Assembly: GCF_963678245.1 (NCBI RefSeq)
Contig: NZ_OY782770.1
Location: forward strand, 310,001-374,000
Origin: an uncultured Sunxiuqinia sp.
Lineage (GTDB): Bacteria; Bacteroidota; Bacteroidia; Bacteroidales; Prolixibacteraceae
Length of the DNA stretch: 64,000 nt
Direction: 5' to 3'
Numbering within the stretch: position 1 is the stretch's first letter; every line of letters begins with the position of its first letter. Positions 1 to 64,000 of the stretch are shown in pieces. The notes under the pieces are model-generated. The model was not told where the DNA came from, ran no database searches, and saw nothing but the letters and a program-made list of their open reading frames with translations. The translations under genes were made by a program, and so were the position numbers.

Positions 1-253
1 TAACACCTGGAATTAAACCTTCAGAGGCCATTTCGCGGAAATTAATCCTGCTAATTCCAAATTGGCGCATATAGCCTTTTGGACGTCCAGTTAATTTGCA
101 ACGATTGTGCATGCGTACCTTTGATGAATTCTTAGGTAATTTTTGCAAACCTACGTAATCACCTTCTGCTTTAAGCTGAGCCCTTTTATCGGCGTATTTT
201 TCAACAAGCTTCGCCCTTTTTACTTCGCGGGCCTTCATTGATTCTTTAGCCAT
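1..253 (-). CDS. rpsN: 30S ribosomal protein S14, C-terminus cut by window edge
   Basis: S14 is a small-subunit head protein. The ATG lies at 251-253 on the minus strand, and the reading frame stays open to base 1. About 84 codons are visible, beginning [15 protein letters not shown] and ending ...GLIPGV; the usual Bacteroidota protein is about 89 residues, so only the last few codons are missing. The zinc-ribbon cysteines of the long zinc-binding S14 type are absent from the visible part, which fits the zinc-free form. It follows rplE by 3 bases and is part of the same spc block. Confidence 0.93.
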
Positions 254-256
254 AAC

Positions 257-814
257 TTAGTTCTTTTTTACGTTTTTAAAAGGTAAACCTAACTCTTTCA
301 ATAAAGCAAAACCCTCTTCATCAGAATCTGCAGTAGTTACAAAAGTAATGTTCATACCGTTAATACGGTTAACCTTGTCAATATTGATCTCAGGGAAAAT
401 AATTTGCTCTGGAATTCCAAGGGTGTAATTTCCTTGTCCGTCCATTTTACTTTCAATACCTCTAAAGTCACGAATACGTGGCAAAGAGATGTTGATAAGC
501 CTTTCAAGAAATTCATACATTCTCTCTTTTCTCAGTGTCACACGTACACCGATCGGCATTTTTTTCCTCAATTTAAAGTTAGAGATGTCCTTCTTCGATT
601 TGGTTTGGACTGCTTTTTGACCGGCAATCATTGTCATTTCCTCTGTGGCAACTTCAATGATTTTTTTGTCAGCGATAGCAGCTCCAACTCCTTGGTTTAG
701 AACAATTTTCTCTAATTTCGGAACCTGCATAACAGATTTATAGTCAAATTCTTTCTTTAACGAAGGAATGACTTCTTCCGAATATTTTTTCTTAAGTGTT
801 GGTGTATAAGCCAT
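257..814 (-). CDS. rplE: 50S ribosomal protein L5
   Basis: L5 sits in the central protuberance of the large subunit and binds 5S rRNA. The 185-residue length is normal for the family. Recognisable blocks are [12 protein letters not shown] near residue 33 and [16 protein letters not shown] near residue 132. Its start codon overlaps the rplX stop by one base, so translation is probably coupled. It belongs to the str-S10-spc operon on the minus strand. Confidence 0.97.
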
Positions 815-1137
815 TACTTAATCTCCTCTCCAGATTTTTTAGAATAACGTACTAGTTTACCGTTGTCGGCGAGTTTACGACCGATGCGTGTTTTCCCTCC
901 TTCTTTAGGGTCAACGTGCATTAGGTTCGAGATGTGGATTGGCGCTTCCTTTTCAACAATACCTCCCTGCGGATTTTCCGCGTTAGGTTTTGTGTGTTTC
1001 TTCACCATATTAACACCCTCCACAATTGCTCTGCCTTTTTCCCGAAATACTTCGAGAACACTGCCTTGTTTTCCTTTATCGTTTCCGGCAATGGCAACAA
1101 CGGTGTCACCTTTTTTAATGTGTAATTTTGTCTGCAT
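814..1137 (-). CDS. rplX: 50S ribosomal protein L24
   Basis: L24 is an assembly-initiating large-subunit protein. The 107-residue product contains the KOW motif near the N-terminus ([18 protein letters not shown]) and the typical [18 protein letters not shown] block. It overlaps rplE by one base and is 19 bases downstream of rplN, in standard S10-spc order. Confidence 0.97.
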
Positions 1138-1156
1138 TTTGATTTAATATTATGCA

Positions 1157-1522
1157 TTAAAGCACTTCAGGTGCAAGCGAAATAATTTTCATGTTTTGAT
1201 CACGAAGTTCCCTTGCAACAGGGCCAAAAATACGAGTTCCGCGCATTTCGCCTGTGTTGTTCAATAAAACGACCGCATTATCATCAAAACGGATATAAGA
1301 TCCATCTTGACGACGTACTTCTTTTTTAGTGCGAACAACAATGGCTTTAGACACAGTTCCTTTTTTCAAATCACTACCGGCAATTGAACTTTTTACAGTC
1401 ACAACAACCTTATCGCCTAGTGATGCATAACGCTTTTTTGTACCGCCTAAAACGCGAATACAAAGCACCTCTCTGGCACCACTGTTATCGGCAACTGAAC
1501 ATCTTGATTCCTGTTGTATCAT
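1157..1522 (-). CDS. rplN: 50S ribosomal protein L14
   Basis: L14 lies at the subunit interface. The 121-residue protein begins [19 protein letters not shown] and carries the conserved [12 protein letters not shown] block near the C-terminus. Two bases separate it from rpsQ upstream, indicating tight co-translation in the operon. Confidence 0.97.
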
Positions 1523-1524
1523 GA

Positions 1525-1782
1525 TTACTTAGCTCTTTCAATAATTTCAACTAATCTCCAACGTTTGCTTTTACTTAAAGGTCGTGTTTCCATGATCTTT
1601 ACAGTATCGCCAACGCTGCAAGTGTTTGTTTCGTCGTGGGCGTACAATTTAGTCGTCTTGTTAACGAATTTCCCGTAGATCGGGTGTTTTTCTTTTCGTT
1701 TAACTGCAACAACAATACTTTTCTCCATACTGTCGCTCACTACAACGCCAACACGTTCTTTTCTCAGATTTCTTGCTTCCAT
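1525..1782 (-). CDS. rpsQ: 30S ribosomal protein S17
   Basis: S17 is a primary 16S rRNA binding protein with an OB fold. The 85 residues include [18 protein letters not shown], the HPIYGK signature and the [18 protein letters not shown] block typical of the family. Its spacing to rpmC is 9 bases. Confidence 0.97.
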
Positions 1783-1791
1783 TACTACAAA

Positions 1792-1998
1792 TTAATTCTG
1801 ATTTTGATTCAATTCCCTTTGACGCTTGATGGTCTGAAGGCGTGCAATGTTCCTGCGGGCTTCCGTGATTTTCATCGGATTATCCAACGGAGAAACTGCA
1901 TGATTCATATTTAGACGTGTCAAGGTTTCCTTTTCCAATTGGATTCTTTCCAGAATTTCCTTGTCTGTTAATTCTTTAATTTCTGATGCTTTCATCAT
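1792..1998 (-). CDS. rpmC: 50S ribosomal protein L29
   Basis: L29 sits near the peptide exit tunnel. The 68-residue product is mostly two helices, with ASEIKELTDKEILERI at the start and the NPMKITEARRNIARLQT signature in the second helix. The frame begins [10 protein letters not shown]; either ATG could be used, and the first overlaps the rplP stop by one base, favouring coupled initiation there. Confidence 0.96.
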   Translation of the reverse strand: MMKASEIKELTDKEILERIQLEKETLTRLNMNHAVSPLDNPMKITEARRNIARLQTIKRQRELNQNQN

Positions 1999-2432
1999 TA
2001 ATCTTCTTTAATAGATTCAACATAGTCACGTCTAATAACAAACTTCGTAGTAACCGGTAGTTTCTGTGCTGCCAAACGCAATGCTTCTTTCGCCATTTCG
2101 AATGGAACACCATCTGCTTCGATTAAAATACGACCCGGAGTAACCGGAGCTACGAATGCTTCAGGAGCACCTTTACCTTTACCCATACGTACTTCTGCAG
2201 GCTTTTTGGTAATCGGTTTATCTGGGAAAATTCGGATCCAAATTTGCCCCTGACGTTGCATGTGACGAGTTACCGCAACCCTGGCTGCCTCAATTTGGCG
2301 CCCGGTAAGCCATGAACTTTGCAACGACTTTATACCAAAAGATCCGAATGCCAGTTCTGTACCACGTTGGGCATTCCCTTTCATTCGTCCTTTTTGGACT
2401 CTTCTAAATTTTGTCTTTTTCGGCTGTAACAT
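1998..2432 (-). CDS. rplP: 50S ribosomal protein L16
   Basis: L16 contacts the A-site tRNA elbow. The 144 residues carry the start [16 protein letters not shown] and the signature [16 protein letters not shown] near residue 82. Length and order are standard. Confidence 0.97.
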
Positions 2433-2458
2433 CCTTTTTCAATTAAAAGGTTTTCGAA

Positions 2459-3178
2459 TTATTTTCTTTTCTTTCTGAAACCGCCACTTCTGCCACCACC
2501 ACGAGGACCACCTTGAGTGTTTTTCTGTCCCAGGTTTGGAGAAAGATCACGCTTCCCATAGACTTCGCCTTTACAAATCCAAACTTTAACACCGACTAAA
2601 CCGGTTTTTGTTAAAGCTTCGGCAAGAGCATAATCAATATCAGCTCTTAGTGTGTGCAAAGGAGTACGACCGTCTTTATACATTTCAGAGCGCGCCATTT
2701 CAGCACCGTTCAAACGACCGGAAACTAAAATTTTAATTCCTTGCGCACCCATTCTCATCGTAGAGGCAATCGCCATCTTTGTAGCACGTCGATAAGCAAT
2801 TTTACCTTCAATTTGACGTGCAACATTATTAGCAACGATACGTGCATCAAGTTCAGGTCTTTTAATTTCAAAGATGTTGATCTGAACTTCCTTGCTGGTG
2901 ATCTTTTTCAACTCCTCTTTCAATTTGTCAACTTCTTGACCACCTTTACCAATAATAATACCGGGTCTTGACGTGTGAACGGTGATGGTAATCAGCTTCA
3001 GGGTTCTTTCGATAATGATCCTTGAAATACTTGCTTTTGCCAAACGGGCATTCAAGTATTCACGGATCTTGGTATCTTCAACCAGCTTATCACCATAGTC
3101 GTTTCCACCGAACCAGTTGGAATCCCACCCTCGGATGATTCCTAAACGATTACTGATTGGATTAACTTTCTGTCCCAT
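2459..3178 (-). CDS. rpsC: 30S ribosomal protein S3
   Basis: S3 forms part of the mRNA entry channel and its helicase activity. The 239 residues contain a KH domain with the [14 protein letters not shown] loop near residues 70-84 and the C-terminal domain signature around [20 protein letters not shown]. The C-terminal tail is Gly/Arg/Lys-rich. It is 10 bases downstream of rplV. Confidence 0.97.
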
Positions 3179-3188
3179 GTATTACTAT

Positions 3189-3602
3189 TTATTCGTTATC
3201 GTTTTCTAGATTCTTACTATCAACGCAAAGTGTAACGTGATTAGAGCGCTTGCGAATTCGATGTGCGCGGCCTTGTGGAGCCGGACGAAGACGTTTTAAC
3301 TGACGTCCTGAATCAACAGCGATCGTTTTTACATACAAATTGCTTTCTTCCAAACGAGCTCCCTCGTTTTTAGTCTGCCAGTTTGCAATGGCTGACATCA
3401 ACAGTTTCTCAACTTTGCGAGAAGCTTCCTTTGAAGAAAACTTCAGCACATCCAGTGCTCTATTTACTTCCATTCCACGAACCATATCGGCAACAAGCCT
3501 CATCTTTCGTGGTGAAGTAGGGCAATCTTTCAGTACAGCGAAGTATTGTGATTTACGAGCTTCTTTCAGCTCATTTGCTCTATTTCTTTTTCTAGCACCC
3601 AT
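3189..3602 (-). CDS. rplV: 50S ribosomal protein L22
   Basis: L22 lines the exit tunnel near the macrolide site. The 137-residue product has the helical core ([18 protein letters not shown]) and the beta-hairpin with [19 protein letters not shown] near the C-terminus. The first 15 or so residues are a basic extension common in Bacteroidota. A gap of 37 bases separates it from rpsS. Confidence 0.96.
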
Positions 3603-3639
3603 CGTAAATTCTTTTAATAGTTAATGAGAATCTCATGCC

Positions 3640-3906
3640 TTATCGTTTGTTTCCGGCATGTCCCCTAAAAGTTCTTGTAGGTGCAAATTCGCCAAGCTTG
3701 TGGCCAACCATGTTTTCAGTTACGTAAACCGGAATAAATTTATTCCCGTTATGAACTGCAATAGTGTGCCCTACAAAGTCGGGAGAGATTACTGATGCTC
3801 TAGCCCAAGTCTTGATTACAGACTTCTTTCCTGATTCATTCATTATATCAACTTTTTTCTCAAGTTTATATGCAATGAAAGGGCCTTTTTTTAGTGAACG
3901 ACTCAT
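3640..3906 (-). CDS. rpsS: 30S ribosomal protein S19
   Basis: S19 is a small-subunit head protein that pairs with S13. The 88 residues start [18 protein letters not shown] and contain the signature [16 protein letters not shown]. It sits 15 bases after rplB. Confidence 0.97.
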
Positions 3907-3921
3907 ATCCTACTCCTTTAA

Positions 3922-4746
3922 TTATTTCTTGCGTTTTTCTACAATGTACCTATTGGAAGACTTTTTCTTAGCACGGGTTTTATAACCTTTAGCTAACAAG
4001 CCTTTGCGTGAACGAGGGTGTCCTCCTGATGAACGTCCTTCACCACCACCCATGGGGTGATCGACTGGGTTCATCACAACACCACGTACGCGTGGTCTTC
4101 TTCCTAACCAACGAGAGCGACCTGCTTTACCTGATCTTTCCAGGTTATGCTCTGTGTTTCCAACAGTACCAACTGTAGCTCGGCAAGCGACGAGTACCAT
4201 TCTAGATTCGCCAGAAGGTAGTTTTACAATTGCATACTTTCCTTCGCGAGAGGTCAACTGTGCATAGGTCCCTGCACTTCGCACCATTACGCCACCTTGT
4301 CCAGGTTGAAGCTCAATATTGTGTACAATAGTACCTAGAGGAATTTCTTTAAGTGGAAGTGAGTTTCCTACTTCAGGAGCAACTCCGGTACCGCTCAATA
4401 CTGTCTGTCCAACTTGTAATCCGTTGGGAGCCAGCATGTATCTTTTTTCACCATCGGCATAAACCAACAGTGCGATACGAGCAGTACGGTTCGGGTCGTA
4501 CTGAATAGACTCTACACGCGCAGGGATACCGTCTTTTTCGCGCTTGAAATCAATCGCACGGTATCTCTTCTTGTGCCCTCCACCTATATACCTCATTGTC
4601 ATGCGTCCTTGGCTGTTACGGCCACCGGACTTTTGCATGGGCTTCAACAATGATTTCTCAGGCGTTGATGCAGTAACGGTATCAAAAGCGCCAATAATTT
4701 TGTGCCTTTGACCCGGAGTAACTGGTTTTAATTTTCTTACTGCCAT
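3922..4746 (-). CDS. rplB: 50S ribosomal protein L2
   Basis: L2 is a core large-subunit protein needed for subunit joining and peptidyl transfer. The 274-residue length is standard. The hallmark C-terminal block [20 protein letters not shown], which includes the conserved histidine (H in VDHPMGGG), is present. Confidence 0.98.
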
Positions 4747-4755
4747 TTCCTATTA

Positions 4756-5046
4756 TTATATATTACTGTAAAAATCAATTGCATCTCCATCAACCAATGT
4801 AATAACTGCTTTTTTATATGCAGCTGTTCTTCCACTAATAACTCCGGCTTTTGTATAGCGACTTTTATTTTTGCCACCATAAACCATGGTATTAATAGAA
4901 GATACACTCACATTATACAGCTCTTCAACTGCTTGTTTGATTTGTTTCTTATCCGCTTCTCTACGAACGAGAAATCCATAACGGTTCAGCTTTTCAGCCT
5001 GTTCCGTCATCTTTTCTGTCACTATGGGTTTTATCAAAATATCCAT
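4756..5046 (-). CDS. rplW: 50S ribosomal protein L23
   Basis: L23 forms the docking site for trigger factor and SRP at the tunnel exit. The 96-residue product shows IKPIVTEKMTEQAEKLNRY near the N-terminus and the NTMVYGGKNKSRYTKAG loop. It lies between rplD and rplB in standard S10 order. Confidence 0.96.
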   Translation of the reverse strand: MDILIKPIVTEKMTEQAEKLNRYGFLVRREADKKQIKQAVEELYNVSVSSINTMVYGGKNKSRYTKAGVISGRTAAYKKAVITLVDGDAIDFYSNI

Positions 5047-5058
5047 TACTTATCCCCT

Positions 5059-5688
5059 TTAAATCTTAAATTGTTCTTCGATTTTACCAACCGAACTTTC
5101 AAAAAAGATTACCTTATTAGCGTTCATTACCTGATAAGTGCTTAATTCCGAAGCAGTTACAACAGATACGCCATGTAAATTTCTGGAGGACAAATATATG
5201 TTTTTATTTTCTTCTGGTAAAACGAAAAGAGACTTTTTATCGTTAATTTTCAGATTATTACTGATCATCGCCATCTCCTTTGTTTTTGGCGCCTCCAGAG
5301 AGAAGTCCTCAAGAATTAAAATATCGCTTGCTTTAGCTTTATAACTCAATGCTGATTTACGAGCTAAAGCTTTTACTTTTTTGTTCAATTTGAAACCATA
5401 ATTTCTTGGACGAGGTCCAAAAACACGACCACCACCTCTGAATACAGGTGACTTAATGCTACCTGCACGAGCTGTACCGGTACCTTTTTGTTTCTTGATC
5501 TTTTTAGTACTTCCAACAATTTCACCACGTTCAGTAGCTGAATGGGTTCCTTGACGTTTATTGGCCAAGTATTGTTTTACATCAAGATAGATCGCGTGAT
5601 CATTAGGTTCAATACCGAAAATTTGGTCTTGTAAATCGACCTTTTTCCCGGTTTCTTTTCCTGTTTTATCTAATACTTGTACTTCCAT
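5059..5688 (-). CDS. rplD: 50S ribosomal protein L4
   Basis: L4 extends a loop into the exit tunnel; in E. coli it also represses the S10 operon, but no equivalent control is visible here. The 209 residues include the loop block [19 protein letters not shown] and [15 protein letters not shown]. Its start overlaps the rplC stop by one base. Confidence 0.97.
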
Positions 5689-6305
5689 TACTGATTAATT
5701 ATTACAAATGATCCTTTTGCTCCAGGAATTGATCCTTTAACAACTAATAGGTTACTTTCAGGAATTACTTTCAAGACTTTCAAGTCTTCGATCGTTTTTT
5801 GAGCACCGCCGGTACGACCAGCCATACGCATTCCTTTAAATACTCTGGAAGGGTAAGATGAAGCACCGAGCGAACCTGGAGCTCTTAAACGGTTGTGCTG
5901 ACCGTGTGTGGCATCGCCAACTCCACGGAAATTATAGCGTTTTACAACCCCTTGAAATCCTTTACCTTTAGTTACGCCGGTTATATCAACCCAGCCTTCT
6001 TCCTCGATTACATCAACAGTAATGGTATCACCAAGCTTGTAATCTCCTTCGATTTCTGTAAACTCGACAACTTTACGCTTAGGGTCAGTTCCAGCTTTCT
6101 GGAAGTGACCAAATTCAGCTTTTGTGGTGTTCTTTTCCTTCTTGTCACCAAACCCTAGCTGAATAGCGTCGTAGCCATCGGTTTCAGCTGTTTTCACTTG
6201 TGTAACAACACAAGGACCAGCCTCTATCACAGTGCATGGAATGTTCTTTCCCTCAACACTGAATACGGATGTCATTCCGATTTTTTTACCGATTATTCCT
6301 GCCAT
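5688..6305 (-). CDS. rplC: 50S ribosomal protein L3
   Basis: L3 is an early assembly protein close to the peptidyl-transferase centre. The 205 residues begin [19 protein letters not shown] and carry the central [19 protein letters not shown] block, including the conserved glutamine that is methylated in some bacteria. It is 23 bases downstream of rpsJ. Confidence 0.97.
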
Positions 6306-6328
6306 TTCTTTTTAATTTTTACAGGTTA

Positions 6329-6634
6329 TCAAACTTTAATTTCTACTTCAACGCCACTTGGTAATTCAAGCTTCATTAAGGCGTCGATAGTTTTAGCTGT
6401 TGAGCTGTAAATGTCGATCAAACGTTTGTATGAAGACACCTGAAATTGCTCACGTGATTTCTTGTTCACGAAAGTTGAACGCAACACTGTAAAAATGCGT
6501 TTGTGAGTTGGAAGTGGGATTGGCCCACTTACAACTGCACCTGTTGTTTTTACAGTCTTTACGATCTTTTCAGCTGACTTGTCAACCAAGTTATGATCAT
6601 ACGATTTCAGCTTAATTCTGATCTTTTGACTCAT
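6329..6634 (-). CDS. rpsJ: 30S ribosomal protein S10
   Basis: S10 is a small-subunit head protein; in other bacteria it also joins NusB in antitermination. The 101 residues contain [21 protein letters not shown] and the signature [17 protein letters not shown]. It follows fusA by 20 bases without tuf between them, an arrangement typical of Bacteroidota. Confidence 0.97.
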
Positions 6635-6654
6635 GATGAGATAAAATAATTATT

Positions 6655-8766
6655 TTATAATAATTCTACTTTTCCTTGCATTTCCTCAAGTACTTTCACA
6701 GCCATTTGTTTTGGCACTTCTTCATAGTGTGAGAACTCCATAGATGAAGTTGCACGACCAGAAGAGAGTGTTCTCAATACAGTCACATAGCCGAAAATTT
6801 CAGAAAGAGGAACTGTTGCTTTAATAACTCTTGCACCTGCTTTCTCAGTCATTCCACCTACTTGACCACGTCGACGGTTCAAGTCACCAATAATATCACC
6901 CATGTATTCTTCAGGAGTAACAATCTCAGTCTTCATAATAGGCTCAAGCAATTTTGGGCCTGCTTTTGAGGCTGCGCTTTTGAACGCCTGACGGGCGCAG
7001 ATTTCAAACGACAGCTGATCCGAGTCAACGGCGTGGAATGAACCATCAAGCAACTCTACTTTCAGGCTGTCCAATTGGAATCCTGCTAAAGGACCATTCA
7101 ACATAGCTGTTTCAAAACCTTTTTGTACAGATGGAATGAATTCACGAGGAATACGCCCACCTTTTACACTATCGATAAAGGTTAAACCTTCTTTGCCATC
7201 TTCGGCAGGAGAAACCTTAACAATAATATCAGCGAATTTACCACGACCACCAGATTGCTTTTTGAACACTTCGCGCAATTCAACTTCCTCGCTAATGGCT
7301 TCTTTGTATGCAACCTGCGGTTTTCCTTGATTACATTCAACTTTAAATTCGCGTTTCAAACGATCGATAATAATCTCAAGGTGAAGTTCACCCATACCAC
7401 GAATAACCGTTTGACCTGATTCTTCATCAGTATTCACTTTGAATGTTGGATCTTCTTCGGCCAGCTTAGCCAATCCCATTCCAAGTTTATCTAAGTCCTT
7501 TTGTGTTTTAGGCTCTACAGCAATACCAATTACTGGTTCTGGAAAATCCATGCTTTCCAGTGTTATTTGATTCTTTTCGTCACACAACGTATCTCCGGTG
7601 CGAATATCTTTAAAACCTACTGCAGCGCAAATATCTCCTGCCTCAATTACATCTTTCGCATTTTGCTTATTAGAGTGCATTTGGTAAAGACGTGAGATTC
7701 GTTCCTTTCTGCCTGTCCGAGTATTGAACACCGTTGAACCAGCGTCAATTTTACCAGAATAAACACGAATGAAGCACAAACGACCAACAAAAGGGTCGGT
7801 AGCAATTTTAAATGCTAATGCTGAAAGTGGTTCTTCTACACTAGCGTTGCGTACAACTTTATCTCCTGTTGATGGATCAGCCCCTACTAATTCGCCTTTA
7901 TCTAGTGGACTAGGTAAAAACTCAACAACTGCATCCAACAAACGTTGAACACCTTTATTTTTAAAAGCAGAACCACACATCATCGGAACGATAACATGCT
8001 TCAATGTACCTTGACGAATTACCGATATCAGCTCTTCAGAAGTAATTGATTCCGGATCATCAAAATAACGCTCCATAAGGGCATCGTCCAGTTCTGCAAC
8101 TGACTCAACCATTTTTTCGCGGTACTCTTCTGCTAATTCTTTTAACTCTTCAGGAATTTCTTCCATTTTATAATCTGTTCCAAGAGTAGCATCATCGTAC
8201 CAACGGATCGCTTTCATTTCGATCAGGTCAATTACACCTTCGAATTTTTCTTCAGCACCTATAGGGATTTGAATTGGAACCGGATTAGCTCCCAATTTCT
8301 CTTTAACTTCATTCACTACATTGAAGAAGTCAGCTCCAGAACGGTCCATTTTATTAACGAACCCAATTCGAGGAACACCGTATTTTTCGGCTTGACGCCA
8401 AACTGTTTCGGATTGAGCTTCAACACCACTCACGGCACAAAACAATGCAACAGCACCATCCAAAATACGCAATGAGCGCTCTACCTCTACGGTAAAGTCA
8501 ACGTGTCCGGGTGTATCAATGATATTTACTTTATATTGCTGATCGGCATGCTTCCAGAATGTGGTTGTCGCTGCAGAAGTAATAGTAATACCACGCTCCT
8601 GCTCTTGCTCCATCCAGTCCATAGTTGCCGCACCGTCATGCACTTCCCCAATACGGTGAGTTAATCCCGTATAATAGAGAATACGCTCGGTAGTGGTCGT
8701 TTTACCGGCATCAATGTGAGCCATGATGCCGATATTTCTTGTATATTTTAAATCTTTTGTTGCCAT
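6655..8766 (-). CDS. fusA: Elongation factor G (canonical)
   Basis: This GTPase drives translocation and, with RRF, ribosome recycling. The 703-residue protein has a complete G domain: G1 AHIDAGKT at residues 16-23, switch I ERGITI near 57-62, G3 DTPGHVDF with the catalytic histidine near residue 88, and G4 NKMD. Domains II-V follow at normal length. It lies between rpsG and rpsJ. A second EF-G at 14044-16200 lacks several of these residues, so this copy is the active housekeeping factor. Confidence 0.98.
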
Positions 8767-8778
8767 GTTAAACCAATA

Positions 8779-9256
8779 TTAAAATCTGAAATGCGCAAAA
8801 GCACGGTTTGCCTCAGCCATACGGTGTGTATCTTCTTTCTTCTTGAAAGCGCCACCTTCGTTATTGAACGCAGCCTGGATCTCAGCAGCCAACTTGTCTG
8901 CCATTGATTTACCAGAACGTTTGCGCGCATATAAGATTAAACTTTTGATAGAAACTGCTACCTTTCTTTCGGGGCGAATTTCCATAGGAACCTGAAATGT
9001 AGCACCACCTACACGGCGGCTTTTTACCTCTACTGCCGGAGTAATGTTTTCCAATGCTTTTTTCCAGATGTCAAGGGGTGAGAGCTCTTCATTTTTCATG
9101 CGTGATCCAACGATATCAAGAGCATCGTAGAAAATTTGATATGCAACGGTTTTTTTTTCCGTGTTGCATCATATCATTTACAAATCTCGTTACAAGAACG
9201 TCATTAAATTTAGGATCTGGCAAGATGATCCTCTTCTTTGGCTTCGATTTTCTCAT
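8779..9256 (-). CDS. rpsG: 30S ribosomal protein S7, interrupted by a +1 frameshift in an A9 tract
   Basis: S7 nucleates assembly of the 30S head. The ATG at 9256 opens the expected N-terminus ([19 protein letters not shown]), but the frame shifts at a run of nine A residues (T9 at 9150-9158 on the plus strand) and soon meets a TGA. Downstream, a second frame from 9099 encodes 106 residues of unmistakable S7, ending [10 protein letters not shown]. Removing one A (GGA-AAA-AAA-ACC, Gly-Lys-Lys-Thr) restores a continuous 158-residue protein, the normal family length. As S7 is essential, the extra base is either a sequencing error or is tolerated through polymerase or ribosome slippage on the tract. 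It lies between rpsL and fusA. Confidence 0.92.
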
Positions 9257-9313
9257 TCTTTCTTTTCTTTAGTGTTATTCTAATCGGTTGTTATCGATTT
9301 GGAGCTTCAGGTC

Positions 9314-9331
9314 TCCCGATCAGTATCGGGA
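9314..9331. repeat. Perfect hairpin in the rpsL-rpsG spacer
   Basis: Seven bases (TCCCGAT) and their exact complement (ATCGGGA) flank a CAGT loop within the 118-base rpsL-rpsG spacer. No T-run follows on the minus strand, so it is not a classical terminator. It may be a short dispersed palindrome, or an mRNA structure taking part in S7 feedback, which in E. coli acts at this same intercistronic position. Function here is inferred only. Confidence 0.55.
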
Positions 9332-9374
9332 TCATTTACTCAACCAAACCACTAAACTCGTCAATTCCAAAAAA

Positions 9375-9749
9375 TTATTTCTTCGGTTTTTTGGTACCGT
9401 ATTTAGAACGTCTCTGAGTACGTCCTTCAACACCTGCTGTGTCAAGAGCTCCTCTAACTAAGTGATAACGCACACCTGGTAAATCTTTCACCCTACCTCC
9501 GCGCACTAACACAATAGAGTGCTCTTGTAGATTATGACCTTCACCTGGAATGTAAGCATTCACTTCTTTTTGGTTCGTTAACCTCACCCTTGCAACTTTA
9601 CGCATTGCTGAGTTTGGTTTCTTTGGTGTTGTAGTGTAAACACGTACACAAACACCTCGTTTTTGAGGACAAGCATCCAATGCACGAGACTTACTCTTCT
9701 CGACTTGCATCGTGCGTCCTTTCCTTACTAACTGTTGAATCGTTGGCAT
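9375..9749 (-). CDS. rpsL: 30S ribosomal protein S12
   Basis: S12 controls decoding accuracy at the A site. The 124-residue product has the typical start [12 protein letters not shown] and the [19 protein letters not shown] block. The lysine in PKKPNSA that is changed in many streptomycin-resistant mutants is the sensitive wild type. It is the first gene of the long minus-strand ribosomal operon, preceded by two promoters. Confidence 0.98.
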
Positions 9750-9792
9750 ACAACTATTTAATTAATCATTAATATTTTTGCAAAATGGACTG

Positions 9793-9822
9793 CAAAGGTA
9801 CTGAAAACTTCAATAAAATCAA
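9793..9822 (-). promoter_or_regulatory. Proximal promoter of the rpsL operon (Bacteroidota type)
   Basis: On the minus strand TACCTTTG (9800-9793) matches the Bacteroidota -7 consensus TAnnTTTG. A TTG (9822-9820) lies exactly 19 bases upstream at the -33 position. Transcription would begin near 9786, about 37 bases before the rpsL ATG. Confidence 0.7.
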
Positions 9823-9867
9823 TGCATTCCACTTCCGCTTTTGACAGATTTCTCCAAAAACGGCAGG

Positions 9868-9896
9868 CAAAAGTACTAATTTTCAGGAAAGAACAA
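9868..9896 (-). promoter_or_regulatory. Distal promoter of the rpsL operon
   Basis: A second minus-strand -7 match, TACTTTTG (9875-9868), has a TTG (9896-9894) 18 bases upstream. Two stacked promoters in front of a ribosomal operon would fit its high expression. No terminator is obvious between the adaptor gene ending at 9946 and this site. Confidence 0.55.
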
Positions 9897-9945
9897 TAGT
9901 TTTTCAGGGTGTTTTTTAGATTTTATCCAAATTGAATTGAAAAAT

Positions 9946-11271
9946 CTATTTTGACTGTATGACATTTTCTTTAAGAAGCGACTTCACAGGATTGATGAAA
10001 CGTTGCATAAAACGCAAATCCTCAGTAATTATTTCAGCGTCACCTTTCATTTCCTGACTGAAAGTTAATTGTATGTTATAATTGGTCTCCAAGTCTTGGG
10101 GAAGTTCAATTTCAGCAATATAATGATCGTTTGCAGGAACCAGAGAAATGGTCTTAACAGTTCCACGAACCATGCCATATTCCATATACGGGAAATTGTC
10201 AAACTGAATATTAACGCTCTGCCCGGCTTTCACTTTTCCTGCGCCACGAATAGGCAAAGTCATCCTACCAATAATCCTACTCTCTCGCTTAGGTACAACA
10301 GTAAAAACAATTTCACCACTTTTAACTTGCTGATTTTTGCTCCAAAAGTTTGTAAAAGTGACCTGCCCACCAATCGGAGTTTTCAACACAAAAGCTTTAT
10401 TCCAATACTCCAGTCGACTTTTCAATATATTCAACGATTCGATCAACTCAGATTGTAATTTCAGTTTCTGATCTTCATATTCCTTTTCGGCAGCAATAAC
10501 ATTTTGTTGCAGTTGAATAATATCTTGCTGTGTTTCTGCTAAATTTGTTCGAGCACCATTAAATGCATACTTCTTTTGAAGCATTGCTGATTCTGACTTC
10601 TTAAAATCAATCAACGAAATCACCTCCCGAGCATACAAGCTTGAATCGCGCTTAAACTGCTCGTAAGCAATTTGGTATTCATCTTCCAAAATTTGTCGCT
10701 GCGTCCACAAACGATCATAGAATATTCTTTTCATGCGCTGCTGCTCTCGAAGCGATTGGATTTTTTGCGGATAAAAGTTTAATCGTACAAAACTGATATA
10801 ATTATTATACAAGCGCAGAAACGATGAAAAATCAGCTTGAATATCTCCAAGTCGATAATCAGGCATCAGTTTCTTATAATGTATAGTATCGAATATGGTG
10901 AAATATGGATCAAGTGCTCTTAGATCATCTTCCAATTTGATGACATCTTCATAATTCGCAGTGTTTTCCAAAATTGCAATTAACTGATCTTCCGTTACTG
11001 TGTCGTTATCCTGAACAAACAGCTGATCAATATTGCCAGCGTTTCGAGCGACAATATGTGCAGGCGGATTTTCAGAAAGAACAATAATTCGCGCCCGAAT
11101 AATATCAGGATAATGAAATAACCATGATCCCAGCAAGAAGAGCAAGAGCAAAATCAAAATCATCGTTAACCCACTTCGCAACAACCACGAAGGCGATTTC
11201 CCAATAATTTCCTGAACTTCATCACTTCTTATTTCTATATTTTGATTGTTGTTTGGCATCAGCCTATACAA
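9946..11271 (-). CDS. HlyD-family periplasmic adaptor of a peptide exporter
   Basis: This membrane-fusion protein would link the C39 ABC transporter to an outer-membrane channel. It has a cytoplasmic N-terminus, one hydrophobic segment near residues 33-53, a lipoyl-type half-motif (PPAHIVARNAGNIDQLFVQ), a long helical hairpin (about residues 140-290) and a C-terminal beta domain beginning VLKTPIGGQVTF. The 441-residue length is normal. It starts 17 bases after the transporter gene ends and is surely co-transcribed with it. No TolC-like gene is present nearby, so the outer-membrane partner is encoded elsewhere. The start could also be the ATG four codons in (MPNNNQ). Confidence 0.87.
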   Translation of the reverse strand: MYRLMPNNNQNIEIRSDEVQEIIGKSPSWLLRSGLTMILILLLLFLLGSWLFHYPDIIRARIIVLSENPPAHIVARNAGNIDQLFVQDNDTVTEDQLIAILENTANYEDVIKLEDDLRALDPYFTIFDTIHYKKLMPDYRLGDIQADFSSFLRLYNNYISFVRLNFYPQKIQSLREQQRMKRIFYDRLWTQRQILEDEYQIAYEQFKRDSSLYAREVISLIDFKKSESAMLQKKYAFNGARTNLAETQQDIIQLQQNVIAAEKEYEDQKLKLQSELIESLNILKSRLEYWNKAFVLKTPIGGQVTFTNFWSKNQQVKSGEIVFTVVPKRESRIIGRMTLPIRGAGKVKAGQSVNIQFDNFPYMEYGMVRGTVKTISLVPANDHYIAEIELPQDLETNYNIQLTFSQEMKGDAEIITEDLRFMQRFINPVKSLLKENVIQSK

Positions 11272-11288
11272 TATATTAATACGTTGTT

Positions 11289-13478
11289 CTAGTTTCCTAA
11301 TTCGAGCTGGTTTTTTACCAAGTTATAATAAGCACCTCTTTTTTTAGTTAGCTCAGCATGATTTCCCACCTCTACTATCTCCCCTTGATCCAGCACCACA
11401 ATTTGGTCAGCATTTCTTACCGTACTCAGCCGGTGCGCAACCACAACGACCGTCTTTCCTTCATAAACCCGGTTAAGATTTTCCATGATAGCCTTTTCAT
11501 TATTCGCATCAAGCGCATTGGTCGCTTCATCAAAAAACAAGTAATCAGGATTTTTATAAATCACACGGGCAATTAAAATTCGTTGTTTTTGGCCCTGACT
11601 CAAGCCGTGTCCATCTTGTCCAATTTTGGTATTGTATCCCAGCGGTAAACCTTCAATAAAATCTTGAATATTGGCTGTCTTCACCGCAAACAAAAGTTTT
11701 TCTTTGTCAACCGATTCATCACCCACAACAACATTATTGACAATCGTATCTGAAAAGATAAATCCATCTTGCATAACCGCCCCCACCTTTGTTCGCCACC
11801 ACTGTTGTGAAAAATTTCTCAAATCGGTATCGCCTACTTTTATCGAACCGGAGACTGGCGGATAAAAACCTAAAAGCAGTTTAACCAGTGTCGTCTTTCC
11901 ACTTCCACTTCCACCAACGATAGCGGTTACTTTTTGCTCTGGCAATCTTAGGTTAATTTGCTTTAAAACTTTGGGCGAATGAGGCCCTTCATATTGAAAA
12001 ACTAAATTTGAAATATCTATTGTACGACTTACCGGCATTGTATTAATCCGCGGATCCTCCTTCTTCTCCTCGTCATCTTTATTATGAATCTCTCCAAGTC
12101 TCTCCAAGCTAATTTTAGCGTCCTGAGCTAAGTGAAGAAAATTAATCAGATCAGACAGCGGAGCATTCAACTGACCGATAATATACTGAACAGCCAACAT
12201 CATACCCAGTGTCATATTACCACTCAGGACAGCCATAGCGGCCAAGACTGTAATCACAATATTTTTGGTTTCATTGATAAAAACAGAACCGGCTTGCTGA
12301 TACTGGTCAACGGACAGGTTTTGCACGTTTACCCTAAACAGCCGTGCCTGAATTCGCTCCCACTCCCATCGCTTTTGCTTTTCGTAATTATTCAGCTTAA
12401 TCTCCGGCATGCCATTGATTAACTGAATCAGCATGCTTTGATTTTCACTCAACTGGGTAAATTTCTTATAATCGAGCTGACGACGGCGCTGCATAAATAA
12501 ATACACCCAAACAACATACAAGACAGAACCGACAACAAAAACCAACAAAATCTTCCAACTATAAATAGCTAACACAATGCCAAACACGAACAAATTAAAT
12601 AGTGAAAACAATACGCTCAGTGTTTGAGTGGTCAGAAATCGCTCAATCCGACGATGATCCTGTATGCGCTGCATCAAATCGCCCAACATTTTGGTGTCGA
12701 AAAAACCGATCGGCAATTTCATCAGTTTAATCAGAAAATCAGAAATAATGGAAATATTAATCCGGGTACTGATATGAAGTAAAATCCAGGAACGAACAAA
12801 GTCGACTGACATCTTACCAATAAACAACATCATCTGGGCAGCCAGCACTAAATAGATAAAACTGATGTCCTGATTATTGATTCCGACATCAACAATGCTC
12901 TGGGTTAAGAACGGAAAAATCAGCTGAATAATACTCGCGGCTAAAAATCCAATCAGTAATTGGTTTACTAATCTGCCATGCGGGCGAACATAGCGCCACA
13001 AAAACGAAAAGCCGGTGCGATCAGTAACTTCATCATCTTGCTCATAAAAAGCAGGCGTGGGCTGCAACATCAGACAGATTCCTTTCTCCACTCCTTCTTT
13101 CATGGTCGCCAACCAATGTTTTTTGAATTCCTGCTCGTTGTATTTCACCAAGTCAAAAGCAGGGTCGGCGACATACACCTTCCCCTTTTTAACCTTATAC
13201 ACAACAACAAAATGATTCTGATCCCAGTGCACAACACAGGGTTTTGAGACCTCTTTTATCAGTTGCTCGTAAGTAACTTTGGTTCCGAGACTACGCATGC
13301 CGATTGCCTCAGCAGCATCACTTATCCCCAGTAAGGAAACCCCTTCGCGTGAAATGTGAGATTGCTCGCGTAAGTATTCCAGATTGAAATTGCGCCCATA
13401 GAATTTCGCAATCATTCGTAGGCAAGTTGGGCCACAGTCCATTGCATCAGGCTGCTTATAATGAGGAAAACGAGACAT
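11289..13478 (-). CDS. C39-peptidase ABC transporter (leader-cleaving peptide exporter)
   Basis: Proteins of this family cut double-glycine leaders from small peptides such as bacteriocins, RiPPs or pheromones and export the core. The 729 residues comprise a C39 peptidase at about 1-135, with the catalytic Cys in DAMDCGPTCLRM, His in HWDQNHFVVVY and Asp in VADPA. A six-helix membrane domain follows (about 160-440), then an ATPase domain with Walker A GGSGSGKTT, signature LSQGQKQR and Walker B YLFFDEATNALD. All catalytic residues are present, so it should be active. The HlyD adaptor follows directly. Cargo is unknown; short ORFs immediately upstream (13559-13931) are candidates. Confidence 0.9.
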   Translation of the reverse strand: MSRFPHYKQPDAMDCGPTCLRMIAKFYGRNFNLEYLREQSHISREGVSLLGISDAAEAIGMRSLGTKVTYEQLIKEVSKPCVVHWDQNHFVVVYKVKKGKVYVADPAFDLVKYNEQEFKKHWLATMKEGVEKGICLMLQPTPAFYEQDDEVTDRTGFSFLWRYVRPHGRLVNQLLIGFLAASIIQLIFPFLTQSIVDVGINNQDISFIYLVLAAQMMLFIGKMSVDFVRSWILLHISTRINISIISDFLIKLMKLPIGFFDTKMLGDLMQRIQDHRRIERFLTTQTLSVLFSLFNLFVFGIVLAIYSWKILLVFVVGSVLYVVWVYLFMQRRRQLDYKKFTQLSENQSMLIQLINGMPEIKLNNYEKQKRWEWERIQARLFRVNVQNLSVDQYQQAGSVFINETKNIVITVLAAMAVLSGNMTLGMMLAVQYIIGQLNAPLSDLINFLHLAQDAKISLERLGEIHNKDDEEKKEDPRINTMPVSRTIDISNLVFQYEGPHSPKVLKQINLRLPEQKVTAIVGGSGSGKTTLVKLLLGFYPPVSGSIKVGDTDLRNFSQQWWRTKVGAVMQDGFIFSDTIVNNVVVGDESVDKEKLLFAVKTANIQDFIEGLPLGYNTKIGQDGHGLSQGQKQRILIARVIYKNPDYLFFDEATNALDANNEKAIMENLNRVYEGKTVVVVAHRLSTVRNADQIVVLDQGEIVEVGNHAELTKKRGAYYNLVKNQLELGN

Positions 13479-13558
13479 AGCGCATATTTACATCTTAAAA
13501 ATAAAGGAATTAAGTGCTCGCACGCCAGTATTGTCGATTAGTTATTCACAATCAGAGG

Positions 13559-13648
13559 TTAATTATTACCTAGCTCCCAATAGTAACAACAATAGCTACT
13601 TCCAGACAGCTCCCAGGCTTCGATCTCTGCGCGAGTACAATCATTCAA
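13559..13648 (-). other. Cys/Tyr/Trp-rich short ORF upstream of the C39 exporter (tentative)
   Basis: The frame reads through TTG to encode 29 residues, ending with ELSGSSYCCYYWELGNN and a TAA, about 80 bases upstream of the exporter start. The stretch RAEIEAWELSGS has Glu at -8, Leu at -4 and Gly at -2 relative to a possible cut after GS, which resembles a degenerate double-glycine leader, and the presumed core is rich in Cys, Tyr and Trp. There is no ATG: a TGA lies nine codons upstream and only TTG is available. It is either a non-canonical or decayed precursor gene, or chance. Confidence 0.22.
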
Positions 13649-13754
13649 TTTGAATTGCTGACAAAATCAAATTGAAACACCCCTACCTATTCACTCTAAA
13701 CTTAGAGCAAACAAAATAATAGCTTCAAGAATATCGGCTTAATCCATAGACAAT

Positions 13755-13931
13755 CTAAATAAAACTAACAACAACACTATTCCCACTTTCAACACTCATA
13801 TCATACAGCGTTGATTTAACAGGCCTTTCAACTCGCAAGCAATACATATCTTCTTCTTGAATCCCGCCTACGAAAAATATAAAAAACGGCACTTCAACCC
13901 GAATTAACTCCATAAAACATTTTAATAACAT
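13755..13931 (-). CDS. Small ORF, possible exported peptide (tentative)
   Basis: An open frame of 58 residues starts at ATG 13931, or 52 residues from the ATG at 13913. It encodes a hydrophobic N-terminal stretch (VPFFIFFVGG), followed by an acidic/polar part (IQEEDMYCLRVERP) and a valine-rich end. Hydrophobic residues lie at -4, -7 and -12 relative to the GG pair, as in a double-glycine leader, but the stretch is more hydrophobic than usual leaders. I do not recognise the family. Position upstream of the exporter is the main argument for it being real. Confidence 0.3.
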   Translation of the reverse strand: MLLKCFMELIRVEVPFFIFFVGGIQEEDMYCLRVERPVKSTLYDMSVESGNSVVVSFI

Positions 13932-13952
13932 ATTTGTCCAAATTAAGCCCCG

Positions 13953-13982
13953 TTGTTTGTTAATAAATTATTACTAATTTTG
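13953..13982 (+). promoter_or_regulatory. Promoter of the EF-G2 gene
   Basis: TTG (13953-13955), a 19-base spacer and TAATTTTG (13975-13982) match the Bacteroidota -33/-7 consensus. The expected start near 13989 gives a 5' leader of about 55 bases including a T9 run. Confidence 0.65.
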
Positions 13983-14043
13983 GTAGTCACCATAGAAAAA
14001 TCAACCTGCAAAAGCTTTTTTTTTAACCAATAAAAACTAACAA

Positions 14044-16200
14044 ATGAAAATCTATAAAACAGACGAAATCCGCAACATTGCGCTAATCGGAAATGCTGGC
14101 AGTGGGAAAACCACCCTCGCAGAAGCCATGCTGTTCGAGGGTGGAGTAATCAATCGCCGTGGCGAGGTAACATCCAAAAACACGACATCAGACTACCTCC
14201 CCATCGAGCACGAGTATGGCAACTCTGTTTTTTCCACAGTCCTTCACTCCTTCAGCAACAACAAAAAAATCAATATCATCGATACTCCCGGAATGGATGA
14301 CTTCCGTGGAGGTGTTGTTTCGGCTCTCCACGTAGTTGGATGCTCAATTATTACAGTCAATACTCCACACGGAATCGAGTCGGGAACAGAAACTGCCTAT
14401 AGATACACCGAACAAGCTGGCAAACCAATGATCTTCGTTTTCAACCAACTGGATCATGAGAACGTCAATTTTGAACAAACTATCGACCAAGCCAAATCGA
14501 TCTTTGGGAACAAAGTAACGATTGTCCAATATCCACTAAATGCCGGTGCTGGATTCGACTCAATCATCGACGTACTTAAAATGAAGCTATATAAATACCC
14601 GAAAGAAGGAGGAAAACCTGAGATTTTAGACATTCCTGCTGATGAAAAAGATCGTGCTGAAGAACTTCACAACGAATTGGTTGAAATGGCTGCTGAAAAT
14701 GACGAAAATTTAATGGAGCTCTATTTTGATAAAGGCACACTGACTGAAGATGAAATGCGCCAGGGAATCAAACTAGGCATGATTGATCGCAGTCTGTTTC
14801 CTGTATTCTGCACCGGAGCAAAACTCAACATGGGGGTTGGCCGCCTACTGGAGTTTATTGCCAACATTACACCATCTCCAAACGAAGCCGTTGAAGTACC
14901 CGAAATCAATGGTAAAGAAGTTAAGAAGGGCGACGGCGCTCCTACCTCACTTATGGTTTTTAAAACAACTATCGAACAACATGTTGGAGAAATAACGTAT
15001 TTCAAGGTGATGAGTGGAACCGTAAAAGAAGGTCAAGACCTGATCATTGCCAAAAACGGAAATAAGGAACGTATTTCTCAATTATTTGTATCTGCCGGAA
15101 AAAACAGAGAAAAAGTTGATGCAATGAATGCAGGCGACATCGGAGCCACAGTAAAAATGAAAGACGTTGATGTCAACAACTCTTTGAGTGAAAAATCAGC
15201 CGGTTATAAATTTGCTGAAATTAAGTTTCCCACCTCTCGCCACACCGTCGCATTAAAAGCAGTTAATGAAGCAGACGATGAAAAAGTAAGTGAAAGCTTC
15301 CAGAAACTTCACGACCAAGATCCTACTTACAAAGTTGAGTATTCTAAAGAACTCAAACAGATGCTGGTTCACTCTCAGGGAGAATACCATCTAAACACAT
15401 TAAAGTGGTTCTATAATAACGAATTCAAATTAGATATTGAATTTGAAAAACCCAGAATCCCTTACCGGGAAACCATCACTAAATTATCGCAAGCGGACTA
15501 TCGACACAAAAAGCAGTCAGGAGGTGCCGGACAATTTGGCGAAGTACATCTTTTCATCGAACCTTATATCGAAGGAGTAGACCCTAAAACCATGGTTTCG
15601 ATGAATGGGAAAGACCAGAAACTATCAATTCGGGACACTCAGGAGTATCCGCTTGCCTGGGGAGGAAAACTAGTCTTTCACAATTGCATTGTAGGAGGTT
15701 CGATTGACGCACGTTTTTTACCTGCCATCATGAAAGGAATCATGGAAAAAATGGAAGAAGGACCATTAACAGGTTCATACGCGCGTGACATTCGTGTTTA
15801 TGTATACGATGGTAAAATGCATCCGGTTGATTCCAATGAGATATCCTTCAAACTGGCTGGGCGTAACGCATTCTCAACAGCCTTTAAAAATGCGGGGCCA
15901 AAAATCCTCGAACCGATTTACAATCTGGAAGTTTTTGTGCAAAGCGACCGCATGGGAGATGTAATGAGCGACCTGCAAAGCCGCCGTGCTTTAATCATGG
16001 GAATGGGTAGCGAAAGAGGCTATGAAAAAATAAATGCGAAAGTTCCGTTGAAAGAAATGTACAAATACATCACTGCATTGAGCTCACTCACTCAAGGACG
16101 AGGCATGTTCTCATTAGAATTTGATGGCTACGAAAAAGTTCCTCAAGAAGTACAAGACGAACTGCTGAAAGCTTACGAAGCCGAATTTGAAGAAGCATAA
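14044..16200 (+). CDS. fusA2: Second elongation factor G (EF-G2 type, probably GTPase-deficient)
   Basis: The 718-residue protein aligns with EF-G over all five domains, ending in a normal domain V. The P-loop is kept (GNAGSGKT, residues 16-23), but the switch I ERGITI motif is replaced by EHEYGNSVFST, G3 reads DTPGMDD (Met84 where EF-G has the catalytic histidine), and G4 reads NQLD (134-137) rather than NKMD. Bacteroides EF-G2 proteins have been reported to support translation without GTP hydrolysis during starvation and gut colonisation; this protein shows the same kind of residue losses. It is monocistronic, with its own promoter and a terminator at 16361-16396. Confidence 0.92.
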   Translation: MKIYKTDEIRNIALIGNAGSGKTTLAEAMLFEGGVINRRGEVTSKNTTSDYLPIEHEYGNSVFSTVLHSFSNNKKINIIDTPGMDDFRGGVVSALHVVGCSIITVNTPHGIESGTETAYRYTEQAGKPMIFVFNQLDHENVNFEQTIDQAKSIFGNKVTIVQYPLNAGAGFDSIIDVLKMKLYKYPKEGGKPEILDIPADEKDRAEELHNELVEMAAENDENLMELYFDKGTLTEDEMRQGIKLGMIDRSLFPVFCTGAKLNMGVGRLLEFIANITPSPNEAVEVPEINGKEVKKGDGAPTSLMVFKTTIEQHVGEITYFKVMSGTVKEGQDLIIAKNGNKERISQLFVSAGKNREKVDAMNAGDIGATVKMKDVDVNNSLSEKSAGYKFAEIKFPTSRHTVALKAVNEADDEKVSESFQKLHDQDPTYKVEYSKELKQMLVHSQGEYHLNTLKWFYNNEFKLDIEFEKPRIPYRETITKLSQADYRHKKQSGGAGQFGEVHLFIEPYIEGVDPKTMVSMNGKDQKLSIRDTQEYPLAWGGKLVFHNCIVGGSIDARFLPAIMKGIMEKMEEGPLTGSYARDIRVYVYDGKMHPVDSNEISFKLAGRNAFSTAFKNAGPKILEPIYNLEVFVQSDRMGDVMSDLQSRRALIMGMGSERGYEKINAKVPLKEMYKYITALSSLTQGRGMFSLEFDGYEKVPQEVQDELLKAYEAEFEEA

Positions 16201-16360
16201 CATATATGTAAGCTATAATCCTAGAGAAGAATCTATTGCGGGTTTAAGTATTATCACCTTTTAGCATACCAATTAGGCAGTCCTTACTGATGCCCGCAAA
16301 GTATTTGCTGTAAACTACTTATAACAAGATTAAATTTACATTCCACAATTACAAATAGAA

Positions 16361-16396
16361 AAGAAGCGAATTCTAAAAAGGATCCGCTTCTTTTTT
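16361..16396. terminator. Terminator between convergent EF-G2 and surface-protein genes
   Basis: AAGAAGCG pairs with CGCTTCTT around a mostly paired interior, followed by six Ts on the plus strand. The A-rich left flank also gives a U-rich tail on the minus strand, so it may serve both convergent genes. Confidence 0.75.
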
Positions 16397-16435
16397 GTTT
16401 GTATATTTCAATTATCTCCTTCAAAAACGACAGCC

Positions 16436-17743
16436 TCACTTCCCTCGAAACAAATGCACAAAACCGTGAGCAAAGTGCTCTTGATCATCGCGCCCAACGG
16501 CTTCAACAACGTAATAATAAACTCCAGGACTGGCGTATCTTCCTCCTATTTTGCCATCCCAGGCTGACTCACTTCTTGTATCGTTAAAGCCTTGAATGTT
16601 ATTATTCTCCCAAGTGTGTACTTTCTTTCCCCATCGATTAAAAATCTGAACATTAATAGATCTTACAGACTCATAACCAACAATAAAATCATCATTTATT
16701 TGATCACCGTTTGGCGTAAAAACATTTGGGACTGTGAGCCAAGAAGTAGAGACTTCGATATATTCTTCGATATAAAATGTATCTCGACATGCTATTCCAT
16801 CGCCATTTTTTGTTGTGACCAGCTTCACATTGTAATTTCCGGAGCTTTCATAAACATAGGTCGGGTTTTGATCAATAGCTGTTTGCATGATACTATCCTC
16901 CACCGTGCCATTTTCCCCCTCAACAACCAGCTCCTCCTGACTACGATAGAGAAACCATTCGTATTGATCAGCATTCATCGAAGTGTTAGTAAAAGCAATC
17001 TCCGCAGGAGCTTCATATGCGCCTTCCGTGTCTCTCGAATCATCCGTATTTGCAACATATGTAAACGATGCTTCCGGAACGATCGACTGATAATTGACAG
17101 TCACTTCAACCTGGCAGCCAAAACGGTCGTAAACAGTTAGTGTATAATCCTTATTTTCAGATGGAGGTGAAAAAATCTGTGGACTCAATACAGCTGCAAC
17201 CTGACCCCCATCAACAGTCCATTTTGCTTTTACATCTTTAACAACAGGCTTTTCTGCTCCGTTCGATAAGTCATAATAATTCAATTCCGCTTCTTCATCA
17301 ATCGAGGCTGTCAACTGAAAATAGTCACAAGTTGATTCCGAAATTTCAGCAGTTGCTGTATACCAGCTATTCATTACCCAGGCAGTGTAAGTTTCAGTAA
17401 CAGCTCCTGAGGTAATATTCACCCGATAGCCTCCATCAGCAAGATTCATAATTGTAGAAGTCGAACCTCCTGAATTATCCGTTTGAAAACCATCAAAACT
17501 TCCATTACCCGGATTATATTTCAACCACTCAAAAGTGGCCGTGCCAGTCGAGGAAGTTGCTGTTAGCTCCCCTGATTTTTCATCAGGAGCAACACAAAAA
17601 ATATAAATCTGATCCTGAGCGCCTGAACTATATTCAGTTGAAACGGAAGCATCAGCATCAGAAGAAATCTGCGCTTCTGTAAAAATTGGAAGAAACAACG
17701 CAAGCAATAAAAGTAAAAACTGGGTGTTTTGTATCAACTTCAT
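16436..17743 (-). CDS. Secreted surface protein with PKD-like region and T9SS type-B sorting domain
   Basis: The 435-residue protein has a signal peptide (residues 1-24, cleavage after FTEA), beta-rich Ig-like/PKD-like segments in the middle (for example EIAFTNTSMNADQYEWFLYR) and a C-terminal gliding-motility-type domain (TVPNVFTPNGDQINDDF ... IFNRWGKKVHTWEN ... WDGKIGGRYASPGVYYYVVEA). That last domain is the type-B signal for export by the type IX secretion system. It is a single gene flanked by divergent and convergent neighbours. Binding partner or function is not evident. Confidence 0.88.
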   Translation of the reverse strand: MKLIQNTQFLLLLLALFLPIFTEAQISSDADASVSTEYSSGAQDQIYIFCVAPDEKSGELTATSSTGTATFEWLKYNPGNGSFDGFQTDNSGGSTSTIMNLADGGYRVNITSGAVTETYTAWVMNSWYTATAEISESTCDYFQLTASIDEEAELNYYDLSNGAEKPVVKDVKAKWTVDGGQVAAVLSPQIFSPPSENKDYTLTVYDRFGCQVEVTVNYQSIVPEASFTYVANTDDSRDTEGAYEAPAEIAFTNTSMNADQYEWFLYRSQEELVVEGENGTVEDSIMQTAIDQNPTYVYESSGNYNVKLVTTKNGDGIACRDTFYIEEYIEVSTSWLTVPNVFTPNGDQINDDFIVGYESVRSINVQIFNRWGKKVHTWENNNIQGFNDTRSESAWDGKIGGRYASPGVYYYVVEAVGRDDQEHFAHGFVHLFRGK

Positions 17744-17887
17744 CTTTCAAAAATCGTCTTAATTAATGACAGTACAATATTAACGTTAAAAATTGATTTA
17801 TCTTATGAATGACATTCCATTTTTAAGCTCAGACAGCTTTGTTGAAAACTCACCCAACCCAATGCTGCAAAATAAGAAAATAGGTTA

Positions 17888-17895
17888 TACTTTTG
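17888..17895 (+). promoter_or_regulatory. -7 element of the UvrD/PcrA gene
   Basis: TACTTTTG matches the Bacteroidota -7 consensus; no good -33 match is placed 18-20 bases upstream. The in-frame TTG at 17893 lies inside this element and so cannot be the translation start. Confidence 0.45.
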
Positions 17896-17922
17896 AAGCT
17901 GACTTTTGAAAAAACTTTAATT

Positions 17923-20232
17923 GTGGATTACCTCAACGAATTAAATGAAGCTCAGCGAAGTGCGGTTGAAAACACGGATGGCCCATCTTTAATCATTGCG
18001 GGCGCAGGATCCGGAAAAACGCGTGTACTCACATACCGCATTGCCCATCTGCTAAAACAGGGAGCACGTCCCGGAAGTATTCTTTCCCTTACTTTCACCA
18101 ACAAGGCGGCCAAGGAGATGAAAGAAAGAATTGCCAAAGTAGTGGGTTATAATACTGCCAAATACCTTTGGATGGGAACTTTCCACTCCATATTTGCTCG
18201 CATATTACGAATGGAATCGGAAGCGCTTGGCTACCCTTCTAATTTCACGATTTACGATGCCGCCGATTCAAAAAGTTTGCTAAAAACAATCATTAAGGAT
18301 TTTAAACTGGATGATAAAACATACAAACCTAATGTCGTTTCAAGCCGGATATCAGCTGCAAAAAACAGCTTGATTACTCCAGCGGCATACGCTACAAATA
18401 GTCAGGTAAGAGAATACGACATGAGTATTCGCATGCCGCGAATTGCTGAGATATACAAAGAATATGCCCGGCGCTGCTTCTTAGCCGGTGCTATGGATTT
18501 TGACGATTTGCTCCTGAAAACCAATATTTTATTTCGAGATAAAAAAGACATTCTGGCAAAATACCAGGAACGATTTGACTATGTTTTGGTAGATGAGTAT
18601 CAGGATACGAATTTTGCCCAATATCTGATCGTGAAAAACCTGGCAGCCTCACATAAAAACCTTTGCGTTGTTGGCGATGATGCTCAAAGCATCTATTCGT
18701 TTCGGGGTGCAAGAATCGAAAATATTTTAAATTTTCAGAAGGACTACCCCGAGCACCAAGTTTACAAACTGGAGCAAAACTACCGGTCAACACAAACCAT
18801 TGTTAATGCGGCGAATAGCATCATTCAAAAGAATAAGCGACAACTTCCGAAAAAGGTATTTTCGGAGAATGCTGAGGGAAACTTAATTAAAGTGTTCTCG
18901 GCTTTAACCGACAATGAAGAGGGTTACCTGGTGGCAAACGAAATCAGCGAAACCCGGATGCGTCAACACTTTCGATACGAGGATTATGCCATTTTGTATC
19001 GTACCAATGCCCAGTCGCGTATTTTTGAGGAAGCACTGCGCAAGCGAAACATACCCTATAAAATTTATGGAGGCCTGTCGTTTTACCAGCGCAAGGAAAT
19101 TAAAGATTTACTTTCTTATTTTCGGTTGGTTATCAACACGAAAGATAATGAGGCCCTCAAACGTATTATTAACTATCCGGCACGCGGGATTGGCACCACA
19201 ACCCTTTCCAAGCTAGAGCAAGCTGCAATTGCTGTTGGATGCAGTATTTTTGAGATCATCATTCAAAGTGGCACCACCAATCACGCCGAACTAAACAAAG
19301 GAACTTTAAGCAAAGTGCAACAGTTTGCCGGTATCATCAAGCAGTTTCAGGAAAAAGCCGAAATTAGCGACGCTTACGAAATGGCCAGCGAAATTGCGAC
19401 ACAAACCAGCATACTGAAAGATCTGTACAAAGATCAAACTCCTGAAGGGCTAAGTCGGTTCGAAAACATTCAGGAATTATTAAATGGTATTCAGGAATTC
19501 TCGATCAATGCTCGGGAGGAGGGACAGCCCAACCAATTGGCCAATTACATGGAAGATGTGGCTTTGCTCACCGATCAGGACTCGGAGAAAGAAGAAGACC
19601 GGGATAAAGTAACAATGATGACCGTTCACTCTGCAAAAGGATTGGAGTTTAAAAATGTATTCATTGTTGGGGTTGAAGAGAATTTATTCCCGTCAAGTCA
19701 GTTTGGAAATGTAACAGCAGAGGCTTTCGAGGAAGAACGACGTCTGTTTTATGTCGCCTTAACAAGAGCCGAAGAAAACGCTTACCTCAGTTTTGCCAAA
19801 CAACGTTATCGTTGGGGAAAACTGGACTATTGCAATCCCAGTCGTTTCATTTCCGAAGTTGATGAAAAATTCCTGGACATTCCGGATGAAAGCGACTTCG
19901 ATTTTGACGAACTGCCATCCCCCGACAAAGCAGTGCAAAAGCAATCATTTAGCAAACCGTCAATAGCAGGCCGACGCCCCTCGACGAGCGATCAGCCCGG
20001 ATTGAATCAAAAGTTGGTGCAGCTTCGGCAAGCAAAAAAGAAAGCCCAAAATTTTGACGGGGATGATCCGCGCGATATTCAAACCGGAATGATGGTTGAA
20101 CACCAACGTTTTGGAAAAGGAAAAGTGCTACAGATCGAGGGAAGCTTCCCAAACCTAAAGGCCAATGTCTTTTTTCAAAATGCAGGGCAAAAACAATTAT
20201 TACTCAAATTTGCCAAACTAAAGATTGTATAG
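17923..20232 (+). CDS. ATP-dependent 3'-5' DNA helicase, UvrD/PcrA family
   Basis: This superfamily-1 helicase unwinds DNA in repair and clears replication obstacles. Motif I AGAGSGKT lies near residue 28, followed by TFTNKAAKEMKER (Ia), DEYQDTN (II), GDDAQSIYSFRGA (III), YRSTQTI (IV) and VTMMTVHSAKGLEFKNVFIVG (V), with ALTRAEENAYLSFA (VI). A C-terminal Tudor-like segment (GMMVEHQRFGKGKVLQIEG) is typical of PcrA. I chose GTG 17923 because homologues begin with a DYLNELNEAQR-like sequence and the upstream TTG falls in the promoter. The product is 769 residues. Confidence 0.93.
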   Translation: MDYLNELNEAQRSAVENTDGPSLIIAGAGSGKTRVLTYRIAHLLKQGARPGSILSLTFTNKAAKEMKERIAKVVGYNTAKYLWMGTFHSIFARILRMESEALGYPSNFTIYDAADSKSLLKTIIKDFKLDDKTYKPNVVSSRISAAKNSLITPAAYATNSQVREYDMSIRMPRIAEIYKEYARRCFLAGAMDFDDLLLKTNILFRDKKDILAKYQERFDYVLVDEYQDTNFAQYLIVKNLAASHKNLCVVGDDAQSIYSFRGARIENILNFQKDYPEHQVYKLEQNYRSTQTIVNAANSIIQKNKRQLPKKVFSENAEGNLIKVFSALTDNEEGYLVANEISETRMRQHFRYEDYAILYRTNAQSRIFEEALRKRNIPYKIYGGLSFYQRKEIKDLLSYFRLVINTKDNEALKRIINYPARGIGTTTLSKLEQAAIAVGCSIFEIIIQSGTTNHAELNKGTLSKVQQFAGIIKQFQEKAEISDAYEMASEIATQTSILKDLYKDQTPEGLSRFENIQELLNGIQEFSINAREEGQPNQLANYMEDVALLTDQDSEKEEDRDKVTMMTVHSAKGLEFKNVFIVGVEENLFPSSQFGNVTAEAFEEERRLFYVALTRAEENAYLSFAKQRYRWGKLDYCNPSRFISEVDEKFLDIPDESDFDFDELPSPDKAVQKQSFSKPSIAGRRPSTSDQPGLNQKLVQLRQAKKKAQNFDGDDPRDIQTGMMVEHQRFGKGKVLQIEGSFPNLKANVFFQNAGQKQLLLKFAKLKIV

Positions 20233-20291
20233 CTGCACCCCGAAAATAAAGGTTTCAAACAAACCTGAAAGTCAAGATTTTCGTAAATTAA

Positions 20292-20322
20292 TTTGTAAGC
20301 AAAATAATTTCATTTAGCTTTG
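20292..20322 (+). promoter_or_regulatory. Strong promoter of the DUF4290-murA operon
   Basis: TTTG (20292-20295), 19 bases, then TAGCTTTG (20315-20322): both boxes match the Bacteroidota consensus exactly. Expected transcript start is near 20329, about 90 bases before the first ATG. Confidence 0.75.
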
Positions 20323-20417
20323 CATCTATTAGGGAATCTCCTTCACTTCAGATTATCAACTAAATTACCAAATCTGAACAACCTTGTTTGACACAAAAGT
20401 TTATTAGATTTTTTTAA

Positions 20418-21038
20418 ATGGATTATAATTCAAATCGTAAAAAATTACCCCTACCAGAATATGGGCGTAATATTCAGAATATGGTTGATCATGTGATGAC
20501 CATCGAAGACAGAACAGAACGTAATCTGGCTGCACAAACCATTATCGATATTATGGGTAATCTGTATCCATACCTTCGTGACATTAATGATTTCAAGCAC
20601 AAACTGTGGGATCATTTGGCCATTATGGCTGATTTTAAATTGGACATCGATTATCCGTATGATCCACCGAAACCTGAAACTTTTCAGGAACCTCCTAAAA
20701 AAGTTGAATATACCAGCAATAATATTCGATTTCGCTATTACGGTAAAACGTTGGAGCTAATGATTGAAAAGGCCGTTGAGTTTGAAGATGGAGAAGAAAA
20801 GGAAATTCTGATCACCATGCTGGCAAACCACATGAAAAAGAGCTACCTGACATGGAATAAAGATGCTGTTGATGACGAAAAAATATACAAAGATTTGGAA
20901 ATCCTATCAAAAGGACGAATCAAACGTGATGATTTAGATTTAGCAGAAACCCGGGACATACTACAACGAAACGCTCCACGAAAAAAGCAAACCTCCAATC
21001 AAAATAGAGGTCCTAAAAAACACGTTAGAAAGTCATAA
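20418..21038 (+). CDS. DUF4290 family protein
   Basis: A 206-residue cytosolic helical protein beginning NRKKLPLPEYGRNIQNMVDH, the hallmark of DUF4290, a Bacteroidota family of unknown function. The C-terminus is a basic tail (APRKKQTSNQNRGPKKHVRK), which might contact nucleic acid. It lies 14 bases before murA and shares its promoter; this gene order recurs in the phylum, suggesting a link to cell-wall synthesis or growth control, but no activity is known to me. Confidence 0.85.
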   Translation: MDYNSNRKKLPLPEYGRNIQNMVDHVMTIEDRTERNLAAQTIIDIMGNLYPYLRDINDFKHKLWDHLAIMADFKLDIDYPYDPPKPETFQEPPKKVEYTSNNIRFRYYGKTLELMIEKAVEFEDGEEKEILITMLANHMKKSYLTWNKDAVDDEKIYKDLEILSKGRIKRDDLDLAETRDILQRNAPRKKQTSNQNRGPKKHVRKS

Positions 21039-21052
21039 TACGTTTATTAGAG

Positions 21053-22360
21053 ATGGCAACATTTCAAATTGAAGGTGGAAATAAATTATCTGGCGAATTA
21101 AAGCCACAGGGAGCCAAAAACGAAGCGCTTCAGATAATTTGTGCTACACTTCTAACGAGCGAGAAAATTACCATTACCAATATTCCCGAAATCCGGGATG
21201 TTTTGAAGTTGATCGAAATCTTAGGCGAATTGGGAGTAAAAATTCAGCGTCTAAAGAAAGGAGAATATCAATTTCTGGCTGACCAAGTGGACATGCAACA
21301 CTTACGATCGGCACAATTTGCAAAACAAGCAGCCAGCTTGCGTGGATCGATCATGATTGTAGGCCCACTGCTGGCTCGTTTTGGAGAAGCCTTAATTCCG
21401 CAACCTGGAGGCGATAAAATTGGTCGTCGTCGATTAGACACTCATTTTGTCGGACTTCAAAAACTAGGAGCCAAATTCACTTACGATCCCGACAATCATT
21501 TCTTCCAGGTTTCAACCGAAAAACTTAAAGGTCAGTACATGCTGCTTGACGAAGCTTCAGTTACCGGTACTGCCAATATTTTAATGGCTGCCGTGATGGC
21601 AGAAGGTATCACCACGATTTATAATGCCGCCTGCGAACCCTACCTGCAACAGCTTACAAGAATGCTGGTTTCGATGGGTGCAAAAATTGATGGTATTGGC
21701 TCAAACCTCCTACGTATTGAAGGAGTAACAGAGCTTAAAGGCTGTAACCACACGATATTACCCGACATGATTGAAGTCGGCAGTTTTATTGGCTTAGCAG
21801 CGATGACCGGTTCCGAAATCACCATTCCCAACGCAGGAGTTGACCACTTGGGAATAATTCCCGATGCATTTAAACGACTTGGGATCAAACTTCAACTAAA
21901 AGGAGATAACATATACATTCCGGCTCAGTACGAATATGAAATAGAGACCTTCATCGACGGTTCGATCATGAATATCTCCGATGCTCCCTGGCCTGGCTTG
22001 ACTCCTGATTTATTAAGTATCTTTTTAGTTGTTGCCACTCAAGCCAACGGAAGCGTGCTAATTCATCAAAAAATGTTTGAAAGTCGCTTGTTCTTCGTCG
22101 ATAAACTGATCGATATGGGAGCACAAATTATACTATGTGATCCACACCGGGCAACAGTAATCGGTCTCAATAAAAAACACATGCTTCGCGGAACAATAAT
22201 GTCATCGCCCGATATTCGTGCCGGAGTAGCATTGCTGATAGCGGCTTTATCGGCTCAAGGAAAAAGTGAGATTTTCAACATCGAACAAATTGACCGTGGG
22301 TATGAAGCAATTGATGAACGACTCAGCGCAATTGGTGCCAATATTAAGCGCTCAAATTAA
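21053..22360 (+). CDS. murA: UDP-N-acetylglucosamine 1-carboxyvinyltransferase with Asp at the fosfomycin site
   Basis: MurA transfers enolpyruvate from PEP to UDP-GlcNAc, the first committed step of peptidoglycan synthesis. The 435-residue protein keeps Lys22-Asn23 (AKNEAL), the repeated inside-out barrel motifs and a late DIRAGVALLIAAL block. The catalytic-loop sequence is PGGDKIGRRR: Asp121 stands where E. coli has Cys115. An Asp at this position is catalytically competent but is not alkylated by fosfomycin, as known from Mycobacterium and Chlamydia MurA. Intrinsic fosfomycin resistance is therefore predicted. Confidence 0.95.
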   Translation: MATFQIEGGNKLSGELKPQGAKNEALQIICATLLTSEKITITNIPEIRDVLKLIEILGELGVKIQRLKKGEYQFLADQVDMQHLRSAQFAKQAASLRGSIMIVGPLLARFGEALIPQPGGDKIGRRRLDTHFVGLQKLGAKFTYDPDNHFFQVSTEKLKGQYMLLDEASVTGTANILMAAVMAEGITTIYNAACEPYLQQLTRMLVSMGAKIDGIGSNLLRIEGVTELKGCNHTILPDMIEVGSFIGLAAMTGSEITIPNAGVDHLGIIPDAFKRLGIKLQLKGDNIYIPAQYEYEIETFIDGSIMNISDAPWPGLTPDLLSIFLVVATQANGSVLIHQKMFESRLFFVDKLIDMGAQIILCDPHRATVIGLNKKHMLRGTIMSSPDIRAGVALLIAALSAQGKSEIFNIEQIDRGYEAIDERLSAIGANIKRSN

Positions 22361-22479
22361 TTTTCTTCAGAATAATATTTGTTAATATTTTCAAAAAAGT
22401 AGTGTTCAACATAACTACATATCTTCATTTTTACTATTATTGAGCTCGATTTAGTTGACATTTAAACATATCCACAGAA

Positions 22480-23004
22480 ATGAAACAAAATATTTTAGCA
22501 GCCTTCGTTTTATTATTTGCTATTGCAACTCAGTCAATAGCACAAGATGAAGTGAAAATTGGCTTGAGAATTGGGAACAAAGCTCCTGAGATTGTTGAAA
22601 AATCACTTGACGGAAAAGAACTAAAACTTTCATCATTGGATGGGAAAATGGTACTGATCGACTTTTGGGCGTCTTGGTGTGGTCCCTGTCGTCGCGAAAA
22701 CCCAACCGTAGTATCTGCTTATCAGGAGTTTAAAAACCGAAAATTTAAAAGTGGAAATGGTTTTACCGTTTATAGCGTCTCGTTAGATAAAGCAAAAGAA
22801 CCATGGGTAAAAGCAATTGAAGCGGACAAATTAACGTGGGACTATCATGTTTCGGACTTAAAGGGATGGTATTCTAAATATGCTGCAGTGTATGGTGTTC
22901 GAGGTATTCCCGCCAACTTTCTAATCAATGGCGAAGGTATTATCGTTGCTAAAAACTTACGTGGCTCGGTATTAAAAAATACCCTGACCCAATTATTAAA
23001 ATAA
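22480..23004 (+). CDS. Periplasmic TlpA-like thioredoxin
   Basis: The 174-residue protein has a signal peptide (1-21, QSIAQ) and a thioredoxin fold with the active site WASWCGPCRREN (Cys67, Cys70). The cis-proline region reads RGIPANFLI. Such proteins reduce or carry electrons to disulfides of exported proteins; the exact partner cannot be told. It lies between murA and grpE and has its own terminator. Confidence 0.88.
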   Translation: MKQNILAAFVLLFAIATQSIAQDEVKIGLRIGNKAPEIVEKSLDGKELKLSSLDGKMVLIDFWASWCGPCRRENPTVVSAYQEFKNRKFKSGNGFTVYSVSLDKAKEPWVKAIEADKLTWDYHVSDLKGWYSKYAAVYGVRGIPANFLINGEGIIVAKNLRGSVLKNTLTQLLK

Positions 23005-23026
23005 GATTATAAAATCGTATAAATCA

Positions 23027-23059
23027 AAAGGTGGCACATGCGTGCTGCCTTTCTTTTTA
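23027..23059 (+). terminator. Terminator after the TlpA-like gene
   Basis: AAAGGTGGCAC pairs with GTGCTGCCTTT (two wobbles) around ATGC, followed by a CTTTTT tail. Confidence 0.8.
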
Positions 23060-23165
23060 TAATTTTGTCAGCAATTTATAAGAATGAGGTGTCAAAATGT
23101 CCCATATCACGTAATGGCAACATTTTTGTAAACTGTGAATCCGGTAAATTAAATAACAAACAACA

Positions 23166-23777
23166 ATGGCAGAAGAAAAAACAAATAAAGAAAAAGAGCA
23201 AGTTGAAAAAACTGAGGTAAAAGAGAACACTGCTCAGGACAATGAAAAAACTGCTGAAGAAGATAAAAAAGAAAAAAAAGCGAAGGGTAAAAAAGAAAAT
23301 AAGAAGTCGAAGAAAGATAATACAGACGAAAAAATTGAAGCTTTAGGAAACGAACTAATCGAGCTAAAGGACAAACACATTCGTCTGCAAGCAGAATTTG
23401 ACAATTACCGCAAACGCACCATGAAAGAAAAAATGGAGCTGATAAAAACTGGAGGAGAAACAGTATTAGTAAATATTCTTCCGGTAATCGACGACTTTGA
23501 ACGAGCACTTATTGCTTTCAGTGAGATGAAAGATGATGACCCATTAAAACAAGGAATAACTTTGATTTACAGTAAATTTCAGGAATTCTTAAAGCAAAAC
23601 AACATTCAGGAAATTGAAGCTAGAGAGAAAGAATTTGATACAGACTTACACGAAGCAATAACTAAAATTCCGGCTCCCAAGGAAGAACTTAAAGGAAAAG
23701 TTGTTGATGTAATTCAGAAAGGTTACGTGATGAACGAAAAAGTCATTCGCTTTTCGAAAGTTGTGATTGGTGAATAG
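23166..23777 (+). CDS. grpE: Nucleotide exchange factor GrpE
   Basis: GrpE releases ADP from DnaK in the heat-shock chaperone cycle. The 203 residues consist of a very charged Lys/Glu-rich N-terminal segment (1-55), a long coiled coil (about 57-110, with [14 protein letters not shown]) and the C-terminal beta wing with [24 protein letters not shown]. It is 17 bases upstream of dnaJ; dnaK is not in the window. An intact A8 run within codons GAA-AAA-AAA shows that long A tracts can be in frame here. Confidence 0.95.
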
Positions 23778-23794
23778 GCAAACAAAAAGCAAGT

Positions 23795-24964
23795 ATGGCA
23801 AAAAGAGATTTTTACGAGATTTTAGAAGTGAGTAAAAACGCTTCACCCGAAGAGATTAAAAAAGCATATCGGAAGAAAGCGATTAAATATCACCCAGACA
23901 AAAATCCGGATAATAAGGAAGCTGAAGAGAAATTCAAAGAAGCTGCTGAAGCTTACGAAGTTTTGAGCAATCCTCAGAAAAAACAAAGGTATGACCAGTA
24001 TGGCCATGCTGGAGTTGGTGGAGCCGGAGGTGGTGGCGGATTTAGCCAGCACGACATGTCAATGGATGACATTTTTTCTATGTTTGGAGATGTGTTTGGA
24101 GGTCATGGTTTTGGAGGAGGCGGATTTAGTGGATTTGGAGGATCATCACGTGGAGGAGGTGGTCGTCGGGTTCACCGCGGATCAGATTTGCGCGTAAAAG
24201 TCAATCTTTCGCTGAAAGACATCGCCAACGGCGTCGAAAAAAAGCTCAAACTAAAAAAATACAAAAGCTGCGATACTTGTAGCGGAACCGGAGCACAAGG
24301 AGGTAACGACTACTCCACCTGTTCAACCTGCCGTGGAAGTGGTCATGTAACACGCGTTACCAACACGCTACTCGGGCAAATGCAAACGACTGCAACCTGC
24401 CCAAGCTGTAATGGAGAAGGTCAAATGATCAAGAACAAATGTACTTCGTGTAATGGAGAAGGCGTTGTTCGTGATGAAGAAGTTGTAAACATTAAAATTC
24501 CTGCTGGAGTTGCTGAAGGCATGCAGTTGAACGTGTCGGGAAAAGGAAATGCCGGCCGCCGTGGAGGAGTTAATGGTGATTTACTGGTTATTATTACAGA
24601 GGAAAATCATCCCGACTTGATTCGCGACGGAAACAATTTGATATATAACCTTTTCCTAAGCCTTCCTGATTTTGCATTGGGAACAACATCTGAAATCCCA
24701 ACCGTTGAAAGTAGAGTAAAAGTTAAAATCGAAGCAGGAACTCAGCCTGAGAAGATTCTTCGTTTACGCGGCAAAGGTTTACCTGATGTTAACGGTTATG
24801 GAAAAGGCGATTTACTGGTACGGATCCATGCATGGGCACCGAAAAAGATATCAGCGGAAGAACGCAAAATGCTTGAAAAACTTCAGGAATCCGAGAACTT
24901 CCAACACACACCTGGAGCAGGCGACAAGAATTTTTTTGAGAAAATGAAAAATATTTTTGACTAA
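23795..24964 (+). CDS. dnaJ: Chaperone protein DnaJ
   Basis: DnaJ delivers substrates to DnaK and stimulates its ATPase. The 389 residues show a J domain with HPD at 33-35, a Gly/Phe-rich linker (about 70-135), four zinc-binding repeats ([32 protein letters not shown]) and the C-terminal peptide-binding domains. It is the class A, full-length form, co-transcribed with grpE. Confidence 0.97.
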
Positions 24965-24990
24965 CTACTCAAAAAAACAATATTTTACTG

Positions 24991-25022
24991 AAAAGAGATT
25001 CAATCATTGGATCTCTTTTTTT
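24991..25022 (+). terminator. Terminator after grpE-dnaJ
   Basis: AAAAGAGATTCAA pairs with TTGGATCTCTTTT (one wobble) around a TCA loop, followed by further Ts. It insulates the his leader region from dnaJ transcription. Confidence 0.88.
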
Positions 25023-25114
25023 CTTCAACCAAACAATCAGCCTCCGCCAGATACCATCCAAGATTAAAAAATAAATAATCATTCATATAAAAACTATAAT
25101 TTGTCAATTTTTCG

Positions 25115-25146
25115 TTTGGTACACTTTTAATTTATCACTATACTTG
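25115..25146 (+). promoter_or_regulatory. Promoter of the his operon
   Basis: TTTG (25115-25118), a 20-base spacer and TATACTTG (25139-25146, one mismatch to TAnnTTTG). Transcription should begin near 25153, about 14 bases before the leader peptide ATG. Confidence 0.65.
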
Positions 25147-25166
25147 CAGCACAAAATTAAAACGAC

Positions 25167-25229
25167 ATGTACAACAAACTTGGACATTACGGTCATCATC
25201 ACAACAACCTATTTATTGGTAGGCCGTAA
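25167..25229 (+). CDS. his operon leader peptide
   Basis: A 20-codon ORF, MYNKLGHYGHHHNNLFIGRP, holds four histidine codons (positions 7, 10, 11 and 12) between the his promoter and hisG. Its last codons (GGT AGG CC) also form segment 2 of the attenuator. When His-tRNA is scarce the ribosome should stall at 25185-25202, leaving segment 2 free; when His-tRNA is plentiful it reaches the stop codon and covers segment 2. It is too short for ordinary gene callers. Confidence 0.85.
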   Translation: MYNKLGHYGHHHNNLFIGRP

Positions 25230-25293
25230 TTCTTTTGTTTTGTTTTAAAAAATATTAACCCAAAGAAGGCTTACCATTAGGTAGGCCTTTTTT
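25218..25293 (+). promoter_or_regulatory. Transcription attenuator of the his operon
   Basis: Segment 2 (GGTAGGCC, 25218-25225) and segment 4 (GGTAGGCCTT, 25280-25289) are near-identical, and both can pair with segment 3 (AAGGCTTACC, 25266-25275). The 3:4 hairpin, with loop ATTA and a T-run at 25288-25293, is an intrinsic terminator 16 bases before hisG. The 2:3 pairing (one G-T wobble) would be the antiterminator. Because segment 2 overlaps the end of the leader ORF, ribosome position decides which forms. Confidence 0.85.
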
Positions 25294-25309
25294 ATTGATT
25301 TAAACTATC

Positions 25310-26167
25310 ATGACACAATTGAGAATTGCTATTCAGACAAAAGGAAGATTAAACGAAGATTCAATGCAGCTCATGCAAGAAGCTGGAATTAAGATCAATC
25401 TCGGAAAACGTAAACTATTGGCTGCTGCTAAAAATTTCCCAATCGAAGTTTTGTTTTTACGTGATGATGATATCCCCCAGGCGGTTGCTGACCAGGTTGC
25501 CGACATTGGTATCGTTGGAGAAAATGAAATGTTGGAAAAACAGCAAAGCGTTAAAATTATTAAGCGACTGGGATTTAGCAAATGTCGTTTAAGTCTGGCT
25601 ATTCCAAAAACCGAAGAATATGTTGGCATCGAGTGGTTCAATGGGAAAAAAATTGCCACCTCATATCCGGTCATTTTGAAAGATTTTCTGGATAAAAATA
25701 ATGTGAAAGCTGACATTCATGTTATTTCCGGCTCAGTGGAAATTGCCCCTGGAATTGGACTGGCTGATGCGATTTTTGACATCGTTAGTTCCGGTTCGAC
25801 ATTGGTTTCAAACCGCTTGAAAGAGGTTGAAGTAGCTCTTTACTCTGAAGCCGTTTTAGTTGCTCCACAAGGGCTTTCAGCTGAAAAACAAGCCATTTTG
25901 GAAGAACTAATTTTCCGCATGGAATCAGTTGAACGTGCAAAAGATAAAAAATACATTCTGCTGAATGCTCCAAGCGACAAGATCGAAGAAATTACAGCAA
26001 TCTTACCCGGAATGAAAAGTCCGACAGTCACTCCTCTTGCTGAAAAAGGGTGGAGTTCATTGCATTCGGTTATTGCAGAAAGCGACTTCTGGGAAATCAT
26101 CGGCAAGCTAAAAGCCGCTGGAGCTCAGGGCATTTTAGTTGTTCCGATTGAAAAAATGATTTTTTAA
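25310..26167 (+). CDS. hisG: ATP phosphoribosyltransferase, long form
   Basis: HisG joins ATP and PRPP in the first step of histidine synthesis. The 285-residue protein is the long type, with catalytic domains (LRIAIQTKGRLNEDS, and the PRPP-loop region around DAIFDIVSSGSTLVSN) and the C-terminal regulatory domain (KYILLNAPSDKIEEI ... GAQGILVVPIEKMIF) that binds histidine for feedback inhibition. The operon is therefore probably regulated both by attenuation and at the enzyme level. Confidence 0.97.
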   Translation: MTQLRIAIQTKGRLNEDSMQLMQEAGIKINLGKRKLLAAAKNFPIEVLFLRDDDIPQAVADQVADIGIVGENEMLEKQQSVKIIKRLGFSKCRLSLAIPKTEEYVGIEWFNGKKIATSYPVILKDFLDKNNVKADIHVISGSVEIAPGIGLADAIFDIVSSGSTLVSNRLKEVEVALYSEAVLVAPQGLSAEKQAILEELIFRMESVERAKDKKYILLNAPSDKIEEITAILPGMKSPTVTPLAEKGWSSLHSVIAESDFWEIIGKLKAAGAQGILVVPIEKMIF

Positions 26168-26219
26168 TCCGTTCGTATCGATAAAAAAAACGATCTGAAA
26201 TTCAATAATTTTGACAAGC

Positions 26220-27518
26220 ATGAAGCGTTACTTAAATCCTGAAAAAAGCAAATGGTCCCAAATCCTTGAACGTCAGCTGTTTAATGCGGCAGATCTGACT
26301 GGACGAGTACAGGCCATTCTGGATGAAATAAAAACAGATGGTATGTCTGCTGTTCAAAAATTCACCAAACAGTTCGATGGGGTGGCCATCAGCGAGTTTG
26401 CTGTAACGGAAGCAGAAATAACCAAAGCAGTTGCATTATTAGACGATGAGCTAAAAGCAGCCATTGAAACGGCAGCAAAAAACATCACTGATTTTCATGC
26501 TAGACAAAAGACAAAAGTTAAAAAGATTGAAACATCTCCTGGGGTAGTTTGCTGGCAAAAAGCAGTTGCCATAGAGAAAGTCGGCTTGTATATTCCAGGC
26601 GGATCTGCTCCCCTATTTTCAAGTGTGCTCATGTTAGCCATTCCTGCAAAAATCGCAGGATGTCAGAAAATTGTATTGTGCACTCCTCCAAATAAGGAAG
26701 GAAAAATTCATCCGGCTATTTTGTTTGCAGCTCAGCTGGTTGGTGTAACTCAAATTTTTAAACTTGGAGGTGTTCAGGCAATCGGAGCAATGGCATATGG
26801 TGCTGGCCACATTCCTAAAGTGTCTAAGATTTTTGGCCCGGGAAATCAATATGTGATGGCTGCAAAACAGTTGGTCAGTATCGCCGACGTAGCGATTGAT
26901 ATGCCTGCTGGTCCTTCGGAAGTCGCTGTAATAGCTGACGATTCAGCTAATCCGGCATTTATTGCTTCGGACTTGCTATCGCAAGCTGAGCACGGACCGG
27001 ACTCGCAGGTGGTTTTAGTTACCAATTCAGAGAAATTGGTGGATGAAGTCGAATCTGCACTAACCAACCAATTGGCAGAATTAAGCCGAATGGAAATTGC
27101 CACAAAAGCATTGAACAACAGTGTTGCGATTATTTTGAATACCAAAGAAGAAATAATCGACATGATCAATGAATATGCACCAGAGCACTTAATCATTTCT
27201 ATGGACAACTACCTGAAAGTAGCTGAAAAGATAATCAATGCCGGGTCAGTATTTCTTGGCAATTACACGCCTGAAAGCGCTGGCGACTACGCTTCGGGAA
27301 CAAACCACACCCTACCAACAAATGGGTGGGCACGTTCCTTTAGTGGTGTAAATCTGGATAGCTTTATTCGTAAAATCACTTTTCAGGAAATCACTAAAGA
27401 AGGTATCCAAAATTTAGGCCCGGTCATCGAAAAAATGGCCGCAGCCGAACAACTGGATGCACACAAGAATGCAGTTACGTTGAGATTAAAAGCTATAGAA
27501 GACAATAGGAAGCAATAG
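26220..27518 (+). CDS. hisD: Histidinol dehydrogenase
   Basis: HisD oxidises histidinol to histidine in the last two steps, using NAD and zinc. The 432-residue product shows GPGNQYVMAAKQLV, DMPAGPSEVAVIAD, the zinc ligands in LLSQAEHGPDSQ, and the catalytic Glu-His in YAPEHLII. I start at ATG 26220, because the in-frame TTG nine bases earlier is unlikely. The final codons (AIEDNRKQ) are encoded by a short-period repeat that continues into the spacer. Confidence 0.96.
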   Translation: MKRYLNPEKSKWSQILERQLFNAADLTGRVQAILDEIKTDGMSAVQKFTKQFDGVAISEFAVTEAEITKAVALLDDELKAAIETAAKNITDFHARQKTKVKKIETSPGVVCWQKAVAIEKVGLYIPGGSAPLFSSVLMLAIPAKIAGCQKIVLCTPPNKEGKIHPAILFAAQLVGVTQIFKLGGVQAIGAMAYGAGHIPKVSKIFGPGNQYVMAAKQLVSIADVAIDMPAGPSEVAVIADDSANPAFIASDLLSQAEHGPDSQVVLVTNSEKLVDEVESALTNQLAELSRMEIATKALNNSVAIILNTKEEIIDMINEYAPEHLIISMDNYLKVAEKIINAGSVFLGNYTPESAGDYASGTNHTLPTNGWARSFSGVNLDSFIRKITFQEITKEGIQNLGPVIEKMAAAEQLDAHKNAVTLRLKAIEDNRKQ

Positions 27519-27688
27519 AAGACAATTGAAAATAAATCAATGAATAGATTGATAAAGATCTGGTAGAAATTTATTTAAAAAGACTGAATAATTTGAAAGA
27601 AAACCTTTGAAATTATATCCAAGCTTTGGCAAGACGAATTTAAAACAATCGCTTCCAAGGCCTTCTATCGTCTTCCACTGCCTTCAAA
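27495..27688. repeat. Short-period GAAG repeats in inverted arms, hisD-hisC spacer
   Basis: The left arm (27495-27530) has GAAGACAAT-like units every 9-12 bases. The right arm (27646-27688) carries the same units on the opposite strand (GAAGGCAGT, GAAGACGAT, GAAGGCCTT). The arms are partly complementary and could fold into a long imperfect hairpin. Between them are short frames without ATG that look like decayed coding sequence (for example [18 protein letters not shown]). The left arm overlaps the last codons of hisD. Confidence 0.6.
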
Positions 27689-27698
27689 AATAAATAAA

Positions 27699-28730
27699 AT
27701 GAACTTAGAAAAACTCATTCGGAAAAACATCAAAAACCTAAAACCCTATTCATCAGCTCGCGATGAGTATACCGGCGAAGCGATGGTATTTTTAGATGCC
27801 AACGAAAATCCGTTTAACAAACCATACAACCGCTATCCAGACCCGTTGCAGCGGGAAGTCAAAGAAAAAATTGCAGGAATAAAAGGATGTGAGCCGTCGC
27901 AAATCTTCTTGGGAAATGGTAGCGACGAACCGATCGATTTGCTTTTCCGGGCTTTTTGCGAGCCCAAACAGGATAACGTAGTTACAATCGATCCAACTTA
28001 TGGGATGTATCAGGTTGCAGCAGACATTAACGATACCCAAGTTCGCAAAGTGAAATTGGATGAGAGCTATCACTTTTCAGCCCAAGAACTTTTAAAAGCC
28101 GCAAACTATAACACCAAGCTTATTTTCATCTGTTCGCCCAATAATCCAACAGGAAACTTATTGGACAAAAAGGAAGCAATTAAACTGATTAAAGGTTTCT
28201 CAGGCATTGTAATCATTGACGAAGCGTACATTGATTTTGCACCGGATGCAAGCATGTTACCGGAATTGAACAAATACGAAAATTTAGTGATTTTACAAAC
28301 GTTCTCCAAAGCTTGGGGAATGGCCGGAATTCGCTTAGGTATGGCCTTTGCCAACTCCGAGATCATAAGAATCTTCAACAAAATAAAATACCCATACAAC
28401 ATTAATATTTTAACTCAGCAAAAAGCATTGGAGTTACTTTTGCAAGAGCAAGAAAAAAAGGAATGGGTTGAAATCCTCTTGACTGAGCGGAAAAAATTAG
28501 AAGATACTTTAAAAGATTTGCCATTCGTACAACAAGTTTATCCTTCCGATGCTAATTTTGTTCTGGTAAAAATGCACGATGCACGAGGAATCTATGATTA
28601 CCTTGTTGAAAATGGGATCATTGTCCGCGATCGCTCAAAAGTAGTTTTGTGTAACGACAGCTTGAGAATTACCGTTGGCAAACCGGAAGAGAACGAAATA
28701 TTGATTGAGAAATTGAAAGAGCTTATATAA
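27699..28730 (+). CDS. hisC: Histidinol-phosphate aminotransferase
   Basis: This PLP enzyme transaminates imidazole-acetol phosphate. The 343-residue product has fold-type I features: [15 protein letters not shown] near the N-terminus, [15 protein letters not shown] and the PLP-lysine motif [12 protein letters not shown] (Lys204). It lies 180 bases after hisD across a repeat-bearing spacer. Confidence 0.96.
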
Positions 28731-28754
28731 ATAACATCCCTACGTTAGCTTGCC

Positions 28755-28815
28755 GTCATCTTGAACTTGTTTCAGGATCTTAAGAAAACAGATTCCGAAA
28801 CAAGTTCGAAATGAC
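28755..28815. repeat. Palindromic intergenic repeat between hisC and hisB
   Basis: Two 26-base arms, 28755-28780 and 28790-28815, are inverted copies with four differences, all compatible with G-T pairs, around a nine-base loop. The core of each arm is GAACTTGTTTC. It would form a strong hairpin in the mRNA. The look is that of a dispersed palindromic repeat family rather than a terminator, as there is no T-run and the operon continues. Confidence 0.75.
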
Positions 28816-28858
28816 ACAGGCCTCAGAGTTTTTTTGGGATGATTACAAAAACAAAAGC

Positions 28859-29983
28859 ATGAAAAAGGCATTATTTATTGATCGTGACGGAACACTGGTG
28901 GTTGAACCACCAGTAGACTATCAACTGGATTCTTTGGAAAAACTGGAGTTTGTTCCGGGGGTATTCCGCAACTTATATTTCATTGCTAAAAACTTAGATT
29001 ATGAGTTAGTCATGGTAACCAACCAAGACGGCATGGGAACAGATGCATTCCCGGAAGATACCTTTTGGCCGGCGCACAATAAAATGCTCAAGGCTTTTGA
29101 AAATGAGGGAATCACTTTTAATGATATATTGATTGATCGTAGTTTCCCCGAAGATAATGCACCTACCCGTAAACCACGAACCGGTATGATGGGTAAATAC
29201 ATGGATGGATGTTACGACCTGGCAAACAGCTTTGTCATTGGTGATCGGTTAACCGACATTGAGTTGGCTAAAAATCTAGGAGCAAAAGGTATTTTACTCA
29301 ATGATGGTTCATTGGCTGAAGATGCTAAGAATCAAGGGTTGGATGAAATTTGCGTATTAACCACTACCAATTGGGACGATATTTATGCTCAGGTAGCTTC
29401 TCCGGAACGAACTGCACAGGTTCAGCGAAACACAAAAGAAACCCAGATCAACATTGATTTAAACTTGGATGGAACCGGCAAAGCCAACATCCGTAGCGGA
29501 TTGGGATTTTTTGATCACATGCTGGATCAGATTGCCCGCCACGCCGGAGTTGATCTGACTATTCAGGTAAGTGGAGACTTACAGGTTGATGAGCACCACA
29601 CCATTGAAGACACTGGGTTGGCACTGGGAGAAGCTTTTAAATTAGCGTTGGGAGACAAACGAGGCGTTGAACGTTACGGCTATTGCCTACCGATGGACGA
29701 CTGTTTGGCACAGGTCGCTATCGACTTTGGCGGTCGTCCGTGGATAATGTGGGATGCCGAATTTAAACGTGAGAATGTGGGCGACATGCCAACTGAAATG
29801 TTCTTTCATTTTTTTAAATCATTTTCCGACACCTCGCTTTCAAACCTAAACATAAAAGCCGAAGGGGATAATGAACACCACAAGATTGAAGGTATTTTCA
29901 AAGCACTGGCCCGTGCAATAAAAATGGCTATTAAAAAAGATGTGTTTAACTTTGAACTCCCTTCAACCAAAGGAGCTCTATAG
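28859..29983 (+). CDS. hisB: Bifunctional histidinol-phosphatase / imidazoleglycerol-phosphate dehydratase
   Basis: Residues 1-165 are a HAD phosphatase ([12 protein letters not shown], Asp8/Asp10; [16 protein letters not shown]). From about residue 185 a complete IGP dehydratase follows ([28 protein letters not shown], and a second metal motif around [10 protein letters not shown]). The product is 375 residues from ATG 28859. The frame is open 16 codons further upstream, but those codons would start inside the palindromic repeat. Confidence 0.95.
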
Positions 29984-30022
29984 TCGAATAAAGAAATAAG
30001 TCTGCGGTTAAAAACTAAATAT

Positions 30023-30907
30023 ATGAAAAGCATCAAACCCTTACGAGAGAAGAAGAATACAGCAATTCTTTTAATACACTGCCCTGACAAACAGGGAATT
30101 TTAGCAACAGTGACTGAATTCTTGAATAAGAATAATGGGAATATCATCAACTTGGATCAGCATGTCGACCGAATTGAAAAGATTTTTTACATGCGGGTTG
30201 AATGGGAATTGGATGATTTTGCCATACCTTCAAAAAAAATTGGTGAATACTTTGATACACTAATCGGTTCAAAATTGGAAATGAACTGGAAAATCTATTT
30301 TTCAGAGGATGTTCCACGGATGGCTATTTTCGTATCTAAAATGTCGCATTGCTTATTTGATATTTTGGGACGATATACTGCTGGAGAATGGGATGTTAAA
30401 ATTCCGGTTATCATCAGCAATCACGAAACCATGCGGCCTGTTGCAGAGCGTTTCGGAATTGAATTCGAATACGTTCCCTTAACCTCAGAAAACAAAGCCG
30501 AGCAAGAAGCAAAAGAAGTTGAATTATTGAAAAAGCACAAAATTGATTTTATTGTGTTGGCACGCTATATGCAAATCTTGTCGAAAGATTTTGTTTCGCA
30601 TTACCCTAATAAAATCATCAACATCCACCATTCATTTCTACCGGCATTTGCAGGAGCAAAACCCTACCACGCAGCGCATGCCCGTGGGGTAAAACTAATT
30701 GGAGCTACCAGTCATTATGTAACTCATGATTTAGATGCAGGCCCCATCATCGAGCAAGGCGTCACGCAATGTAGTCATGTGGACACCATTAAAAGTTTGA
30801 TCCGAAAAGGACGCGATCTGGAAAAGATTGTATTATCGAACGCTGTATTTAATCACCTGCAACGAAAAGTGCTGGTTTACAACAATCGTACGGTGGTATT
30901 TAATTAG
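30023..30907 (+). CDS. purU: Formyltetrahydrofolate deformylase
   Basis: PurU hydrolyses 10-formyl-THF to formate and THF, feeding formate to PurT and balancing one-carbon pools. The 294 residues contain an N-terminal ACT domain (about 14-90, LIHCPDKQGILATVTEFL) and a formyltransferase domain with NIHHSFLPAFAG and the Asp of HDLDAGPIIEQ. Its place inside the his operon is notable: histidine synthesis consumes ATP and releases AICAR, so purine and one-carbon balance are connected, but the link is inference. Confidence 0.93.
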   Translation: MKSIKPLREKKNTAILLIHCPDKQGILATVTEFLNKNNGNIINLDQHVDRIEKIFYMRVEWELDDFAIPSKKIGEYFDTLIGSKLEMNWKIYFSEDVPRMAIFVSKMSHCLFDILGRYTAGEWDVKIPVIISNHETMRPVAERFGIEFEYVPLTSENKAEQEAKEVELLKKHKIDFIVLARYMQILSKDFVSHYPNKIINIHHSFLPAFAGAKPYHAAHARGVKLIGATSHYVTHDLDAGPIIEQGVTQCSHVDTIKSLIRKGRDLEKIVLSNAVFNHLQRKVLVYNNRTVVFN

Positions 30908-30913
30908 TAAAAA

Positions 30914-31444
30914 ATGAAATCAATAGTACTTATAATGTTACTCATCGCAACTTTCACCCGAGCTGAAATTGTTGAAAAAGAAATTCCGGCCGAATATGGA
31001 TATATCGTCGAAATCGGGCAAGAAGCTCCTACTTTTAGCACAGTGACTGTAGACGGACAAAAAGTTAATTTTGCAGACTTGAAAGGAAAAGTTGTGATGC
31101 TGCAATTTACAGCTAGCTGGTGTGGCGTTTGCCGAAAGGAAATGCCACATATTGAGAAAGAAATCTGGGAAAAGCACAAAAACAATTCTGATTTTGCTTT
31201 ATTCGGAATTGACTTGGATGAACCGAAAGAGAAAGTGCAAAAATTTGCTGAGGCAATACCGGTCACCTACCCACTCCTACTCGATCCGAAAGGTAAAATA
31301 TTTTACAAGTACGCCGAAGAAGGAGCTGGTGTAACCCGTAATGTGATTATCGACAAAACAGGTAAAATTATTTATACCACCCGTCTTTTCAAACAGGAGG
31401 AGTTTGATGAAATGAAACAAGTCATTGACGAACTACTGAAATAG
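30914..31444 (+). CDS. TlpA-like thioredoxin inside the his operon
   Basis: The 176-residue protein has a short N-terminal hydrophobic segment (1-16) that probably directs export, and a thioredoxin/peroxiredoxin-like fold with TASWCGVCRKEM (Cys70, Cys73). It starts 6 bases after purU, so it is co-transcribed. It has no obvious role in histidine synthesis. Confidence 0.85.
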   Translation: MKSIVLIMLLIATFTRAEIVEKEIPAEYGYIVEIGQEAPTFSTVTVDGQKVNFADLKGKVVMLQFTASWCGVCRKEMPHIEKEIWEKHKNNSDFALFGIDLDEPKEKVQKFAEAIPVTYPLLLDPKGKIFYKYAEEGAGVTRNVIIDKTGKIIYTTRLFKQEEFDEMKQVIDELLK

Positions 31445-31516
31445 TTTATAATAAGTAGAAACACGAACTTGTGAACATTGAACCTATGAACTCAGATACT
31501 CATGAACTCAAATAAA
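31445..31516. repeat. TGAAC-period spacer before hisH
   Basis: The spacer is built from TGAAC-like units (GAACTTG, TGAACATTG, ATGAACTCAG, ATGAACTCA) every 8-16 bases. The first in-frame ATG for hisH lies in this tract, but the better-supported start is at its end. The pattern differs from ordinary A/T-rich spacers. Confidence 0.5.
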
Positions 31517-32116
31517 ATGAACATCGTCATTATCAAATACAACGCCGGAAATATTGAATCAGTCAGCAATGCACTTTCACGATTGGGCATTAAAGCTGAA
31601 ATCACTGGTGACCACGAAAAAATTAAAGCGGCCGACAAAGTCATTTTTCCGGGTGTTGGCGAAGCCAGTACAACAATGTCCTACCTGAAGAAAGAAGGAT
31701 TGGATCAATTGATCCCATCGCTGATGCAACCGGTTTTAGGAATTTGCTTAGGGCTTCAGCTCATGTGCAGCCACTCAGAAGAAGGCAACACGCCCTGTCT
31801 TGGAATTTTTGAAGAACAGGTGAAACGATTCGTCCCCCAACCGGGAATGGAGTTCACTACAAAAGTTCCACACATGGGATGGAATAATATTACCAAACTC
31901 AACAGCAAATTGTTTGATGAATCACTCGAAAACCAGTTTGTATACTTTGTGCATTCTTATTATGCGACCGTTGGCAAACATATTGCAGCTGAAGGAAATT
32001 ACATCAATTCTTTCAGCGCGGCATTGCACAAAGATAACTTTTATGCGACCCAATTTCACCCCGAAAAAAGTGGACCGATCGGCGCTAAAATATTAGAAAA
32101 CTTTTTGAAACTGTAA
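31517..32116 (+). CDS. hisH: Imidazole glycerol phosphate synthase, glutaminase subunit
   Basis: HisH releases ammonia from glutamine and passes it to HisF. The protein has the class-I amidotransferase nucleophile in LGICLGLQLM (Cys77) and the catalytic His-Glu in QFHPEKSG. I choose ATG 31517 (MNIVIIKYNAGN, 199 residues) over ATG 31502, because the upstream five codons come from the spacer repeat. Confidence 0.95.
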   Translation: MNIVIIKYNAGNIESVSNALSRLGIKAEITGDHEKIKAADKVIFPGVGEASTTMSYLKKEGLDQLIPSLMQPVLGICLGLQLMCSHSEEGNTPCLGIFEEQVKRFVPQPGMEFTTKVPHMGWNNITKLNSKLFDESLENQFVYFVHSYYATVGKHIAAEGNYINSFSAALHKDNFYATQFHPEKSGPIGAKILENFLKL

Positions 32117-32194
32117 GAACAAGTGCAGAAGTGCTTGTGTGCAGAAGTACATGAGCAAAATCAAACTTCTTATGTACTCATGAACTTTGTACCT
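32117..32194. repeat. Repeat-rich spacer between hisH and hisA
   Basis: GTGCAGAAGTGC and GTGCAGAAGTAC are tandem copies, and GTACATGAG recurs in inverted form as CTCATGAACTTTGTAC downstream. The elements could form a hairpin just before hisA. The frame of hisA is open through this tract, but the start is set after it. Confidence 0.5.
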
Positions 32195-32929
32195 ATGAAC
32201 AACAAAATAACCATCATCCCCGCCATCGACCTCATTGATGCAAAATGCGTGCGTCTTTCGCAAGGCGATTACAACCAAAAAACGGTATACAACGAAAACC
32301 CGCTGGAAGTAGCTAAAATGTTTGAAGATGCCGGAATCACTCGTTTACACTTGGTCGATCTGGATGGCGCAAAAGCTAAACACATTGTCAATTATAAAGT
32401 ATTGGAAACTATTGCCACAAAAACGAATCTGGTTGTCGACTTTGGTGGGGGATTAAAAAGCGATGAGGATCTTAAAATTGCCTTTGAAAGTGGTGCACAA
32501 ATGGTTACAGGAGGAAGTATTGCTGTAAAAGATCGTGAAACTTTCCTCAGCTGGATTGAAACCTACGGCTCTGAAAAAATTATTCTGGGCGCTGATGCGA
32601 AAGATAAAATGATTGCGGTAAGCGGCTGGCAGGAAGTTTCAGAATTATCGATTCTGGAATTTATTGAAAGCTATACCAGCCAAGGCATTCAAAAAGTAAT
32701 TTCGACCGACATTGCACGCGATGGCATGCTCTCCGGCCCGAGTATCGAACTGTACAAAGAAATTATGGAGCGATTCGAAGGACTGGAACTAATCGCCAGT
32801 GGTGGTATCGCCACCATGAAAGACATCCACGAACTAAACGAAATGGGCGTTCCCGGCGTAATTACCGGAAAAGCGATTTACGAGAATAAGATCAGTCTGG
32901 ATGAAATTAGCAAGTTTATATCAGCATAA
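32195..32929 (+). CDS. hisA: Phosphoribosylformimino-5-aminoimidazole carboxamide ribotide isomerase
   Basis: HisA performs the Amadori rearrangement of ProFAR. It is a TIM barrel with the paired phosphate-binding half motifs, [15 protein letters not shown] at the N-terminus and [15 protein letters not shown] in the second half, plus [13 protein letters not shown] 32195 gives 244 residues, the family length; upstream in-frame codons come from the spacer. Confidence 0.95.
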
Positions 32930-32964
32930 ACCTGAAATTTAAACTCGAAACTTGAAACTAAAAG
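32930..32964. repeat. GAAACT-period spacer between hisA and hisF
   Basis: The 35-base spacer consists of CTGAAATTTAAACTCGAAAC and CTTGAAACTAAAAG, units of about nine bases with the form (C)TGAAA-nT. It resembles the other his-operon spacers in being short-period. Confidence 0.4.
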
Positions 32965-33717
32965 ATGTTAGCAAAACGAATCATACCGTGCCTCGATATT
33001 AAAGACGGTCAGACCGTAAAAGGCATAAACTTTGTCAATATTCAGTCGGTGGGCGATCCGGTAGAACTGGGTGCACTCTATGCGGAACAAGGAGCCGACG
33101 AATTGGTCTTTCTCGACATCACTGCCACACACGAAGGACGGAAGACTTTCGTGGAATTAGTGAAACGGATTGCACGCGAGCTAAATATCCCATTCACTGT
33201 GGGTGGCGGAATTAGCGAAATCAAGGATGCTGAAGCTTTGCTCAGTGCCGGAGCCGATAAAGTGAGCATCAACTCCTCCGCTGTTCGAAACCCTCAACTG
33301 ATTAATGATCTGGCGCTTAATTTCGGAACCCAGTTCGTGGTCGTTGCCATCGATGCTAAAAACTACAAAGGTCATTGGACAGTAACCGTTAATGGTGGCC
33401 GCATTCCAACCGACAAAGAACTGTTTAGCTGGGCCAAAGAAGCCGAAGATCGAGGGGCTGGTGAAATCCTATTCACCTCCATGGACCACGATGGAACTAA
33501 AGGCGGCTTTGCCAACGAAGAACTGGGCAGGATGGCCGAGATGCTAAAAATCCCGATCATTGCATCTGGAGGAGCCGGAAACATGGATCATTTTGTAGAT
33601 GTGTTCACCAAAGGAAAAGCCGATGCCGGACTGGCAGCCAGTATTTTTCACTATAAAGAAATTGGAATCCCTGATTTAAAAGATTACCTGAGAACTAAAA
33701 AAATTGCCATTCGCTAA
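32965..33717 (+). CDS. hisF: Imidazole glycerol phosphate synthase, cyclase subunit
   Basis: HisF uses ammonia from HisH to close the imidazole ring and release AICAR. The 250-residue TIM barrel shows [15 protein letters not shown] (catalytic Asp11) and [12 protein letters not shown] (catalytic Asp130), with the GGAGNMDHF phosphate loop. Confidence 0.97.
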
Positions 33718-33736
33718 TATCTAATAGCTTATCAAC

Positions 33737-34909
33737 ATGATCAAACAAATAAATATTCTGCTCCTAGCTTTCCTAATATCATCTTCTTTATTTGCTCAAG
33801 ATGATCTTGATACACAATTATTAAAGCAAACTCCCAACTGCGAAAACGTTGCCTATAACTCGACACAACTAATTACTGAACTATTCGACAAGTCAAAAGT
33901 TGATTCTATTAGTTTAGTCGTAAGCAAATGGGAAAGTTTTTGCGGAGGAAGTGAACCTCTGTTTCGGGTAAAAGTGCTAACAAAAATCTCATTAGCAACT
34001 TTTAATGATAAAGAAAATTCAGAACAAGATACCGAAATGAGTATGATACTTGCCTATCTGGATCGTAAAAAGCTTTCGGAAGAACAAAATTATCATCAAC
34101 TCTACGAATACTACAAGCTTTATCTCGGTTACGTACCTCTGAATTCAAACTTCGATTTAACAACCATAACGTGGGCAAGCAGCCTGCTGGATGAAAATGA
34201 TGATCTTCGCCCTGACGAAAAAGCCTTTTGTTTATTGTATTCCAATCAAATTGATGAGTTCTGGAGCTACCTCAAATCAAGTGAAATGCAGAACAGCAAA
34301 CTATATAAAACCTATAAGCAGGAAGAAGATCGTGCCAATAATATGTGGGACGGGCACATCAACTTTTTTAGCGGTGTATTTGTGCCAACTTCAAATTTAT
34401 CCAATGTAATTGGCGCTAAATCAATCTTTGGATTTCAATTGGGTGCCAAGGCGAAAAAAACTCAAATGGATCTTTCTTTTGCCTTCCGACCGGGAAAGGC
34501 TAAAGAATACTACAATGTTTATTTTGAAGATAGTCTGGTTCAAACCCAAGATCATCTTGGTGGGTATATTGGGCTGGATTTTGCTCGAGAGTTAACCAAC
34601 AATTATAAGCGTGAACTGGATCTGGAATGGGGAATTGCAGCAGATTTCATGGACGTAATATCAGGAGATCCGGATGTTGCCGACGACAGCAAAACGCTAT
34701 CTTCTTTCAACTTTAACTGTGGACTAGGATATCGATTCTATTTTAAAAACATGAATTACATCGGTTTGCATGCAAAATACAATTTCGTAAACTACAAGAA
34801 TAAAAAAGGGACTAACCTGGATGGCAACTATCTCTCTTTCACTATTTCGTACAATTTGTTTGGGAATCCGAATAAGTACAGTTTATTAGAAAAAATGAAA
34901 TTAAAATAA
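33737..34909 (+). CDS. Exported protein of unknown function with barrel-like C-terminus
   Basis: I do not recognise a named family. The 390-residue protein has a signal peptide (1-20, SSLFAQ), an alpha-helical middle part of about 190 residues, then a region of alternating strands (LGGYIGLDFARELTNN, NFNCGLGYRFYF, NGNYLSFTISYNLF-like) resembling a small outer-membrane barrel. It lies between hisF and hisIE with short gaps (19 and 5 bases), so it is expressed with the histidine genes. Nothing in the sequence explains a metabolic role. It may be an outer-membrane protein captured in the operon. Confidence 0.7.
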   Translation: MIKQINILLLAFLISSSLFAQDDLDTQLLKQTPNCENVAYNSTQLITELFDKSKVDSISLVVSKWESFCGGSEPLFRVKVLTKISLATFNDKENSEQDTEMSMILAYLDRKKLSEEQNYHQLYEYYKLYLGYVPLNSNFDLTTITWASSLLDENDDLRPDEKAFCLLYSNQIDEFWSYLKSSEMQNSKLYKTYKQEEDRANNMWDGHINFFSGVFVPTSNLSNVIGAKSIFGFQLGAKAKKTQMDLSFAFRPGKAKEYYNVYFEDSLVQTQDHLGGYIGLDFARELTNNYKRELDLEWGIAADFMDVISGDPDVADDSKTLSSFNFNCGLGYRFYFKNMNYIGLHAKYNFVNYKNKKGTNLDGNYLSFTISYNLFGNPNKYSLLEKMKLK

Positions 34910-34914
34910 TAAGA

Positions 34915-35517
34915 ATGACTCAAGTAGATTTTAACAAAATGGGGAATGGTCTGATCCCGGCCATCATTCAGGATGACAAAACCGACAAAGTACTGATGTT
35001 GGGATTTATGAATGAAGAAGCGCTGGGAAAAACAGAAGAAACAGGCAAAGTAACGTTCTTCAGCCGGACAAAAAAGCGCCTGTGGACTAAAGGCGAAGAA
35101 AGTGGCAACTTTTTAAATGTGGTTTCCATGGCATCGGATTGTGACAATGACACCCTGCTGATTAAGGTGAATCCGGTTGGCCCGGTTTGCCATACCGGCA
35201 GTGACACCTGCTGGAATGAAACCAATGAGCAGGATGATCTGGCTTTTATCAAGCATCTGCAGGACTTTATTGACACGCGCAAAGAAGAAATGCCGGAAGG
35301 ATCATACACCACTTCATTGTTCACAAAAGGAACAAGAACCATTACCCAAAAGGTTGGTGAAGAAGCTGTAGAAACGATTATTGGTGCTATGGCCAACGAC
35401 GATGAAAATTTCCTGTATGAAGGAGCCGACTTGCTGTACCACCTTATTGTATTGTTAACACACAAAGGTTATCGCATTGAGGATTTAGCCCGCGAGCTGA
35501 AAAAACGACATAAATAA
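34915..35517 (+). CDS. hisIE: Bifunctional phosphoribosyl-AMP cyclohydrolase / phosphoribosyl-ATP pyrophosphohydrolase
   Basis: The 200-residue fusion carries steps 2 and 3 of histidine synthesis. The N-terminal HisI domain (1-110) has VLMLGFMNEEAL, FFSRTKKRLWTKGEESGN and zinc ligands in PVCHTGSDTCW. The C-terminal HisE domain (115-200) has VGEEAVETIIGAMANDD and EGADLLYHLIVLL. It closes the operon and is followed by a terminator. Confidence 0.96.
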   Translation: MTQVDFNKMGNGLIPAIIQDDKTDKVLMLGFMNEEALGKTEETGKVTFFSRTKKRLWTKGEESGNFLNVVSMASDCDNDTLLIKVNPVGPVCHTGSDTCWNETNEQDDLAFIKHLQDFIDTRKEEMPEGSYTTSLFTKGTRTITQKVGEEAVETIIGAMANDDENFLYEGADLLYHLIVLLTHKGYRIEDLARELKKRHK

Positions 35518-35525
35518 TATCCATT

Positions 35526-35551
35526 AAGTCCTGTATAATTCAGGGCTTTTT
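35526..35551 (+). terminator. Terminator of the his operon
   Basis: AAGTCCTG and CAGGGCTT pair (one wobble) around TATAATT, followed by TTT. It lies only 15 bases before the lipid kinase start, so some read-through is possible. Confidence 0.7.
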
Positions 35552-35566
35552 CACTCCTCCAAAGGT

Positions 35567-36472
35567 ATGGCTACGTCCAGTCGAATTCTGTTTATCATTA
35601 ACCCTAATGCGGGTAAAAGAAAAACCAAACGACTAATCCAACAATTGGATTTTTTGAAGGATAACGTTATCTACAGGTTAACAGAATACCCTAAACATAG
35701 CATTGAAATTATACAGAAGGAACTCAACCGCTTTGATGTATTTGTTGCAGTTGGTGGAGATGGAACGGTAAATGAAGTGGCCTCGGCATTAGTTAACACA
35801 GATAAAAAATTAGCCGTTTATCCCGCTGGTTCCGGTAATGGCTTTGCCCGGGAGTTTGGCTTTACTAAAAACCTGAAACACTTAATGCAGGCCATTGAGA
35901 TTGGAGAAACTCGTAAAACAGATGTGAATCGCATCAACGGATTACTCAGTATTCATATTACTGGTGTTGGTTACGACGCTGCCGTAGCTCACGACTTTAC
36001 CAAACTAAAAGGTCGCGGTTTTTGGAACTACCTGATAAGCACCGTTCGGGTGATTTTTGATTACCACTCAGTGCAGGCAAGCATTCAACTGGAAAAGGGA
36101 ACCATTGCCGGACGTTTTTTCATTATCGACATTGCCAATTCTGCTCAATATGGCTACGGGGCAAAAATGGCTCCGATGGCAGATCCTACCGACGGGCAGT
36201 TCGACCTTGTTTTAGTGAAACCACTTTATTGGTTAGAGTTTCCTTATTTTGCCTTCAAGCTATTTACCGGGCAACTGAAAAACAGCAGAAAAATTCAGTA
36301 TATCCCCTGCCAGTCACCTGTAACCATCGTCACCTCCGAAAAAAATTTCCATATCGATGGAGAAGCGGTCCAGCTGATCAGTCCGCTACAAATCGAGGTT
36401 CAGCGCGGGGTGCTAAATGTGATTAATACTGGAAAGGTAAAAAAAGCAATAAGCAGTCTTTTATTTCTGTAA
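35567..36472 (+). CDS. YegS-like diacylglycerol/lipid kinase
   Basis: The 301-residue protein belongs to the DAGK catalytic family: NPNAGKRKTKRL near residue 12, the ATP motif VGGDGTVNEV (63-67 GGDGT), PAGSGNGFARE, and a C-terminal domain with FHIDGEAVQL. It probably phosphorylates a membrane lipid. Its 3' end overlaps the convergent GNAT remnant by 12 bases. Confidence 0.9.
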   Translation: MATSSRILFIINPNAGKRKTKRLIQQLDFLKDNVIYRLTEYPKHSIEIIQKELNRFDVFVAVGGDGTVNEVASALVNTDKKLAVYPAGSGNGFAREFGFTKNLKHLMQAIEIGETRKTDVNRINGLLSIHITGVGYDAAVAHDFTKLKGRGFWNYLISTVRVIFDYHSVQASIQLEKGTIAGRFFIIDIANSAQYGYGAKMAPMADPTDGQFDLVLVKPLYWLEFPYFAFKLFTGQLKNSRKIQYIPCQSPVTIVTSEKNFHIDGEAVQLISPLQIEVQRGVLNVINTGKVKKAISSLLFL

Positions 36473-36782
36473 ACGCTCCATAATATTCCCGGGCTTGGAT
36501 AAGGCAGAAAAACCGAATTGTTGATACAAACCATGTGCATCGTCGGTTCCCAATCCCATACGCCGAAGACCTTTTAAATCCGGATGACTGACAATTGACT
36601 CCATCAACTTTTTGCCGATTCTCCCCCCTCTAAAATCTTCCAAGACAAAGCGAATGCTTGATTGAATTCTGAACCGTTTCCAAGCTACGTCCTTTCGCCC
36701 AATACGAACGCTTACTCAGATATTGATGGATCATGGGGATGTACAGCAGAGATTTGTCGTTAGAGATGGTGGTGTTTGTCAT
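36461..36782 (-). pseudogene. Decayed GNAT acetyltransferase (internal deletion and frame break)
   Basis: From ATG 36782 the frame encodes a GNAT N-terminus (NDKSLLYIPMIHQYLSKRSY, then WAKGRSLETVQNSIKHSLC) and stops. A second frame resumes with VLEDFRGGRIGKKLMESI and runs through GLRRMGLGTDDAHGLYQQFGF to 36461. Compared with intact relatives, about 28 residues around the core beta strands are missing at the join, and the acetyl-CoA loop reads RGGRIG instead of RGxGxG. The two parts are therefore remains of one inactive gene. Confidence 0.8.
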
Positions 36783-36957
36783 TTTAACTAAAATTAGAAA
36801 ATCAAAACTATCGAATTAAATAAAGTATTCCATCTATTCGGTATTATTTTAAATTCTAATTGTGATTAATTCAGCTATAATCAAACTAATTCCACCACAG
36901 CTTGTTAAGTTACCGTCAACAAATTAGAAGAATATGCAGGAGCAATAGAAATAAGAC

Positions 36958-36965
36958 TATCTTTG
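36958..36965 (+). promoter_or_regulatory. -7 element of typA
   Basis: TATCTTTG matches TAnnTTTG. A TATG lies 21 bases upstream as a weak -33. The in-frame TTG at 36963 falls inside this box, so the ATG at 36987 is preferred as the translation start. Confidence 0.5.
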
Positions 36966-36986
36966 CGCCTCAATTTTGAAGAACAT

Positions 36987-38789
36987 ATGCAGAAGATTAG
37001 AAACATCGCGATTATTGCGCACGTTGACCACGGTAAGACAACCCTGGTTGATAAAATGATATATCATTGTAATGTGATGAAAGATCACGAGAAAAAGCAA
37101 GAGCTTATTCTTGACAACAATGACCTTGAAAGGGAAAGAGGAATCACTATCCTGGCCAAAAACGTTGCCGTTGATTATCATGATATCAAGATTAACATTA
37201 TTGATACTCCTGGTCACTCCGACTTTGGTGGTGAAGTAGAACGAGTACTCAACATGGCTGATGGGGTACTATTGCTGGCCGATGCCTTCGAAGGTACCAT
37301 GCCTCAAACCCGCTTTGTACTATCAAAAGCACTGGCATTGGGACTAAAGCCTATTGTTGTTATCAACAAAGTAGATAAACCAAACTGTCGTCCTGAAGAA
37401 GTGCACGAGCAAGTGTTCGACCTCATGTTTAGTCTCGATGCCACCGAAGAACAGTTGGACTTCCCAACAATTTACGGTTCGGCAAAAGAAGGCTGGATGA
37501 CCGATGATCTGAAAAACAAAACAGACAATATTGGCCCATTACTGGATGCCATTATCGAGCATATTCCGGAACGGGAACCAAACCCGGGTACTCCTCAAAT
37601 GCTAATTACATCGTTGGATTATTCATCTTACGTAGGACGTATTGCCATTGGACGTGTTCATCGTGGCGAATTGAAAGAAGGCATGCAAGTGGCTTTGGCG
37701 AAGCGCGATGGTTCGGTAAAACGAACTAAAATTAAGGAATTACATACTTTCACCGGACTGGGACGAATTAAAGTTGATCACGTGGTCAATGGGGACATTT
37801 GTGCCTTGGTGGGTATCGAAGGATTTGATATTGGCGATTCAATTTGCGACCTGGAATCTCCGGAGCCAATTGACCCCATTGCTATTGATGAGCCAACCAT
37901 GAGCATGGTGTTTACCAACAACGATTCTCCGTTCTTCGGACGTGAAGGTAAATTTGTAACCTCGCGCCACTTACACGATCGCTTGTACAAAGAACTGGAA
38001 AAAAATCTGGCACTGCGTGTTGAAAAAGGTGAATCAGCAGATGTATTTACCGTATACGGACGTGGTGTGTTGCACTTATCGGTACTGATTGAAACCATGC
38101 GTCGTGAAGGTTACGAGTTGCAGGTTGGTCAGCCTCAGGTGCTTTACAAACAAATTGGCGGCATCAAATGCGAACCAATTGAAGAAATGCACGTGGATGT
38201 GAGCGATGAGTTTTCGGGAAAAGTAGTGGAATTGGTTACTGCCCGCAAAGGCGAAATGCAAAATATGGAGCGCAAAGGCGACCGGATCCATCTGGAATTT
38301 TTAATTCCATCGCGTGGAATCATCGGTTTGCGAACCAACATGTTAACAGCCACTGCCGGCGAAGCGGTGATGACTCACCGTTTTGTAGAATACCAACCGC
38401 TAAAAGGTGTTATTGAAGGCCGTAAAAACGGATCATTAATCGCCAAAGAACCCGGTACAACCTTTGCCTACGCGCTGAATAAATTACAGGATCGCGGACG
38501 CTTTTTCATTCCTCCGGGCGATGAGGTTTACGAAGGAATGGTAATTGGTGAAAATACCCGTGCAGACGACTTAACAATCAATGTCACTCAATCGAAAAAG
38601 CTGACCAACATGCGTGCCTCAGGCTCGGATGATAAAACCAAGTTGGCACCACACATTCGTTTTAGCCTGGAAGAAGCCCTGGAATACATTGGCCCTGACG
38701 AATATCTGGAAGTAACTCCAAAATCATTCCGCATGCGAAAAATCTTATTGCGCGAAGCAGAACGCAAACGTGGGGTAAAGATTAATTAG
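36987..38789 (+). CDS. typA: Ribosome-associated translational GTPase TypA/BipA
   Basis: TypA binds the ribosome and assists 50S assembly and adaptation to cold or stress. The 600-residue product has a full G domain: AHVDHGKTT, RERGITI, DTPGHSDFGG with the catalytic His, and NKVDKPN. EF-G-like domains II, III and V follow, with the specific C-terminal domain ending RKILLREAERKRG. ATG 36987 gives the family start MQKIRNIAIIAHVDHG. Confidence 0.96.
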   Translation: MQKIRNIAIIAHVDHGKTTLVDKMIYHCNVMKDHEKKQELILDNNDLERERGITILAKNVAVDYHDIKINIIDTPGHSDFGGEVERVLNMADGVLLLADAFEGTMPQTRFVLSKALALGLKPIVVINKVDKPNCRPEEVHEQVFDLMFSLDATEEQLDFPTIYGSAKEGWMTDDLKNKTDNIGPLLDAIIEHIPEREPNPGTPQMLITSLDYSSYVGRIAIGRVHRGELKEGMQVALAKRDGSVKRTKIKELHTFTGLGRIKVDHVVNGDICALVGIEGFDIGDSICDLESPEPIDPIAIDEPTMSMVFTNNDSPFFGREGKFVTSRHLHDRLYKELEKNLALRVEKGESADVFTVYGRGVLHLSVLIETMRREGYELQVGQPQVLYKQIGGIKCEPIEEMHVDVSDEFSGKVVELVTARKGEMQNMERKGDRIHLEFLIPSRGIIGLRTNMLTATAGEAVMTHRFVEYQPLKGVIEGRKNGSLIAKEPGTTFAYALNKLQDRGRFFIPPGDEVYEGMVIGENTRADDLTINVTQSKKLTNMRASGSDDKTKLAPHIRFSLEEALEYIGPDEYLEVTPKSFRMRKILLREAERKRGVKIN

Positions 38790-38812
38790 TCGACTACGAA
38801 ATTACGATATAT

Positions 38813-38850
38813 AAAAAGCTCCGATCCCATGATGAGATCGGAGCTTTTTT
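38813..38850 (+). terminator. Terminator of typA
   Basis: A perfect 14-base stem (AAAAAGCTCCGATC / GATCGGAGCTTTTT) around a nine-base loop ends in six Ts. Confidence 0.93.
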
Positions 38851-39070
38851 ATGCCTTGACTGCCCTAGGATAAGCGATACATATTTTTTACGTGTTAAAT
38901 TCTGCTTTTACCACAGACATAGAATATACACCACTTTGGCTACCAAACAACCAACTAGGATCACTTCCCCGAAATAGTCTTTTTGTTAAATTTCGGCAAG
39001 TATTAAATCATTGCATGACAAGACCAGTCATTTGTCGCTAATTTTAGATTGAAATAAAAAAATAGTCGTA

Positions 39071-39988
39071 ATGCCATTAAAATATGGAGTGATTGGAACC
39101 GGAGCATTAGGAGGTTTCTACGGAGGTAAATTAGCTCAAACCGGAAGTGACATTCATTTCTTGTTTCGCAGTGATTTTGATTTTGTGAACGAAAACGGTC
39201 TCCGGATTGACTCCGTTAAGGGAGATTTTCATGTCACAGATGTTGCATGCTATTCATCCTCATCTGATATGCCCAAATGTGATGTCATCTTGGTTTGTTT
39301 GAAAACAACATCCAATCAGTATCTCCCCGAAATACTTGGCCCTATTGTGCATGAAGATACTTTGGTGATTTTAATTCAAAATGGCTTAGGCGTTGAGGAG
39401 CAATTAGCCAGTAACATGCCAGATTTAAAAATCGCAGGAGGGCTGGCTTTTATTTGTGCGCAAAAAACAGGCCCTGGATATATTCAGCATCTCGATTTAG
39501 GCAGATTGATAATTGGAGATTATTCTAGCCAAAACCAACAATTGCTTGATCATGTTTGTGCTGATATACAGCAAGCTGGTGTACAGGCTAAGGTATCCAA
39601 TAATCTTGCTTATTCCCGATGGCAGAAATTAGTATGGAACGTACCTTTTAATGGGCTCACTGTAGTGATGAATGCAACAACAGACCAATTGTTGTCTGAC
39701 GAGAATACGTCCAAGTTAGCCTTGGAAATGATGTTGGAGGTGGTTGGTGCTGCTAATGCATGCGGTCTTGATCTCGAAGCGGATTTTGCTCATCGTATGT
39801 TTGAAATGACTAAGAGCATGACGCCATACTCGCCTAGCATGAAACTGGACTACGATCACAAGCGGCCGATGGAAATCCAAACGATATATAGCAATCCTGT
39901 GCAAGTCGCTAAAGCTTCAGGCTATGAAATGAAAAAGGTGGCGGCTCTGGAAAAGCAACTACGTGCTATCGAGGCTAGAATAAATTAG
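39071..39988 (+). CDS. Ketopantoate reductase family protein
   Basis: The 305-residue protein has the Rossmann motif GVIGTGALGGFYGGKLAQ at the N-terminus and the C-terminal helical domain with SMKLDYDHKRPMEIQTIYSNP, as in 2-dehydropantoate 2-reductase. This enzyme makes pantoate from ketopantoate with NADPH. Paralogues without proven pantoate activity are common, so panE is not assigned firmly. It is a single gene. Confidence 0.83.
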   Translation: MPLKYGVIGTGALGGFYGGKLAQTGSDIHFLFRSDFDFVNENGLRIDSVKGDFHVTDVACYSSSSDMPKCDVILVCLKTTSNQYLPEILGPIVHEDTLVILIQNGLGVEEQLASNMPDLKIAGGLAFICAQKTGPGYIQHLDLGRLIIGDYSSQNQQLLDHVCADIQQAGVQAKVSNNLAYSRWQKLVWNVPFNGLTVVMNATTDQLLSDENTSKLALEMMLEVVGAANACGLDLEADFAHRMFEMTKSMTPYSPSMKLDYDHKRPMEIQTIYSNPVQVAKASGYEMKKVAALEKQLRAIEARIN

Positions 39989-40023
39989 AATAAGCTTATA
40001 TTGGGGGCAAAACGGCGTAAATA

Positions 40024-40063
40024 AAAAAACCCGAACCATTTTATTTTGACCCGGGGCTTTCAT
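40024..40063 (-). terminator. Probable terminator of the POT transporter gene
   Basis: On the minus strand an imperfect hairpin (AAGCCC...GGGTTT with wobbles and a bulge) is followed by seven Ts. It lies just past the transporter stop codon. Confidence 0.5.
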
Positions 40064-40083
40064 TTATCTTGTAAGTCTTTCAA

Positions 40084-41616
40084 CTACTTAATTCCTTTCA
40101 TCATCTTTTTCAGCCAAGGAGAAAGGGCTAACAGTATTGCGGCAATAATTGCCGACTGAATGGCAATGAGCCAGAAAACCTGAACTTCCTGCCCCAGAGC
40201 AGACTCTAATTTTATTGAAATTGCTTTCATTTGCGAAGCAACAAAGTTTCCTGCAGCAAACGACCCCATCCATACTCCCATCATGGTAGAAACCAATCTG
40301 GGTGGCGAAAGCTTAGTAACCATCGACAAACCAATTGGTGATAAACAGAGCTCACCGAATGTATGCAGCATGTATACAAATACAAGCCAGAGCGGGCTCA
40401 CCAATAATACCGAACCATCAGCATTTCCTTGTGTTGAGCGTGTATAGGCAAACGCCATAACTACAAAGCCTAAGCTTAGTAAAGTCATGCCCCAGGCAAA
40501 TTTCATTGGTGTGTTTGGATTCAATTTTTTCTTGTCCAATTTTAACCATAACACACTAAACAGCGGAGCAAATAAAACGATAAAAATAGCATTGACACTT
40601 TGAAACCAGGTGGCTGGAATTTCCCAACTGCCAATCATTCGTTGGGTATTATCGCGGGCGAAAACATTAAATGTTGTTCCCGCCTGTTCAAATCCACTCC
40701 AGAAGAAAATATTAAAAACTGCCAAAATCAAAATTACGGCAATTCGGCTCCATTCGGTCTTTCCATTGGTTCCTTTTACAATGCTCATTACCAAATAGAC
40801 CAATCCGGAAACAGCTACAATCCGTATGATCCACGTTTGAATAGTGGGTTCTATTGAGCTCCATACAAGAATAAATCCGAAGATAAAGCCAACCATAGCA
40901 ACTACAAAAATCAAAATACCCATCCAATCCTTAACCGCAAGTCGGTTTCTCTCTGCTTTTACCTTTGGAGGCATACCGATATTTCCAAGCGTATGGCTAC
41001 GAATGAAAAACCAGATTGTACCTAATAACATTCCACCGCCAGCTGACATGAATCCATACTGCCATGCAATTTGTTCTCCCAAATAACCGGCAACTAGCGG
41101 AGACAGAAATGCTCCGAGATTGATTCCCATATAGAAAATGGTGAATCCACCGTCTTTTCGGGGGTCATTATTGTCATATAGCTCGCCCACCATGGTTGAA
41201 ATATTGGGTTTGAAGAATCCATTCCCAAGAATCAAAATACCAAGGCCAGAATAAAATATAGTTTGGCGAAACTCCATACTACTTTCCATAGACATTGAGC
41301 TGAATGCCAGCAAAAACTGACCAATCGCCATGGTTAAACCACCAATATATATTGTTTTGCGTTGCCCTAATACTTTGTCGGCCAAAACCCCTCCAATGAT
41401 TGGGGTAACATATACCAATCCGGTAAAAATACCGTAAATGGTAAATGCATCGAGTTCGGCCATTTCAAACCCACCATTGGCAAATGTTGCTGTCAGAAAT
41501 AACACCAACAATGCGCGCATACCATAATAACTGAACCGTTCCCACATCTCGGTGGCAAACAAAGAAGATAACCCAACCGGGTGTCCAAAAAAGGCAGTAC
41601 TCTTGTCCTTAGCCAT
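40084..41616 (-). CDS. Proton-coupled oligopeptide transporter (POT/PTR family)
   Basis: The 510-residue membrane protein imports di- and tripeptides with protons. It shows the family motif EMWERFSYYGMRALLVLFL (residues 23-41, E-x-x-E-R-F-x-Y-Y-G), NPRKDGGFTIFYMGINLGAF near helix 4, and about 14 hydrophobic segments. The substrate range cannot be told. Peptide uptake fits the nearby cytosolic dipeptidase pepD. Confidence 0.92.
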   Translation of the reverse strand: MAKDKSTAFFGHPVGLSSLFATEMWERFSYYGMRALLVLFLTATFANGGFEMAELDAFTIYGIFTGLVYVTPIIGGVLADKVLGQRKTIYIGGLTMAIGQFLLAFSSMSMESSMEFRQTIFYSGLGILILGNGFFKPNISTMVGELYDNNDPRKDGGFTIFYMGINLGAFLSPLVAGYLGEQIAWQYGFMSAGGGMLLGTIWFFIRSHTLGNIGMPPKVKAERNRLAVKDWMGILIFVVAMVGFIFGFILVWSSIEPTIQTWIIRIVAVSGLVYLVMSIVKGTNGKTEWSRIAVILILAVFNIFFWSGFEQAGTTFNVFARDNTQRMIGSWEIPATWFQSVNAIFIVLFAPLFSVLWLKLDKKKLNPNTPMKFAWGMTLLSLGFVVMAFAYTRSTQGNADGSVLLVSPLWLVFVYMLHTFGELCLSPIGLSMVTKLSPPRLVSTMMGVWMGSFAAGNFVASQMKAISIKLESALGQEVQVFWLIAIQSAIIAAILLALSPWLKKMMKGIK

Positions 41617-41644
41617 ATCTTTTTACTGTTTATATTGAAGAAAA

Positions 41645-41652
41645 CAAATATA
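41645..41652 (-). promoter_or_regulatory. -7 element of the POT transporter gene
   Basis: TATATTTG on the minus strand (41652-41645) matches TAnnTTTG, with TTTA 18 bases upstream as a weak -33. The inverted repeat at 41672-41693 overlaps the -33 side. Confidence 0.5.
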
Positions 41653-41671
41653 AACATCTTTTTGCTCCTAT

Positions 41672-41693
41672 AAATGGTGAAATGTCACCATTT
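41672..41693. promoter_or_regulatory. Inverted repeat between the divergent POT and NAD(P)HX genes
   Basis: AAATGGTGA and TCACCATTT are exact inverted copies around AATG. The position over the -33 region of the transporter promoter suggests an operator for a dimeric regulator, though a transcript hairpin cannot be excluded. Confidence 0.5.
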
Positions 41694-41779
41694 TGAATTT
41701 AATTTCAATAAGAACAATTGTAGGTGAACAAGCTTTATTTCTACAATGTTTTTGTATTTTAGAATGAAAATATCACTTT

Positions 41780-43291
41780 ATGAAACTTTTTGTAACCAAA
41801 CAAATAGCAGCTATCGACCAGTTTACAATTCAAAATGAACCCATTCCAGGCATCGACCTAATGGAACGGGCTTCTCTGGAAATTGCAAATTGGCTAATTC
41901 ATCACATTTCAAACGAAAAGAAATTGATTGTTTTTGCCGGCCCCGGAAATAATGGAGGAGATGCATTGGCTATAGCGCGTTTAATGGCTAAACACAATTA
42001 CCTGTGCGAGCTGTATTTGTTGAACTTTGGAAAAGACTTAACAGGTTCGCCTGCTGAAAACTGGGATCGATTGATTAATCAAGACAAAGTGAGATTGACA
42101 GTTATTCAGGAGAAAGACTTGATTCCGGATATTCCGGCAGAATCTGTTGTTTTGGATGGTTTATTTGGCTCCGGCTTAAGTCGAAAATTAGAGGGATTGC
42201 CACTACAAATCGTTCAGAAAATAAATGCTTCCAAAGCAAAGGTTGTTGCCATCGACATCCCCAGTGGTCTGTTTGGCGAAGACAATTCTGAAAACGACTT
42301 GAAAAATATGGTACATGCTGATTACACCTTGACGTTTCAGTTTCCAAAACTCAGTTTCTTTTTCCCCGAACACGAGAAAATACTTGGTGAGTGGGAAGTT
42401 TTACCAATTGGTTTGCATCCTGACGCAATCAGCCAGACCGAAAGTCCACTTCATTACTTGACTGAACAAGAAATTGCCAAAAGCTTAGTCGATCGAGATA
42501 AATTTTCGCACAAAGGAACCTATGGACACGCTTTGCTGATTGCCGGCTCATACGGAAAAATAGGAGCAGCGGTATTGGCCTCCAAGGCCTGCTTGCGATC
42601 TGGCGTTGGACTGTTGACCACTCACATTCCGCATACCGGATATCAGATTATGCAGACAACCGTGCCCGAAGCCATGTGTTGTATAGACCCGTCGGACTTG
42701 ATGTTTACCGAATTTCCTAAGCTGGATCAGTTCTCTGCAGTTGGAGTGGGCCCCGGATTGGGACTGAAACCGAACTCGCAGCGGGGACTCAAAGAACTTT
42801 TAGAAGCTAAACCGGATAAATTGGTTTTAGATGCTGATGCCTTGAATATCCTATCGATGAAACCTGAATGGTTGAGACTTTTACCCGAAGACTCGATTCT
42901 AACTCCACACCCGAAAGAGTTTGAACGTTTAGCCGGGGCAACAATTGATTCTTACTCCCGCTTGCAGGCTCAGCTGAGTTTTTCAGCAAAATATAAAGTC
43001 ATTGTTGTTTTAAAAGGTGCTCAGACCTGCATCACAACGCCAAGCGGAGAGGTGTATTTTAACACATCGGGTAACCCGGGAATGGCTACCGCCGGAACCG
43101 GAGATACCTTGACTGGTATTTTGCTGGGACTACTGGCTCAGAATTACACGCCTCTTGAAACAGCTCAGTTGGGAGTGTTTATTCATGGTTTGGCTGGAGA
43201 TTTAGCGGCACAAGAAGTTGGTGAAGTGTCGTTGATTGCTGAAGATTTAATTCAGCACCTTGGTAAAGCTTTTTTAAAGCTCAAGAAATAA
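41780..43291 (+). CDS. nnr: Bifunctional NAD(P)H-hydrate epimerase / ADP-dependent NAD(P)H-hydrate dehydratase
   Basis: The protein repairs damaged NAD(P)H hydrates. The N-terminal YjeF-N epimerase (about 1-215) shows VFAGPGNNGGDALAIARL and VVAIDIPSGLFGED. The C-terminal ribokinase-like dehydratase (about 225-500) shows GHALLIAGSYGKIGAAVLA, GVGPGLG, LTPHPKEFERL and GNPGMATAGTGDTLTG. The 503 residues make a complete fusion. Confidence 0.94.
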   Translation: MKLFVTKQIAAIDQFTIQNEPIPGIDLMERASLEIANWLIHHISNEKKLIVFAGPGNNGGDALAIARLMAKHNYLCELYLLNFGKDLTGSPAENWDRLINQDKVRLTVIQEKDLIPDIPAESVVLDGLFGSGLSRKLEGLPLQIVQKINASKAKVVAIDIPSGLFGEDNSENDLKNMVHADYTLTFQFPKLSFFFPEHEKILGEWEVLPIGLHPDAISQTESPLHYLTEQEIAKSLVDRDKFSHKGTYGHALLIAGSYGKIGAAVLASKACLRSGVGLLTTHIPHTGYQIMQTTVPEAMCCIDPSDLMFTEFPKLDQFSAVGVGPGLGLKPNSQRGLKELLEAKPDKLVLDADALNILSMKPEWLRLLPEDSILTPHPKEFERLAGATIDSYSRLQAQLSFSAKYKVIVVLKGAQTCITTPSGEVYFNTSGNPGMATAGTGDTLTGILLGLLAQNYTPLETAQLGVFIHGLAGDLAAQEVGEVSLIAEDLIQHLGKAFLKLKK

Positions 43292-43413
43292 AATGATTGA
43301 AAGTTCGGTTATTCTGTATAGAAAAGTGTTCGCAGACTAAATTTAACTGCCAGCGCTTCGCTTTTGACTTGACTTTACGTATTTTTGACTTCATTTTAAA
43401 TTTGAAAATTATC

Positions 43414-44518
43414 ATGAGAACATATTTGCTTTTAGCCCTGTTTTTGATTTCCACATCTGTTTTTGCCAATCCTAAAGATGACAGAAAAGATGAGCAAATT
43501 GGAGTCGCTCCAAATGAAGGAATCGTTTATAGTTTGCCAAGAACAGGAATCAGAATTCATGTAAAGGCCAAACAGGAAAAATTCTTTCACGGGCCATATT
43601 TCCAGTACGCCGAGGCTTTGTTGGGCATAAAAAACGCCCCCACTTCCGATTTCGAAAGCTGGGTAATTACCGATATTCAGATTGAAACATTTAGCGAACC
43701 CGATCCGGATCAAGTCTACAAAGCAATGGGAAATGCTGCATCGATGGTTAGCCTGACCGAGTCCGGAGTTTTGGCAGGAATTAATAAAGAACAGTCGACT
43801 ATTAGTGAACCCATTTCTGTTTCTACTTTTTTAGGAGATACTAAAACGCCTGATTTCCCATTTACTGATTTATCACTTAAGCCATTTTATGAACTTGGTG
43901 ACTCAACAACCAACAACGCAATTGTAACCAAATCGATTGAAGAAAAAGCACAGGAGGCAGCACATACGATTACCAAGTTGCGCAAACGCCGTTTTAAATC
44001 GTTGGCCAACGCTTACGAAGTACAGTTGCCTGACGGGCAAGCATACGAACTGATGGTGAACGAACTTGGCAATCTGGAAGATGACTATGTCGCACTTTTT
44101 ATTGGCAAGTCGTACAAAAAAAACATTTGAATACAGCTTTGACTTTATTCCAGGTGAGAATTCCGTCTCAGGTGAAGTTGCTTTCCGTTTTTCTGAAAAT
44201 AAAGGGATATTACCCAAAAACGATCTGAGTGGAAAACCAGTCGTAGTGGATATGAAGAAATTGGATGATTTGGCATCAGCTCAAAATAAACTAAAAACAG
44301 CAGGGTCACCAACAGGAGGAAGAAGCGGTGTTTATTATCGGATGCCGGGGAAAGCTGAAATTAAGGTGATGAACGGACTAAATCTAATGGCCGTTTCGCG
44401 GGCAACCGTGGCTCAGTTCGGGACTGTTGCCAATTTACCGGTGAGCCTGATGGATGGAAGCTATAAAATATCCTTTCACCCGGGAACAGGAGCTATTAAA
44501 AGTATTTTGAAAGATTAG
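43414..44518 (+). CDS. DUF4831 family exported protein, broken by a +1 frameshift in an A8 tract
   Basis: From ATG 43414 (signal peptide MRTYLLLALFLISTSVFA) the frame runs 238 residues and stops at 44130 soon after YVALFIGKSYKK. The second part (TFEYSFDFIPGENSVSGEVA onward) continues in another frame to 44518. Reading seven instead of eight A residues at 44116-44123 joins them as TAC-AAA-AAA-ACA-TTT, giving a 367-residue protein of normal family length. DUF4831 is a Bacteroidota envelope family of unknown role. As with rpsG, the extra A may be a sequencing error, slippage, or a real lesion. The frame upstream of 43414 is open but lacks a signal peptide in the right place. Confidence 0.8.
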
Positions 44519-44544
44519 TAATTTCATTAGAAAAATAAATAGTT

Positions 44545-44575
44545 GCCCTGTACTTGCTTTGGTATGGGGCTTTTT
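44545..44575 (+). terminator. Terminator after the DUF4831 gene
   Basis: GCCCTGTAC pairs with GTATGGGGC (wobbles) around eight bases, followed by TTTTT. Confidence 0.65.
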
Positions 44576-44658
44576 GCTTTACGGCTGATAAAACTCAGAA
44601 CAAGCTTACACGATTAATTGTACTTTTATTAAATCAAAAGAACTCTAAAATATACAAC

Positions 44659-46125
44659 ATGAGTAATAAAATATTGACATTAGAACCCAATCTGTTATGG
44701 GAAATTTTTTATCGGCTGACACGAGTTCCACGACCTTCAAATCATGAAGATAGAATTCAGGAGTTAGTGTATAGCTTTGGAAAAAAGCTAGATCTTGAAA
44801 CAATAAAGGATGAAGCAGGTAATATTATTATTCGGAAACCTGCTACTCCGGGAATGGAAAACAAAAAGGGTGTTATTCTACAAAGTCACCTGGATATGGT
44901 TCCGCAAAAGAATAGTGATAAAGAGCACGACTTTCAGAATGATCCGATTGAAGCTTATGTTGATGGTGACTGGGTAACAGCCAGCGGAACTACGCTTGGT
45001 GCAGATAATGGAATTGGTGCAGCCGCTGCAATGGCAGTGCTTGCTTCTGATGATTTAAAGCATGGTCCGGTTGAGGCCTTGTTTACAGCCACCGAAGAAA
45101 CCGGCATGGACGGAGCTGAAGGATTAAAACCAGGGATATTGCAAGGTGAAATACTGCTAAATATGGACTCGGAAGACGAAGGCGAACTGTACGTTGGATG
45201 CGCGGGAGGTGAAGACGCGAATATTCGCTTTTCGTATAACGAAGAAGCAGTCCCTGCAAATTCAGTCGCTTTAAAATTGAATATTACCGGATTAAAGGGC
45301 GGTCATTCGGGAATGGATATTATTTTACAACGAGGAAATGCCAACAAGGTATTTTTTAGGTTGCTAAATGAAGCGCAGAAAAAATATGGAGCGTGTCTTG
45401 CTGAAATAGATGGCGGTAGTCTTCGAAATGCGATTCCGCGCGAAGCATTTGGAGTACTAACTGTTGAAAAACAAAAAGTTGATGTTTTAAGAAAAACAAT
45501 CGAGCTTGAATTCCAGCTTATAAAAAACGAATTGGCAGCTACTGAACCGGATGTGAAATTGATTCTTGAGGAAACCGAAGTTCCACAAGCGGTTATTGAC
45601 TCAACAACTCAGCTGAATTTGACAAAAGGAATTATGGCTTGCCCCAATGGTGTTATCCGAATGAGCGACAGCATGAGTGGACTCACAGAAACTTCGAGCA
45701 ATTTGGCCAGTGTAAAATTGAATCCTGTGGACAAAACAATTTCAATTGCTTGTTTGATGCGCAGCTCGGTTGATTCGGCAAAGGTTGAGTTGGGCAATCG
45801 GATTGAAGCCATTTTTAGCTTAGCAGGTGCTAAAGTTGAATTTTCCGGCGCCTATCCCGGATGGAAACCCAATATGGAATCGCCCATACTGAAAACCATG
45901 CAAGCGGTTTATAACGAGAACTATGGAAAAATACCCCAAATAAAAGCCATTCATGCCGGATTGGAATGTGGAATACTTGGTGGCATCTATCCTCATTGGG
46001 ATATGATCTCATTTGGCCCAACCATTCGCTTTCCACATTCGCCCGACGAAAAAGTAAACATTGCAACGGTTAAGAAATTTTGGGACTTTCTGGTTAAAAC
46101 ACTGGAGAGTATTCCTGAAAATTAA
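44659..46125 (+). CDS. pepD: Aminoacyl-histidine dipeptidase (cytosol nonspecific dipeptidase)
   Basis: This M20 metallopeptidase splits dipeptides such as Xaa-His. The 488 residues show the metal motifs QSHLDMVPQKN, TLGADNGIGAAAAMAV and ATEETGMDGAEGL, plus NMDSEDEGELYVGCAGG. ATG 44659 (MSNKILTLEPN) is preferred; 35 upstream open codons overlap the terminator of the previous gene. With the POT importer it can supply free amino acids. Confidence 0.95.
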   Translation: MSNKILTLEPNLLWEIFYRLTRVPRPSNHEDRIQELVYSFGKKLDLETIKDEAGNIIIRKPATPGMENKKGVILQSHLDMVPQKNSDKEHDFQNDPIEAYVDGDWVTASGTTLGADNGIGAAAAMAVLASDDLKHGPVEALFTATEETGMDGAEGLKPGILQGEILLNMDSEDEGELYVGCAGGEDANIRFSYNEEAVPANSVALKLNITGLKGGHSGMDIILQRGNANKVFFRLLNEAQKKYGACLAEIDGGSLRNAIPREAFGVLTVEKQKVDVLRKTIELEFQLIKNELAATEPDVKLILEETEVPQAVIDSTTQLNLTKGIMACPNGVIRMSDSMSGLTETSSNLASVKLNPVDKTISIACLMRSSVDSAKVELGNRIEAIFSLAGAKVEFSGAYPGWKPNMESPILKTMQAVYNENYGKIPQIKAIHAGLECGILGGIYPHWDMISFGPTIRFPHSPDEKVNIATVKKFWDFLVKTLESIPEN

Positions 46126-46143
46126 GACGACATAGTGAATCTG

Positions 46144-46179
46144 AAAATAGGGTGTGGCTTGAAGTCACACCCTATTTTT
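46144..46179 (+). terminator. Terminator of pepD
   Basis: AAAATAGGGTGTG and CACACCCTATTTT pair exactly around GCTTGAAGT, followed by T. The palindrome also gives a U-tail on the other strand. Confidence 0.93.
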
Positions 46180-46215
46180 ATAATGCAGCGTAAATACTAA
46201 TATGTTGGGTTACTT

Positions 46216-46377
46216 TTAATTTGAATTATCTCCGGTCTTGAAACTCCAGGTTGGGCCGTTTGCAATGATTAGCTCCTCTGCACGCCTTTCTGCTAAAATT
46301 TTTAAAAAATCAATCTCGAGAAGTAATTCCTGCAACTTACTTGTGAGTTCTTCTTTAGTTTTATTCTTACTAGTCAT
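46216..46377 (-). other. 53-residue ORF resembling a histidine-kinase linker fragment
   Basis: The frame MTSKNKTKEELTSKLQELLL then EIDFLKILAERRAEELIIAN encodes an amphipathic coiled coil followed by a short polar tail (GPTWSFKTGDNSN). The segment RRAEELIIAN resembles the repeated linker of Bacteroidota PAS kinases (KRAAELIIANKEL). It is too short for a kinase and stands alone, so it is either a remnant or a small coiled-coil protein. Confidence 0.45.
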
Positions 46378-46937
46378 TGCAAATTCGTTTTATAAACGTT
46401 GAATCATTCCTAACTCCGGGTATAATATCAATATAAGCACATTCTATTAATCATACCTATCGGTTGATCTTAAAAGGTTGTAACACCTCATCAATATTTA
46501 TTACGCAAACATTTGAGCTAAGAAGCCGACATTCGCTTACTAAACCAATTAATTTACAAAATATTTTATCTGAAAATAATGTTTTTTTTTTCAAAATAAG
46601 TGAAATGAGGATTTCATTTTACTCAATAGTTATATCCAAAGCTGATTATCAGTACAATTTATAGATCTCTTCTTTGTAAAGGTCAGATAGGCCATTTGCC
46701 TGCCTGCAAGTCAATAAACACCGAACTCAAAACACCTTGCCAGCTTCAAACATCTGGCATAAATGTGACTCTATTTTCACCCTTGAATATTATCGTATAG
46801 CCCTTTCAAAAAAAGATATTAAATTGTATTGAGTAATTCGCTAACAAATCCTGAAACAGAGTCAGTAAAAAGATGGGATATAGCGCTCATTCACGATATC
46901 TTGATCAATATCCAGATAATAGCAGGAACGTTCCAAA
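46378..46937. other. 560-base spacer without a supported gene
   Basis: The stretch is A/T-rich. It contains a 66-codon plus-strand frame (46464-46664) with coding-unlike composition, and short minus-strand frames such as MSAISHLFTDSVSGFVSELL near 46890. None has support beyond an ATG. No terminator or RNA gene was recognised. Confidence 0.5.
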
Positions 46938-49900
46938 CTACTCTGCATCAAACTTAAAAATCAGATCAAAACCACTATCCCTCGATGAGTTATTGAGTTG
47001 AAAGAACAGGAATTTAAAAAGCTCGTATTCCAGTTTCACTTCGTATTTGGCTATGTCTTTTTCGTCGGTTTCGCCAAAGCGCTGTTCGTAGCTGACAAAC
47101 AAGTCATTAGTAATATATTTACCTACTGTTACCGTAGCATTATCGAAATTGCCGCCACCTTTTACTTCAATATAATCAACGTCAAGTTTGTCACCCAAAA
47201 AGCTGGTTAGCTGTGACGACAAAATAGAAGCTGCTGCCTTACCGGCGATGTCGCCGGCTCCACTCACATTCTCCTGCTGCTCCATGCTCAGTTCATTCAT
47301 GCTCTTCCCAAACAAAATATACGATAACGCGTCTCCCTCGCTTACGTTGCTTCCATCCAAGGTGAAATTCACTGTCGGATCATCGGGTGTACCAGCTATC
47401 TTCACGGTTAACTTTTGTAACATCCGCTGAGCATTCCGAAAATTATAGTTGGCCGTAACATCCATCCGGGGAGTCAGTTCCTCCCCTCCCTGAAACGAAA
47501 TTGTTCCGGTTTCAATCATAAAGGTTCGGCCAAACAAATCGTACTGCCCGCGCACCACCTCAACACTTCCAAACAACTCGAAAAATTCTTTGTGCTTGAT
47601 AAATTCCAGATCACCTGAAATTTCAATATGCATATCCTCGTTTTTAATCCAGGTGTTTTTCGGAATGGTGATCTGCAATTCGCCGGTGAGCTTGTCAAAA
47701 TAGTCAAAACCGGCGGCATCCCGGCCGGTAGAATCCAGCATCGAAATTGACAGTGTATCAATGGTGGTGTCTTCGAGTGTCTCCAGTTCACGCAACAAAA
47801 TGGGCTTTGGCATCTCGGGAGCGCTCATACGCCCCATCATATTAAACAGAACTGGGAGGTAAATCTCCCCTTGCGGAATAGTCAGATGTCCACCAAACCG
47901 CACACTGTCTTTCATACCGCCCAAGTTTGCATCGCCCGATACTTGCATGTTCAGTTGTTTGTGACTAAGCGGATTAAACCGATCAAAATCAATCACGATT
48001 TTCGAGCCACTAACATTTCCCTTATAAAAGTCGGAGTTGAATTTTACTTCCCCGTTCCCGGTCATCCGGCCATCCTCCGTTATTATCAGAAGCGTATCCA
48101 GTTTCATTTGGTCACGCAAAAAATTCAGTTTCATTTGAATTTCACGATAATCAATTCCATACTCAGGCACACGCAGAGAGGCATTTTTCAGTCGGATGTT
48201 ACCTGATGGATCAGGAGATTCTACCGTCCCTTTTACATCTACAGCCCCTTGCAAATACCCGGAAACTCCATCGGGCATATCTATGGTTTGCGCCACAGCC
48301 AGCGGGAAACGATCGACCACCAGTCGGGCATCAATCGAGTCTTTGGGATCGAAATTCACAGTCAGGCTATCCATGATCAACTGAAAAGGAATGATACCGG
48401 ATAGCTCAATCATTCCGCTGTCTTGCGGCACGAGGCGGACAGTCATATCCATTTCTGAGCCCGAATAGTTTGCAGTGCCACCAAATTCGGTAAATGCATA
48501 ATCGTTCATCGTAGCTTGCTGCAAACCAAAGTCAGCTTTCAGCTGAGGATTATCCGAAGTACCCAACAGTTGCAAATTTAAATTGAACAGTCCTTCTGCT
48601 TTCAAATCCTGTCCGATCATTTTCAAAAATTGGTTCAAATTAACCCGTGCAACGTTCAACTTAAAATCTTCGCTTCCATGGCGGTTAATGATTCCCTGAG
48701 CCACAATGTATTGAGCAGAATCGCTTGTATTGTCGGCCAACTTAAAATTGTCAATTCTATAGCTCATCGAGTCAATTTCAACAATTGCTGGTGCATCTTG
48801 CAATTCAAAATGCAGATTCTTATAATCCATCGACCATCGGGAAAGACTCACTCGAAGAATATCACCCAATCCTATTCCGGCCTGCAGTTGGGTTTGCAAA
48901 TCGGCGTTGGCGATTTGTCCGTCCACAAATACCGAATCAGGACGGGCATGCACATCAAAGGCCAGAGAATCCAGATCCAGTCCTGCCCCCACAAATTCAT
49001 AGGCGCTAAATCGGGCATCAACCATGGTATCTTGTGGTGTAACTAATCCTTCGGCCTTTACCAACAGCTGCTGAATGGTCATATCCTGCAAAGCTGTCTT
49101 GCCCAAGTCGATGGCCGACTCCAGATGTAACGAATCCGCCGTTCCCCAAAGGTGAGCCTGAAGCTCTCCACTTGTTTTAATATCATCAACTGGAATGAAC
49201 GCCTTAAACTCATCAAGATGATCCAGAGAAGCTGTAAGATTGATATCGGAATTACCATGCAAACTGTAATTCCCATCGGCTTGCAAGTGCAAGCTCTTTG
49301 TATTGAACAGCATAGAATCGATCAATATGTTTTCGTGCTGATACTGCACATGGGCTACCAGTGTATCTGCCTGAATACCCATCAGTGATGAGGGCGATAA
49401 ATACAGCTGAGCCTTTGCCTGAAAGGTTTTGGGATCACCCCCCTGCCCTTCAGCCCGCGCTGTCAGGTTAATATCCGAACGAAGACTGTCTTCCCCGGTC
49501 AGTTCAGCCAAATTTAGATGGCTTGTATTCAGCTTGAGTTTATAGGCCGGATTGGTTTGCAAATTGCGGATGTACGGCTTCAACTCGAACGAGCCAAAAG
49601 CACCTTGTCCCTGCACAATACCATCCAGAGAACCTGATTCCAGAGCTAAGTCCAAGCTCAATACCTTTACAAACTGATCTTGAATTTTGAAATCGTTAAA
49701 ATCTCCTTTCATTCGAACGTTGGCCGATTTCGGATCAGTTCCCTCACCATTGACCGTCAGCTGACCATTGATCTGATAATTCATTTCGGGATCACCCAGC
49801 CAATGCCGTAAATCAATGTTTTCAAAATTTGCATCAAGTTGATATTGAAGCGGAGCCGACGAAGGTTCAAAAACGAAGCGTGCCAAATTGTCCGACGACA

Positions 49901-50810
49901 AGTTCAAGCGGATTCGCTGCCTACCATCTGTTAATTTAATCACTCCCAAAGCAGACTCACCATCCAGTGAACCATCAATTTCCAGAACCGGAGAAGCCGG
50001 CAATTTAAATCCCGACAGAAAAAACTCAAACTCGCTTACCTTAAGCGAATCACTCAATAAATCAGCACTTCCCGAACGATCCGGCTGATCATCAAACTCG
50101 ACATTCCCTTTCAATTGATTTTGTGCTGTTTTCAACTGAAAGTCGGTCAACTGCAGGGCATCTTGATTTCTCCGTAATTGAAAAGCCAGCTGCTGCAACG
50201 TAAAATCAGGCTGAAAAGTTTCAAGCGAAAAACTAGATAATTCCAGCACTTGCTTTTCTGTTGAATACGACAAGCTTAATTGGGTATTCAAATTCTTTAT
50301 TTGCTGCGGAATAATGGTATCGAGCGCATTGATACGGATATTCCCGTTAGTCAGATGAAACAGTGCGACATCAATCTTAAAATTACTTGAAGTTGTTGTA
50401 GTATCCGGTTCCGAACCCGGGACCAGCTTTTCAAAATTCCAGGTGGAATCCACCTGTTGTTTCAGGTTAACAAATGGGTGCACAATACTTGCTGAGGTCA
50501 CCTCCAACTTATTTTTCAGTAAAGGCCACAGCCTGTATTTCAACTCCAATTCGTCGATGCTTGCCAACGTATCCTGCTCCAGACGAAGGAGCACATCAGA
50601 CAGTTTCAGACTCGTAAAAAAGTTGCCGCCCAACCGTCCGATCGACAGCTCCCCATTTAAGGCAGAAGCGGCTTGTTTCTCGGCAAAACGTGCTATACGA
50701 TTCTGCACAGGCTGTGTTTGAATCAGCAAGCCAGCCAATAACAAGATCAGCAATACAAATCCAATCAAACCACCCACGATACGCAAGCTATATTTCAATC
50801 CTTTTCTCAT
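46938..50810 (-). CDS. tamB: Translocation and assembly module protein TamB
   Basis: The 1290-residue protein has one N-terminal membrane anchor (about residues 11-31), a very long beta-helical periplasmic part, and the conserved C-terminal DUF490 domain (VRGQYDLFGRTFMIETGTIS, FTLDGSNVSEGDALSYILFG). TamB-like proteins bridge the periplasm and are implicated in outer-membrane protein insertion and phospholipid transfer. It starts 6 bases after the Omp85 gene ends. Confidence 0.93.
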   Translation of the reverse strand: MRKGLKYSLRIVGGLIGFVLLILLLAGLLIQTQPVQNRIARFAEKQAASALNGELSIGRLGGNFFTSLKLSDVLLRLEQDTLASIDELELKYRLWPLLKNKLEVTSASIVHPFVNLKQQVDSTWNFEKLVPGSEPDTTTTSSNFKIDVALFHLTNGNIRINALDTIIPQQIKNLNTQLSLSYSTEKQVLELSSFSLETFQPDFTLQQLAFQLRRNQDALQLTDFQLKTAQNQLKGNVEFDDQPDRSGSADLLSDSLKVSEFEFFLSGFKLPASPVLEIDGSLDGESALGVIKLTDGRQRIRLNLSSDNLARFVFEPSSAPLQYQLDANFENIDLRHWLGDPEMNYQINGQLTVNGEGTDPKSANVRMKGDFNDFKIQDQFVKVLSLDLALESGSLDGIVQGQGAFGSFELKPYIRNLQTNPAYKLKLNTSHLNLAELTGEDSLRSDINLTARAEGQGGDPKTFQAKAQLYLSPSSLMGIQADTLVAHVQYQHENILIDSMLFNTKSLHLQADGNYSLHGNSDINLTASLDHLDEFKAFIPVDDIKTSGELQAHLWGTADSLHLESAIDLGKTALQDMTIQQLLVKAEGLVTPQDTMVDARFSAYEFVGAGLDLDSLAFDVHARPDSVFVDGQIANADLQTQLQAGIGLGDILRVSLSRWSMDYKNLHFELQDAPAIVEIDSMSYRIDNFKLADNTSDSAQYIVAQGIINRHGSEDFKLNVARVNLNQFLKMIGQDLKAEGLFNLNLQLLGTSDNPQLKADFGLQQATMNDYAFTEFGGTANYSGSEMDMTVRLVPQDSGMIELSGIIPFQLIMDSLTVNFDPKDSIDARLVVDRFPLAVAQTIDMPDGVSGYLQGAVDVKGTVESPDPSGNIRLKNASLRVPEYGIDYREIQMKLNFLRDQMKLDTLLIITEDGRMTGNGEVKFNSDFYKGNVSGSKIVIDFDRFNPLSHKQLNMQVSGDANLGGMKDSVRFGGHLTIPQGEIYLPVLFNMMGRMSAPEMPKPILLRELETLEDTTIDTLSISMLDSTGRDAAGFDYFDKLTGELQITIPKNTWIKNEDMHIEISGDLEFIKHKEFFELFGSVEVVRGQYDLFGRTFMIETGTISFQGGEELTPRMDVTANYNFRNAQRMLQKLTVKIAGTPDDPTVNFTLDGSNVSEGDALSYILFGKSMNELSMEQQENVSGAGDIAGKAAASILSSQLTSFLGDKLDVDYIEVKGGGNFDNATVTVGKYITNDLFVSYEQRFGETDEKDIAKYEVKLEYELFKFLFFQLNNSSRDSGFDLIFKFDAE

Positions 50811-50816
50811 GTTCGC

Positions 50817-52652
50817 TTAAAATGCTTGTCCTACACTAATAAAAAACTGAGGGCTTTTCTTTTCATTCCATACCGGCACCCCAAGATCCAGCCGGATTGG
50901 ACCAATGGGCGTATCAATTCGCAAACCACCACCAGCGGCATAAGCCAAATCATTTAGTTGGTAACGATACGAATCGCTCCAGATATTTCCCCCTTCAATA
51001 AAGGCCACACCACTCACCCTCCAAAACAGCGGATAACGTAACTCCAGATTGGCTTCCAAAATACTTTTACCCCCTAATGGCGTGCCGCTGTCGCGCTTGG
51101 GCCCAAGGTTCGATCGACTCCACCCACGAACAGAGTTGCTACCCCCGGAATAAAACCGATCCTCAACCGGAATAAAACCACTGGTGTCAGCCGAACTAAT
51201 CCCTCCAGCCATAATGCGTGTTGCCAGCACCCAGTCGCCAATTTCCTGGTAGTGCCTGATATCTCCCCAGAGACGGGTATAATTAAAATTACTGCCAAAC
51301 AAATGTCCGTTTACTTTAAAACCTACTGATAAGTTAAACCCTTCTACGGGTGAAAACTTTGGGTTTGAATTATCGAAAACCGTTGACAGCAACACACCCG
51401 ACTTGTCATACGGAAATTTGGAGTCTTCAGCACCGGGAAGTTCGCTATCTCCCTGTTCAACCCGTTGTTCAACATCTTCCAGATAATAAGTCATGGTGCT
51501 GTTTAGCCAGCTATTAAACCTATAATTTATGGGAACATTAATACCATAAGTGCGAGTTTCATATCCCGGTTCCGAGCTTCGGGTAATAAACGGATTGAGC
51601 GATATTGAACTTTTCTTGCTTAAAAACTGGGGCTGAATCCATTTTAAACTCGCATGATAGGGCATTAAAGCCGAATGTTTTAAATACAAATTGATTCGAC
51701 GAGCCCCCCCCAGAAAACCACGATAATTCAAATCTAAAAATGTACGAAACTTATCTTCTGTACCATATCCAACTCCAAAACGGGTGTCTAATCGAGGGGC
51801 TTCCTCTACATAAAGCTGAATAGGAATCGGGTCTTTAAGCGTTTTTTTATCTTTTTGCGGTAAAACAGAGACAATCCGAAAAAGCTGCAAACGGTACAAA
51901 TTTTCCCGGGTTTCGCTGAGCATTGACTTGTTGTAAAGCTCGCCCTTGGAAAACATTTGTTGTTTACGAATGAAAGTCGTTGAGACATGCTTATTTCCTT
52001 CGATTGACGTTTCACCGAATTGGCAAATTGGTCCCGGCTCTACCTCGTAAACAATTGGCGTTTTCAACTCATCTAAATTGATATTGAGATCGTAGTTCAC
52101 TTCAACATAAGCATAGCCCAGGTTTCTGAATGCATTTTCAACGACCTGAACGTCTTCGATGAGTGCAGCATCGCGAAAACGAGTTCCTTTTGTTAATAGC
52201 ATATCCCTGAATGCCTTATTTTGAAGGGAGTCCAAATTGATTCCGTTTAAGGCATCAGTGGGCTTTATTGCAACACTGTCAACGGTAATCGGTTCTCCTT
52301 CTGTAATCGCTATGCGCAGTTTAACGGTTTTCTTTTTTTCATTAATTTGAAGAGGGCTCATAGAAGCCTTGACATGCAAAAAACCTTCACTCTGATAAAT
52401 TCGCTTCAATCGCTCAATATCCAGATCAACCAACCTCTGATTATATAAAAAGGGTACTTCATTGGTAATTAGCTTTTCGATGTAGGATACTTCTTTCAAG
52501 GCCATTCGTTCCAGCAGAAAATCTTCGTCCAGTGTTTTATTTCCATGGAAGGAAATATTTCGGACCTCAAAGTTTTCCTGAGCCGACAGATTAGAATTTT
52601 CACATAAGAAAAGCCACAAAAAAAATAACAGTCCCCAAAATGATTTTGTCAT
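50817..52652 (-). CDS. tamA: Omp85-family outer-membrane assembly protein (TamA-like)
   Basis: The 611-residue protein has a signal peptide (1-24), POTRA domains (about 28-275, with VRNISFHGNKTLDEDFL and FGETSIEGNKHVSTTFI) and a 16-strand Omp85 barrel. The lid-lock motif region reads VRGWSRSNLGP, and the protein ends with an aromatic residue (FFISVGQAF). Pairing with tamB points to the TAM complex. It is the first gene of the two-gene operon. Confidence 0.92.
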   Translation of the reverse strand: MTKSFWGLLFFLWLFLCENSNLSAQENFEVRNISFHGNKTLDEDFLLERMALKEVSYIEKLITNEVPFLYNQRLVDLDIERLKRIYQSEGFLHVKASMSPLQINEKKKTVKLRIAITEGEPITVDSVAIKPTDALNGINLDSLQNKAFRDMLLTKGTRFRDAALIEDVQVVENAFRNLGYAYVEVNYDLNINLDELKTPIVYEVEPGPICQFGETSIEGNKHVSTTFIRKQQMFSKGELYNKSMLSETRENLYRLQLFRIVSVLPQKDKKTLKDPIPIQLYVEEAPRLDTRFGVGYGTEDKFRTFLDLNYRGFLGGARRINLYLKHSALMPYHASLKWIQPQFLSKKSSISLNPFITRSSEPGYETRTYGINVPINYRFNSWLNSTMTYYLEDVEQRVEQGDSELPGAEDSKFPYDKSGVLLSTVFDNSNPKFSPVEGFNLSVGFKVNGHLFGSNFNYTRLWGDIRHYQEIGDWVLATRIMAGGISSADTSGFIPVEDRFYSGGSNSVRGWSRSNLGPKRDSGTPLGGKSILEANLELRYPLFWRVSGVAFIEGGNIWSDSYRYQLNDLAYAAGGGLRIDTPIGPIRLDLGVPVWNEKKSPQFFISVGQAF

Positions 52653-53030
52653 ATGATGTCGTTTCTTTTACCAAATTTAACTAAATATCCGACTTTAAAT
52701 TATGCACACTAAATCACCTGTTCATTAACAATACAGATAAGCCGAAGGTTGCGAATATTATACCAGTTAGCCAATCGACTAACAACCAACCATCCTCACT
52801 CAAATTTCGGGGACAATTTTCTACACATTTCCCCATTAAAGTGTCCATTCAAGCCAAAATGCATTACTACAGGAAGCTAAGAAGCTGAATTCTATAGTTG
52901 AAGATAATTGGCATAATTCTTTCTATAAAAAAACATCATACACACACAATGCGACATCCTCGTGGATTTTTAGTGAAAAATAAATCGTCTTTTCTGAAAA
53001 AATAAACAAAGATCAAATAATTATAGCAAT
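52653..53030. other. 378-base spacer between tamA and the AI-2E gene
   Basis: Genes diverge here. A minus-strand TAAATTTG (52679-52672) is a likely -7 box for tamA. The middle holds a 40-residue remnant resembling the end of a LysE-type exporter. The rest shows nothing recognisable. Confidence 0.55.
52714..52836 (-). pseudogene. Possible remnant of a LysE/RhtB-type exporter C-terminus
   Basis: A 40-codon frame ends GWLLVDWLTGIIFATFGLSV then LLMNR and stop. The pattern W..vdwltGiiF..fGl resembles the last membrane helix of LysE/RhtB amino-acid exporters, which commonly ends with a Gly-x-x-F-x-x-x-Gly helix. Nothing upstream continues the family, so this would be the tail of a deleted gene. 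It could also be a chance hydrophobic frame. Confidence 0.3.
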
Positions 53031-54134
53031 ATGAAAAAACTATCGCTTACCTCTTTATCATTAACCTTATTTATTATTTCCATTTTTATATTGGTCCTTA
53101 TATTAGCACAAAATATCCTGGTTCCTTTTGCGCTAAGCATTTTTTTCGCTTACTTATTTTATCCCTTGGTTGCACGAATCGAGAGATGGGGAGTGCAGCG
53201 CGGAATATCTATTTTACTGGTAATCCTTATAGCTATTTTACTGGTTGGTGGAGCTGGCTTATTGGTGTCGGCTAAACTGTCAAACATGACAATAAACTTC
53301 ACCGAATTAAAAGAGCAGTTCGACACCAAGGCCGAATCGCTGCAACATGTACTCGAAAATAAAATTGGGGTAAACCCAACCACCATGGATCATTACGTTA
53401 GCCGAGTCTCTGAAAGCATTTTCAAATCGTGGGAATCTGAAGTCGGAAGTTTCTTCTCGGCCACCACAACTACTATTTTTCAAATAGGATTGCTGCCTGT
53501 TTTTATCTTCTTTCTTCTTTTTTACCGAACTAAAACAGCCTACTTCATTTTCAAGTTGGTTCGTCGCGAAAATAAGCCAAAAACAGTGCATATCATGCGT
53601 GAAGTTTCTACAGTAACTACTCAATACATGGGCGGCATGCTCATTGTGGTTGTTATATTGGCTGTTTTAAACTCAACTGGCTTGCTCATTATTGGTGTTC
53701 CAAACGCACTTGCTTTCGGCGTACTAGCCGCTATTTTAAACCTAATTCCATATATAGGAACATTTATCGGGGGACTGATTCCGGTGATTTACATTTTAAT
53801 CACTTCAGCTCATCCGTTTCAAACCGTTATACAAATTACTATACTTTTTAGTATTGTTCAGTTTTTAGAAAACAACCTTATTACGCCAAACATTGTTGGA
53901 AATAATATAAAAATCAATCCGTTGGCAATTATTTTAAGCTTATTACTTGCCAATTTGGTTTGGGGAATCGCCGGAATGGTAATCGCAGTTCCATGTCTTG
54001 CTATCCTGAAAATAATTATGCGTAATATCGACCAGCTCGAACCTTTTGCATACCTAATCAGCGATCGCGGCACATCAAAATACGAAGTATCACTCAAGCG
54101 AATTTGGAAAAGAATAAAGAAAAAACACACTTGA
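53031..54134 (+). CDS. AI-2E family transporter (PerM/YdiK-like)
   Basis: The 367-residue membrane protein has about eight hydrophobic segments and the family signature in the second half (LAAILNLIPYIGTFIGGLIP, and NLITPNIVGNNIKINPLAII). Members act as exporters or Na+/H+ antiporters; AI-2 transport is shown only for some. It is one base upstream of the YihY gene, so they form an operon. Confidence 0.9.
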   Translation: MKKLSLTSLSLTLFIISIFILVLILAQNILVPFALSIFFAYLFYPLVARIERWGVQRGISILLVILIAILLVGGAGLLVSAKLSNMTINFTELKEQFDTKAESLQHVLENKIGVNPTTMDHYVSRVSESIFKSWESEVGSFFSATTTTIFQIGLLPVFIFFLLFYRTKTAYFIFKLVRRENKPKTVHIMREVSTVTTQYMGGMLIVVVILAVLNSTGLLIIGVPNALAFGVLAAILNLIPYIGTFIGGLIPVIYILITSAHPFQTVIQITILFSIVQFLENNLITPNIVGNNIKINPLAIILSLLLANLVWGIAGMVIAVPCLAILKIIMRNIDQLEPFAYLISDRGTSKYEVSLKRIWKRIKKKHT

Positions 54135-54135
54135 T

Positions 54136-55065
54136 ATGAAAAAGAAGAGTCTCAAAAAAAGGGGTAAAAATACCTTCATAATATTTAAACGAAGCTTACT
54201 GAATTTTGGAACTAACAACCCGGTAAATATGGCTGCGACAACAGCCTATTTTGCTATCTTTTCGTTAGCCCCGATGTTGGTTATTATTATTTCGGTATTT
54301 GGTTTCTTCACAGGAGATGCCAACATGAGCACCAAGTTATTTAACGAAGTCAACAAACTTATTGGCGAGGAAAGTACACAAGTTTTAAAAACGGCTATCG
54401 ATAATTACCAAATCACAGAAAACAGTGGAATCGGAGCAATTATTGGAATTGGATTTTTCCTTATCTCGGCAACTACCTTGTTTGCTATCATGCAAAATTC
54501 AATCAACTTTATTTGGCGGATCAAGGTAAAACCCAGCCTAAAACAAAATCTTCTGAAATTAGCAATCGACCGATTGTTTTCTTTTGGCGTTATTTTAAGT
54601 CTTGGGCTGGTACTGGTCATTTCTCTCATCATCGATGCTTCCATCGCATTTTTGAAAGATTTTCTATCAACTCATTTTAGCACCGATCTTATTGTGTTCG
54701 CGCAAGTAATCAATATCATACTATCATTAGCTATCATCGCCTCAATATTTGCACTGATATACCGCTTTTTACCCGACCTTAGCGTTCACTGGAGTGCGAG
54801 CTGGTTTGGAGCCACATTCACTGCCATTTTGTTCGCCCTTGGAAAATTTTTGATAGGAATAATTATAGGAAGTAGCAACCTTGGAGCAGTATACGGAGCC
54901 GCCAGTTCGTTTGTTGTAATCTTGATGTGGATCTATTTTGTTTCAATAATTTTCTATTTTGGAGTAGAACTAACACATCAATATTCACGCTACTTTAATC
55001 ACGAAAATAAACCCGTTAAGTATGCTACTCCTTTCGAAATTTCTTCTGTAGAAAAGGATAAATAA
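54136..55065 (+). CDS. YihY/BrkB family membrane protein
   Basis: The 309 residues contain six hydrophobic segments with the family pattern (AATTAYFAIFSLAPMLVIII, YRFLPDLSVHWSASWFGA, YGAASSFVVILMWIYF). It is not an RNase despite older names. Function is unknown; a role in envelope stress or transport is guessed from homologues. It is co-transcribed with the AI-2E-type gene. Confidence 0.9.
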   Translation: MKKKSLKKRGKNTFIIFKRSLLNFGTNNPVNMAATTAYFAIFSLAPMLVIIISVFGFFTGDANMSTKLFNEVNKLIGEESTQVLKTAIDNYQITENSGIGAIIGIGFFLISATTLFAIMQNSINFIWRIKVKPSLKQNLLKLAIDRLFSFGVILSLGLVLVISLIIDASIAFLKDFLSTHFSTDLIVFAQVINIILSLAIIASIFALIYRFLPDLSVHWSASWFGATFTAILFALGKFLIGIIIGSSNLGAVYGAASSFVVILMWIYFVSIIFYFGVELTHQYSRYFNHENKPVKYATPFEISSVEKDK

Positions 55066-55275
55066 TCCTTCATTTCATTATCCTGAGAGAATGGAATTAA
55101 TCTCCTCCTAGTTCTGAAACACGAATAATTGGGATCTATCTTTCCCGATAACTTTTATGAGCAAATCTCTGCAATTATTATGGACAGAAAGTTCGTCACT
55201 GGAGATAAAGACAAAAAAAGCCGGATTGAAACCTCAACCCAGCTTTACACTCTGTTCTACTTCACGTGCGTGCTG

Positions 55276-55422
55276 TCATCTGCCCCGAATTATCGAGACT
55301 AATATTGAAATCAGAGCCAACACCAGTAACACGTGTATTAATGCCCCAAGGGAGTAGATAAAAAACCCAAAAACCCATCCAATAATCAAGATGACAGCGA
55401 TTAAATATAATAATGATCTCAT
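55276..55422 (-). CDS. Small hydrophobic protein, lmo0937-like
   Basis: The 48-codon frame encodes MRSLLYLIAVILIIGWVFGF, then FIYSLGALIHVLLVLALISI and a basic end: two membrane helices separated by a turn. This is the layout of lmo0937-type small membrane proteins, which are often next to CsbD in Bacteroidota. Its ATG lies one base after the CsbD stop, so the two are co-translated. A stress role is inferred. Confidence 0.82.
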   Translation of the reverse strand: MRSLLYLIAVILIIGWVFGFFIYSLGALIHVLLVLALISILVSIIRGR

Positions 55423-55423
55423 G

Positions 55424-55612
55424 CTATTTTAATTTATTGATTTCTTCTATTAACTCATCCTTGGTTTTTCCGGTTTTAGTCTGCAGACGCCCAAGTAACT
55501 CGTCCTCTTTACCTTCAACATAAGTCAGATCATCTTCTGTTAATTCGGCATAGCGCTGTTTAAACTTGCCTTTTAACACGTTCCAATTTCCTTTAATTTC
55601 TAGTTTATTCAC
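55424..55612 (-). CDS. CsbD family stress protein
   Basis: The core reads [20 protein letters not shown], followed by [20 protein letters not shown], the CsbD signature, and the helix [14 protein letters not shown]. The likely start is GTG at 55612 (62 residues), matching homologues that begin NKLE-KG-W. An in-frame ATG at 55660 would add 16 atypical residues. CsbD proteins are general-stress proteins of unknown mechanism. Confidence 0.88.
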
Positions 55613-55833
55613 AATAGTAAATTTTAATTTATATATTATATTCTGATCGTTTATTTCCAATCTATTAAGAAACAGAAATAGTTTCGTAATGCTTATTGGT
55701 TAACGATAAAGGAAAATTCGTGCCAAAACAAATAATAGACTGAAATACAGATAAATAACAAAAAAAAGATGAAAAAATGGCTGTAGAAACGCTGGGGGAA
55801 TGTGTGAATAATCCTACCCAACATCCTTATGCC

Positions 55834-57387
55834 TTATAAAATCGAGATACTCTTAATTCCACTTAAAACCGATTTCCACCAGTAATTAAAAATCGATTTC
55901 TTTTTGTCACGGTCGAAGGAAATGGTCCCTTCGCGAAACGAGTTTTCTTCTCTCAGATTCCTTTTATGTAACAAGAACGAGTTTGTAATAAACGACTGAA
56001 TTTTTTTATTGAATTCATCTTCAGCATCTAACATACGAACCTTCAGATCATCATATTCAAAAATCAGATCACCATTTGACTGATTATTATTATACGTAAA
56101 ATTGAAGGCTAATTCCTTTAAATGACCATCCTCTATAAATACAGATGCATTTTGCGTTATAACTGGATTGAAAGCCTTGATCGACATCGCGCTTACAGCG
56201 CCGCTAACCCGATTCACATGCGAATACTTCTCATTGGGAAATATAAACTCAGCCTTCAGCCAACCTTGATTCATAACCCGGGCTTCCGCGTGCATTGTCG
56301 TTTGACGATCAATCAGACGATCAATCGTACTCAAGCAATATATTTTTGCACACAGGCTATCAAAAGTAACAGCTCCTTCATCTTTCGAATTTTTAACCCG
56401 TTCAGCATATCTAATTGATCCTTTCTCAATTGAAATCGAATCTCCATGCATCTGAAACGGCAAATCCTGAATCATTCTCATTGGCAACTTAGTATCAGGC
56501 TTCTTCGGAAACGGAAGTCGTTTGTCTTTAAATGCATTTAAATAAAGCTCATTAATCTGAGCCTCATTAAAAATCAGAGCAGAGTCAGTCAGCAACTTAC
56601 TAAACTGAAGCTCATTCACCGTAAAGCCGGCCACAACCAAATCCAGCCAGTCAGTTTCAACGCCGAGCTGCTTACCTATTTCATACTTCGAATATCTACT
56701 CAAAAAATGCAACTCGTCAATTGTCAGTCGCTGTTTATCCGAGTTAAAATCGAGCGATTGACACTCGACTGCATACAATTGATTTGGTAAATTGTATCTT
56801 CCGTTCTTCAACTTCAGATGTACCGCCTCAAACGAGTTTTGCTTGAATACAAACTGTCCGTCGGAAGATTTTGAGCTAATGTTGTGAAAATTAAAATCTA
56901 ATATTCCTACAAAAACAGTATCTAAGCGTTCTTCGTTACGTTTCAAAAAAAAGATCTGACTACCCACAATTTCCAACTCATCCAGCGCAAAGTCCTGTTT
57001 AGAAATTTCCGACCGACTACCTGCAACTTGATCCGAATCATTCGGCATATTAAGTTGAACCATGGGATCTAGAACAAACATCCGCCCTGCGACAATTTCA
57101 TTTCTAACCAACCATGGCCAAAGTCGAATTCCACTCACCGAAAGTTCTGTAACAGTTATTTTCCCATTTCCCATTGAATCTGCCGCTTCAATCTTATTCA
57201 GCGTAATTTCTCGCCTAAATACGTCAACTGACACATCCACCTCCTTTATTAGAAAAGAAGAAATGGGATTTTTCTGAAGTTTATTTTGTATATACCCAGA
57301 CAATAAATAATTGCCGATCAGAAAAAAAGAAACGACAGCAATGAAGAGAATCAGAACTGTCGTCAAAAATTTTTTAAGTTTTTTCAT
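55834..57387 (-). CDS. AsmA-like envelope protein
   Basis: The 517-residue protein has an N-terminal anchor (about 8-31) and a long beta-rich periplasmic part with AsmA/DUF748-like segments (KITVTELSVSGIRLWPWL, LDELEIVGSQIFFLK). The hydrophobic N-terminus and lack of other domains fit a membrane-anchored protein of the AsmA superfamily, related in design to TamB. It follows a small membrane protein gene by 56 bases on the same strand. Confidence 0.6.
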   Translation of the reverse strand: MKKLKKFLTTVLILFIAVVSFFLIGNYLLSGYIQNKLQKNPISSFLIKEVDVSVDVFRREITLNKIEAADSMGNGKITVTELSVSGIRLWPWLVRNEIVAGRMFVLDPMVQLNMPNDSDQVAGSRSEISKQDFALDELEIVGSQIFFLKRNEERLDTVFVGILDFNFHNISSKSSDGQFVFKQNSFEAVHLKLKNGRYNLPNQLYAVECQSLDFNSDKQRLTIDELHFLSRYSKYEIGKQLGVETDWLDLVVAGFTVNELQFSKLLTDSALIFNEAQINELYLNAFKDKRLPFPKKPDTKLPMRMIQDLPFQMHGDSISIEKGSIRYAERVKNSKDEGAVTFDSLCAKIYCLSTIDRLIDRQTTMHAEARVMNQGWLKAEFIFPNEKYSHVNRVSGAVSAMSIKAFNPVITQNASVFIEDGHLKELAFNFTYNNNQSNGDLIFEYDDLKVRMLDAEDEFNKKIQSFITNSFLLHKRNLREENSFREGTISFDRDKKKSIFNYWWKSVLSGIKSISIL

Positions 57388-57443
57388 ATTGGTTCGTTTC
57401 TATTGTACGTAAGTAAAACCCAATGATCCAAGAGCTGAATTTA

Positions 57444-57650
57444 TCAGTCACTTTTCCGCGTGGTCATTTGCAATACAATACCCGCCAACAAAACTAACGC
57501 ACTAACAATCAACGGAGTCCAATTTGCTTTACTTACAGCAACTTCTGCCCCTAAAACGTTAAAACTTTCGGAATCATTAAATGCCTGAATACCAAAAACA
57601 ACAACTCCAATAATTCCTAAAATTAACAATACAGTTCCTACAATTTTCAT
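57444..57650 (-). CDS. Small two-helix membrane protein (DUF3185-like)
   Basis: The 68 residues hold two hydrophobic helices (VGTVLLILGIIGVVVFGIQA, and PLIVSALVLLAGIVLQM) joined by a polar loop (NDSESFNVLGAEVAVSKANW). The layout and the loop resemble DUF3185. It is the first gene of the minus-strand set with the AsmA-like protein, CsbD and the lmo0937-like peptide, a combination suggestive of a stress regulon. Confidence 0.7.
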   Translation of the reverse strand: MKIVGTVLLILGIIGVVVFGIQAFNDSESFNVLGAEVAVSKANWTPLIVSALVLLAGIVLQMTTRKSD

Positions 57651-57942
57651 AATATTAATAATTAAATGTTTATAATAACAGAAGTATGATAAAACTATGC
57701 CACGCCGCCAAATCTTTTATTTAAAAGTCGGTAACGAGCTGATTTTTAAAAGGATTAAAGGTTTATTACGCTAACAGTAATAAGTAAAAGCCGGCTGACT
57801 TTTATTGCATATTGTTTTCTACAATATGAGGTAGACATTCCTCACTAGTGAAAAGATGTGAAGCTAAAAATCAAACATTTAAACCATTGCTCTATTTTGG
57901 CGTTCAAATTGATAATCCAGAAAATATAAATCATAAACAAAC

Positions 57943-59484
57943 ATGGCAATTATAGGTACACTCATCAAAAAAGCGGTGGAACTCGGACACGCTTTCACTA
58001 CGAAAACGGAATATCAAAAAGAACAAGAGAATGTTCTTCGGGAACTATTGATAAAAGCTGCCAACACCAGCTTTGGTAAACATTATCAGTTTGCAGACTT
58101 GTTGCTGGCTCAGGATCCGTCCAAAGCATTTGCCTCTCAGATTCCGTTTTTCGACTACCACAGCATGCATAAGGAGTGGTGGCATCAACTATACGAAGGA
58201 GAGGAAAACGTAAGCTGGCCCGGAAAACCGCTTTACTTTGCCCTAAGTTCGGGAACTACCGGCAAGCAAAGCAAACGGATTCCAGTAAGCGACGAAATGC
58301 TAAACGCCATTCGTATGGCCGGAATCAAACAGGTTGGCGCGACCGCTAATTTCAACTTACCGGCTTCTTTTTTTGAAAAAGAAATCCTGATGCTGGGTAG
58401 TTCAACCAAACTCAACGAAAATAACGGATACCTTGAGGGAGAAATTAGTGGGATTAGCGCTGGAAACATACCTCCTTGGTTTAAAGGATTTTATCGTCCT
58501 GGCGAAGAAATTTCGAAAATTAAAGACTGGGATGAACGAGTACTTGAGATTTCCAAAAGGGCTAAAAACTGGGACATTGGAGCCATTAGTGGTATCCCTT
58601 CGTGGCTCGAGCTTATGTTGAAAAAGGTCATTGAATATCACGATGTTGACAACATTCATGATATCTGGCCTAACCTACAGGTTTATACAACAGGAGGCGT
58701 TGCTTTTGAGCCATTTGAAAAGAATTTTAATGAACTGCTAGCTCATCCGATAACCATTATCGACACCTACTTTGCTTCGGAAGGATTTATCGCATTTCAA
58801 CAGCGCCCCGAAACACGAGCCATGAAGTTGTTGATTGACAATGGTATTTACTACGAGTTTGTACCGTTTAAACAAGAATACCTAAATAATGACGGAACTC
58901 TGACAGCCAACGCACCAGCATTAAACCTGACCGAAGTGCAAGAAGGAGTGGATTACATATTGGTAATCAGCACAGTGTCAGGCCTTTGGCGTTATATGAT
59001 TGGTGATACCATTCAGTTTACCGATGTCGATCGTGCAGAGATTAAGATAACAGGCCGAACCAAGTTTTTCCTAAATGTAGTTGGCTCCCAACTTTCAGTC
59101 AACAAAATGAATGAAGCGATCCTTGAATTGGAGAAGGAGTTTAATCTGAAAATTTCTGAATTTACCGTTTCTGCGGTGAAAATTGCCGACGAATATCATC
59201 ATGTTTGGTACCTGGCATGCGACAATGAGATTAATAATAAAGAATTGGTAGAAACACTGGACCAAAAGCTAAAGCAAGCCAACAAAAACTATGGCGTCGC
59301 ACGATCAAAAGCATTAAAAGGAGTGATCGTAAAAACGCTCCCCGCAGACTGTTTCCACGACTGGAATGCGCAGCAAAAGAAAAAAGGCGGACAAGTAAAA
59401 ATGGTGAAAGTGATGAAAGAAGAACAATTCAAAGAATGGGAATCGTTTGCTGAAAAATGGGTTGCCGAGAATACAAACTCGTAA
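57943..59484 (+). CDS. GH3-like acyl-adenylate enzyme family protein
   Basis: The 513-residue protein is a bacterial member of the GH3 family, related to plant enzymes that join amino acids to carboxylic acids by adenylation. It shows FALSSGTTGKQSKRIPVSDE (P-loop-like motif), VYTTGGVAFEPFEKNF, TYFASEGFIAFQQ and the hinge IKITGRTKFFLNVVGSQLS. The substrate in bacteria is not known. It is a single gene. Confidence 0.9.
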   Translation: MAIIGTLIKKAVELGHAFTTKTEYQKEQENVLRELLIKAANTSFGKHYQFADLLLAQDPSKAFASQIPFFDYHSMHKEWWHQLYEGEENVSWPGKPLYFALSSGTTGKQSKRIPVSDEMLNAIRMAGIKQVGATANFNLPASFFEKEILMLGSSTKLNENNGYLEGEISGISAGNIPPWFKGFYRPGEEISKIKDWDERVLEISKRAKNWDIGAISGIPSWLELMLKKVIEYHDVDNIHDIWPNLQVYTTGGVAFEPFEKNFNELLAHPITIIDTYFASEGFIAFQQRPETRAMKLLIDNGIYYEFVPFKQEYLNNDGTLTANAPALNLTEVQEGVDYILVISTVSGLWRYMIGDTIQFTDVDRAEIKITGRTKFFLNVVGSQLSVNKMNEAILELEKEFNLKISEFTVSAVKIADEYHHVWYLACDNEINNKELVETLDQKLKQANKNYGVARSKALKGVIVKTLPADCFHDWNAQQKKKGGQVKMVKVMKEEQFKEWESFAEKWVAENTNS

Positions 59485-59910
59485 ACGAATAAAAAACTCT
59501 TAAAACTGACTATTCGCGTGGCAGAGCCAAGGGCCAGATCTATTGGTGCTCAAAAGCTAAAAATCAAATTTTCCTTATTTTCTCACTTTGTTAATCGAAA
59601 GACTAACACCTCTCCTGAAAATCAGGGATCAGAATATGAATACTCGAAGCAGAACCTCTTGAAATTATTTGATTAAAGCTTCTCAGATTGACATTAAAAA
59701 AATTCAAATTGGTGGAAAACTCCACAATCTGCGCAAATTAGTCTACATATCAAAGGTCAATCTAAACCTGAACCCAGAATAAAAAATAAGCCTCAATACA
59801 CACACTACCAACACCTTGACGACCAAACAAAAAACACATCCAGACCTTATGGCACAATTTTCCCTACTGATAGAATTACAACAATTATTCAACCCCCAAA
59901 AGTATTAAGT
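59485..59910. other. 426-base spacer after the GH3-like gene
   Basis: A/T-rich with no gene, terminator or repeat I can support. A 25-codon minus-strand frame near 59840-59760 and a small GTGGA/TCCAC palindrome near 59720 look like chance. The promoter of the following lipoprotein gene must lie here but no clean TAnnTTTG match was seen. Confidence 0.5.
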
Positions 59911-60330
59911 ATGAAAACAAAATTGACAATTACATTTATTATGGCATTATTCGTTAGCGGTACTTTTATTGCATGCCAGCCTCAGTCAAAAAAAGACAGT
60001 TTAGGAGACAAAATAGAAGCAAAGCTCAATCAACTCGAACAAGACTTAGAGAACATGAATTCGAGCGATCCTGATTTTGGTGATAAACTTGAACGACGAC
60101 TTGAAGAGTTTGATGAGTCGATGGAAGAATTCGGAGAAAAAATTGAAGAGGGCGGTGAAGATGTGAGTGACGAGGTGAAAGAGACATACAACGACGTCAT
60201 GAACAGGAGTAAGTCGCTTCATGAAAAACTGAAAGACTGGACCGAAGAAGCTGGTGACGAATTAGAAGATGCCGGCGATGAAATAAAAGATGAGTTTAAC
60301 GACTTAAAGGAATCGCTAAAGAACGACTAG
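59911..60330 (+). CDS. Acidic coiled-coil lipoprotein
   Basis: The 139-residue protein has a lipoprotein signal (MKTKLTITFIMALFVSGTFI, then AC: Cys22 is the likely lipidated residue). The mature part is a very acidic helix with repeated Glu/Asp-Leu patterns (KLNQLEQDLENMN, GDKLERRLEEFDESMEEFGE). No enzyme motif is visible. It lies in an envelope-stress neighbourhood, upstream of an MscS channel. Confidence 0.72.
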   Translation: MKTKLTITFIMALFVSGTFIACQPQSKKDSLGDKIEAKLNQLEQDLENMNSSDPDFGDKLERRLEEFDESMEEFGEKIEEGGEDVSDEVKETYNDVMNRSKSLHEKLKDWTEEAGDELEDAGDEIKDEFNDLKESLKND

Positions 60331-60390
60331 GATGTAGAATAATTGTGAAGACAATCTTTTCTGTTCATTGAGTTTAGTTAGTTTATGAAT

Positions 60391-60423
60391 AAAACGGGCA
60401 GGAAATGTTTCCTGCCCATTTTA
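60391..60423 (+). terminator. Hairpin between lipoprotein gene and MscS
   Basis: GGGCAGGAAA and TTTCCTGCCC pair perfectly around TG, with AAAAC before and ATTTTAT after. It acts as a plausible terminator for the lipoprotein gene, yet ends only 11 bases before the MscS ATG, leaving no room for a separate promoter. Confidence 0.8.
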
Positions 60424-60433
60424 TAAGAAAAAG

Positions 60434-61345
60434 ATGAATTATATAGAAAACGCATACAATATCATTTCAGAGAAAATTGGTAGTTGGATTGAGACGGCAA
60501 TTGCAATGCTTCCCAACTTCATTGTCGCGATTGTTGTCATCGTTCTTTTTTATGCCGTTTCGCGTATAGTTGTAGCTGTCTTTTCCAAAACGCTCTTCAA
60601 AGTATCGCGTAATATTGCAGTTAACAAGCTCATCTCATCACTAACCCGCATCATCATCATGACAGTGGGATTGTTTGTGGCCTTAGGCATCCTTGAACTG
60701 GAAAAAACTGTCACCTCGCTACTTGCAGGTGTTGGAATAATGGGGCTAGCAGTCGGTTTTGCCTTTAAAGACGCCATTTCAAATTTCCTTTCAGGTATTT
60801 ATATTACCCTGAAAAGTACCATCAACGTAGGCGATATCATTGAATTTGGGGATCAGTTCGGTATCGTTAAATCAATTGGACTTCGCGCTGTTAAAATGAG
60901 TACCCTGCAAGGTCAGGAAGTCGTTGTTCCAAATCGATTAATTTTTGAAGATGTTTACACCCATTATACAATCAATCAAGAACGAAGGATCGATTTAAAT
61001 GTGGGCGTTAGTTATGGGGAAGATTTGAGCTCGGTAGAAAAATTAACACTAGAGGCAATACAAAAAATTGATTATCTGAAAAAAGGAAAACCAGTTGATC
61101 TCTATTATCTTGAATTTGGAGACAGCTCCATCAACTTCGTGGTTCGCTATTGGGTAGATTTCTATAAGCAAACTGATTATCTCAAAGCACTCAGTGATGG
61201 CATAAAAAACATCAAATCAATTTACGACGAAAATGACATTACCATTCCTTTCCCAATTCGGACGCTCGACTTTGGTATTAAAGGCGGTAAAACCATGAGC
61301 CAGATGCCTATGACAATTAATAAATTAAATGAAGACGAATCGTAA
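60434..61345 (+). CDS. Small-conductance mechanosensitive channel, MscS family
   Basis: The 303 residues contain three N-terminal membrane helices (about 20-110) with the pore helix GVGIMGLAVGFAFKDAISNF, and the cytoplasmic beta domain (GDIIEFGDQFGIVKSIGLRA). Such channels release solutes on hypo-osmotic shock. The ATG is immediately downstream of a strong hairpin, so expression may depend on read-through from the lipoprotein gene. Confidence 0.92.
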   Translation: MNYIENAYNIISEKIGSWIETAIAMLPNFIVAIVVIVLFYAVSRIVVAVFSKTLFKVSRNIAVNKLISSLTRIIIMTVGLFVALGILELEKTVTSLLAGVGIMGLAVGFAFKDAISNFLSGIYITLKSTINVGDIIEFGDQFGIVKSIGLRAVKMSTLQGQEVVVPNRLIFEDVYTHYTINQERRIDLNVGVSYGEDLSSVEKLTLEAIQKIDYLKKGKPVDLYYLEFGDSSINFVVRYWVDFYKQTDYLKALSDGIKNIKSIYDENDITIPFPIRTLDFGIKGGKTMSQMPMTINKLNEDES

Positions 61346-61375
61346 TTGTATTACAATTAGCATACAAAATTCACA

Positions 61376-61472
61376 ATGAGCAAGAGGAGTTGTAAAAAAA
61401 TCTTTAGGAATTGCCTCAGTTGCGGTATTTACAGTTAGTTTTTTCAGCTATGACAATTTGAAAAACAGCTGA
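61376..61472 (+). other. Possible small exported peptide with an A7 frameshift
   Basis: From ATG 61376 the frame reads MSKRSCKK and then breaks at a run of seven A residues (61394-61400). Reading six gives KKSLGIASVAVFTVSFFSYD, then NLKNS and stop at 61472. That stretch looks like the exported-peptide signals common in Bacteroidota (KK-LGIA-VAVF). Support is weak because only 31 residues result and no homology can be checked here. Confidence 0.22.
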
Positions 61473-61494
61473 AAAAAGATAATTAAGTGTATAG

Positions 61495-61752
61495 ATGGCT
61501 GAAGCACCACTGAGCGACATAGCGATAGAAGGAACCTTTATAAACGTTTCAAAACTTAAAACTGATGGAGAGGAAGATAAAGTCGCATTCGAAAGTAAAC
61601 ATTTGATATTTAAACTTACCAGAAAGGGGAAACAAGACTTCTTTTCTCAGACAGAATTGACGCTAAATTCTACAACAGCATCTCTATTGTTTGAGACTAC
61701 GAAACAGATGCCGATGAAAATTCTCCGAGCTGTTTGTGCTAACAAACGATAG
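61495..61752 (+). CDS. Small protein of unknown function
   Basis: An 85-codon frame starting MAEAPLSDIAIEGTFINVSK has a polar, mixed composition with a basic end, and no membrane segment. It is followed by a strong terminator, which favours a real transcript. I do not recognise the family. Confidence 0.5.
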   Translation: MAEAPLSDIAIEGTFINVSKLKTDGEEDKVAFESKHLIFKLTRKGKQDFFSQTELTLNSTTASLLFETTKQMPMKILRAVCANKR

Positions 61753-61802
61753 TGAGAAAAACGACCTCCAAATTTAAGGAAACAGTTTACTTTTTTGTAT
61801 GT

Positions 61803-61834
61803 AAGAAGTCTCAACAAAATTGTTGAGGCTTCTT
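61803..61834 (+). terminator. Terminator after the small ORF
   Basis: AAGAAGTCTCAACAA and TTGTTGAGGCTTCTT pair (one wobble) around AA, followed by TCTTTT. Confidence 0.88.
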
Positions 61835-61876
61835 TCTTTTATAATAGGTATTGATTGATGCCAAACTGAAAACAAA

Positions 61877-63475
61877 CTAATGAGCAATCAGAAAAGGTAG
61901 ATTCACAATAAATTTTGTCCCTTCATTCAATTTGCTTTGAACATGGATATCTCCTTCCAATAAACCCACCAATCGTTCAGAGATAGCAAGCCCCACCCCT
62001 ATATTGTAATTTGCATTCACACTGCCAGAATGCGCTTGCTTAGACGCCTGAAAAACAAATGGAAGTTCGTCTTCTGAAATACCAACTCCAGTATCAACTA
62101 CGGTAAATTTCAACATAGCCTCTTCGTAGTTTTCATGAACAAGTGAACAAGATAAAGAGACCATCCCCTTCTTTGTAAACTTAAAAGCGTTGATTAACAG
62201 GTTCAATAAAATCTGTTTTACGCGGTAAAGATCTCCACAAAAATTGATTGGTTGATCAAACTCAATATTCATCTGGAAATCAATTTTCTTTTCCATTGCT
62301 TCAGCCAAAAACTGCTCCGAAAGCTCACCAAACAACTCATGGATATTAAAAATCAGATTTTCAGATTTCAGCTTCTTCTCATCCTGCTTTGACATATTCA
62401 TGACCTCATCAACCAAATGCAAAAGCTGATCAGACGTTTCATGGATCAAAAAATTAAATCGAGCTTGTTTCTCATCTAAATCACTAAGCTGCAGCAGTTC
62501 TGTAAAGCCCAAAATACCAATCAGCGATGTTCTGAACTCATGTGTAAAATTGGCAATAAAACTTTCCTCCTCATCCCCACGTTTTTCTATCATCGGATAC
62601 ATCGATTTGTAATGGGAAACAATACTCCGATTTATAACAGCCACTCCGGCAATAACATTTCCGCCATTATCCTTAATCGGGAAAGAATTGACTTGGCATG
62701 GCTGGCCTTGAAACCGCACAAAACCTTCATCGGCATTTCCATGAATTGATTTATAAAAGAAAGTATATAATTTTCCTGCCATTGACTGGTCAAACACATC
62801 AAAAAGAGTTTTACCTACTATCTCCGATTCTTTCAATCCACAACATTCCTTTTCTTTACCTCCAACCATCAAAAATCGAAAGTTACAATCATACAAATAG
62901 ATAGCTACTCCCGGGATATTTTGCAATAAAAAACTTTGGTAATCGAGACCAGGATTAAAATAACTTTTCGAAAAAGACACATAGGAAATCTCTGCCTGAA
63001 ATAGCTTTTCCCGGTAAGGTTTTATTTCAAGAATCAGATCATGTACAAAACCATTGACTCCCTTCAATGCAACATTAAAACTGTAACACTCCTGATGTTC
63101 TTTCGCAAAATTTATTAAATCCACCAACCTATCGGCCTGATCTTTTCGATCAATAAAATTTAAAAACGAAAGCTGTGGGCTCTTTTCAAACTCACGACCA
63201 ACAAAATAAGAGAATGCACCCTTGTAACTAATGATTTGTAGATGCTCATCAAAAATCAGCACTGTACTTTCCCCTTGATAACTATTACCGCTCATAAAAG
63301 TCTCCATCAAACTTTCATTTATTTTTAACATTCTTATCTTTTGAATTTGCTCCAAAAGCCAACTTTCAAGCGCAACTACTTCATCTGTAAATCCAGAGGA
63401 ATTTTCTGATACCTGCATATCAATTAGTTCTTTCATTTGATCTAGCAGGTTTAGGTATTTATTGTTGTTCTTCAT
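61877..63475 (-). CDS. PAS domain sensor histidine kinase
   Basis: The 532-residue protein has no membrane segment, so it is cytoplasmic. Two PAS-like regions (about 70-160 and 180-290, with GVAIYLYDCNFRFLMVGG) precede the phosphoacceptor motif NFTHEFRTSLIGILGFTELL (H near 325). The ATPase domain follows with N box LNLLINAFKFTKKGMV, G1 VVDTGVGISEDELPFVF and G2 GVGLAISERLVGLLEGD. No response regulator lies next to it on this strand, so it may be an orphan or act on a distant partner. Confidence 0.93.
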   Translation of the reverse strand: MKNNNKYLNLLDQMKELIDMQVSENSSGFTDEVVALESWLLEQIQKIRMLKINESLMETFMSGNSYQGESTVLIFDEHLQIISYKGAFSYFVGREFEKSPQLSFLNFIDRKDQADRLVDLINFAKEHQECYSFNVALKGVNGFVHDLILEIKPYREKLFQAEISYVSFSKSYFNPGLDYQSFLLQNIPGVAIYLYDCNFRFLMVGGKEKECCGLKESEIVGKTLFDVFDQSMAGKLYTFFYKSIHGNADEGFVRFQGQPCQVNSFPIKDNGGNVIAGVAVINRSIVSHYKSMYPMIEKRGDEEESFIANFTHEFRTSLIGILGFTELLQLSDLDEKQARFNFLIHETSDQLLHLVDEVMNMSKQDEKKLKSENLIFNIHELFGELSEQFLAEAMEKKIDFQMNIEFDQPINFCGDLYRVKQILLNLLINAFKFTKKGMVSLSCSLVHENYEEAMLKFTVVDTGVGISEDELPFVFQASKQAHSGSVNANYNIGVGLAISERLVGLLEGDIHVQSKLNEGTKFIVNLPFLIAH

Positions 63476-63872
63476 TTAATTTCTCAGAATGTTTATAAAT
63501 TTATGAGATAGTAAAATGTAGTGTTCGTTTCTTCTAATTGCCATAAATTAAAGTTATATTTCAGTAAATTCGATCAGTCGGCTTACAACATTTAATCTTT
63601 TGCAGTCTCCCTCAAGAATTTTTAAAATCAATTTTTTTATTATTTTTCCTAAATTTAAGAATGAGTGACCAGAAAGAACGAGACATTTTTAACAATCAGC
63701 TCACAAACAAGGCATTGCCACAAACCTCACTCACATAAAAATAAAATGAACACAAAATTTAAAAAACGAAATTAGAACTAAATGTCAGCATCAATTAATA
63801 AATCACTTTTCGCGGCACGAATAGTTCCATACAAAGCATATTAAAAATATAATCACCCATTTCAGAAAAAAT
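63476..63872. other. 397-base spacer between kinase and regulator
   Basis: The genes diverge. A 25-codon plus-strand frame (63661-63738, MSDQKERDIFNNQLTNKALP...) is present but unsupported. No clear promoter boxes were found; ATCTTTTG at about 63595 is one base away from the -7 consensus. Confidence 0.4.
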
Positions 63873-64000
63873 ATGGAAATTCTAGTAGAATCTTTTGACC
63901 CCCAGGATGTAATTAAAATTATTGCAGAAAAGTACCGGGTAAAACTTCAGTCAAATGGTGCTGAAGTTTCCCTAACCCTTCCTAAACGTAGTGGAGAAGG
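63873..64000 (+). CDS. Probable AraC-family transcriptional regulator, N-terminus only
   Basis: The frame opens at ATG 63873 and continues off the window. The visible residues MEILVESFDPQDVIKIIAEK ... VSLTLPKRSGEG resemble the N-terminal sensor part of Bacteroidota AraC-type regulators, in which a LP-x-x-x-G-x-G step precedes the ligand domain. The helix-turn-helix part is beyond the window, so the assignment rests on this short stretch only. Confidence 0.4.
   Translation, partial: MEILVESFDPQDVIKIIAEKYRVKLQSNGAEVSLTLPKRSGE

Follow-up and report, generated by a model that had tools for sequence, protein, structure and literature searches.

In the window, the whole 64,000-nucleotide stretch of Sunxiuqinia DNA analyzed here, a predicted his operon lies on the forward strand. 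Its first gene, hisG (25310 to 26167; Pfam HisG and HisG_C), is 97% identical to hisG of Sunxiuqinia indica and is followed, between 26211 and 35517, by hisD, hisC, hisB, genes for a purU-like formyltransferase and a redoxin, hisH, hisA, hisF, an ORF, and hisIE. Pfam assignments cover ten of these eleven genes, the exception being the ORF at 33737 to 34909. The intergenic gaps range from 5 to 180 nt, and inspection by eye of the 180-nt gap between hisD and hisC revealed no internal leader. The purU-like formyltransferase and redoxin genes occupy positions 30023 to 31444 within the operon, between hisB and hisH.

Upstream of hisG we found, from its sequence, a candidate promoter of the Bacteroidota type (25115 to 25146, forward strand), composed of TTTG at 25115 to 25118, 20 nt, and TATACTTG at 25139 to 25146. 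It has one mismatch to TAnnTTTG, the Bacteroidota promoter consensus. The leader peptide ORF MYNKLGHYGHHHNNLFIGRP follows on the same strand (25167 to 25229), with its ATG at 25167, 20 codons, and a TAA stop at 25227 to 25229. Four of its codons specify His, namely, codon 7 (25185 to 25187) and the consecutive codons 10 to 12 (25194 to 25202). The promoter and a 20-codon ORF with four His codons, three of them consecutive, had both been named in the original prediction and were found again here. Dinucleotide shuffling of the intergenic region produced an ATG-started ORF of at most 25 amino acids with at least four His in 25 of 5,000 cases and an ORF with HHH in 11 of 5,000. Among the 941 ATG-started ORFs of 8 to 40 amino acids on both strands of the window, with nested starts counted separately, five contained at least four His or HHH, and HHH was present in the hisG leader alone.

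The leader RNA has the full set of mutually exclusive pairings, 1:2, 2:3, and 3:4, all on the forward strand. Segment 1 (ATTACGGTC, 25186 to 25194) pairs with 25222 to 25230 (GGCCGTAAT), which gives the 1:2 protector hairpin around the three-His run. Segment 2 (25218 to 25230) overlaps the final leader codons and the stop, and its positions 25218 to 25225 pair with segment 3 as the antiterminator. Segment 3 (AAGGCTTACC, 25266 to 25275) is common to the antiterminator and to the intrinsic terminator 3:4 (25262 to 25293), in which segment 4 corresponds to 25280 to 25289 and which has 14 pairs and a T tail. This was the one terminator-like site found, against 0.1 expected in shuffles, and it lies 16 nt upstream of the hisG ATG (25310). 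The sequence GGTAGGCC occurs at 25218 and at 25280, both copies pair with GGCTTACC (25268 to 25275), and each of the 2:3 and 3:4 helices contains one G-U pair. Two copies complementary to a single segment, a T-tailed terminator 16 bases before hisG, and a second segment overlapping the leader end had been proposed beforehand, and all three are confirmed; the attenuator had also been called complete, rightly so, though segment 1 had been overlooked. The His run is interrupted by a Gly codon (GHYGHHH) located in the 1:2 stem, at 25188 to 25193 and in the corresponding columns of the family alignment A3 (see below), and the RNA pairing therefore probably fixes this Gly in the peptide.

The fold of 25150 to 25297 reached -40.6 kcal/mol (z score of -6.38), a value equaled by none of 200 shuffles. 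Taken alone, 1:2, 2:3, and the terminator reached -14.2, -17.6, and -19.1 kcal/mol, and 0, 2, and 0 of 200 shuffles, respectively, were as good. The untranslated full leader RNA folded as 1:2 plus the terminator, and 2:3 formed, at -17.6 kcal/mol, when segment 4 was not yet made and segment 1 was out of reach; folding had been put forward as a check, and its outcome fits the proposal. With segment 1 removed and segment 4 present, the terminator was still the best fold (-20.3 versus -17.6 kcal/mol), so that antitermination must be kinetic, i.e., a matter of timing. Kinetic antitermination is usual for attenuator switches.

We then considered the conservation of these pairings in the family. Alignment A1 comprised 27 Prolixibacteraceae-type leaders out of 28 fragments, L009 being omitted since it is one base from the window. 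In A1, 100% of the 3:4 cells were paired, with 10 two-sided changes, and none of 500 shuffles was as high; 2:3 was 98.1% paired, its single two-sided change being that of L040, a leader with joint changes in segments 2, 3, and 4; and 1:2 was 88.1% paired, which is not above shuffles in these 27 rows. The model built from A1, termed R1, had one match in the Sunxiuqinia genome, at the position of the his locus, and matched 53 of 60 family genomes. From 72 matches we retained 57 as alignment A3, with opposite-strand, weak, and partial matches as well as five sources omitted. Because A3 was fitted to 1:2 and 3:4, it favors these two pairings, for which 84.6% (12 two-sided changes; 5 of 500 shuffles as high) and 98.9% of the cells (30 two-sided changes; 0 of 500 shuffles as high) were paired, respectively; support for 1:2 is thus weaker than that for 3:4. 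In the same 57 rows, 2:3 was 97.8% paired, against 97.9% in shuffles, and showed no covariation above shuffles, since its arms are nearly invariant within the family. Covariation among relatives, which the original prediction had put forward as a check, was present in 3:4; for 2:3 it did not exceed shuffles inside the family. Untranslated folds of the A3 sequences contained the terminator in 56 of 57 cases and 1:2 in 54 of 57, and 3:4 exceeded 2:3 in stability in 42 of 57. The end of the peptide in the family leaders tracks the RNA pairing segment. Second R1 matches were seen in several genomes: that in G370 is a true tandem, those in G379 and G383 had no His leader and were rejected, and the double match in G410 was set aside, its copies lying at contig ends and perhaps representing an assembly duplicate.

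The linker between segments 2 and 3 contains a conserved T-G (25236 to 25237, forward strand) located 10 nt past the core of the 1:2 stem. The T was kept in 52 and the G in 51 of the 57 A3 rows. The spacing of 10 nt is that given by the alignment; a pattern search returned it in 30 of 57 rows and picked an earlier TTG, at 5 nt, in 19. At the level of the phylum, the motif WTGTNW was present in 87 of 158 linkers, against 44 expected. The unpaired linker motifs TTTTGT and ATATT are conserved, the latter (25252 to 25256) being kept in most of the 57 rows. RNAalifold gave no conserved base pairs for the 2-3 linker; a structured linker was therefore dropped in favor of a candidate pause site. Judging from this conservation, the T-G after the 1:2 hairpin is probably a site of RNA polymerase pausing, which we take to be comparable to the hairpin-paused polymerase of the Escherichia coli his and trp leaders.

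To place the element in the phylum, we examined 220 Bacteroidota hisG upstream regions, of which two were repeats, leaving 218 distinct ones. The set consisted of (i) the best 80 named loci among the matches listed, (ii) loci from 111 of the 252 hisG-bearing genomes in a phylum-wide draw of 296, nearly all distant hisG matches falling outside this part, and (iii) loci from 29 of the 36 hisG-bearing genomes in a draw of 60 from the order. A His leader was defined as an ATG-started ORF of 6 to 45 amino acids with at least three His in six residues. Such leaders were present at 64 of 80, 86 of 111, and 25 of 29 loci, respectively, amounting to 175 of 220, and the His run, whose conservation had been proposed as a check, is thus widely kept. 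When the same rule was applied to other residues at the 220 loci, Leu came next with 48 and Trp gave 0. In G+C-rich genomes, chance may account for some of these 175 ORFs. Apart from the His run, the leaders differ widely in sequence, as they do in length. A terminator was found within 170 nt downstream at 156 of the 175 leader loci, at a median of 32 nt past the stop, and none was recognized at the other 19. Several loci with a His-rich leader (L152 to L156, L100, L104, and L107) had no recognized terminator; perhaps their output differs, or their hisG start is misplaced. The remaining 45 loci had no ATG-started His leader; hisG directly followed another open frame in several of them, and at least 10 had a His-rich frame lacking an ATG. 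The two examined loci with the distant type of hisG (L193 and L194) had no leader.

The pairing of segment 2 with segment 3 was assessed on leaders with different terminators. Three of 163 leaders, which lay inside terminator arms, were dropped, and the 5' arms of the remaining 160 were of the classes GGCTTRC (n = 80), CCGTYTGA (n = 32), and CCCGGC (n = 14) or had other sequences (n = 34), the last group being left out of the class test. For the three classes, own-class 2:3 pairing averaged -13.1, -11.6, and -11.7 kcal/mol, compared with -6.9 to -9.4 kcal/mol for foreign classes, and it was better than the foreign-class mean in 124 of 126 leaders. The check proposed for segment pairing hence came out in its favor, segment 2 being matched to the segment 3 of its own leader in classes with different terminators. 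When all 160 leaders were considered, own pairing was better than the average over all swaps in 149 and within the best 5% of shuffles in 118. In 152 of 163 leaders, segment 2 overlapped the stop codon (±12 nt), compared with 66% in shuffles, and the first His of the run was at least 16 nt upstream of the start of segment 2 in 156 of 160. A general value for the ribosome footprint underlies this spacing. As read from the sequences, stop overlap and His spacing together are the geometry that stalling and masking would require. At L219, inspection by eye suggested that the segment after the stop could pair with the 3' arm of the terminator and not with its 5' arm.

The Sunxiuqinia locus thus combines a His-rich leader, a terminator, an exclusive antiterminator, a 1:2 protector hairpin, and the spacing for stalling and masking, and we consider it to be a ribosome-mediated transcription attenuator of the his operon with a probability of about 0.93. 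The RNA switch would very probably use ribosome stalling to sense a shortage of histidine. If His-tRNA is plentiful, the ribosome would reach the stop at 25227 and cover segment 2, or leave and allow 1:2 to re-form; with segment 2 masked or held in 1:2, the 3:4 hairpin would end transcription before hisG. When His-tRNA is short, the ribosome would stall at codons 10 to 12 (25194 to 25202) and cover segment 1, leaving segment 2 free, with its start 16 to 24 nt downstream of the stalled codon. Pairing of free segment 2 with segment 3, ahead of segment 4 synthesis, would allow hisG to be transcribed. A pause at the T-G after the 1:2 hairpin would let the ribosome catch up with the polymerase. Control of the operon by ribosome-mediated attenuation, as originally proposed, is supported by these data, and the regulatory response itself is what we infer from them.

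Other explanations account less well for the locus. The alternative structures might hide or free the hisG start without ending transcription; translational variants of this kind are described for other attenuators in passages of PMC9413887, and the 19 His-leader loci without a recognized terminator may differ in output. In Sunxiuqinia, however, the T-tailed terminator is strong and stops 16 nt short of the hisG ATG, the start lies outside the stem, and the terminator covaries in relatives, which makes such translation attenuation very unlikely. The conservation of TTTTGT and ATATT in spite of their unpaired state would fit a terminator governed by a ligand, a protein, or a tRNA, as in a riboswitch, a T-box, or the target of an RNA-binding protein, to which the His-rich ORF would be incidental. 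Against this, no Rfam family, including T-box, reached its threshold in the window or in 20 relatives, and the His-rich leader is retained while terminator sequences change, so that we regard this as highly improbable.

That the ORF encodes a small His-rich, possibly metal-binding protein ahead of an ordinary terminator is the least credible of these explanations: the open frame and a promoter-like sequence speak for it, but the length and non-His sequence of the leaders vary widely, and the peptide end in family members keeps step with the RNA pairing segment. Attenuation accounts far better than any of these for the leader before hisG.

Leaders of this general kind were also present elsewhere in the Sunxiuqinia genome. 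The trpE gene (L230) is preceded by the leader MNQIMLTSWWWHNNFSQYRGER, with WWW, and a terminator, an element that falls below the Bacteroid-trp cut-off in Rfam. A gene for an HMGL-like (leuA-type) protein has the Ile/Val/Leu-rich leader MTLISSISILGILLGILLWMR, and ilvD (L238) has two Ile/Val/Leu-rich leaders in series, each followed by a terminator. This amounts to three of nine loci tested, the Ile/Val/Leu threshold being loose and lacking a chance control; the other six, namely, pheA, thrA, two chorismate-binding loci, and two HMGL-like loci, yielded no leader. Rfam recognized no leader family at threshold in the window or in 20 of the 80 named loci. RF00514 (His_leader) had no match at the gathering score and was absent from matches up to an E value of 10, and RF01692 (Bacteroid-trp) scored 25.8 bits against the window, with a cut-off of 49. 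The sub-threshold matches to Phe_leader, Thr_leader, Bacteroid-trp, and BTnc060 were taken as chance or general likeness.

Attenuation of his operons is described for E. coli and its relatives in passages of PMC9413887 and PMC3896937. Going by these passages, the Sunxiuqinia element resembles the enteric attenuator (RF00514) in its His-rich leader, coupled translation, and alternative hairpins before the first his gene, whereas the E. coli leader has 18 amino acids with seven consecutive His (PMC3896937) and the Sunxiuqinia leader has four His in 20 amino acids, interrupted by Gly. Portions of PMC9413887 report new His-leader attenuators in the Bacillus cereus group, Peptostreptococcaceae, and Erysipelotrichales, which likewise consist of a short leader with three to five consecutive His, an attenuator, an antiterminator, and a terminator and are unmatched by RF00514; they belong to a different phylum and are likened to the Sunxiuqinia element by description. 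The term "Bacteroid" is absent from the main text of PMC9413887. Closer to our case, main-text passages of PMC9723704 (2021) report, for Flavobacterium psychrophilum, a structured 5' element upstream of hisG that is conserved in Flavobacteriaceae and has no Rfam hit. It concerns the same phylum and the same gene and is not dissected in those passages, which also mention structured 5' elements at other genes and clues to leader-peptide attenuation at amino-acid operons. Bacteroid-trp (RF01692), listed in part of PMC2864571, is also a Bacteroidota peptide-leader RNA, but for trp instead of his, and passages of PMC7366714 describe leader-like short ORFs in Bacteroides thetaiotaomicron without naming his. 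The literature searched, with most subscription journals and the Vitreschak 2004 and Lopatovskaya 2010 surveys outside its scope, contained no detailed analysis of a his attenuator from Bacteroidota. The parts of these sources considered report his attenuators for Proteobacteria and some Firmicutes; the Sunxiuqinia element has a partial precedent in its own phylum.

Tandem His leader-terminator units before hisG were seen at five loci (L285, L046, L218, L219, and L228). L285 (G370:C1 3443579 to 3444000, reverse strand) has a promoter-like sequence also before the second unit. On balance, we lean slightly toward his attenuation being old and general in Bacteroidota, with terminator and antiterminator replaced together between groups and with doubled leader-terminator units in some genomes. 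The doubled units, if true, would provide a two-step, sharper histidine switch, and attenuation in two stages could readily be tested at the tandem loci. No Rfam model covers such elements; the present alignments could serve to build a his-leader family for Bacteroidota. The Sunxiuqinia element would extend the textbook mechanism to this phylum. Its ribosomes are considered to initiate mostly without Shine-Dalgarno pairing, so that the leader would be a natural reporter of transcription-translation coupling in the phylum.
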